DNA of 27,154 nucleotides, taken from the IMG/VR virus record IMGVR_UViG_3300049856_000216, positions 1 to 27,154 of that record. The stretch is one strand, 5' to 3'. Every line of letters begins with the position of its first letter. Positions within the stretch are counted from its first letter, which is position 1. The notes under the pieces are model-generated. The model made no database searches. It saw only the letters and a list, made by a program, of their open reading frames with translations, and was not told the origin of the DNA. This DNA is from a virus. A program made the position numbers and the translations under genes. Shown here piece after piece: positions 1-27,154 of the stretch.

Positions 1-48
1 GTCCCACAGGCGGGCGCCCATCCTCGGCCCGAGGTTGTCAGGTCTCAT
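1..48 (-). CDS. Partial tetrapeptide-repeat small protein (third family copy, runs off left edge)
   Basis: The ATG at 48 overlaps the TGA of the upstream copy as ATGA (45-48), and reading continues past position 1. The 16 visible codons begin MRPDNLGPRM and go on to GARLWD. This is the header seen in the genes starting at 299 (minus) and 5165 (plus), with the N-D pair swapped to D-N. The repeat phase also matches: three residues after the second Met, then a Leu that opens the first tetrapeptide. Two copies in a row with a 4-nt overlap look like tandem gene duplication. Function is unknown and the 3' end is not in the window. Confidence 0.5.
   Translation of the reverse strand, partial: MRPDNLGPRMGARLWD
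19..48 (-). repeat. 30-bp palindromic header, copy 1
   Basis: This is one of three copies of a 30-bp sequence that starts ATGAGACC on its coding strand and contains a 13-bp palindrome (CCTCGGNCCGAGG). It differs from the other two copies at a few positions in codons 4 and 5. Confidence 0.85.
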
Positions 49-299
49 TGGTCCCTCGGAGCGTCCAGGTGGTCCCACAGGCTGGCGTCCAGGCGGGCGT
101 CCAGGCGGGAGCCCAGGCGGCCCCACAGGCGGGCGTCCAGGTGGTCCCACAGGCTGGCGTCCAGGCTGGCGTCCAGGCGGCCCCACAGGCGGGCGTCCAG
201 GTGGGCGAATAGGCGGGTGTACACGCGGTCATACACGCGGTTGTACAGGCAGTCCCACATGCAGGTGCTCATCCTCGGTCCGAGGTCATTAGGTCTCAT
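45..299 (-). CDS. Small protein with MRPNDLGPRM header and about 16 tetrapeptide repeats
   Basis: 84 residues, not a family I recognise. After MRPNDLGPRM and three more residues, the chain is a run of four-residue units with a hydrophobic first position (Met, Leu, Val) and often Arg, His or Ser in the fourth: LYNR, VYDR, VYTR, LFAH, LDAR, LWGR, LDAS, LWDH. The start overlaps the stop of the DUF6745-like gene (TGATG, 297-301), and the stop overlaps the next copy (ATGA). The 12-bp DNA repeat keeps several frames open, so an open frame alone is weak evidence of coding. Better evidence is that the tetrad register relative to the header is the same in all three copies, that header differences between this copy and the 5165 copy are synonymous (AAT/AAC, GGA/GGG), and that all copies point with local transcription. 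No signal peptide or catalytic motif is visible. Confidence 0.5.
   Translation of the reverse strand: MRPNDLGPRMSTCMWDCLYNRVYDRVYTRLFAHLDARLWGRLDASLDASLWDHLDARLWGRLGSRLDARLDASLWDHLDAPRDQ
49..260 (-). repeat. Degenerate 12-bp tandem repeat (minisatellite)
   Basis: On the plus strand the stretch is built of imperfect units such as GGCGTCCAGGCG and CCCCACAGGCGG, repeated about 16 times with point differences. A unit length divisible by three means gain or loss of units would not shift the frame of the minus-strand gene. Units nearer the header (about 210-260) are more diverged than those in the middle. Confidence 0.9.
270..299 (-). repeat. 30-bp palindromic header, copy 2
   Basis: Nearly identical to the copy at 5165-5194: two differences, one in the Asn codon and one at the centre of the palindrome, both synonymous in the reading frame. 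It lies directly at the 3' end of the DUF6745-like gene. Confidence 0.9.
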
Positions 300-1186
300 C
301 AGCGTTCCCAGACGTAGGACAGCCTAGGATCTGCGTCACAGTCGGCGGGACTCCGTTCCGGCAGCCCCAGCGCCGCATATGGTACCTGCCAAGCACGAGC
401 ACCAAGTGCGGTGGCGCATTGTGACGACACCTGCTCGACATATGTCGGCTGAGAGCCATCCAGTAACGGGGGAGATTGTTTTGAGAGCACCCGTTCGCCG
501 CTGGGCACTGAGTAGAGCACATACTCGAGACTTTCCTCGCTCTGGCGGCTCAACTCCGTTGCACCTAGCAGCTCTAGCGCGCGCGCCCAACCGAGACGCT
601 CGGCCCATGCGCGTCGAATCTCCGTCGTCATCTTCAGGGCTCCGCTCGCCAAAGATTCTGGGTCCATGATCACGGATCTGGGTACAATTACCCCGTGCCA
701 CGCATAGACCTCCTGATCGCTCCAGGCTATAGCCGGACCATCGGCGCAATGCAGTTCCCAGGCGTTATCACGCTCGCATGTGTGGGGAAGCTTGACCGCA
801 CAAAAGCCGTTTTTGTATACGACGGAGTCGTAGCAGTCAGCAGACAATTTGGACACCGACAACAGATCGGCCGTGTCCTGGTCGCCTTCAAGCGCTCCAA
901 TCTCTAACGCCACTTCCAGGTGTGATTGCCATATTTTCGTGTACACACCGATCAGGTCGGATGACACGGTGTTTTTTGTTTTTCTTTGCCAGTCTGACAG
1001 ATCTTTGATCGACTCGAATATCACGATATGCTCAGGCGGGTCCCAACCAAAGAGTCTATACAGAGCGTCCACTGCTGGCCGCAAAGACTCTGGTGTGATT
1101 TCGGCGTAGGTTAGCACGCTGCATTCAGCCGCGCGTTGATCAACGATTGCCCATTGTTCTGGTGTGAAGTCTTCAATTTTGCTCAT
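299..1186 (-). CDS. DUF6745-like protein
   Basis: 295 residues. From memory, the central part resembles the uncharacterised DUF6745 family: a LHCADGPAIAW segment, then YAWHGVIVP, then a Glu-Ile-Arg-Arg stretch running into WAERLGWARALELLGA. Members I recall have a similar HC-DGPA / WHGV pair followed by E-RR-ERLG. Biochemical function is not established for the family. It lies 3 nt downstream of a small gene that also matches the usual partner of this family, and its TGA overlaps the ATG of the repeat gene (TGATG). It belongs to the leftward operon headed by the exonuclease-annealase gene. The family call rests on motif memory. Confidence 0.65.
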   Translation of the reverse strand: MSKIEDFTPEQWAIVDQRAAECSVLTYAEITPESLRPAVDALYRLFGWDPPEHIVIFESIKDLSDWQRKTKNTVSSDLIGVYTKIWQSHLEVALEIGALEGDQDTADLLSVSKLSADCYDSVVYKNGFCAVKLPHTCERDNAWELHCADGPAIAWSDQEVYAWHGVIVPRSVIMDPESLASGALKMTTEIRRAWAERLGWARALELLGATELSRQSEESLEYVLYSVPSGERVLSKQSPPLLDGSQPTYVEQVSSQCATALGARAWQVPYAALGLPERSPADCDADPRLSYVWER

Positions 1187-1189
1187 GGT

Positions 1190-1489
1190 TCAATCCTCGA
1201 TTGCCGAACGGCCTTCACCCTCAACCAATGCCGCAATTCGATAGACGCCAGCGGGCAGCTCGCCGTCAGTGTGACGACCCATGTGGGAGATGACCGTGGG
1301 CGCATCAAGCTCCACAGTCGTAACTGTCGCTGCCCCCTCACCCGTTGTGCGGAAGCGGCACGGCCCGATCAGTGTATGGGGTGCCGTATCGCGCCCGGCT
1401 AGCACCAGGTCAACGGTGGGCGTTAGCGCCCCATCCGCTTTGTCAAGTTTTCTTAGAACCAGGTCACCATGCCGAAATAGTTGTTCCAT
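1190..1489 (-). CDS. Small DUF6745-partner-like protein
   Basis: 99 residues from the ATG at 1489. I chose this start because GAGG (1500-1497) sits 7 nt upstream. A TTG at 1495 is in frame but would lie only 1 nt from that site. The layout (FRHGDLVLRKL near the N-terminus, VLAGRDTAPHTL, then a late LPAGVYRI) resembles small proteins often encoded next to DUF6745 genes. Those carry a GDVLL start, a VLA-GE-TGHAH middle and a LPPG-YRV end. The HAH motif is not intact here. No function is known. It lies between the exonuclease-annealase stop (2 nt gap) and the DUF6745-like gene. Confidence 0.6.
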   Translation of the reverse strand: MEQLFRHGDLVLRKLDKADGALTPTVDLVLAGRDTAPHTLIGPCRFRTTGEGAATVTTVELDAPTVISHMGRHTDGELPAGVYRIAALVEGEGRSAIED

Positions 1490-1491
1490 CG

Positions 1492-3003
1492 TCAAACCTC
1501 CTCAAATTCAGAATCAATCGGTCCGTTGCCACCAGTGGCCTCGTCCGGAGTATACAGCCCCATTGTTACGTCTGGGTAGACGGCGCGCGCTAGGTCGACG
1601 GAGCATCGGTGGCGCAGCATAGCTCGGCGGTATTTGTCCCAGTTGCTAGGCTCGCCGCTCTGGCTGCGGCCCTCATAGCCATCGCCACGCTTGACCACGA
1701 GTCCAGCCGCGCAGGCGTCCGTCATGTCCCACGATAATCGCGACTCAGAGCGCGCGCCCCTGCGTTTCGTGGCGTAGGTCGCCTTCTCGCGCGTGGACTC
1801 CACTAGGTCGAAATACTCGGCAATCCCGCTTTTTAGCACCAGCCCGACCACGAGATCGGCTTGCATTACGACCTTTCCCTTGATGACATGGAACGCGGCG
1901 AGCGACGTTGCCGCGTCAATGCCGAGCGAGCGCCCACGCATGATTACCGCGAAAATGGCCTGGTGGTTTGGGAATTGTGTATAGAGTCGGGACTCATGCA
2001 GGTGTTTGGCGAGCGTGAACGCACTCGCTGTGCTTGTTGGCTCGAGCTGCACTGACCAGTCCTGGTGCACCACGGTAGTCGCCAGCGCCGTCTGACGCAG
2101 AGGCTCGGGTTTCGAGATAGCAGCTTCGTTGACTGGCGCCGATGGCTCTTGTTCTGCTGTTTCTTTCACTGTTTTCTCCTCTGGCTCCCAAATGCGTTCG
2201 TCCCAAGTCTCCGTGACCGCCGCCGGCGCGTCAACCTTTTCAGGCTCGCGAAATAACGCGTCGAAATCGAGTGGCGCATCCGCGCGCAGCTGGATTAGCC
2301 GGCGCCATGTCTGGATGGGCCCGGCGCATTCGAGAAGCGCGGCGCCGTTCGCGGGCTTGATGTTGTTTGGCTCAAGCCCCAAGGCCCTGTAGATGCCCGC
2401 CAAGTCGTCATACTGCATGAGCAGTTCTGCCGCCCGCATGGCGCCGATGCCAGGCACGCCCGGGATATTGTCTGATTTGTCACCTACTAGCGCCAGGTAG
2501 TCGCCCATTTGGTCAGGCGCAACGCCGAACTTTTCGACCACCTGGAGCCGATCGAATTTGACACCGGTCATTGTGCTGACGACAGTCACGCCGTCGCCCA
2601 CGAGTTGGAGCAGGTCCTTGTCTGCGCTCGCCACCACGACAGTCAGCCCGCGCTTGCGGGCCTCAGCCGTCGCAGCTGCCAGCAAATCGTCAGCCTCGAA
2701 CCCCTCGGACTCCCAGCAGACAACTCCGTCAGCGCGTAGCGTCTGGATTGTCGCGCGCAGCTCCTCGATTGAGGCCTTGTCTTTCTCGGTCCTATTGGCC
2801 TTGTATTCCGGGAATTCCGCCTTTCTCCACGATTTTGGCGAGTCGCAGCAGATCGCGCAGAGCCCAGGGTAGGTCGAGCGTAGTGACATGACCTGTCCTA
2901 GCGCCCTATTGCGAGCGGCACTGATCTCGTCGTTCGCGCTTGAGTGCCAGGCGGCCCAAAATATCGAGCCCATGTCGAGCAGCAGCAGTGTGTCGTCTCC
3001 CAT
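1492..3003 (-). CDS. Fusion of FEN/Pol I-type 5'-3' exonuclease with RecT-like annealing domain
   Basis: 503 residues in two parts. Residues 1-250 form a 5' nuclease of the Pol I/FEN type: Asp10 in LLLLD, the Lys/Arg-rich FPEYKANR, GFEADDLL (101-108), SADKDLLQL with Asp128 and Asp130, and GDKSDNIPGVPGIG (174-187), the helix-three-turn-helix that binds DNA. A Pro/Glu-rich linker spans about 255-315. Residues 325-490 resemble phage RecT-like single-strand annealing proteins: IMRGRSLGIDAATSLAAFHVI, KVVMQADL, then NWDKYRRAMLRHRCSVDLAR and YPDVTMGLYTPDE. In phages these activities normally come from adjacent genes. Joined, they would resect a 5' strand and load the annealer on the exposed 3' strand. 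No frame disruption is visible between the parts. The start at 3003 lacks a Shine-Dalgarno sequence and may be leaderless. Confidence 0.85.
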   Translation of the reverse strand: MGDDTLLLLDMGSIFWAAWHSSANDEISAARNRALGQVMSLRSTYPGLCAICCDSPKSWRKAEFPEYKANRTEKDKASIEELRATIQTLRADGVVCWESEGFEADDLLAAATAEARKRGLTVVVASADKDLLQLVGDGVTVVSTMTGVKFDRLQVVEKFGVAPDQMGDYLALVGDKSDNIPGVPGIGAMRAAELLMQYDDLAGIYRALGLEPNNIKPANGAALLECAGPIQTWRRLIQLRADAPLDFDALFREPEKVDAPAAVTETWDERIWEPEEKTVKETAEQEPSAPVNEAAISKPEPLRQTALATTVVHQDWSVQLEPTSTASAFTLAKHLHESRLYTQFPNHQAIFAVIMRGRSLGIDAATSLAAFHVIKGKVVMQADLVVGLVLKSGIAEYFDLVESTREKATYATKRRGARSESRLSWDMTDACAAGLVVKRGDGYEGRSQSGEPSNWDKYRRAMLRHRCSVDLARAVYPDVTMGLYTPDEATGGNGPIDSEFEEV

Positions 3004-3011
3004 GGGCGCTG

Positions 3012-3040
3012 AAGCTAGTGCCGCAAATGCGGGCTGTCAA
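3012..3040 (-). promoter_or_regulatory. Putative leftward promoter for the exonuclease-annealase operon
   Basis: On the minus strand a perfect TTGACA (3040-3035) is followed after 17 nt by TAGCTT (3017-3012), a poor -10. The ATG at 3003 starts 37 nt from the first T of the -35, so the transcript would begin at or very near the start codon. No Shine-Dalgarno sequence precedes the ATG. Confidence 0.5.
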
Positions 3041-3065
3041 GGTTTTTCTGGCAAAGGCTTGACAG
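3034..3065. promoter_or_regulatory. 8-bp inverted repeat joining two divergent -35 boxes
   Basis: CTGTCAAG at 3034-3041 and CTTGACAG at 3058-3065 are perfect inverted repeats with 16 nt between. Each arm contains the TTGACA of one divergent promoter, so a dimer bound here could control both. The RHH protein encoded at 3095 is the obvious candidate regulator, but that is inference. Confidence 0.5.
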
Positions 3066-3088
3066 GTGCCAGGCGCGTCCGCCATATT
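3059..3088 (+). promoter_or_regulatory. Putative rightward early promoter
   Basis: TTGACA (3059-3064), 18-nt spacer, CATATT (3083-3088, four of six to consensus). The ATG of the RHH gene is at 3095, 36 nt from the start of the -35, and no ribosome site precedes it. This fits a leaderless transcript. Confidence 0.55.
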
Positions 3089-3094
3089 GCACGT

Positions 3095-3244
3095 ATGGTG
3101 AAGAAAAAAACGCTCGTGAAGATCAACACACAACTGCCAGAGGAACTGCTAGCGCACCTCCGAGGCTATGTAGCGGAGCATGGAGCGAAAATGCAGACTG
3201 TTTTCGCGGAGGCCATCCGGCAGTTTTTGGCGGCCAGGCGCTGA
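3095..3244 (+). CDS. Small ribbon-helix-helix DNA-binding protein
   Basis: 49 residues: a Lys-rich start, a short strand (KTLVKINTQLP), then helices EELLAHLRGYVAEHG and MQTVFAEAIRQFLAARR. This is the size and pattern of Arc/CopG-type RHH proteins, which bind DNA as dimers through the paired strand. It is the first rightward gene, directly behind a TTGACA promoter that overlaps an inverted repeat, so autoregulation of the divergent region is plausible. Its TGA is followed immediately by the ATG of the methylase relic at 3245. A longer in-frame reading from 2888 runs antisense through the exonuclease start and was rejected. Confidence 0.7.
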   Translation: MVKKKTLVKINTQLPEELLAHLRGYVAEHGAKMQTVFAEAIRQFLAARR

Positions 3245-3292
3245 ATGTCTGACCCGCTACGCGCCCCATTCCCATATTTCGGTGGCAAATGA
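3245..3292 (+). pseudogene. 15-codon relic of a Dam/D12-class adenine methylase
   Basis: The ATG at 3245 reads MSDPLRAPFPYFGGK and then TGA (3290-3292). APFPYFGGK matches the S-adenosylmethionine-binding start of D12-class (Dam-like) N6-adenine methyltransferases, in which it is followed by about 230 more residues. Here everything after the Lys is missing and the stop overlaps the start of an unrelated, beta-class methyltransferase (ATGA, 3289-3292). It may survive as a translated leader that couples the RHH gene to the methyltransferase. Confidence 0.6.
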
Positions 3293-4059
3293 CGGAGCTA
3301 CATCCTGATATCGCCGCGGTGCTGAGTGGCGAGCGGCAGTGGTGCGTAGTGGCCGGCGACTGTCGCGAGTTGCTCCCGGCGATTCCGGAGCGCGGCGTTG
3401 ACCATGTGGTTTCGGATCCACCTTTCGAAGAAGCGGCACACACCAAGCAGCGCCGAGTGAAGCGCGGCGGGAAAGCGGAAACGCTCTCGTTCGAGCCGCT
3501 CTCGTTCGAGCTGCGCTCGTTCTGTGGTGCGGAGTTCGCGCGCATCGCGCGCCGCTGGTCGATCGTGTTCTGCCAGTGCGAGGCGTCGCAGCTCTGGCGC
3601 CAAGCGATGTCGACGCTTTCTTACCGACGCACAGGTGTTTGGGTGAAGCCGGACGGCATGCCGCAGCTCACCGGTGACCGTCCCGGCATGGGCTACGAGA
3701 CGATCGTCTTCTGCCATCGAAAAGGGCGCTCAAGGTGGAACGGTGGCGGACGCAGCTCCGTGTTCGTCCACAACAAGAACAGCGGCGGCAAGCACTGGCA
3801 CGAGACGCAGAAGCCGGTGCCGTTGATGGTTGAGCTGGTGGAGTTGTTCACCGATGAAGGGGAGGTAATTTTGGATCCATTCTGTGGCTCGGGGACGACG
3901 GGAATAGCGGCACTTCGTCGCGGGCGGCGCTTCATCGGCATTGAGCGAGATCCGGCCGCTGCTCAACTGGCGAACGACCGACTGCTAGCCGAAGACAACG
4001 GGAGCACGCTGCACCACGCACGCATCGGCCAGGTTTCACTTTTCGAGGTGTCCGCTTGA
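3289..4059 (+). CDS. DNA methyltransferase, beta-class order (probably N6-adenine)
   Basis: 256 residues. The catalytic motif DPPF is at 43-46 and the cofactor motif DPFCGSGTTG at 196-205. HETQKP (171-176) precedes the latter, as in many phage and restriction-system methyltransferases. Catalytic motif before cofactor motif is the beta-class arrangement. DPP(Y/F) usually goes with adenine methylation, although N4-cytosine cannot be excluded. The chain has a full set of motifs for a small enzyme. No restriction endonuclease gene is adjacent, so host-mimicking protection or regulation is likelier than a complete restriction system. An imperfect 15-bp tandem repeat lies within residues 66-80 (LSFEP, LSFEL). 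The gene is coupled to the relic upstream by ATGA. Confidence 0.88.
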   Translation: MTELHPDIAAVLSGERQWCVVAGDCRELLPAIPERGVDHVVSDPPFEEAAHTKQRRVKRGGKAETLSFEPLSFELRSFCGAEFARIARRWSIVFCQCEASQLWRQAMSTLSYRRTGVWVKPDGMPQLTGDRPGMGYETIVFCHRKGRSRWNGGGRSSVFVHNKNSGGKHWHETQKPVPLMVELVELFTDEGEVILDPFCGSGTTGIAALRRGRRFIGIERDPAAAQLANDRLLAEDNGSTLHHARIGQVSLFEVSA

Positions 4060-4133
4060 CCACCACCAGGAGTTGGCGCTCCTGGCCGCTGGCTACGGCG
4101 TGGCCGGCACTGGCTACTGGGATTGGAGGAGCA

Positions 4134-4310
4134 ATGTCGATTGACTATAGCGATACAGTTGGATGGCCAGCTGCTGCACCGCGCGTGTACAGCGACCCGC
4201 GCCGAATCATGCCGCCACCTACGCGCATGGCTACGCGGAAAAATGCATTGGACCGGCATGCCCGCTATCGAGCACGCAAGCGACTTGCCAGTCTACTGGT
4301 GAAACCGTGA
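4134..4310 (+). CDS. Small basic hypothetical protein
   Basis: 58 residues, not recognised. I chose the ATG at 4134 because a strong GGAGGA (4125-4130) sits just upstream. A TTG at 4056 in the same frame overlaps the methyltransferase stop and would add 26 residues without a ribosome site. The N-terminal half is acidic to neutral with several Pro; the C-terminal half (ATRKNALDRHARYRARKRLA) is strongly basic, as expected for a nucleic-acid-binding tail. Its TGA overlaps the GTG of ruvC (GTGA, 4307-4310). Confidence 0.55.
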   Translation: MSIDYSDTVGWPAAAPRVYSDPRRIMPPPTRMATRKNALDRHARYRARKRLASLLVKP

Positions 4311-4819
4311 CTATTTTGGCGATTGACCCGGGTCTCGCATGCACTGGTTGGGCCGTGCTATCAGCGCGCACTGGCCGACTGCGCATGCGAGACGATGGGA
4401 TTGCGCTCGCGGGTTCGATTAGCACGTCTCCGAAAATAGGCACATTGGAGGGTAGACTGGCGCTAATCCGTAGCTCACTCGCCGAGCTGTTTCGGGAATT
4501 CGATCCTGGCCATTTAGCAGTCGAGGGATACGCCTATCAGGGCGAGCGCTCGCACGGTCCTAACGGGTTTGTCATCTCGCGTATCGTCGGCATGTGCGAG
4601 GGGATTGCAGAGAGCAACAAAGTTGAGTCGTTGACAGTGCTCGACAAAAACACTGTAAACCGCTCGCTCGGTCTTACTGGCGAGGTGCCGAAAGCACGCG
4701 TGCGGCTGATGGTTGAGAGTGCTCTGAAAATCAAGGCTGGCTTGCTGCGAAACGAGCATGAGGTAGACGCAGCGGCGCTCGGGTTTGTGGCGTATTTGAG
4801 ACTGAGGAGGTGGCAATGA
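4307..4819 (+). CDS. ruvC: RuvC-like Holliday junction resolvase
   Basis: 170 residues from the GTG at 4307, the usual RuvC length. It starts MTILAIDPGLACTGWAVL, with the first catalytic Asp at residue 7. The second acidic residue is Glu73 in LAVEGYAY, and the C-terminal HEVDAAALGF carries Asp154, matching the HxxDA motif of the RNase H-like fold. The enzyme would cut branched DNA made during replication and recombination and may trim junctions before packaging. It fits the nearby exonuclease-annealase fusion. A longer in-frame reading from 4163 overlaps the previous gene and adds non-homologous sequence, so I did not use it. Its stop overlaps the next ATG (ATGA). Confidence 0.88.
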   Translation: MTILAIDPGLACTGWAVLSARTGRLRMRDDGIALAGSISTSPKIGTLEGRLALIRSSLAELFREFDPGHLAVEGYAYQGERSHGPNGFVISRIVGMCEGIAESNKVESLTVLDKNTVNRSLGLTGEVPKARVRLMVESALKIKAGLLRNEHEVDAAALGFVAYLRLRRWQ

Positions 4820-5175
4820 ACCCATACCTGGAAGTACCCAAACGATTCGCGGCGGAAAACACCTTCGTCGCATGCGTGGCTGAGGCCTACGACATGACGC
4901 CCGAAAAGCTCTTGGCTCCAGGCCGACGAGCTAGAGCAGTCGAGGCCCGCGCCGTGCTCTGCTGGATGCTCCGAGTGGCGCGACGAATGTCGTTTCCCGA
5001 GCTGGGGGAAATCATCCATCGTGACCATACGTGCGCGATTGCCGCAATCCGGATGGTCAGAGCTAGCCGAGAGTCAAGCCCCGAGTTTTTGGCCTTCACC
5101 GATACTCTGCTGGCTGCGGTGCAGTCTCGGGTGTTGTCGCCGGTGTTGTGGAGCAGGAATTCCGATGAGACCTAA
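4816..5175 (+). CDS. Stand-alone DnaA domain IV-like DNA-binding protein
   Basis: 119 residues. Residues 15-85 match the C-terminal DNA-binding domain of DnaA: VAEAYDMTPEKLL, then EARAVLCWMLR, MSFPELGEIIHRDHTCAIAAIRMV. RDHT plus the following helix is the DnaA-box signature. The ATPase and helicase-loading domains are absent, so it probably binds DnaA-box-like sites as an origin marker, decoy or regulator. Start at 4816: GAGGAGG (4804-4810) is 5 nt upstream; a GTG at 4810 lies within that site. The last codons (Asp-Glu-Thr-stop) lie inside the 30-bp repeat header, which therefore supplies the stop codon. The original C-terminus may have been replaced by insertion of the repeat gene. Confidence 0.8.
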   Translation: MNPYLEVPKRFAAENTFVACVAEAYDMTPEKLLAPGRRARAVEARAVLCWMLRVARRMSFPELGEIIHRDHTCAIAAIRMVRASRESSPEFLAFTDTLLAAVQSRVLSPVLWSRNSDET

Positions 5176-5194
5176 CGACCTCGGGCCGAGGATG
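5165..5194 (+). repeat. 30-bp palindromic header, copy 3
   Basis: It is inverted relative to the copies at 19-48 and 270-299 but in the same sense as local transcription. It contains CCTCGGGCCGAGG, a 6+1+6 palindrome, and the TAA that ends the DnaA-IV gene. Confidence 0.9.
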
Positions 5195-5365
5195 GACGCT
5201 CCCCTGCCCTCTCTACTGCGCTGCAGCCTGCCCTCTCTACTGCGCCCCCGACTGTCCGACCACCTGCGGATCCGCCTGCGCCTACGCCTGTGCCTGCGCC
5301 TGTATCTACGCCTGGGTGTCCGCCTGTCCAACCGCTTGGACGACCGCTTGGAGGACCGCCTGTGA
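5165..5365 (+). CDS. Small tetrapeptide-repeat protein, family copy 3
   Basis: 66 residues. The start is MRPNDLGPRM, identical at protein level to the gene at 299 (minus). After three residues come units LPSL, LRCS, LPSL, LRPR, LSDH, LRIR, LRLR, LCLR, LYLR, LGVR, LSNR, LDDR, LEDR. The period and register match the left-end copies, but the inner residues differ and are much more Arg-rich. Strict Leu every fourth residue is neither a heptad coiled coil nor a pentapeptide solenoid. The ATG overlaps the 3' end of the DnaA-IV gene in another frame. Whether it is translated is unproven, and function is unknown. Confidence 0.5.
   Translation: MRPNDLGPRMDAPLPSLLRCSLPSLLRPRLSDHLRIRLRLRLCLRLYLRLGVRLSNRLDDRLEDRL
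5204..5362 (+). repeat. Degenerate 12-bp tandem repeat, right copy
   Basis: Imperfect 12-bp units such as CGCCTGTGCCTG, CGCCTGTATCTA and CGCTTGGACGAC, more diverged than the left array. Units at the proximal end (about 5204-5250) include a near-duplicate CTGCCCTCTCTACTGCGC that occurs twice. Confidence 0.8.
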
Positions 5366-5367
5366 GC

Positions 5368-5397
5368 TTGACGAATGCCTCACAATGCATCTACATG
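5368..5397 (+). promoter_or_regulatory. Possible promoter before the second RHH gene
   Basis: TTGACG (5368-5373) with a weak TACATG (5392-5397) after 18 nt. The ATG at 5406 lies 38 nt from the -35 start and lacks a ribosome site. This is the weakest of the four TTGAC(A/G) cases. Confidence 0.3.
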
Positions 5398-5405
5398 CCC
5401 GTAGC

Positions 5406-5582
5406 ATGCCAGCCCCTAGACTAAAAAAACCGGCGCAACCCAAGGACCGGCGCCTAGTGATCAACCTCACCGACAAGCAGCTGGACGCCTACCACGCGGC
5501 CGCGTCTCGAGCTAATCGCGCCGTATCGGACTGGGCCCGACTGCTGCTTGACGCGCAGGTACAGAGGTCCGAGGGCCCATGA
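5406..5582 (+). CDS. Small ribbon-helix-helix-like protein
   Basis: 58 residues from the ATG at 5406. After a Lys/Pro-rich start comes RRLVINLTDKQLDAYHAAA and then RAVSDWARLLLDAQ. The short strand, the helix after Thr-Asp, and the turn into a Trp-containing second helix resemble mobilisation-type and phage RHH proteins (INLT-EQL---A and VSEW-R-LL). Earlier in-frame starts lie within the repeat gene. It overlaps the replication gene by ATGA (5579-5582), so it may regulate replication genes. Confidence 0.6.
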   Translation: MPAPRLKKPAQPKDRRLVINLTDKQLDAYHAAASRANRAVSDWARLLLDAQVQRSEGP

Positions 5583-6415
5583 GTTGGGCCAGGCTTGACG
5601 ACCGGGCCAACGAGCACCGTAAGCAACTGGCAGCCGGTGCTGATGCGTGTTGGTTGTGGTGCTGCGGGCTCATGTACGCCAATCGTCAGCCAGCACGCGA
5701 CGGATTTATCCCGGCGCTGGTCTTGCCGATGCTCTATCCGTACCCGCCGCGCTTGCTGGCTAAATGCGCTGAGCGATTGGTAAGCGTAGGTCTGTGGGTA
5801 TCGGTAGATGGTGGCTACCGGATCCACCAGTTTGGCGACTGGAATAGGAGCCGTGAGCAGGTAGAGTCCGAGCGCGCGGCCACTCGTAACAGAGTAGCTA
5901 AGCATCGTAGTAACGGCGTTACACCAACCGTTACTAACGGCGTCAGTAACGCGACTGTACCGGATCCACTCCATCTCCATCTCCACTCCACTCCGGAAGC
6001 CGGAGAGCTCGCGCGCGAGGCGCCGCGTCCGTCCGGCGATCCGGATTTGGACTCACGGCTCACGTCGTGCCCGTTAAACCTCGCGAAAACCTCAGAGGAA
6101 GTCGGAATAGTGCGCGACTTCGTGCAGAAATACCGCGTTGAGCCCGAGCAGATACACGCCGCGGTGCTGGAATTCGTGAGTTACTGGACCATTGGCGGCG
6201 GAATGGGCAAAAAACACGCAGGATGGCCGCGTAAACTCCGCGAGCACCTGCGGAAAGCCTGCGAAAGGCCAGGCGGTCTCGAGCCAGTCGGCGCAATTGC
6301 ACACGCCCCGCGGCAATCCCGGCACCGTGGCTCCGAAGCGCGCGCAGAAGCCGTAGAAAGCGCCAACATACCGAGTCACCAGATGTGGAAAATGCCAGAT
6401 TATTTGAAGGATTGA
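5579..6415 (+). CDS. Replication initiator / replisome organizer-like protein
   Basis: 278 residues. The N-terminal 100 residues have the winged-helix pattern of phage replisome organizers: WARLDDRANEH, LMYANRQPARDGFIP, a CAERLVSVGLW helix, then VDGGYRIHQFGDWNRSREQVE. A basic, Ser/Thr/Val-rich linker (105-140) follows. A second helical region at 170-230 (VRDFVQKYRVEPEQIHAAVLEFVSYW, then WPRKLREHLRKA) is reminiscent of C-terminal helicase-loader regions. No ATPase motif is present. It probably binds the phage origin and recruits the host or phage helicase. The neighbouring DnaA-IV protein and the palindrome-rich DNA at 8214-8451 are candidate partners. It overlaps the RHH gene by ATGA. Confidence 0.75.
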   Translation: MSWARLDDRANEHRKQLAAGADACWLWCCGLMYANRQPARDGFIPALVLPMLYPYPPRLLAKCAERLVSVGLWVSVDGGYRIHQFGDWNRSREQVESERAATRNRVAKHRSNGVTPTVTNGVSNATVPDPLHLHLHSTPEAGELAREAPRPSGDPDLDSRLTSCPLNLAKTSEEVGIVRDFVQKYRVEPEQIHAAVLEFVSYWTIGGGMGKKHAGWPRKLREHLRKACERPGGLEPVGAIAHAPRQSRHRGSEARAEAVESANIPSHQMWKMPDYLKD

Positions 6416-6418
6416 CAA

Positions 6419-6613
6419 ATGAACCCCCAATTCCGAGCGCTTTACGGCGACGAGCTTGCCGAACAAATCGAGAAACTCAAGGCCAAATCGGCTGGGACCG
6501 AGGTCCTACGGGCCAAGCCTGCTCGTTGGCAGCCGAGCGTGCCCGAGCGTGCCCCAAGCGTGCCCGGCGCACCGGACAGCCCGGACCCCGATGTCACATG
6601 GTGGAACCGATGA
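6419..6613 (+). CDS. Small hypothetical protein
   Basis: 64 residues, no family recognised. The N-terminal half is predicted helical (ELAEQIEKLKAKSAG). The C-terminal half is Pro-rich, with PSVPERAPSVPG repeats, and ends TWWNR. It starts 3 nt after the replication gene with GAAGGA upstream. Its TGA overlaps the next ATG (ATGA, 6610-6613), which supports its being real. Confidence 0.5.
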   Translation: MNPQFRALYGDELAEQIEKLKAKSAGTEVLRAKPARWQPSVPERAPSVPGAPDSPDPDVTWWNR

Positions 6614-6906
6614 CCCGTCCCAATGGCCACGTAAAGCCGTCCAGGAGGCCCGCCAATCGCGTTTCGATGGGTCATGGCTCCCTGACGCCGTCCGACTACC
6701 GAAACGCGCTTACGAGCCCGCTAGCGTTCGTTGCCGATGTCTCGCACTGCCAGCAGTCGACGCTCCGAAAACACTACCGCTTGGCAGACGTAGTCGTCGC
6801 CAGCATGATTAGGCTCGGGTGGATTGAGTATCACTCCGCCGTCACGTGGTCGGTGCGGATTACTGCGGCGGGTCGCGCAGAGCTACAGCGCAGGAGGGCG
6901 GCATGA
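6610..6906 (+). CDS. Possible winged-helix protein, unknown role
   Basis: 98 residues from the ATG at 6610. An ATG at 6598 is also in frame. After a basic, Pro-rich start the C-terminal 60 residues read STLRKHYRLADVVVASMIRLG, then WIEYHSAVTWSVRITAAGRAE. A recognition-helix-like segment, a wing, and a final RIT-AGR motif are typical of MarR-type winged helices, but the family cannot be named. Translation is coupled on both sides by ATGA. Confidence 0.5.
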   Translation: MTRPNGHVKPSRRPANRVSMGHGSLTPSDYRNALTSPLAFVADVSHCQQSTLRKHYRLADVVVASMIRLGWIEYHSAVTWSVRITAAGRAELQRRRAA

Positions 6907-7454
6907 TGCGCCTCAGCTGGTCACTGATAATCCTCGGGGCATCCATCGGCCTAGCCCTCTGGCTGCTGTCCTGGACAGCCTACGGCGCCGAGCCACTCGA
7001 GCAACGCACACTGGCCGCCCTGCTCCGCGCCGCTCCCCAGGCTGACCAGCCCCAGGCGTTCGCCGGGGCGATTGCGAGGGCATCACAGTCAGCCCCACTG
7101 CCGCCCAGGAAATGGGCAGCATTGCTGATAGCAATAGGCACACATGAGAGCAGATTCGCGGCCGCCATCGTGGCCAACCACTGCAAGCGCTGGGAGTGTG
7201 ACCGTGGCCGGGCTCGAGGAGCATTCCAGGTCCACCGGCTCGGGTACCTAGCAGACCTATGGGACCGCTCGCCAGGTGATCCAGCGGTCCAGGTCGAGAT
7301 GGCTGACCGAGTGCTGAGGCGCTCACTCACCCGGTGCGATCCGTTCGCGCCATTTCCAGCCTCCGTGTTCCGCGCCTATCGTGGCGGGAGTTGCAGCTGG
7401 TCGCTCAAGGGCGAGGCAGCTCGGGTCGCCACCTATTCGAGGGCTGCTAAATGA
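6903..7454 (+). CDS. Lysozyme/transglycosylase-like protein with N-terminal membrane segment
   Basis: 183 residues from the ATG at 6903, with AGGAGG 5 nt upstream. Residues 6-27 are hydrophobic (LSWSLIILGASIGLALWLL) and end near AYGAEP, so the protein has either a cleaved signal peptide or a signal-arrest-release anchor. The domain after residue 65 looks like a soluble lytic transglycosylase/lysozyme fold: AALLIAIGTHESRF with Glu82 as the likely catalytic acid, then RGRARGAFQVH (101-111) and a conserved-looking FRAYRGG near the end. Probably the endolysin, exported by the host Sec system. No canonical holin is adjacent; the tiny membrane protein at 9613 is one candidate. It overlaps both neighbours by ATGA. 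Confidence 0.72.
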   Translation: MMRLSWSLIILGASIGLALWLLSWTAYGAEPLEQRTLAALLRAAPQADQPQAFAGAIARASQSAPLPPRKWAALLIAIGTHESRFAAAIVANHCKRWECDRGRARGAFQVHRLGYLADLWDRSPGDPAVQVEMADRVLRRSLTRCDPFAPFPASVFRAYRGGSCSWSLKGEAARVATYSRAAK

Positions 7455-7816
7455 ACAAACACCCCGCGAACAACGGTAAGGTCATGCTGTCGATCTGGGT
7501 AGAGGCTCCGCTGCGTGACTACGTGCGAGCGCGCGCGCTGGAAGCGAAGCAGCCAGTCAGTGAATGGGCCGGCAACGCGCTCAGGATGGCCGTACTGAAC
7601 ACGTCGCTCGGTGCGTTCTGCTTTCCTCCAGAGCACGTGCCTCCCGGGGACTATTACCCCCTCGAGTGCAACCGGCTGAGGGCGGAGTTGGCTCGGCTAT
7701 CCGAGATTATTGCTAGGATCGCGCCCTGCCGCTGTCCGACATGTGGGCCGGGCGTGCGCATTGACGAGGACGGCTGCTGCGCGACCTGTGGCTCGGATAC
7801 CGTTTGGGCTAAATGA
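7451..7816 (+). CDS. RHH-like domain fused to zinc ribbon
   Basis: 121 residues. The N-terminal 50 residues resemble an RHH protein: KVMLSIWVEAPLRDYVRARA, then QPVSEWAGNALRMAVL. A middle helix (LECNRLRAELARLSEIIARI) leads to a C-terminal zinc ribbon with CPTC (95-98) and CATC (110-113) about 12 residues apart. The combination suggests a DNA-binding regulator with a metal-stabilised tail. It is coupled by ATGA to the lysozyme upstream and to another CxxC/CxxC protein downstream. Confidence 0.6.
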   Translation: MNKHPANNGKVMLSIWVEAPLRDYVRARALEAKQPVSEWAGNALRMAVLNTSLGAFCFPPEHVPPGDYYPLECNRLRAELARLSEIIARIAPCRCPTCGPGVRIDEDGCCATCGSDTVWAK

Positions 7817-8136
7817 TCCGGCTGCTCATACCACTCAGCGCGCCCCACGGTGACAGGTGCGGTTTCTGCACGATGCTGTCCCGGAAAGCCGGCGTGTGTG
7901 TCCTGTTCCAGGAGGAACTTCCGCGCGCGCCCGACTGGGGCTATCTGAGGTGCTCGGAATGCACCGATGCGGAGCGGGCGGCGGTGGAGCTGGAGCGTGA
8001 CCGGGACGCCGCAGAAGCCCGCGCAGAGCAGCAACGGGTGATGGCGAAAGACGCCGCATTGGCGCTCAAGGCCGAGCGGGCGCGATCATTCGACTCCGAC
8101 ACTGCTCTGCGAAACAAGCTCAAGGCGGAGAAATGA
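7813..8136 (+). CDS. Zinc-knuckle plus coiled-coil small protein
   Basis: 107 residues, no family recognised. CGFC (16-19) and CSEC (47-50) can bind one zinc. Residues 52-107 are a charged Ala/Glu/Arg helix (ERAAVELERDRDAAEARAEQ and onward) expected to form a coiled coil. The gene overlaps both neighbours by ATGA. The structure suggests an adaptor or small regulator; function is unknown. Confidence 0.55.
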   Translation: MIRLLIPLSAPHGDRCGFCTMLSRKAGVCVLFQEELPRAPDWGYLRCSECTDAERAAVELERDRDAAEARAEQQRVMAKDAALALKAERARSFDSDTALRNKLKAEK

Positions 8137-8213
8137 GCATCCACCCAGCAACGTGCTTGGTCTTGCAGATTTTCCCGGTGAAATCACCCGAAGCCATGCG
8201 GCTGCTGCCCTGA
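8133..8213 (+). CDS. Possible 26-residue peptide
   Basis: The ATG at 8133 overlaps the previous TGA (ATGA) and reads 26 codons to TGA at 8211-8213. The only support is the coupling pattern shared by its neighbours. GGAG lies just upstream (AAGGCGGAGAAATG). No motif is visible. Confidence 0.3.
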   Translation: MSIHPATCLVLQIFPVKSPEAMRLLP

Positions 8214-8451
8214 GATTATAGTCATTTTTGTCTATGTCTAGGGGTCCAAAGACTTGTCCAGTCGTCTAAATCGTACTCACGCGCGCGCGTGTAGGCATAG
8301 ACTGGTTACCCACCTGGCCGGCCGATTGGGCGCCCAGTTTCGGAATAAGGCCGAACGCTGGGTCGGTCGGTATTTGCATTTTGTCTCCGGTGGCCCCCTT
8401 GCGCGTAGGCGTCTACGTGTTAGATTGATTGGGTCAGCAAGGAGAAACAAC
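8214..8451. promoter_or_regulatory. Palindrome-rich intergenic region
   Basis: No convincing gene. It holds a direct repeat (TTGTCTATGTCTA at 8228-8240 and TTGTCCAGTCGTCTA at 8255-8269), an inverted pair GTCTATG/CATAGAC (8230-8236, 8296-8302), a 14-bp alternating palindrome CACGCGCGCGCGTG (8278-8291), GGCCGGCC (8316-8323), TTGGGCGCCCAG (8326-8337) and CGTAG-GCGT-CTACG (8404-8417). It ends in a likely promoter and ribosome site. A control region, or an origin, is the natural reading. Confidence 0.6.
8399..8426 (+). promoter_or_regulatory. Possible promoter for the small-gene block
   Basis: TTGCGC (8399-8404), 16 nt, TAGATT (8421-8426, four of six to consensus). The inverted repeat CGTAG/CTACG (8404-8417) fills the spacer, as a repressor site might. 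AAGGAG (8439-8444) then precedes the ATG at 8452. Confidence 0.35.
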
Positions 8452-8709
8452 ATGATGAACACTGTAAACAGGTTTGCGGCATTGGGCACGGATGGCACTC
8501 GCCCGGTAGTTTGGGGTATGGGCGAAACTGAGGACGCAGCGATGACTGACGCTGCCATGTACGACAGCGAAACGACAGCGCTGGGTGACATGGTCATCGT
8601 GGAGATCACAGCAGAACAGGCCGCTCGGATTGAGCAGGGCGTTGTGGAAATCAGCGCCCTGGGGATTGAACTAACGCGCTCGCAAATCAGGGCACTTGCT
8701 GGCAGCTAG
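8452..8709 (+). CDS. Hypothetical protein, first gene of small-gene block
   Basis: 85 residues from the ATG at 8452, with AAGGAG 7 nt upstream. A second ATG follows directly. Not recognised. It is acidic, with a Met/Ala/Asp-rich segment (ETEDAAMTDAAMYDSETTAL) followed by VIVEITAEQAARIEQGVVEI and a C-terminal LTRSQIRALAGS helix. The upstream frame is open to 8254 but crosses the regulatory palindromes, so I did not use it. Confidence 0.6.
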   Translation: MMNTVNRFAALGTDGTRPVVWGMGETEDAAMTDAAMYDSETTALGDMVIVEITAEQAARIEQGVVEISALGIELTRSQIRALAGS

Positions 8710-8729
8710 ATGGCAGAGCAGGAGTCCAC

Positions 8730-8975
8730 ATGAAATACGGCGACTACACGGTAGACCTAAAATTCACCGTCGAATTTTCGAACGACGGAAGCGACTCAGA
8801 GATAACTGATGCGTCCATCGGAGACGTAATTTTGCCAAAGGCGCTGGCAGATCGAATCCTGATGGCACTCGGCGCCAAACAGCAGGCGGCAATTGTTGAT
8901 GGAGCATGGGAGGAGGCAGAGCCAAAAAATACGGCGGACTATGAGGACTCACACGAGGATCTGGACCTCGGATGA
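8730..8975 (+). CDS. Acidic hypothetical protein
   Basis: 81 residues with CAGGAG upstream of the ATG at 8730. The N-terminal half alternates polar and hydrophobic residues, consistent with beta strands (YTVDLKFTVEFS). The centre is ILPKALADRILMALG, and the C-terminus is highly acidic (EEAEP, YEDSHEDLDL). Such charge is common in phage DNA-mimic inhibitors, but nothing specific is recognisable. It is coupled by ATGA to the RHH gene downstream. Confidence 0.55.
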   Translation: MKYGDYTVDLKFTVEFSNDGSDSEITDASIGDVILPKALADRILMALGAKQQAAIVDGAWEEAEPKNTADYEDSHEDLDLG

Positions 8976-9205
8976 AAAAAACGAAACCCCAGCGCGGCAC
9001 GTCCGCACCGTCCGAGGAGTACTACGCCGCCCGCGGATACGGGCGGCTCAGTCTGCGGATGCCGGCCACTACACTGGCCGATCTCGGCAGACTCGCAAAA
9101 AAGCGCGGCATGTCACGCACAGAGATAGTCGGCCACCTGATTAGCAGTGTGGCAACGAGTGAGGATTTTGAAGCCTGGTGCGCCAGGCTGGGGAGGACAA
9201 AATGA
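8972..9205 (+). CDS. Ribbon-helix-helix-like protein
   Basis: 77 residues. A Lys-rich arm is followed by GYGRLSLRMPATTLADLGRL, KKRGMSRTEIVGHLISSV and a short C-terminal helix. Strand, helix, MSRTEI turn and second helix match the CopG/Arc-type RHH layout better than the other RHH candidates here. Expected to bind DNA as a dimer. The intergenic palindromes that flank this gene block are plausible targets. It overlaps both neighbours by ATGA. Confidence 0.7.
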   Translation: MKKTKPQRGTSAPSEEYYAARGYGRLSLRMPATTLADLGRLAKKRGMSRTEIVGHLISSVATSEDFEAWCARLGRTK

Positions 9206-9465
9206 AAATGACAGAAATGCTATTCCCAGGCGGGCTCGTCAGGATTGACCCCGAGCACGTATGGGTCAAGCTCCGAGCCTGGCTCCGAGCCGACCCCTCA
9301 CGAAACTGCAGCTTGCGCTACGATCATCAGGGGTATCTATGTCGCCTGACCTGGGACGCCGTAGGCAAATGGGACCAGGGCGGCACGACGGCGAGGTCGT
9401 CGCTCGGCATCGCTGACGCGCTGGCGAACGCACTGCAGGCGGCCAAGGACCGCCTGTCAGAATGA
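9202..9465 (+). CDS. Small hypothetical protein
   Basis: 87 residues from the ATG at 9202, which overlaps the previous TGA; GGGGAGG lies just upstream. An in-frame start at 9178 lies within the RHH gene. The sequence (VRIDPEHVWVKLRAWLRADP, then YDHQGYLCRLTW, and a C-terminal helix ADALANALQAAKDRL) suggests a small alpha/beta protein. Function is unknown. Confidence 0.55.
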   Translation: MKMTEMLFPGGLVRIDPEHVWVKLRAWLRADPSRNCSLRYDHQGYLCRLTWDAVGKWDQGGTTARSSLGIADALANALQAAKDRLSE

Positions 9466-9557
9466 TTCCGCTGCCACCAAAACCGTTCCCTAGCAGTTAC
9501 TGGTGGGCGCTGCCAGTGGCGATCATGGAGCGGCGGGCCTTGGCTCCCACCGGGTGA
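9462..9557 (+). CDS. Possible 31-residue protein
   Basis: The ATG at 9462 overlaps the TGA of the previous gene (ATGA) and the frame ends at 9555-9557. It begins MIPLPPKPFPSSYWWALPVA, Pro-rich then aromatic. Its stop overlaps a GTG (GTGA). Support is positional only. Confidence 0.35.
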   Translation: MIPLPPKPFPSSYWWALPVAIMERRALAPTG

Positions 9558-9616
9558 CTGTGATTTGCGACCTGATAGCGGCCGCCTTCACTGCCGAGAA
9601 GAGGAGGTCCCGGTGA
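9554..9616 (+). CDS. Possible 20-residue linking peptide
   Basis: GTG at 9554 to TGA at 9614-9616, overlapping the preceding stop and the following GTG by GTGA at each end. Its last codons contain the GAGGAGG that serves the next gene. It may exist only to couple translation. Confidence 0.25.
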   Translation: MTVICDLIAAAFTAEKRRSR

Positions 9617-9699
9617 ACTGGCGTCAGCTGCTGGGGATCGGCGTGCTGGTGGCGCTGGTGTGGGTATTGGTGTCCGCCGCTCTGACTGGGGCCCAGTAG
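9613..9699 (+). CDS. Tiny single-pass membrane protein
   Basis: 28 residues starting at GTG 9613, with GAGGAGG (9601-9607) 5 nt upstream, one of the strongest ribosome sites in the window. After MNWRQLL a continuous hydrophobic stretch (GIGVLVALVWVLVSAALTG) forms one membrane segment, with the positive residue on the N-terminal side. No homologue is recognised. Small size and one segment fit a pinholin-like, lysis-control or superinfection-exclusion peptide. It ends 5 nt before the 13-bp hairpin. Confidence 0.55.
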   Translation: MNWRQLLGIGVLVALVWVLVSAALTGAQ

Positions 9700-9704
9700 T
9701 TAGG

Positions 9705-9739
9705 GCGTCCGGTAACAACCTGGATTTGTTACCGGACGC
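9705..9739 (+). terminator. 13-bp perfect hairpin
   Basis: GCGTCCGGTAACA (9705-9717) and TGTTACCGGACGC (9727-9739) pair perfectly around a 9-nt loop, 5 nt after the stop of the membrane peptide. No U-tract follows, so it is not a classical intrinsic terminator. It could end or protect the transcript, or be a protein-binding site. Confidence 0.6.
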
Positions 9740-9746
9740 GGACAGA

Positions 9747-9788
9747 GGGCGCCCAATTGGCCGACTGGCTTGACAACTGGGCGCCCAG
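9747..9788. promoter_or_regulatory. Paired GGGCGCCC operator-like palindromes before the virion genes
   Basis: GGGCGCCC at 9747-9754 and CTGGGCGCCCAG (12-bp perfect) at 9777-9788. The second lies in the spacer of a TTGACA promoter. The first, read on the minus strand over 17 bp (9763-9747), matches 8319-8335 at 16 of 17 positions. Confidence 0.5.
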
Positions 9789-9799
9789 CGTGCCAGCTT
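9770..9799 (+). promoter_or_regulatory. Putative late (virion gene) promoter
   Basis: TTGACA (9770-9775), 18 nt, CAGCTT (9794-9799). The ATG at 9807 begins 37 nt after the -35 start, with no clear ribosome site. The palindrome CTGGGCGCCCAG occupies the spacer, so a repressor could hold virion genes off. Confidence 0.45.
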
Positions 9800-9806
9800 G
9801 GGGGCC

Positions 9807-10145
9807 ATGGGAGAACGAAACCCCGTGGTCTCTGTCCGGCGTGAGCGCGGCGAAATTGGCCGTGGCCCCGTCTGCCTAGCGTTGCGCGATATCGCTGCCC
9901 TGAGCGACAAAGCCGAACGCAAAGCACATTTGCTTGACCGCCTGGATATTATCTGGGCGGCCGCAATGGCGAAAACCTACGTGAACAAGCACGGCGACGA
10001 AATCGCTTGCCCCGACGGAGCCATCGCAATCCGCGTTGTCGAGGTCGCGTCCGAACTTGTAGACGCGCAAGGCGACACGCACGCGCGCCGTCCGGTGGAT
10101 TTGTCCGTATTCAATGGCGGCAAATCAGCCGCGAAAGCTGGCTGA
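9807..10145 (+). CDS. Hypothetical protein, possible terminase small subunit
   Basis: 112 residues from the ATG at 9807. Mostly helical: CLALRDIAALSDKAERKAHL and LDRLDIIWAAAMAKTYV, then AIAIRVVEVASELVDAQ. It is the first gene of the virion block, two genes before TerL, where a small terminase subunit is expected, and its size is acceptable. I see no diagnostic helix-turn-helix, so the assignment rests mainly on position. It overlaps the next gene by TGATG. Confidence 0.45.
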   Translation: MGERNPVVSVRRERGEIGRGPVCLALRDIAALSDKAERKAHLLDRLDIIWAAAMAKTYVNKHGDEIACPDGAIAIRVVEVASELVDAQGDTHARRPVDLSVFNGGKSAAKAG

Positions 10146-10396
10146 TGAGAGCATCTAAGCTGATTTTCAAGGGGTCCCGCGCGTATGTCGGTGGTCGTGA
10201 CGTGAGTATTATTTCGACGGAGCCCAACCAGAGCAGTGTGCAGGCCGACAGCATCGACGCAGAGGGCTCCTGGGTGGTAGTGCGTTGCGGCGACTGGACC
10301 CGCGCTTACTACGCGGGCGATGTGATGGAGATCACACCGGCCATTGATGCCATTGAGCCCGAGCGCCGGGGGCCAGGCCGTCCGAGGGGCTCGTGA
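10145..10396 (+). CDS. Small protein with C-terminal AT-hook-like motif
   Basis: 83 residues from the ATG at 10145 (TGATG overlap). The body is probably beta-rich (LIFKGSRAYVGGRDVSIIS, GSWVVVRCGDWTRAYYAGDV). The C-terminus ERRGPGRPRGS contains a GRP core flanked by Arg, as in AT-hooks that bind the DNA minor groove. Its position between the terminase candidates suggests a role near packaging, but this is only context. Its TGA overlaps the next GTG. Confidence 0.5.
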   Translation: MRASKLIFKGSRAYVGGRDVSIISTEPNQSSVQADSIDAEGSWVVVRCGDWTRAYYAGDVMEITPAIDAIEPERRGPGRPRGS

Positions 10397-10935
10397 GCCT
10401 GCCAATTCGCGGGGTGGACGAGCTGGTGACGCCGTTGCGCTCAGAAAACCACCAGGGATTTGGCCCCGTTGCCGGCATAATCAAAACTCCAGGCATCGAC
10501 GATGCGCTGGACGCGTTTGAATCTGAGGCAGACGTAGTCAAGGAAAATGTCAATCTGCTCGAGGGGGCGAAGCAGTCGCCCGGTGAGATCGAGCGTTGGA
10601 CGCGGCTTTACCAGGAGACGCTCAAGCAATGCAATGCGCGCCTCATGCCGCGCGGTATCGTGCTCGGGGCATGTGCTCCTAACCCTTCTGGGTTGGGCGC
10701 TACGTTCGTTGGAGTCGATAGCGACCAACGGGATTACCTAGTCACTCTAACGTTGCCGGCCAGAGAGCGCGCCGACTTCGCCAATGCGTCCCAGGAGAGT
10801 TTCGTCCGATGGGCGATCAATGCTGTTTGCAGTGAGGTGCTGGTTCAGCGCGAGACCTACCTGCGCCGCGCCGGCCTAGTGGGCCCGCAGGCATCACCTA
10901 GCGGCTGGGCAGGCGGCCCGGTCCGGCTCAAGTGA
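10393..10935 (+). CDS. Hypothetical protein upstream of terL
   Basis: 180 residues from the GTG at 10393 (GTGA overlap). Not recognised. Residues 30-75 are helical and acidic (DDALDAFESEADVVKENVNL), then RLYQETLKQCNARLMPRGIV, a beta segment around DQRDYLVTLTLPA, and a helical SFVRWAINAVCSEVLVQRETY. It could be an alternative small terminase or a packaging accessory. It overlaps terL by GTGA. Confidence 0.5.
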   Translation: MSLPIRGVDELVTPLRSENHQGFGPVAGIIKTPGIDDALDAFESEADVVKENVNLLEGAKQSPGEIERWTRLYQETLKQCNARLMPRGIVLGACAPNPSGLGATFVGVDSDQRDYLVTLTLPARERADFANASQESFVRWAINAVCSEVLVQRETYLRRAGLVGPQASPSGWAGGPVRLK

Positions 10936-12482
10936 AACTTGAGTCGCTGTTGACGCACGACGATGGTTTCCGCCTAACCACGGCTACGGCGCTGCAGCGC
11001 GCGATATGCCGAGCAGAGACTGGCGAACCGCTGGACGAGCTAGCGGATCGGCCTGAGGTAGTCGAGGCCTTTGGCGGGCGCCAAGCATTAGGGCTGCTGC
11101 AACAGATGGGCGGGTCGCCGCCGGCACTAGTATGCCTGCTCGCTGCTATTCGCTCGGCAAAATCGCTCAAAGTTGCATGCAAGGCATTCCGCGCCACTCA
11201 GACCTGCGACCTATCTCGCTTGCGAGACGGGGAGAAGGCTCGTTACAGCATTGTCAGTCTCGACATTGACAAGGCGCGTGCAACATTCGAACACCTTGTT
11301 GGCTCGGTCAAAGCGTCGCCGTTGCTGAGCAAGACGATACTCAGCGAGAGAGCGGAGTCCATCGACTTGATGCACCCGAGCGGTCACGCCGTCGAGGTCA
11401 AGGTCGTGGCCGGCAAAAAAGCGGGCGGCTCGCTCGTGTCGCGTTGGTCAATCGGCGTGGCGTTCGACGAAGCGCCGCGCATGCAGGGCCAGACTGACGG
11501 AGTCGTCAATCTGCCTGACGCGCTGAGCGCCATCAGGGGCCGCATGCTGCCGGGCGCGCAGATTGATCTGCTCGGCTCGCCATGGGCGCCGCGCGGACCC
11601 ATCTACGATCTCTATATTGACCGCTTTGGTAGGCCCGGGACGGACGCGCTTTTCATGGTAGCGAAGGGGCCCGACATGAACCCGTTTCATTTTACGCCGG
11701 AGCTTTGCGCCCAACTCCAGAGAGACGACCCGCGCGCATATCGGACCGATGTGCTGGCCTTGTTCGCCGACCCCGAGGACTCGTTGCTCTCGAGCATTGA
11801 CGTCGAGGCCTGCTGCCGCAAATCTCCAGAACACCTGGAGCCGAACGACCAAGAGCACGTAGCGGCAATTGACCCGGCTAACCGGCGCAACGCTTGGACG
11901 CTCACGATAGGCCGGCCGAGCCCTAGCGGCACGCCCGAGATTGCCTACTCGCGCCAATGGCTCGGGAGCAAAAGCGCGCCGCTCAAAAGCTCCAGAGTGT
12001 TTGCTGAGATTAGGCCAATCCTGGAGCTATACAAAATCGAGGGCAACTCCCTGTGGACCGACCAGGCAAGTTTTGACGACAAGTACGAGCTTGCCCAGCA
12101 GCAAGGCATTGCGCTCATGGCCGACCCATTCACGGACGCTGAGTGGAAGGCGCACGCTACCGCACTGGAGAAAGTAATCAGCGAGCACAGTATCGAGCTG
12201 CCGCCAAATGCCGCGATGCGCGCTGATATTCTGGGCATCCAGAAGCGGCTGACCGCACGAAGCTGGCACATTATCCTTCCCAACACAGGCGACGGAAGAC
12301 ACGGTGATTATGTGCCGAGCCTAGTGCTGGCCCTCAAGCACCTGCCGTCGCCGCGCAATGCCCTGGACCTGTCCGCCATGACCATGGACGACGACGAGCG
12401 GCGCATTTGTGACCTTGTGAATTCGAGCCGTAGCAACCCAATTCGAGCGGCCGCCCAACGGCTACATGGAGTGTTTCAATGA
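10932..12482 (+). CDS. terL: Terminase large subunit
   Basis: 516 residues from the GTG at 10932. It is the packaging motor ATPase plus headful or cos nuclease. The ATPase half has a Walker A-like AIRSAKSL at 72-79, a Walker B IGVAFDEAP with Asp179-Glu180, and a coupling-motif-like LLGSPWAPRGPIYDLY. The nuclease half (RNase H-like) shows AAIDPANR (Asp314), WTDQASFDD (Asp377) and GDYVPSLVLAL (Asp459). The Walker A differs from the usual G-x-x-GKS in having Ala where Gly is expected at both places, though Lys77 and Ser78 are kept. The length is typical. It lies directly before the portal-proximal genes and is coupled to them. Confidence 0.85.
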   Translation: MKLESLLTHDDGFRLTTATALQRAICRAETGEPLDELADRPEVVEAFGGRQALGLLQQMGGSPPALVCLLAAIRSAKSLKVACKAFRATQTCDLSRLRDGEKARYSIVSLDIDKARATFEHLVGSVKASPLLSKTILSERAESIDLMHPSGHAVEVKVVAGKKAGGSLVSRWSIGVAFDEAPRMQGQTDGVVNLPDALSAIRGRMLPGAQIDLLGSPWAPRGPIYDLYIDRFGRPGTDALFMVAKGPDMNPFHFTPELCAQLQRDDPRAYRTDVLALFADPEDSLLSSIDVEACCRKSPEHLEPNDQEHVAAIDPANRRNAWTLTIGRPSPSGTPEIAYSRQWLGSKSAPLKSSRVFAEIRPILELYKIEGNSLWTDQASFDDKYELAQQQGIALMADPFTDAEWKAHATALEKVISEHSIELPPNAAMRADILGIQKRLTARSWHIILPNTGDGRHGDYVPSLVLALKHLPSPRNALDLSAMTMDDDERRICDLVNSSRSNPIRAAAQRLHGVFQ

Positions 12483-12748
12483 ACCTAGCCCTGCTCGTTT
12501 ACGAACTGCGTGCGGCTGGCGTGAAGAGTCTGGCGCTGGAGCTTCTAGATGAGCCCAGTTCGCCTCCCATAGCTGATGAGGGCCGTCCAACTCTGGCGCC
12601 AGACAATTCAGAGCCCGACGTTCCGCCAAAGCAGCCCGATCAATGCATCATTCCCGGATGCACTGCTGAGAGGCGCGGCATTTTTGGCGGGATTGGTGGT
12701 CAATATTGCCGTGAGCATGCGCTTCAACGCGCCGGAGTCAGAACATGA
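12479..12748 (+). CDS. Small protein with C4/C3H-type zinc motif
   Basis: 89 residues, with GGAG 7 nt before the ATG at 12479. After an N-terminal helix (ALLVYELRAAGVKSLALELL) and a Pro/Asp-rich linker comes C56-x4-C61-x15-C77-x2-H80, a likely single zinc site. It lies between terL and portal and is coupled to both by ATGA. It may be a packaging accessory; no family is recognised. Confidence 0.55.
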   Translation: MNLALLVYELRAAGVKSLALELLDEPSSPPIADEGRPTLAPDNSEPDVPPKQPDQCIIPGCTAERRGIFGGIGGQYCREHALQRAGVRT

Positions 12749-14688
12749 GCGCACAGCCGCTGTGGTACCAAAACGAAAACGAAGAAGAATCTGCGTCGGC
12801 AATGGTCAACGCCGCGCGGGCGCTCTGGTCAGACCAGGGGGACCAGAGGCGACGCGATGCTGATGATGCGATGACGCTTTGGTCTGGCACGACGGCGCAC
12901 GGTTTCAGCGGCTCTAACGCAATGAGCATTCTCGGGCTAGTCGAGGGAACGGCTGGATACAACGTGGTCCAGAGCGTCACCGACACAAAGGTCAACACAA
13001 CGCTTCGCAACGAGATCCGCCCGCTGCTGATGTGCAACGGCGGGGACTCCGAGCTACGGGACAAGGCGGAGGCTATGCAGGACGCTGCCGACGGGCAGAG
13101 TTACGAGCTAGGGCTCGACGACGAACTCGAGGAAGTCGCCTGCTGGAATGGGTACATTTTCGGTAATGGTGGCGTCGAATTTTGGGCCGACACGGCCAGC
13201 TCTCGAATCATGGCCAGCCCGGTCTTCCACTGGCAGTATTTTGTCAGCCGGCAAGAGTCACGGTATACGACGCGGCCCTCCCAGCTGTTTGCGCGTCACG
13301 TCATGCCTCGGGACGTGCTGCTTTCGTTCATGGCAGACCAGTCGTCTGAAGCACGCAAGGCGATTGAAGATGCCCCGTCTGCGAGCTGGAATGATGCGCG
13401 TGACTTTGTCAGCAACGAGCCCGGCACTGTCGTCGACCTAGTCGTGATCTGGAAAGCGTGGCACCTGCCAAGTAAGCGCGTGGACCTCAGCGACCCGCGC
13501 GCGTTTGGCAAGGGCGAGTCAGGGCGCAGCGTTCGGGCGAACCATGACGGGCTGCATATGGTCTGCATTGAGGGCGCCAACACCAGGACGTCACTGCTGA
13601 CGCGGCCATGGCCGCATGCCTATTTCCCGATCGCATGGTTCAAACCGAACCGTAACCCGGGCTCCTACTGGGGGCGTGGTGAGCCTGAGATTCTGGCGCG
13701 AAGCCAAGTCGAAATGAACCAGTGGTCTGAGCGCGAGTATAACGTGCTCGACCGGTACGCTAACCCATCAGTGATTCTGCCAAAAGGGGCAAAGCTAAAC
13801 CCTGGCCAGATCAACAATAGCGGCTTCAACATCTATCAAATCGAGGGTGGAAGCGGCAATGCGCCATTTGTCTGGACGCCCAACGCGGTGCCGGCAGACC
13901 TAATCAATCGGCGCGGGCGGCTCGCGGCAGAGGTCAAGGACCAGCGCGGCATGAGTGACATGTCGATGGCTGCACGAAAGCCCGCGGGAGTGGACCACAA
14001 GCCCGGCATGGCTTACCTGGCCAACACCGAGACCATTCGCCATACAGCAGAGTTTCGCGCATGGCGTCGATTCAAGCTCGACAGCTACCGGAATATTATT
14101 CGCTGCTTCAAGGAGCTGAGCGAGCACGACCCTAATTTCGAGGTTGTGTACGAGAAAGACAAGCAGCTCGTCACGGCCAAGATGACGAGCATCGACATCG
14201 ACGCGAGCAAGTACCGGCTCAAGGCTAAGCCGACCAACCTATTCAGCCAGGACCCGGCGCAGCAAGCTGACCAGATCGCCGATTTCGTAGACAGACAACT
14301 CCTGCCCCCGGATGCGTTGTTTGACGCGGTGCAATCGCCCGACCTGCAGTCACTGACTAGCGACCGAAAAACGCTGGAACGCAATGCCGTCAAGCGGGTC
14401 AAGCTCATTGCCAAAGGCCCGTACACTTATGACCTAATGCCGCAGCCGTATCACGATCTAGCGATCATGAAGACGGAAGCCGTCAAGATGGCCAATAGCA
14501 TTGAGTTGAACGATGAGAGCGACGAAAAGCTTGACCGTGTCGTCACGTTCCTAGCGGACATTGATAAATTGCTGGGCATAGGCGCGCCTCCACCAGAGCC
14601 GGAAGCGGCTCCTGCTCCCGCCGGCCCGGCGCCAGGCCCAGCCGTAACCATGCCGCCCGCTCCAATGCCGGCGAATCAGCCCCAGTGA
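12745..14688 (+). CDS. Portal protein
   Basis: 647 residues, within the range of short-tailed phage portals. Features include an N-terminal helical region, IFGNGGVEFW, a central FKPNRNPGSYWGRGEPEILA followed by QVEMNQWSEREYNVLD and NPSVILPKGAKLNPGQI (the clip and wing pattern of portals), and a long helix before residue 600. The last 45 residues are Pro/Ala-rich (APPPEPEAAPAPAGPAPGP). It forms the dodecameric DNA channel at one capsid vertex, to which the terminase docks. The gene follows terL and precedes scaffold and capsid, the canonical order. Confidence 0.85.
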   Translation: MSAQPLWYQNENEEESASAMVNAARALWSDQGDQRRRDADDAMTLWSGTTAHGFSGSNAMSILGLVEGTAGYNVVQSVTDTKVNTTLRNEIRPLLMCNGGDSELRDKAEAMQDAADGQSYELGLDDELEEVACWNGYIFGNGGVEFWADTASSRIMASPVFHWQYFVSRQESRYTTRPSQLFARHVMPRDVLLSFMADQSSEARKAIEDAPSASWNDARDFVSNEPGTVVDLVVIWKAWHLPSKRVDLSDPRAFGKGESGRSVRANHDGLHMVCIEGANTRTSLLTRPWPHAYFPIAWFKPNRNPGSYWGRGEPEILARSQVEMNQWSEREYNVLDRYANPSVILPKGAKLNPGQINNSGFNIYQIEGGSGNAPFVWTPNAVPADLINRRGRLAAEVKDQRGMSDMSMAARKPAGVDHKPGMAYLANTETIRHTAEFRAWRRFKLDSYRNIIRCFKELSEHDPNFEVVYEKDKQLVTAKMTSIDIDASKYRLKAKPTNLFSQDPAQQADQIADFVDRQLLPPDALFDAVQSPDLQSLTSDRKTLERNAVKRVKLIAKGPYTYDLMPQPYHDLAIMKTEAVKMANSIELNDESDEKLDRVVTFLADIDKLLGIGAPPPEPEAAPAPAGPAPGPAVTMPPAPMPANQPQ

Positions 14689-14695
14689 GGACATC

Positions 14696-15745
14696 ATGAG
14701 CGAACTAGAAACACAGTCGCAGGCACCAGCCGCAGCGCCCGCCCCGGTAATCAACGAGGCGGCCGCGCTCGCCATTCTGAACAACGAGCGCCCGGCGCCG
14801 GAGCCTGCCAGGACTGAGCCAGTCGCAGGTGCTGAGGCCAGCGTTGACCCGCTTGACCCGGAACTTTACACGGACGAAAAGTTATCGACGCCAGCGGCGC
14901 TTGTGGAGGCAGCCAAGCGCATCCGTGATGAGATCGCCAAGGCGAACGACCTCAAGCGTAAGGTCAACCGGGCACATGGGGCGGCGGAGGTCCGGGAGCG
15001 CAAGGTTAAGGCCCGAGAAGAGCACGTCGGGCAGCGTGAGACTCGGTCGTCGGCTATCGATCGAATGCAGGCGCAGGCTATCGAGGATTTCGAGAGCGGC
15101 GACACCACTCGTTTCCTGACCGCCGTCGGCAAACTTAGCAAGACGGGCGACCCTGTGGGCTTTTGGCGCAATGCCGCGATCGCTTTGGCCAAGGGCGAGG
15201 CCTTCAAACCCGAGGAAAAGGCGGCAATCGCCGCAGATCCAGAGCTAAAGCGCCGCATTGACGGGTTAGAAAACGCACTGGCAGAGCGCCAAGCGCGCGA
15301 GGAAGATGCACAGATCGAGACGCTCAAGGACCGGCACTATGAGGCTGCGAAGGGCGCGACAGAGACGCACCCGCACCTAGCAGCGTTCTGCGCGGAGCAT
15401 CCCGAGCGGGCTAGGGAGGGAATTGCGTCCGTAATGCTCGAGGAATTGCAGAAACGTGGAAAACCTATTGACATTTCGGAAGCCGCAAGGATAATTGAGG
15501 AGAGCCTTAGCGCTCGCTACGAGTTGTCCCCGCGTGCCGACGGTCAAACGAACGGCAAAAAAGGGACTACCGGCCCCGTGCCGGATGCTGGACGGGAAAC
15601 CAGCAAGGAACCTCCGAAACCCGCGATGCAAACAGTGCCCGCAGCTCTATCGGCTGCCCCGGCCTCCGCGCAACGCGCCGAGACCGTGGCGGAGGAAAGG
15701 GCCCGGCAAATTCGCGAGCTTGAGGCCTTGGGCATTTACGGCTGA
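14696..15745 (+). CDS. Capsid scaffolding protein
   Basis: 349 residues, GAGGACATC before the ATG at 14696. The N-terminus is Ala/Pro-rich. Residues 70-130 are a charged coiled coil (AAKRIRDEIAKANDLKRKV, AEVRERKVKAREEHV), there is another helix at 195-225, and a disordered stretch precedes the C-terminal ERARQIRELEALGIYG, like the capsid-binding tail of scaffolds. No protease catalytic motif is visible. Its place between portal and major capsid gene supports the call. Translation of this stretch is separated by 50 nt from the capsid gene. Confidence 0.7.
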   Translation: MSELETQSQAPAAAPAPVINEAAALAILNNERPAPEPARTEPVAGAEASVDPLDPELYTDEKLSTPAALVEAAKRIRDEIAKANDLKRKVNRAHGAAEVRERKVKAREEHVGQRETRSSAIDRMQAQAIEDFESGDTTRFLTAVGKLSKTGDPVGFWRNAAIALAKGEAFKPEEKAAIAADPELKRRIDGLENALAERQAREEDAQIETLKDRHYEAAKGATETHPHLAAFCAEHPERAREGIASVMLEELQKRGKPIDISEAARIIEESLSARYELSPRADGQTNGKKGTTGPVPDAGRETSKEPPKPAMQTVPAALSAAPASAQRAETVAEERARQIRELEALGIYG

Positions 15746-15759
15746 ATAACCAGTCCGGT

Positions 15760-15788
15760 ACCTCCCCAGCGGCCCGAGCCCTGGAGGT
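15760..15788 (+). promoter_or_regulatory. Possible hairpin covering the capsid gene ribosome site
   Basis: ACCTCC (15760-15765) can pair with GGAGGT (15783-15788), the Shine-Dalgarno sequence 7 nt before the ATG at 15796. CCAG/CTGG adds pairs if two bases bulge. Confidence 0.4.
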
Positions 15789-15795
15789 TTCCCAA

Positions 15796-17055
15796 ATGGC
15801 CGCAGAACAAGTCGCAGGCAGCAACCTGCTCAAGGTCCTCTACCCCGAGAGCGTATCCACTCCCCTTTACAAAGAGTCGAAAGTCTTCGGCTTGATGAAA
15901 AAGGACACCAAGTTCGCGACGGACGGCACGAAATACGTCGTCGTGAGTATCGCCCCTGGTGCGGGCGGTTCCGCCAATATTCAGACGGCAATCGCTAACC
16001 AGAGCGCGACCCAACAGGTCCGTTTCTCGCTCGGGCGTCGCAAGCTCTATGAGGTCGGCAGCATCGACGGAGAAGCGCTGGCAGTCGCCAAAAATGGCGG
16101 CGGGGACAACTCCAAGGGCGCCATCCTCGATATTGCCAAAAATGCCATCAAGCGCAGCATGGACGCGTTTGCTCGTACTCTTGCCCGCGCTGCGTGGAAC
16201 TCGGGCGGCGGCGGTCGCGGCACGATTTCGGCGGGCTCCAACGTAGCGACGGCAACCATCACCCTCAGCAACCGTGCTGACGTGGCCGGCTTCTTCAAGG
16301 GCATGGTTCTGCAGTCGGCGCCGAACGACGGCTACACGACGGTGACGAGCCCAAACACGGGCACGGCGACCATCACCAGTATCTCGCGCAAGACTTCCAC
16401 CAACACCGCGACGCTGACCTTCTCCGCGGCTCTGAATACGTTGATCGGCGGCGTTTCTGCCGGCGACACGTTATTCCGTGCCGGCGACTACGGCATTTAC
16501 CCGAACGGCATCCCTGGGTGGGCTCCTGTTGCAGATCCTGGCGGCGGTGACTTGTTCTTGGGAATCAACCGTTCGACGGCTGGCGATCTGAACTACCTGT
16601 CAGGCTGGCGCGTGCTGGGCGGCGGGCAACCAAAGCAGCATACGCTGATCGACATGGCCGCGGAAGCCAAGCAGAACAGCATCAACGTCAAAAGCGTGCT
16701 GATGAACCCGCTCGATATGCGCGACGCATTCAAGGAGCAGAGCACGTACAAGACGATCCCCGTCGGCACCGACAACCCACAGATCGGCTACAAGGGGCTT
16801 GAGTTGATGGGTTCCGTTGGGTCAATGACTGTGATGGATGAACTGGACTGCCCGCAAAACTTTGCGTGGCTTATCAACCCTGCGGACGACTGGACCTGCC
16901 GAAGCGCTGGTGACTGCCCGATGCTGTTTGACTTTGATGGAATCAAGTCGTTCTTGCGAAACCCAAGCGGCGACGACTACCAGTACCGCCTTGGCACCTA
17001 CATGAATTTTGAAAACGCCAACCCGGCCAACGCCGTCGTCGGGCAGTTCGCCTGA
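15796..17055 (+). CDS. Major capsid protein, HK97-like fold with inserted domain
   Basis: 419 residues from the ATG at 15796. The beginning (NLLKVLYPESVSTPLYKES) and middle (QVRFSLGRRKLYEVGSIDGE, then the helix SKGAILDIAKNAIKRSMDAF) fit the N-arm, E-loop and spine helix of HK97-type capsids. Residues about 140-240 are Thr/Ser/Gly-rich beta sequence, probably an insertion domain exposed on the capsid. The end (DDWTCRSAGDCPMLFDFDGI, YQYRLGTYMNFE) resembles the closing P-domain strands. It is the main shell protein, following scaffold as usual. No RNA slippage site or maturation protease is apparent. Confidence 0.78.
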   Translation: MAAEQVAGSNLLKVLYPESVSTPLYKESKVFGLMKKDTKFATDGTKYVVVSIAPGAGGSANIQTAIANQSATQQVRFSLGRRKLYEVGSIDGEALAVAKNGGGDNSKGAILDIAKNAIKRSMDAFARTLARAAWNSGGGGRGTISAGSNVATATITLSNRADVAGFFKGMVLQSAPNDGYTTVTSPNTGTATITSISRKTSTNTATLTFSAALNTLIGGVSAGDTLFRAGDYGIYPNGIPGWAPVADPGGGDLFLGINRSTAGDLNYLSGWRVLGGGQPKQHTLIDMAAEAKQNSINVKSVLMNPLDMRDAFKEQSTYKTIPVGTDNPQIGYKGLELMGSVGSMTVMDELDCPQNFAWLINPADDWTCRSAGDCPMLFDFDGIKSFLRNPSGDDYQYRLGTYMNFENANPANAVVGQFA

Positions 17056-17071
17056 TTAGGAGGATGACAAC

Positions 17072-17572
17072 ATGCCCGTCGATACCACACTAGGACTCGC
17101 AAAAAAGGGCCTTTCGGGGCTCATTACACAGCAAGGCGCGTTGCCCGTCATGGACGAAGCGCTGGCTGTATACATCCAGTTCGACAAAACCGCAGCGGAC
17201 GGCGCCGCAGCCACAACCACCACCGACACGTTTGTCTGGATCAACCCATACAACGTGCCAGTTTACCTGGTCAGCGCCATCGGCGCCGGACTGGGCGCTG
17301 GCATCACGGCGGACGCGACGAACAACGCTACGATCACCTTCCGCACCATCAACATGACGGGCGGCGCATCAGCGGCGGCGCTCACTATTGTCACGGATTT
17401 AGCGGGTGGATCGTGGACATCGAACCAGTCAAAGGCCATCACCAACTTGACCAAGGCTAACGCTGCGGTTCCGGTCGGCGGAGGCATCACGTTCAGCATC
17501 GCAAAGGGCGGCACCGGAGTCGTGGTTCCAATCAGCAAGTTTACGGTCAAGGCCTTCAAGGCGGAGAGCTGA
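17072..17572 (+). CDS. Probable head decoration or minor capsid protein
   Basis: 166 residues, GGAGGATGACAAC before the ATG at 17072. It is Ala/Gly/Thr-rich with alternating beta strands (TFVWINPYNVPVYLVSAIG, NATITFRTINMTGG) and a conserved-looking IPISKFTVKAF-like end. Location directly after the major capsid gene, size and beta content suggest a capsid-decorating protein. No catalytic motif is visible. Confidence 0.45.
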   Translation: MPVDTTLGLAKKGLSGLITQQGALPVMDEALAVYIQFDKTAADGAAATTTTDTFVWINPYNVPVYLVSAIGAGLGAGITADATNNATITFRTINMTGGASAAALTIVTDLAGGSWTSNQSKAITNLTKANAAVPVGGGITFSIAKGGTGVVVPISKFTVKAFKAES

Positions 17573-17573
17573 C

Positions 17574-17975
17574 ATGGACCGCGGTCTCTATCCTGACCGA
17601 GCGAATGTCCCCGAGGGGAAGGATATTCACTTTCGCTTTGCGGTGGATGCCGGCAACGCGCCGACGCTCGCCGCGAGCCCGCTAAACGTCTACGTCACGA
17701 GCGTCTCGCGCGTGTCGCAGGGGTTGTATCGGATCACACTGACAGACACGTTCAAGTTTCACGTGCGGACACTCGTTGCGCTGAACGTAACTGGTGCGGG
17801 CGTGGCACGATGGGCGCAGCCGGGCCCGGTCGTAATTGGCACCGGAGTCGGGGCCACCACTACTATCGACATTCTGATTGTGGACAATGCGGCGGCCGTG
17901 CAAAACCCGCCCGCCGCAGCGGCTGACAATTATGTCGGCGGGACCGTGACCTTCTGCGACATTGCGGCCATTTGA
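17574..17975 (+). CDS. Hypothetical head or neck protein
   Basis: 133 residues starting 1 nt after the preceding stop. It is beta-rich: GLYRITLTDTFKFHVRTLVA, a second half GVGATTTIDILIVDNAAA, and an end DNYVGGTVTFCDIAAI. Similar small proteins with a YRVTLTD strand and a late N-RV-V-F motif occur after major capsid genes in short-tailed phages; function unknown. It overlaps the next ATG (TGATG). Confidence 0.5.
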   Translation: MDRGLYPDRANVPEGKDIHFRFAVDAGNAPTLAASPLNVYVTSVSRVSQGLYRITLTDTFKFHVRTLVALNVTGAGVARWAQPGPVVIGTGVGATTTIDILIVDNAAAVQNPPAAAADNYVGGTVTFCDIAAI

Positions 17976-18232
17976 TGGCAAAGCCAGAAAACAAGGCGGC
18001 GCTCCTGCTCGCAATCGGCGGAAAGCTGAAGGGCAAGGGCGCCATGATGAGTGAGCCAGACGACGACGAGACGGGCGGAGAATCCGACAAGGACGGCGAC
18101 GAGCCATCCGTGGAGGACGCCAAGCGTTCAGCTGCCGAGGACGCACTAGCGGCGTTTAAGTCGGGCGACGCGGACGCGCTTAGCTCCGCCCTGAGCGACT
18201 TCGTTGCGGCATGCAATAGTGAGGATTACTGA
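17975..18232 (+). CDS. Small acidic hypothetical protein
   Basis: 85 residues from the ATG at 17975 (TGATG). A TTG at 17972 is in frame. A helix (NKAALLLAIGGKLKGKGAM) is followed by a disordered acidic run (PDDDETGGESDKDGDEP) and a second Ala-rich helix. Small acidic proteins of this pattern are often found near capsid genes. Role unknown. Confidence 0.5.
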   Translation: MAKPENKAALLLAIGGKLKGKGAMMSEPDDDETGGESDKDGDEPSVEDAKRSAAEDALAAFKSGDADALSSALSDFVAACNSEDY

Positions 18233-18249
18233 GCGGAAGGCAGTAGCGT

Positions 18250-19074
18250 ATGGGCAGCGTCAATCGAGCATACTTGCGGAATTTGGCGCGCCTTTACGCG
18301 GATGGCCGCCCCGGCGGTTCCGGGGCGTTTATCCCAGACAGCGACGCCAGCACGAACGCCGTGAGCTTTGACACGCTCGTAAACGGCGCGATCGCTGAAT
18401 GGTACGACCTGCTGGTGTCGATGCGCGGGCATGAGTACTACGCCTCGGACGCCACGCTGGCGATCGTGGCGGGAACCTCTCAGTACGCGCTGCCGTCGGA
18501 CTTTTACCAATTGCTATCTATCAGACTGGAATGGTCGGCGGGTCAGTTCGAGGAACTCGAGCCGATGGGTGTGCGCGAACGCACCTACATTGAGAACGCT
18601 GGCGCCGCGGGCGTTACATTTCGGCGCTGCTACCGACTACGCGGCACGCAGGCCGCGACCGCGCGAATCGTGGAAATCCTGCCTACTCCGGGCAGTTCCG
18701 TTACGGGACGGATCCGGTATGTGCCGACGTGCGCGCTCCTGACCGATGACACGACCACGATCGACGATGTGAATAACTGGTCGAAACTGATCGCGCTCAC
18801 AGCTGCTATTGAGTACCGCACCATTGCGGAAAAGCCGATCGGTAACCTGCAGCGTATTCATGACGAATGCGTTGCTAGGATCCACGCGCTGGCAGACCAG
18901 CGCAACGCCAACTTTGCCGAGCAGATACAACAGGTGTATCCAGAGCGGCGCCGCGAATGGTGGCAAGGCGGCTCTGCCGCTGGTAGCTCGGCGTCGTCTA
19001 GTGGTAGCGGCGGTGGTAGCAGCAGCTCCTCGGGCGGGATATTCGATGGGTCGTTTGATGGGAGCTTCAACTGA
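18250..19074 (+). CDS. Head-tail connector (adaptor) protein
   Basis: 274 residues. Residues 40-190 match phage adaptor proteins: AIAEWYDLLVSMRGHEYYAS, TSQYALPSDFYQLLSIRLEW, YRLRG, ARIVEILPTP, RIRYVPTCALL, and then a long helix EYRTIAEKPIGNLQRI. The protein would sit below the portal and join it to the tail. The C-terminal 45 residues are unusual: a Ser/Gly tract with almost no other residues, ending GIFDGSFDGSFN. That tail may be a flexible linker or a recent low-complexity addition. The gene overlaps the next by TGATG. Confidence 0.75.
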   Translation: MGSVNRAYLRNLARLYADGRPGGSGAFIPDSDASTNAVSFDTLVNGAIAEWYDLLVSMRGHEYYASDATLAIVAGTSQYALPSDFYQLLSIRLEWSAGQFEELEPMGVRERTYIENAGAAGVTFRRCYRLRGTQAATARIVEILPTPGSSVTGRIRYVPTCALLTDDTTTIDDVNNWSKLIALTAAIEYRTIAEKPIGNLQRIHDECVARIHALADQRNANFAEQIQQVYPERRREWWQGGSAAGSSASSSGSGGGSSSSSGGIFDGSFDGSFN

Positions 19075-19571
19075 TGCCGGTAATCACGCGGGCGCAAGCG
19101 CAGGCTGAGGCGCTCACGATCAAAAACGAGACGGTTACCAACGCCAATACTGCCACGCGTGTGGGCGGGATGCTGGACGACCTAGCAGACTCGTTGCCGT
19201 TCCTGGGGACTACGTTTCTCCGGGAGTATGCCCAGGACAACACCGGTACAACCAACAGCACAAGCATTACGACCATCGGGACATTTTCAATGTCCGCGCT
19301 TACTAACGTGGCGGGCATAGCGAAGGCCTGGGTGCATGTCCAGGACGCTTCGAACGCTCTAGCGGTGCAGCAGATAGGCGTGGGCTTCAGCGTGCTGGGC
19401 GGAGTCCTGCAGTCGGGCGGGGCGGGAACTGTGCTCGCGGGCAGCGTCGCGCAAGGTACAGCGACATTTGCCTACTCTGGCAACAACCTACTCGTGCGCA
19501 TGACGAGTTCTGACGGCGTTGTAAAGGCCTACAAGGTCATGCTCGAGACAACCTATGCACTAAAGGCCTGA
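19074..19571 (+). CDS. Tail appendage-type protein with shared N-terminal module
   Basis: 165 residues. The first 40 (TRAQAQAEALTIKNE, NANTATRVGGMLDDLADS) align without gaps with the start of the next gene. This helical stretch is likely an attachment module for the tail. The rest (SITTIGTFSMSALTNVAGI, LLVRMTSSDGVVKAYKV) is beta-rich and unlike its neighbour. Probably a small fibre or tail-tip protein. Confidence 0.55.
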   Translation: MPVITRAQAQAEALTIKNETVTNANTATRVGGMLDDLADSLPFLGTTFLREYAQDNTGTTNSTSITTIGTFSMSALTNVAGIAKAWVHVQDASNALAVQQIGVGFSVLGGVLQSGGAGTVLAGSVAQGTATFAYSGNNLLVRMTSSDGVVKAYKVMLETTYALKA

Positions 19572-19573
19572 CC

Positions 19574-20410
19574 ATGACGGTACGATCTAGAGCAGACTTG
19601 CAAGCGGAGGCAGCGGTTATCGCGGCGGAGATCATAGCGGGCGCTAATACGGCCTCGCGCGTAGGCGGAGCAATTCGCGATCTGTCCGACTCGGTGGCGC
19701 TGAGTACAGACGTAACGCCCGTAGGTCTGGCGGCCAACAATACTCCGGCCAATGGCGATTTCCTGCGATATAGCACCGCTGCGGGTAGTGCGTACTGGGG
19801 CAGCAGTGCTGCCTACAATATTTCGTCGTTTGCGGCGGCATCCACGACCCTGATACAGGTATCAGCGTCGCTGGTAACGCCGGCGTTTACCGCAGCGCAT
19901 ACTGTGACACCGACTTCTCTGTCGCTGACAGACAGTGAGGGCACGGCAGCGCGGAACGTCGTCGGGACGCCCACGAGCTTTAGCAGTCTGGCTACGGCAA
20001 CCAAGAACGCTCCTAACGCTACGGTAGTGTTTACGCTAACCGGATCGGATGGCATATCGTCATCCGTCGCCACGCGTACGTTCACCTGGTGCCAGCTGGT
20101 CTACTGGGGCAGCGCAGTGCCCGCGGCGTTCAACGGAGCGTTTATACAGGCCCTGGGCAACAGTACCCTACAGACCACTGGCAACAAATCGTTCACGCTG
20201 GCCAGCGGTGCGACATCGCACAAGTATTTTGCATTCCCCACGCGACTGGGCACGGCAGCGGTCGTGATTGGCGGTTTTTCCTACAGCTGGACGGTGCAAT
20301 CGACAACGATCGCCGTGACGAACTCCAACGGGTACGTCGAAAACTACACGTTGATAGAAAACGAAAACCTCGGAGTTTCATCCGAAACAATCACGGTAAC
20401 GGTGAGCTAA
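19574..20410 (+). CDS. Tail fibre-like protein with the same N-terminal module
   Basis: 278 residues. SRADLQAEAAVIAAEIIAG, then ANTASRVGGAIRDLSDS, repeats the N-terminus of the upstream protein. Residues 60-278 are Ser/Thr/Ala-rich beta sequence (TPTSLSLTDSEGTAARNV, TVVFTLTGSDGISSSVATRTF, ENLGVSSETITVTVS), as in fibre domains or immunoglobulin-like repeats. It is expected on the virion tail and may touch the host surface. It starts 2 nt after the previous stop. Confidence 0.6.
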   Translation: MTVRSRADLQAEAAVIAAEIIAGANTASRVGGAIRDLSDSVALSTDVTPVGLAANNTPANGDFLRYSTAAGSAYWGSSAAYNISSFAAASTTLIQVSASLVTPAFTAAHTVTPTSLSLTDSEGTAARNVVGTPTSFSSLATATKNAPNATVVFTLTGSDGISSSVATRTFTWCQLVYWGSAVPAAFNGAFIQALGNSTLQTTGNKSFTLASGATSHKYFAFPTRLGTAAVVIGGFSYSWTVQSTTIAVTNSNGYVENYTLIENENLGVSSETITVTVS

Positions 20411-21553
20411 ATGGCCCTAAACACGAGCGCTGGTTTGGTGCCCACCGGGGGCGGGTCATGGGAAACGCATGATGCAACCTATGGCAAAGGCGGTTACCGC
20501 TCTGTTGCTGACGCTACGGCGCGCGACGCAATCCCGTCCGGTCGTCGAACGACAGGCATGCTTGTGCACCTGCAGTCGACCGGCGTTACCTACCGGATGG
20601 GCGCGGGGCTGACGAACGGAGATTGGACAATTGATAGCTCTGGGTCGGTTACCGCTGGCAACGGGCTCACCGGCACGACGGCTTTTGCCGTGCTGGCAAA
20701 TGGGACGAGCCTTGAGGTATCCGCGTCTGGCGTGCGGCGCACGGCCCTGACTGGCGCTGTTAGCGCTGCTGCAGGATCCAACGTTACCGCGTTTACCTCG
20801 GGAGCATTTGGGGCATTGCCGATCGTTACGTCCACCAGCGTTACGATCGCGTCGGGTACTGTCGCCAGCACGGGCGACTTGCGTACCGACAACTCGTTCG
20901 TATTTACCGGGCGCAATTCGTTCGGCGGAGTCGACGTCAATCTGATGAGTTTTGACGGGACTATCCCGCGGATCATTCTGGGGTCGGGCAACACCGGAGG
21001 TATGACCAGCTACATCTATCTAAATACTAGTGATGTAACTGTCGCCGTAGGCACAAATTCCATTTTGCAGGTCACGTCTACTGCGATCACTCCGCTAATC
21101 AATACGCTCGCATGGTCTGCGTCTGTCGTGACAGCGCCGATCGTGAGCCAGGCTAACAACACTGCCGGCAGCGGTACAGGGCAGCTGTTCACGCTACGTG
21201 CGCAGAGCTGCACGGGAGCCACCAGCAACGGTGGAGCATGCGACATAGGCCCCGGCGCAGGTACGACGGCGGGAGGATTGGGCCGCTGCATGAGCGGCGG
21301 CACTTCTGTGGGCGGCGGGGCGCAGCGCATCGCGTGGAACGACACAGGCATTGGTTTCTACACCACAGCGCCAGTGGCCCAGCCGACCGACATCGTAGCA
21401 CTTACGGACAGCACCACAGGCACTGCGGACAATACGGTTGCAGACGTTGGAGCGGCGTTCAACCAAGCAACGCTGAACAACAATTTTGCCGATCTGATCG
21501 CCAAGATTAACGGACTCCGCACTCGGCTTCGAACCCTCGGGTTGATGGCGTAA
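20411..21553 (+). CDS. Tail fibre protein
   Basis: 380 residues starting directly after the previous stop. The beginning (MALNTSAGLVPTGGGSWETH) and YRSVADATARDAIPSGRRT, then LVHLQSTGVTYRMGAG, are typical of the head of phage tail fibres. The middle is repetitive Thr/Ser/Gly beta structure. The end (GIGFYTTAPVAQPTDI, ALTDSTTGTADNTVADV, LNNNFADLIAKINGLRTRL) is the trimerising C-terminal motif seen in many fibres, in which a short coiled coil follows a GFFG-AP-like strand. It is likely a trimeric receptor-binding or supporting fibre. Overlaps the next ATG (TAATG). Confidence 0.7.
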   Translation: MALNTSAGLVPTGGGSWETHDATYGKGGYRSVADATARDAIPSGRRTTGMLVHLQSTGVTYRMGAGLTNGDWTIDSSGSVTAGNGLTGTTAFAVLANGTSLEVSASGVRRTALTGAVSAAAGSNVTAFTSGAFGALPIVTSTSVTIASGTVASTGDLRTDNSFVFTGRNSFGGVDVNLMSFDGTIPRIILGSGNTGGMTSYIYLNTSDVTVAVGTNSILQVTSTAITPLINTLAWSASVVTAPIVSQANNTAGSGTGQLFTLRAQSCTGATSNGGACDIGPGAGTTAGGLGRCMSGGTSVGGGAQRIAWNDTGIGFYTTAPVAQPTDIVALTDSTTGTADNTVADVGAAFNQATLNNNFADLIAKINGLRTRLRTLGLMA

Positions 21554-21978
21554 TGGCAAACTTGCGAAAAGTAGGTAATTTCGTTATCCCAGTGGACCAG
21601 CTTAGCGGCACCGAGTTGCGTCGCCAGATAATCGAATTTCAAGACAACGTTGCAATACTTGCAGCGCAGATCACTAGGGCCACAATGGCGGCCCTAGATG
21701 TGATCGAGCGGGATGCAGTTTCGGACGCGATGACTGTCGCTCCGGGGCAGTCCATCGGCATCGTGAGCACTGTCGCGCGCGTGCAACTGCTGCAACCTAG
21801 CGCCGCAGACGCGGGAAAATTCATTATGGTTTGCAAGGGGGCAGGCCCAGCAAGTAACACTGAGGTACTAGCGCCGAGCGGATCGCTCATCAACGGAGCC
21901 AGCTCATTCACGATCACAACGTCGGGCCTGTTGCAGCTAATTTTCTGCGATGGCGTCGACTACTGGGCCCAGACATAA
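21553..21978 (+). CDS. Small tail-associated protein
   Basis: 141 residues. A helical N-terminal third (TELRRQIIEFQDNVAILAAQ) is followed by a beta domain (SIGIVSTVARVQLLQPSA, FIMVCKGAGP, FTITTSGLLQLIFCDGVDYW). The C-terminal part resembles compact fibre-tip domains that end in a V-YW strand. No family is named with confidence. It lies between the fibre and the large tail gene, with no spacer on either side. Confidence 0.5.
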   Translation: MANLRKVGNFVIPVDQLSGTELRRQIIEFQDNVAILAAQITRATMAALDVIERDAVSDAMTVAPGQSIGIVSTVARVQLLQPSAADAGKFIMVCKGAGPASNTEVLAPSGSLINGASSFTITTSGLLQLIFCDGVDYWAQT

Positions 21979-24900
21979 ATGGCGCTCGATTCCGAAATCT
22001 TAGAGTTCCCGTTTACCGCGGGGCAAAACGAGGGCACCGACCGCACTGTTTTGCCAGTGGGTCAGTTCAGCTATTTGCAGAACGCGCGTTATCGTAGGAC
22101 TCAAAAACTAGGCAAGCGCAACGGTTATACGAGCCTAACGAGCCTAGATAGTAGCGGCCAGCCAATGGGCAGCGGAGGCGGCGTGTTGGCATGCCTGGGA
22201 CCGGAGTTCTGCGTCGTCGATGACCGGCTATATATTCGCGACGAGAGTGCCGGCAGCTGGCGTAGCAACAAGCCAACGTCCGGCTTCGTTGCCCCTCGGC
22301 TGCAGCGAATACTGCCAGACAGGTTCCCGCTATTCACGCCGCGGCCAATCATTAGGACGGCGGAGACTTCCTCAGCCAGTCAGCTGGTAAACGCAAGCAG
22401 CGCCTACACTATGGGTTACGTGTGGGCGGCTCAAACAACGTTGTTTTATGACGCGAGTTATCCGAGTAACACGTCATGGCGCACGCACATTGAAGCCATC
22501 GATCCGGAAACGGGCAGGACCATTTTTGCAACAGACGAAACGCTCGGCAGCGCTGCGTCGACAGACGTTCCGCAGTTGCAGCTATTCGCGCAGACCGATG
22601 GCTCGCTCGCGGTTGTGACAGACAATTTTAGTGCGGGTGTCAAAGATTTTTTGACAGTCTATCGGATCCCCTCGATAGCAGCGGGCCTGGGGTCGGGCTT
22701 CAGCGTGGCGTGTGAACAGTATGCGGTCGCAAAATACGCTGCACAGCCAAACGCGTTGCTGGTGGCATATGCCACGGCCAACACTCTGAATGTCGGCTGG
22801 GTAAATACGCTAACCGGGGTCGTTACGGTCCTGAACACGCTGGTTCACTATGCGGCAGTGACAAAGCTGAGCGTATTTGAGGCCGCTAACGGCGAAATAT
22901 GCATTGGCTACGATAGCAACGCCGGTTTCGACGTGCGTTGCCGGCTCCTAACTAGCGCCGGAGTCGTAATAAACGATGTGAGCGTGAAAGCTATCCTGGC
23001 AGACATTACTGCCCCGATCTTGTTTGTCGACGGCGCTACGGGCAGCGCGCGGAGGTATCGGATGGTCGGTCTATGGAAAACAGGAGTGGCCTGTTTAGAC
23101 GCTGACGTTACCGGTGCCATGTTTGTGGACTATGTGATCCAGGCCAACCTCTTCTGGAGTTCTCAGCCGTTCACGAGCGGCGGAAGAGTGTTTATTTGGG
23201 GGACTTTTTATGCGAATACTGGGCTAAACAGGTATGCGCTACTGCGCATACCCTCGCTCGAGGAATACCAGTACTCTACAGACCCCGGGCCGTTCCCGCT
23301 ACAAGCTACGGTCGATAATCTTGACGCGACATCGCTGAATAGCCAACTCGGCAACACTTCAGGCACTACGCTGCCGACTGTCACGAGCACCCCGCTTGGC
23401 CTAACCGCCATTCTGGGGGACGTAGCCAGTACGTACATCACGGCTGGGGGCATTCAATACCGCAGGACTTTTGCGCTGGTTAGCGTTTCCCGAGCAAGTG
23501 ATGGCGCGAGATATGCTCCATCATGTGTGGTGCCTGTGGCGCAGGGTCAATTTATCCCCGCTGCCCAGCCGATGTTTGTGCGTAGCTTTGGAGCGACGGA
23601 GGCGGGTTTCGTGGCTCTGCCGGGCTCGGATGGTACATTGACCGCGTCGGCAGGCGGGTCGCTTACGCCATCCTCGGCATACTCATATACAGCGGTATAT
23701 GTAGCGGATGGTGAGCGGAGCGCCCCGGCTGTGCCTGTGACAGTCACCCTGACGGCTGGGCAGTCTAGGGTAACTGTAGGGTTCCTTGTGAGCGATGTGG
23801 GCTACAAGCGAGGCGTCACGGTGCAGTTGTACCGGACAGCCGCAAATGGATCCCAGTTCTATTTTTTGACAGAGATCGCGTACTCGCCCGGAGACGCGCC
23901 GCCTATCATGTGGCTGGCGAGCGCCACAGGATTTGCGTCGCTGCTATTTGTGGATACGACCGCGGATAGCGTTATCATCCAGAATGAGGTGCTATACACG
24001 CAAATCGGGCAGGAGCTGGCAGCGGAACGCGCGCCGGCTTGCATGTTCGCTAACGTGGGTGGCGATCGGCTCTGGTGCGGAGGCGGATTTGAGCCGGCCG
24101 TAGTCACTGCGTCCAAGACTTTCATTCGTCGGCTGTTGCCAGAGTTCGCCGACGATGATGCATTTCGAGTCACGTTGCCCTCGCCTTGTACGGGGCTGGC
24201 CTGGTGCGACGGGCAAGTAGCTTTCACACAGGATGGCATTTACCTGATCAGCGGAGACGGGCCAGATGTTGCCGGCGTCGGCGATTTCACGGTCAGACGC
24301 CTGCCATTCAGCATTGGGTGCATTGATTGGCGCAGCATTGCCGTGTGTGACATCGGCGTGTTCTTTCAGTCTCCCCGCGGTCTGCACCTGCTGCCGCGTG
24401 GATTTGCGGCGCCCGTGGCCATGGACCAGGTGCTGAGCACGCTGGAGACCTACCCAGTCATCACGAGCGCACGAAGCGACTACAATTCAAGCGGCGGGGC
24501 CGACAACTCCGAGCAGTTGGTGCAATGGACGGCCGTTGCAGATGAGGCAGCCACATCGGGAGTCGTAATCACATTTGATGTACCGTACAGCTCATTTTCT
24601 GTAGACACATATGGCGCGGATTTCCCGGCTACGCTTCAGAGCGGATGGCAAGGCAACGCGGTGTTGGCTCCGTCGACGACAACTGTCGGGGCTAGTGGTG
24701 CCTCTAAATGGCATCCCTTCCGGGTGCGGGATAGCTCGTACGATGACAGTGGCCTAGCGATCGAGATGCGCGGCGTTACTGGCGACGTGCGCCCCTGGGG
24801 CCCCATGGGTCACGGTGTCGTTAATCGCGTCGGCCTGCTCGCGGAACTACGTAGCGCGGCATCAGTAGAGATTCAGGTCACTACTGACAGGGGGGTCGGT

Positions 24901-25134
24901 GTCAGTAACGCGCGAGTCTATACCGGCGTGGCGCCGGATCTAGTGGCCGGTGATACCGCTTATCTCGAGGCCCCGCTGGGCAATGTCGAACAGCGTGACG
25001 TTACGGCAACGCGGGTCGCTTTCCGTGAAAGCTCGACAAATGAAGGTGTCGCCATATTCGGGCTAAGTATTGAAAAACAGGCTCAAAACCAAGGCTGGCG
25101 CTTGCAAGCGCCGCGGGATCGGATAGGTAGCTAA
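21979..25134 (+). CDS. Large tail tube / nozzle-like protein
   Basis: 1051 residues. The start (EFPFTAGQNEGTDRTVLPVG, then FSYLQNARYRRTQKLGKRNGY) matches tail tubular B or stabilisation-type proteins of short-tailed phages, which open with a GxxxxxDxxxLPPG, LENxxxxxxGxLxKRxGY pattern. Beta-propeller-like repeats fill the centre, with an immunoglobulin-like segment around SAYSYTAVYVADGERSAPA. It probably forms the distal tail tube below the connector. There is no tape measure gene in the window, in keeping with a short tail. The gene starts right after the preceding TAA and abuts the next gene. Confidence 0.68.
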   Translation: MALDSEILEFPFTAGQNEGTDRTVLPVGQFSYLQNARYRRTQKLGKRNGYTSLTSLDSSGQPMGSGGGVLACLGPEFCVVDDRLYIRDESAGSWRSNKPTSGFVAPRLQRILPDRFPLFTPRPIIRTAETSSASQLVNASSAYTMGYVWAAQTTLFYDASYPSNTSWRTHIEAIDPETGRTIFATDETLGSAASTDVPQLQLFAQTDGSLAVVTDNFSAGVKDFLTVYRIPSIAAGLGSGFSVACEQYAVAKYAAQPNALLVAYATANTLNVGWVNTLTGVVTVLNTLVHYAAVTKLSVFEAANGEICIGYDSNAGFDVRCRLLTSAGVVINDVSVKAILADITAPILFVDGATGSARRYRMVGLWKTGVACLDADVTGAMFVDYVIQANLFWSSQPFTSGGRVFIWGTFYANTGLNRYALLRIPSLEEYQYSTDPGPFPLQATVDNLDATSLNSQLGNTSGTTLPTVTSTPLGLTAILGDVASTYITAGGIQYRRTFALVSVSRASDGARYAPSCVVPVAQGQFIPAAQPMFVRSFGATEAGFVALPGSDGTLTASAGGSLTPSSAYSYTAVYVADGERSAPAVPVTVTLTAGQSRVTVGFLVSDVGYKRGVTVQLYRTAANGSQFYFLTEIAYSPGDAPPIMWLASATGFASLLFVDTTADSVIIQNEVLYTQIGQELAAERAPACMFANVGGDRLWCGGGFEPAVVTASKTFIRRLLPEFADDDAFRVTLPSPCTGLAWCDGQVAFTQDGIYLISGDGPDVAGVGDFTVRRLPFSIGCIDWRSIAVCDIGVFFQSPRGLHLLPRGFAAPVAMDQVLSTLETYPVITSARSDYNSSGGADNSEQLVQWTAVADEAATSGVVITFDVPYSSFSVDTYGADFPATLQSGWQGNAVLAPSTTTVGASGASKWHPFRVRDSSYDDSGLAIEMRGVTGDVRPWGPMGHGVVNRVGLLAELRSAASVEIQVTTDRGVGVSNARVYTGVAPDLVAGDTAYLEAPLGNVEQRDVTATRVAFRESSTNEGVAIFGLSIEKQAQNQGWRLQAPRDRIGS

Positions 25135-27135
25135 ATGCCTAAGCTTTCCAAAGTAGCAGCAAGAACCTTTAGCGGCGCAGCCGCTGGGTCTGCGTTCGGG
25201 CCGTGGGGCACGGTCATCGGCGGAGGTCTTGGCGCTGTCTCCAGTTTTTTCGGCGATGATGAGGATGCATCGGCCCCCCCAGCGTACACGCCAGACCCAG
25301 ACAATTTTACCTTCGGTCTACGTCCATTTGTTGATGCCAACGGCGTAGTCCACCCGACGCCCGAAGAGCGGGCTGCCGCTACTGACGCCTGGAACAAAGC
25401 GAACCCGCCCGAAGAACTTGAGAAGCTAAACGCTCAAGCTGAGGAGTGGGACCGGCAACACCCGCCTACGCTGGTGCCTGATAACGGCGGAGGCGGAGAT
25501 GGCGCAGGGACTCCCACATATGTAGACCAGGGGCCGAACCCATTTAGGGAAAAAATCAACGGCATTAACGCGTCACACCCTGCAAATATTAAGGGCGGAA
25601 CAGACAACTTTGCGGCGCAACGTACGAGGCAAATAGTTGCGGACCAAAATACGCGCAAGAGCGTTGCCGACGCGGCGCTGACGCGTGGCGCGCCGCAAAT
25701 GGACGGCGCGGACGCAATCACGCAGGACCGCAGCGGCGGCATGGCATACCTGGACAACGCCGATTGGCAATCCAGGCAGGAGCAGCTACAGGCGCTTGGC
25801 GGGATCAAAGATTTCGCCAACGCTGCGGAGGGCCCGAGCGCCGCGCAGGCGCAGCTGCAAGCCGGCACGGATGCGGCCATGCGTCAGCAGTATGGCATGG
25901 CCAGAAGTCAGCGTGGTGGCGGTGGGGCGGCCTTGCGCAACGCGGCATTTAATGCGGCTGGCATCGAGGGCAACGCTGCTAATTCGGCGGCCATGTTGCG
26001 GGCGCAGGAAAATCAAGCGTACCGCGCGCGCCAATTGCAGGCGCTCGGGACCGCGCAATCCGGCGCGGCGCAGCTACGTGGCGCAGACATAGGCCTGGCG
26101 TCCACTCGGGCCGGTCAGGCAAACGTCGAGTCGGCTGATGTGAATAGATTCAACGAGGGCCAGCAAAAGATCCAGCAGGACACGGAGACGCAGAACCTAA
26201 ATGCTGCGCTGACGGGCAGGGCTCAAAGCGATGCTTTGTATCTAGGCGTGACCGATAAGATCCAGCGTGATGACGCTGAGCGCCACGCGCTGGCAGACAG
26301 TTCCACGGCTGGGTCTACGGCTTTCGAAGCTGCCAAGGCCGGCGCCGCCGGCCTACAGCTACGGGCAGACGCTGCAGCGCAGGCGCAGGAAAATCGCAAC
26401 GAAGAGAGAGACATCGGTCTGGCCAAAGGCGCAGCTGAAGCGGCGGCAACGCTGCTGCCGCCAAAAGACAAGCCCGGGGCCACGCCCGGGGCCACGCCCG
26501 CGGCGCCCCCGCCCCCTAAGCCGCCAGGCACACCGCCGACTGCTCCAACGGGCTCACAATCCAACGGCGGAGAGATCACTGAGAGTGATGTACGAGCCAA
26601 GCGCGACATCAAAAGGATCGAGGTGGCGCGCTCCCTGTCTGGGGGATTTGACATGCAGGGTCTTGACGCCGCGTCCGCTAGACTGTCTCAGGACAGTACG
26701 CGCTATCCGACCGTGGCGCCTGATATGCGACCGGCCAAGGGTTACGAGTATTCGTATAAGGACCCCGCGCGGTATGGAGAGGGCCGTTATGTTGGCCCTA
26801 TGGCGCAGGATCTGGAGCATATCCCGGGTGTCGTACGATCGGGCAAAAACGGCAATAAAACGATCGACGCCCCGCGTCTCACGCTTGCCAATACTGCAGC
26901 AGTAGGCGAGCAGCAGCGGCGACTAGACCGCCTGGAGCAGTTGACCGCACTACGCGGCCAACCCCCGCTCCGAGGAAGCGGATTTGTCAGACCGGAGCTA
27001 ACTATGCCAGACTTGCCGCAAGAGGCGCCGGCAATGTCCCCGACTGAATATCCGAGCATGCCGGAAGACACCAGATTTGCGCCGACACGGCGACAGCGCT
27101 TGCAGGCATTGGGCGGCCCTAGGAGCTTCTCCTAA
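25135..27135 (+). CDS. Ejection/internal virion-like protein with peptidase S74-like C-terminus
   Basis: 666 residues. Residues 10-40 are Gly/Ala-rich and mildly hydrophobic (FSGAAAGSAFGPWGTVIGGG, LGAVSSFFG), as at the start of phage ejection proteins. Residues 180-430 are long Ala/Gln/Arg helices with LQALG motifs. A Pro-rich linker contains two exact 12-bp units (26473-26496). Residues 483-610 resemble the S74 intramolecular chaperone: ESDVRAKRDIKRI with Ser484 at the expected self-cleavage place, GYEYSYKDPARYGEGRYVGP, MAQDLEHIPGVV, then a helix AVGEQQRRLDRLEQL. About 55 residues follow, ending RLQALGGPRSFS. S74 normally releases itself from trimeric fibres, so its presence on this type of protein is unusual. 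Confidence 0.65.
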   Translation: MPKLSKVAARTFSGAAAGSAFGPWGTVIGGGLGAVSSFFGDDEDASAPPAYTPDPDNFTFGLRPFVDANGVVHPTPEERAAATDAWNKANPPEELEKLNAQAEEWDRQHPPTLVPDNGGGGDGAGTPTYVDQGPNPFREKINGINASHPANIKGGTDNFAAQRTRQIVADQNTRKSVADAALTRGAPQMDGADAITQDRSGGMAYLDNADWQSRQEQLQALGGIKDFANAAEGPSAAQAQLQAGTDAAMRQQYGMARSQRGGGGAALRNAAFNAAGIEGNAANSAAMLRAQENQAYRARQLQALGTAQSGAAQLRGADIGLASTRAGQANVESADVNRFNEGQQKIQQDTETQNLNAALTGRAQSDALYLGVTDKIQRDDAERHALADSSTAGSTAFEAAKAGAAGLQLRADAAAQAQENRNEERDIGLAKGAAEAAATLLPPKDKPGATPGATPAAPPPPKPPGTPPTAPTGSQSNGGEITESDVRAKRDIKRIEVARSLSGGFDMQGLDAASARLSQDSTRYPTVAPDMRPAKGYEYSYKDPARYGEGRYVGPMAQDLEHIPGVVRSGKNGNKTIDAPRLTLANTAAVGEQQRRLDRLEQLTALRGQPPLRGSGFVRPELTMPDLPQEAPAMSPTEYPSMPEDTRFAPTRRQRLQALGGPRSFS

Positions 27136-27154
27136 TGGCCGGCGGGTATCTGAT
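27135..27154 (+). CDS. Start of a further gene, cut by the right edge
   Basis: The ATG at 27135 overlaps the preceding TAA (TAATG) and reads MAGGYL to the window end, with GGAGCTTCTCC upstream. Too short to identify. Confidence 0.45.

Follow-up and report, generated by a model that had tools for sequence, protein, structure and literature searches.

The locus studied here raises the question whether a 5' nuclease and a single-strand annealing protein, which together make up known viral recombinases, are joined in one polypeptide, and what such a polypeptide would do. The window, i.e. the whole stretch of DNA analysed, covers an IMG/VR virus record from end to end (27,154 bases), in itself a partial virus contig of the tailed-phage type that has, on its plus strand, a terminase-like gene, one match to a head-tail adaptor and others resembling internal virion proteins.

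The two halves of the gene

An earlier note on this DNA had described one frame holding a FEN-type 5' exonuclease and a RecT-like annealase. The open reading frame and its translation bear this out, with an ATG at 3003, a stop at 1494-1492 and 503 uninterrupted codons in between (1495-3003), all on the minus strand, which had not been given before (Table 1). All motifs quoted earlier were recovered in the translation, for the nuclease D10, GFEADDLL, SADKD and GDKSDNIPG and for the annealase RGRSLGID, NWDKYRRAMLRHR and YPDVTMGLYTPDE.

Table 1. Position of the fusion gene, its parts and nearby genes in the window
Feature	Position	Strand	Basis
FEN-annealase fusion gene, 503 aa	1492..3003, stop included	-	one open frame
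FEN / PolI-type 5' nuclease domain, residues ~4-255	2239..2994	-	PF02739 and PF01367, phrog_107, structure
Span with nine acidic metal-site residues (D10, D54, E103, D105, D106, D128, D130, D175, D178)	2470..2976	-	
Linker, residues ~256-318, Glu/Pro/Ala-rich, predicted disordered	2050..2238	-	low pLDDT
RecT/Red-beta-type annealase domain, residues ~319-492	1528..2049	-	PF03837, phrog_4171, 7UJL profile, fold
Small protein directly downstream, overlapping the fusion stop	1190..1495	-	ORF
DUF6745 protein, gene 3 of the leftward run	299..1186	-	PF20530 9e-10
RuvC-like Holliday-junction resolvase, same early region, outside the fusion	4163..4819	+	PF02075 2.4e-8, phrog_159 1.1e-12

The N-terminal half matched the Pfam families PF02739 (5_3_exonuc_N; 1.2e-25, 90.5 bits, curated cut-off 34.3) and PF01367 (5_3_exonuc; 1.5e-20, 73.9 bits, curated cut-off 40) as well as the exonuclease family phrog_107 in PHROGs (7.6e-34), and a sequence search of the PDB returned M. 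smegmatis Pol1, Taq, ExoIX and T5 FEN. All nine metal-ligand acids of FEN enzymes are found in the window protein and, like R60, Y67, K68 and R71, show no change in any of the 51 aligned fusions. Structural comparison using VIA-align gave a Z of 29.9 (rmsd 1.8 Å, 243 residues) against E. coli ExoIX (3zda) and the same Z against a plant plastid exonuclease (9l56), the best matches being flap enzymes or 5' exonucleases (ExoIX, M. smegmatis FEN and T5 FEN). The predicted fold, the Pfam families and the metal-site acids are thus shared with the 5' nuclease domain of bacterial DNA polymerase I, with ExoIX/Xni and with the T5 D15 FEN, which are, in contrast, either attached to a polymerase or stand-alone.

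For the C-terminal half, Pfam revealed PF03837 (RecT) at 4.7e-6 with 26.7 bits against a cut-off of 24, a modest margin, and PHROGs the RecT-like annealases phrog_4171 (6.5e-15) and phrog_561 (7.5e-10). A profile built from 18 fused RecT halves had lambda Red-beta (7UJL, 4e-4) as its sole match in the PDB. A fold search with the whole chain gave FEN matches only; with the C-terminal half folded alone (pLDDT 90.8) 7UJL came out on top in Foldseek (E 1.1e-4, no other match below 0.001), and in VIA-align Red-beta 7UJL (Z 8.2; 138 residues, 3.8 Å) was followed by RecT 7UB2 (Z 7.1) and RAD52 (Z 6.3), Z values which are moderate, yet ranks 1-3 are all annealases. Among the aligned fusions G361, R473 and E488 of this half are invariant. 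By family and by predicted fold the C-terminal half is a RecT/Red-beta-type annealing protein, homologous (24–44% identity) to the annealases of actinobacterial, Salinibacter and freshwater phages in phrog_4171 and phrog_561, which differ in being stand-alone genes. The FEN and RecT-like identities first read from the motifs are consequently upheld by Pfam, PHROGs and AlphaFold2/Foldseek, and the reservation that the C-terminal half might prove not to be an annealase was answered by profile searches in which both families, RecT included, scored above the cut-off.

The AlphaFold2 model of the whole chain, based on 55 aligned sequences, has a mean pLDDT of 88.8, with each domain mostly above 90, and a pTM of 0.68, at which the relative placement of the halves is not interpretable. 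Prediction of the full chain and of the C-terminal half yielded the FEN fold and the Red-beta/RecT fold, joined by the Pro/Glu linker that had been proposed, where pLDDT falls to about 46–55 over residues 261–310.

Recurrence of the fused frame and its surroundings

IMG/VR was scanned twice, using a FEN motif and then a pattern derived from the fusion alignment, and identical FEN domains were removed, the counts being lower bounds. The same FEN-RecT order in one frame was found in at least 63 other distinct IMG/VR sequences, with linkers of 37–189 aa (median 72). Since the two-domain frame recurs in this way, the assembly error joining two genes that the earlier note had considered is excluded. 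When scanning viral contigs with the fusion as a single sequence no relative was found, and RecT-motif scans returned stand-alone RecT and no fusions; FEN-motif patterns alone revealed the fusions.

Searches of 50,697 phage records and 72,556 plasmids gave no match that spans both halves (phage MT836087, a match of 70% coverage, was rejected as a plain PolI), and the fused frame was found in none of the 298, 398, 396 and 395 genomes sampled from four bacterial phyla, about 1,490 in all, where three long frames (L274, L284 and L285) were rejected as fused RecT candidates as they are without FEN. The fusion is therefore known from metagenomic contigs only, which would fit an artefact, be it an assembly or gene-calling error or a decaying chance fusion. 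Such an explanation is scarcely credible in view of the number of distinct sequences with the same order in one frame, the coherent clades formed by the fusion domains, the complete retention of the nine catalytic acids and the dN/dS values of 15 close pairs, 0.09–0.37 for FEN and 0.02–0.45 for RecT and mostly higher for the linker, which indicate purifying selection on both halves.

Exonuclease and annealase are here not separate polypeptides but lie in one frame. Shine-Dalgarno-like internal starts that could give a separate RecT were seen at the junction in 4 of 63 cases, compared with 8 and 2 in control windows, i.e. without enrichment.

The small protein that overlaps the fusion stop gave no match in Pfam or PHROGs and weakly resembles (E 0.002) a protein encoded downstream of recT in contig L090. 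Another small protein (4810-5175) matched the C-terminal DNA-binding domain of DnaA only (PF08299 4.8e-11) and adjoins the RuvC-like and replication-initiation genes. The fusion operon is flanked by repeated small ORFs starting with MRPNDLGPRM or MRPDNLGPRM and continuing in repeats of four residues (12 nt). Two of these ORFs lie at the left end of the contig on the minus strand (window 1-299, one of them cut by the end) and one lies on the plus strand (5165-5362), and with these an inverted pair of 45 nt (7-51/5162-5206, 87%) is associated. Virus contig L009, picked via its terminase (82% identical to that of the window), was ruled out as a fusion-bearing relative when its whole record gave no match to the fusion protein, and because the terminase is shared but the fusion protein is not, the early region is mosaic.

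Possible resection and flap trimming

The pairing of a viral exonuclease with an annealase is of a known kind, termed two-component recombinase in PMC7496540, and in Firmicutes phages recT adjoins genes for YqaJ-like or DUF3799 exonucleases, according to PMC8093625. Both lambda Exo with Red-beta and RecE with RecT combine a 5' nuclease function with an annealase of the RecT/Red-beta fold, but do so with two genes and a PD-(D/E)XK nuclease where the fusion has one chain and a FEN nuclease; the nearest stand-alone RecT, that of L090 (44% identity), also differs in having a separate PDDEXK exonuclease gene downstream. The earlier statement that exonuclease and annealing protein are normally separate and the exonuclease non-FEN therefore stands, for lambda Red and RecET, in its first part and is too broad in its second, as T7 gp6 is a FEN-family nuclease (phrog_107 5e-79, Pfam 5_3_exonuc_N) and by annotation is required for phage recombination. 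Since T7 gp6 shares the family, it is the fusion that is new and not the use of a FEN-type nuclease as a recombination exonuclease. Unlike the two halves studied here, T7 gp6 and gp2.5 are separate genes, and gp2.5 is an OB-fold SSB with an annealing role and not RecT-like.

When the records were searched for partner genes, YqaJ or phrog_69 exonucleases were found in none of 34 FEN-annealase records and a PDDEXK_1 match in one, below the cut-off (15 bits), while exonucleases of the YqaJ, PDDEXK_1 or phrog_69 type were present in 4 of 16 stand-alone RecT records (Fisher p about 0.009, computed with 33 fusion records). The window record gave no YqaJ, PDDEXK_1 or phrog_69 match, though as a partial contig it could have a partner exonuclease or SSB outside. 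SSB genes were found in 5 of the 34 fusion records.

Our reading, which we consider probable, is that the fusion is a phage single-chain recombinase in which the FEN domain trims 5' ends and the RecT-type domain anneals, replacing the two-gene exonuclease-annealase pair, in line with the earlier suggestion that both activities would be coupled on a single molecule. The FEN-family nuclease would degrade or trim the 5' ends of phage dsDNA while the flexible linker would hold the annealase close by on the same substrate, and the RecT/Red-beta-type domain would then bind the exposed 3' single strand and anneal a complementary strand, with end repair, concatemer formation or recombination-dependent replication as the outcome. 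We infer the polarity and substrate of the nuclease, the annealing, the oligomerisation via the annealase half and any hand-off during loading. The working form of lambda-type annealases is a large ring or helix, an assembly in which steric or control problems could arise if each subunit carried a nuclease.

Resection cannot be taken for granted, since what FEN enzymes are mainly known for is the cutting of flaps and the removal of RNA primers. The main rival is accordingly an annealing-coupled flap trimmer, in which strand pairing by the annealase at a fork or gap comes first and the tethered nuclease acts second, clearing away the displaced 5' flap or the RNA primer to leave a joint fit for sealing. 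FEN/PolI 5' nucleases cut flaps in a structure-specific manner, the structural matches of the nuclease half are consistent with this, and no PolI-type polymerase domain is attached, many phages presumably relying on host synthesis. It appears rather unlikely, however, given that the family includes a recombination exonuclease, T7 gp6, and that no other end-resecting nuclease was detected in the fusion records, so that a 3' tail would need a maker, for which host nucleases could serve. With no other recombination exonuclease detectable and with the annotation of T7 gp6, we prefer 5' resection in which the 3' strand is captured at once; flap trimming could be a second function, and both roles may be present.

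Ancestry and exchange of the annealing module

A maximum-likelihood tree built from 121 FEN domains places the fused FENs in one clade of 71 rows (support 100/99), distinct from the FENs of PolI and of other phages that were tested. This clade consists of 64 fusions with RecT, three with phrog_3290 and one with Sak4, together with one unfused FEN (L261) and two FENs cut by contig ends (L119 and L242). In the RecT tree a 98/95 branch separates 56 thinned fused RecTs from 43 stand-alone RecTs. Both trees are compatible with one origin of the RecT fusion.

Behind the same nuclease other annealases were found. The phrog_3290 "single strand annealing protein" (E about 1e-48) is fused to FEN in L126, L129 and L269, and with L289 and L290 this amounts to five contigs among the matches listed. 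An AAA_24/Sak4-like annealase follows FEN in one frame in L121 (3908-6139), the sole such contig among the matches listed. This 83.6-kb virus contig also carries an SSB gene. Comparing L126 (phrog_3290) with L132 (RecT), the FEN is 60–86% identical (64–86% per 50-column block), the linker motif KDPRADEFLRQEAAARE is common to both and the flanks are homologous on either side, whereas the C-terminal modules are unrelated by sequence. Profile comparison of fused RecT halves with two FEN-phrog_3290 proteins detected no homology, and a PDB sequence search with the phrog_3290 annealase gave chance urokinase matches only; judging from its sequence pattern we read it as putatively Rad52-like. The FENs of L124 and L191 are 97% identical but their RecTs 62%, which would fit an exchange at the linker also between one RecT and another. 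That annealases have been swapped behind one nuclease points to modular evolution within the gene and not just between genes.

The FEN-annealase partnership occurs also beyond the fused form, since L261 has an unfused FEN gene (242 aa) with an Erf gene (PF04404 7.8e-12; phrog_155 1.7e-18) abutting or overlapping it on the 5' side, and in L294 a phrog_3290 gene overlaps the start of an unfused FEN gene. In both the order is annealase then FEN, opposite to the fusion.

The commonest neighbour is a replication-initiator family (24 of 68 loci, the window included); other neighbour families are DNA methylases and, by our reading of the appearance of the sequences, tyrosine integrases (19 loci). The initiators and the PolI-like character of the FEN domain would agree with a replication enzyme that removes Okazaki RNA primers while RecT anchors it to ssDNA at the fork, recombination being incidental. 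That seems very improbable considering that every exchangeable partner is an annealing protein (RecT, phrog_3290, Sak4-like and, unfused, Erf) rather than a generic ssDNA-binding domain, and that some records, as given above, have SSB genes of their own.

Most likely, the viral exonuclease-annealase recombinase is present here in a single-chain form that swaps modules, and the recurrent weld with a varied annealase suggests a one-molecule recombination machine. More tentatively, it might represent a new class of viral recombinase with a FEN chassis and exchangeable, unrelated annealing modules (RecT, Rad52-like and Sak4-like), in which physical coupling would be required to coordinate cutting with annealing. 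No natural nuclease-annealase fusion was found in the literature searched, including PMC8093625, PMC7496540, PMC11783212 and PMC7824862, a coverage that is incomplete and leaves a prior description possible; as far as this literature shows, the single chain, the FEN-annealase fusion and the swap of annealase family behind one nuclease lineage are new.

For lambda Red and RecET it has long been asked how close the contact between exonuclease and annealase has to be for recombination, and natural single-chain, module-swapped versions are ready constructs for tests of coupling by linker cut or module swap, besides being candidate one-gene recombineering tools.

Two further kinds of FEN fusion were observed. 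A phage frame in L134 (3995-5575) joins FEN to a uracil-DNA glycosylase (PF03167 6.3e-26), and in L148-L151 (2948-4741, 598 aa) FEN stands behind an N-terminal region with weak similarity to NusG/KOW and to an antiterminator (phrog_6386).

Follow-up and report, generated by a model that had tools for sequence, protein, structure and literature searches.

A minute open reading frame of 15 codons, placed directly ahead of a beta-class DNA methyltransferase gene in a viral contig, is recognizable as a true fossil, the 5' end of a phage D12 adenine methylase gene. Most likely, two coupled methylase genes once stood here, and the stub is what stayed behind when the upstream one was lost. The window analysed here is a whole virus record of 27,154 bases, a fragment of about 27 kb, and the features concerned are the following.

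3245–3292, + strand: mini-ORF MSDPLRAPFPYFGGK and its stop, read as the opening 15 codons of a gene for a D12 adenine methylase, closed by TGA
3289–3292, + strand: stop/start overlap ATGA, the methyltransferase ATG at 3289 being shared with the mini-ORF TGA at 3290–3292
3095–3244, + strand: upstream ORF of 49 aa, ribbon-helix-helix-like by eye, whose TGA abuts the mini-ORF ATG
3277–3285, + strand: TTTCGGTGG, codons of the FGGK motif and the best Shine-Dalgarno-like stretch ahead of the methyltransferase ATG (-4.5 kcal/mol, weak)
3289–4059, + strand: beta-class N6/N4 DNA methyltransferase of 256 aa with N-terminus MTELHPDIAAVLSGERQWCVVAGDC, judged native; assigned by PF01555 and motif order

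The remnant and the gene that follows it

The codons at 3245–3292 are ATG-TCT-GAC-CCG-CTA-CGC-GCC-CCA-TTC-CCA-TAT-TTC-GGT-GGC-AAA-TGA, and they encode the N-terminal FGGK cofactor-site motif of D12 methylases in the exact form APFPYFGGK. A degenerate codon pattern for APFPYFGGK has one site without mismatches in the window, and none of 100 dinucleotide shuffles of the window matches it, even with three mismatches allowed. Against a profile of 98 full-length D12 proteins the 15 residues score 21.3 bits (E 6.5e-6), the next-best segment of the window reaching 3.5 bits; this E-value is flattering, because the profile proteins were picked for having APFPYFGGK, and it is outweighed as evidence by the shuffles and the count of motif specificity. 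The latter comes from a scan of viral contigs for APFPYFGGK and for PFPWFGGK, which gave at least 241 motif sites. Among the 241 sites listed, 192 are intact D12 genes, 31 are D12 starts cut at a contig end and 18 are others, these being, among the matches listed, either short stubs or D12 genes altered by a frameshift, a deletion, an insertion or a replacement; none of the 241 listed sites in viral contigs lies in an unrelated gene.

The first-pass annotation had called APFPYFGGK the D12 N-terminal motif, which agrees with the D12 genes or remnants found at all the listed sites, and had called the mini-ORF a fossil, a word that holds for a 15-residue D12 start that no shuffle reproduces. It had also placed the mini-ORF stop over the methyltransferase ATG, and this is exact. 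The upstream 49-aa ORF, which it designated an RHH gene, has a ribbon-helix-helix-like look; a Pfam search returned no family above the cut-off. A search of phages for relatives of this ORF and the surrounding DNA gave none.

The D12 signal stops at codon 15. A profile search found no D12 body or tail elsewhere in the window, the catalytic DPPY motif of D12 enzymes has no match there, and the mini-ORF holds no Pfam-scoring D12 domain; the remnant is unable to make a methylase. With no signal after codon 15, the far end of the presumed deletion left no trace, and since the window is only a 27-kb fragment, the genome may possess a D12 gene elsewhere. A likeness by eye between the reading beyond the stop (*RSYILISPRC) and D12 proteins (SRxxxLIWPR) was rejected, since 109 of 300 shuffled versions of the 33 bases after codon 15 did equally well.

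The downstream gene belongs to PF01555 (N6_N4_Mtase; E 9.5e-25, 88.3 bits against a cut-off of 26.7), resembles the CcrM and DpnA structures by sequence, and has DPPF at residues 43–46 ahead of DPFCGSGTTG at 196–205, which is the beta-class order. Most of its relatives align from about residue 20 onward only. Some, including L421 and L434, share its start, (I/L)xxVLxGxxxWCVVxGDC, and because the L421 protein has the same N-terminus, the start codon on which the D12 stub exactly stops is taken as native to the family. The idea that the first ~20 residues were borrowed from D12 DNA read in another frame was discarded, this start being common to L421, L434 and others. The C-terminus, QVSLFEVSA, has similar counterparts in L421 (QIGLF) and L434 (QVPMF), and it is reminiscent of a sliding-clamp-binding motif.

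A RuvC-like gene lies downstream of the methyltransferase. On the - strand, a 503-aa ORF (1492–3003) combines a 5'-3' exonuclease (PF02739, PF01367) with a RecT-like annealing domain (PF03837 at 346–489, phrog_4171). No relatives of the RuvC and exonuclease-RecT ORFs were found in viral contigs, and no phage match covered 80% of the 503-aa ORF. Two inverted repeats, 7–51 / 5162–5206 (45 bases) and 270–308 / 5156–5194 (39 bases), 87% complementary, flank 5 kb of sequence in which the exonuclease-RecT, methyltransferase and RuvC genes lie, and a tandem array with a 12-base period occupies 49–264.

D12 genes and D12 remnants in other phages

Directly observed are the remnant with its overlap in the window and, in L421, a D12-beta pair that is intact and built alike. 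There, a complete D12 gene of 410 aa (34.1 bits with PF02086, 431 bits with the D12 profile built here) ends CCTTGAGC, with the TGA lying over the TTG start codon (TTGA) of the next gene, a methyltransferase that begins MSLPADIQAVLDGRERWCVVQGDC and shows 50% identity, with the same N-terminus, to that of the window. A D12 gene also lies directly upstream of a beta methyltransferase in L299, directly downstream in L005, and within about 0.6 kb downstream in L001. L434, whose methyltransferase is a full-length relative of the window's (47% identity), has its D12 gene 1.04 kb downstream; this gene starts VTEPLRAPFPYFGGK and is the closest to the stub found, matching 13 of 15 residues (14 if M is assigned to its GTG start) and 34 of 45 bases, where the 241 motif sites listed reach at most 33 of 45. 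The first-pass annotation had proposed to look for relatives with a full D12 gene at this locus; relatives of the methyltransferase do carry one next to it or further downstream. By identity, the body of the window methyltransferase is closest to L001/L002 (54–58%), not to L421, with which it is not grouped in a methyltransferase tree either. No full D12-beta pair was found at the window's locus in a closer relative: the one contig closely related to the phage, L214 (TerL 82%), lacks both genes in the stretch examined, and its 42-kb record contains no D12 gene. A concatenated D12+beta query matched 1,474 records of named phages, and in none did the match extend over 80% of it. As a separate observation, an ORF of L001 ahead of its D12 gene (5261–5593) opens with D12 codons and runs on as an HNH_3 endonuclease, and the D12 start occurs once more, with a broken frame, before the D12 body.

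The stub itself was sought at 174 loci, each comprising the 5' end of a beta methyltransferase and its upstream DNA, with duplicates and distant chromosomal CcrM relatives included; scoring of the 400 bases ahead of each methyltransferase found it once, in the window itself. Intact D12 genes directly upstream were seen in L421 (= L292, same record) and L299. The pattern PxFGGK-TGA has 13 matches in viral contigs, all unrelated and none a D12 leader. To judge from these scans, the mini-ORF peptide stands alone and is no conserved leader; no second phage carries stub and methyltransferase together, so nothing points to selection acting on the peptide. The first-pass annotation had named as damaging to its reading a lack of relatives with a D12 gene at this place together with poor conservation of the peptide: relatives do carry D12 beside the methyltransferase, whereas the peptide with its stop is not kept.

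Short D12 remnants recur in other phages, among the 18 odd sites listed. When the frameshift-only cases (L195, L206, L211, L315 and L321) are left out, these sites give 11 remnant lineages, in 8 of which the D12 front reaches no further than position 31 of the 339 in the profile (uniform expectation 6e-7); breakpoints and lineages were hand-picked and the test is post hoc, so that this bias is a lead. Internal deletions joined a short D12 front to a D12 tail in L110/L194, L310, L108 and L171. L103 (1381–2259) follows D12 to profile position 256 and continues, in another frame, with the C-terminal ~50 residues of a beta methyltransferase; it reads as a chimera of a D12-beta pair. In L138 (reverse strand from 494), a D12 front of 30 residues is followed by ATGA and an MT-A70 methylase (PF05063, E 1.3e-24) that has a D12 tail as C-terminus; the 23-base CAGATGGAGTTGGGATTGTGACG is present at both ends of this gene. 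L098 has, on the reverse strand from 10051, a D12 gene whose front and tail are parted by an insert with an ORF on the opposite strand, by eye a Vsr-like homing endonuclease. Among open papers, none on D12 remnants was found.

Origin of the stub

We consider it probable, though well short of certain, that a D12-beta pair lost its D12 body by deletion, kept 15 codons and the overlap, and thereby turned the remnant into a short relay. The ancestor would have had a D12 gene directly upstream of the beta methyltransferase, with a 4-base stop/start overlap; the deletion would have taken nearly all of D12 and left the start codon, 14 more codons and a stop lying over the intact methyltransferase start. 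One such event would at once account for a D12 stub that overlaps a methyltransferase start still in its native form. The reading also draws on the D12 genes near related methyltransferases in L434, L005 and L001, and on comparable D12 losses in L110/L194, L310, L108, L171 and L103. Speaking against it are the place of the window methyltransferase in the tree, apart from L421, the lack of D12 in L214, the absence of any trace of the far deletion end, the want of a named-phage record covering the D12+beta query, and the finding of stub plus methyltransferase in no second phage among the loci scored. Since L421 has a D12 gene overlapping a methyltransferase with the same N-terminus, a deletion in a tandem pair is simpler than a swap, and we infer that deletion rather than replacement made the stub. 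The claim of the first-pass annotation that one methylase replaced another is unsupported as worded, and 'swap' is probably the wrong name for the event.

Replacement would mean that the beta methyltransferase recombined into a D12 gene after codon 15, the rest of D12 being lost. L138, with its MT-A70 methylase set between D12 front and tail, offers a precedent, and D12 5' ends elsewhere have been invaded by endonuclease genes (L001 with HNH_3, and L098). We nevertheless hold this course of events to be unlikely: L138 has a D12 tail, whereas none follows the window methyltransferase, an absence that weakly favours deletion; the methyltransferase keeps its native N-terminus, and it is precisely at its own start codon that the stub stops; and enzymes of this kind are already found as neighbours of D12 genes. 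An artefact of assembly, in which reads of a D12-bearing phage were joined to the window contig, is very improbable. Its origin as an IMG/VR virus contig and the finding of the arrangement only once would suit such a chimera, but a random join would rarely fall exactly on the native methyltransferase start and create an overlap like that of L421. It is hardly credible, finally, that the peptide evolved as a regulatory leader and resembles D12 by convergence or chance, even if the mini-ORF occupies the position of a coupling leader, given the shuffles, the D12 signature at every motif site listed, and the fact that the peptide with its stop recurs nowhere in viral contigs or in the 174 loci searched.

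A possible ribosome relay and comparison with known systems

The stop of the upstream 49-aa ORF and the methyltransferase start are 44 bases apart, a distance spanned by the mini-ORF, and the ATGA at 3289–3292 is a 4-base overlap of the termination-reinitiation type. A search for a strong ribosome-binding site for the window methyltransferase found none: the score of the best stretch is matched or bettered by 24% of 383 ATGs examined, and compares with -10.3 kcal/mol for the L421 methyltransferase. Ribosomes leaving the 49-aa ORF, or starting on the mini-ORF, would end on the methyltransferase start and could reinitiate there. We infer that the mini-ORF is translated and aids methyltransferase expression by termination-reinitiation, and the role of coupling leader suggested in the first-pass annotation appears plausible. 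Of 14 overlapping gene pairs tested in one study, 13 were strictly coupled (PMC6728339); in another, coupling was almost lost once the gap reached about 20 nt, and 15 nt from the end of the upstream gene were enough for it in reporters (PMC10666635). The mini-ORF could therefore carry ribosomes across the 44 bases.

It is a doubtful proposition that phages deleting D12 tend in general to keep its first 15–30 codons because these relay ribosomes into the overlapping gene that follows. If so, a lost enzyme would have become a translation adaptor, with the window as its most reduced form, in which the FGGK codons also supply the Shine-Dalgarno-like GGTGG. On the deletion reading alone, the window would be a clear example of the shrinkage of a phage methylase operon, one enzyme being lost and the translational joint to its partner kept. 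Should such remnants relay ribosomes, it would be worth annotating the short 'junk' ORFs found between genes in phages, and natural deletion scars could reveal the length of upstream gene needed for coupling.

Phage genomes contain gene remnants and in-frame deletion scars, where the opening codons of a lost gene persist and run into a stop. The presumed scar in the window likewise consists of a few opening codons and a stop; unlike such phage remnants generally, it ends on the start codon of its neighbour and may be a relay. With the phage D12 adenine methylases (PF02086) it shares the N-terminal APFPYFGGK, the ATG start and an adjoining second methyltransferase gene, but unlike them it keeps 15 codons only, with no DPPY motif and no Pfam-scoring domain. 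The gene after the stub belongs with the beta-class PF01555 methyltransferases (relatives of CcrM, RsrI and DpnA), from which it is set apart by a D12 remnant overlapping its start. The arrangement has the same ATGA overlap as the termination-reinitiation pairs of Huber et al. (2019, 2023), in whose reporters a short upstream end is enough; in contrast to those pairs, the upstream 'gene' is here a 15-codon remnant, and its coupling to the methyltransferase is putative.
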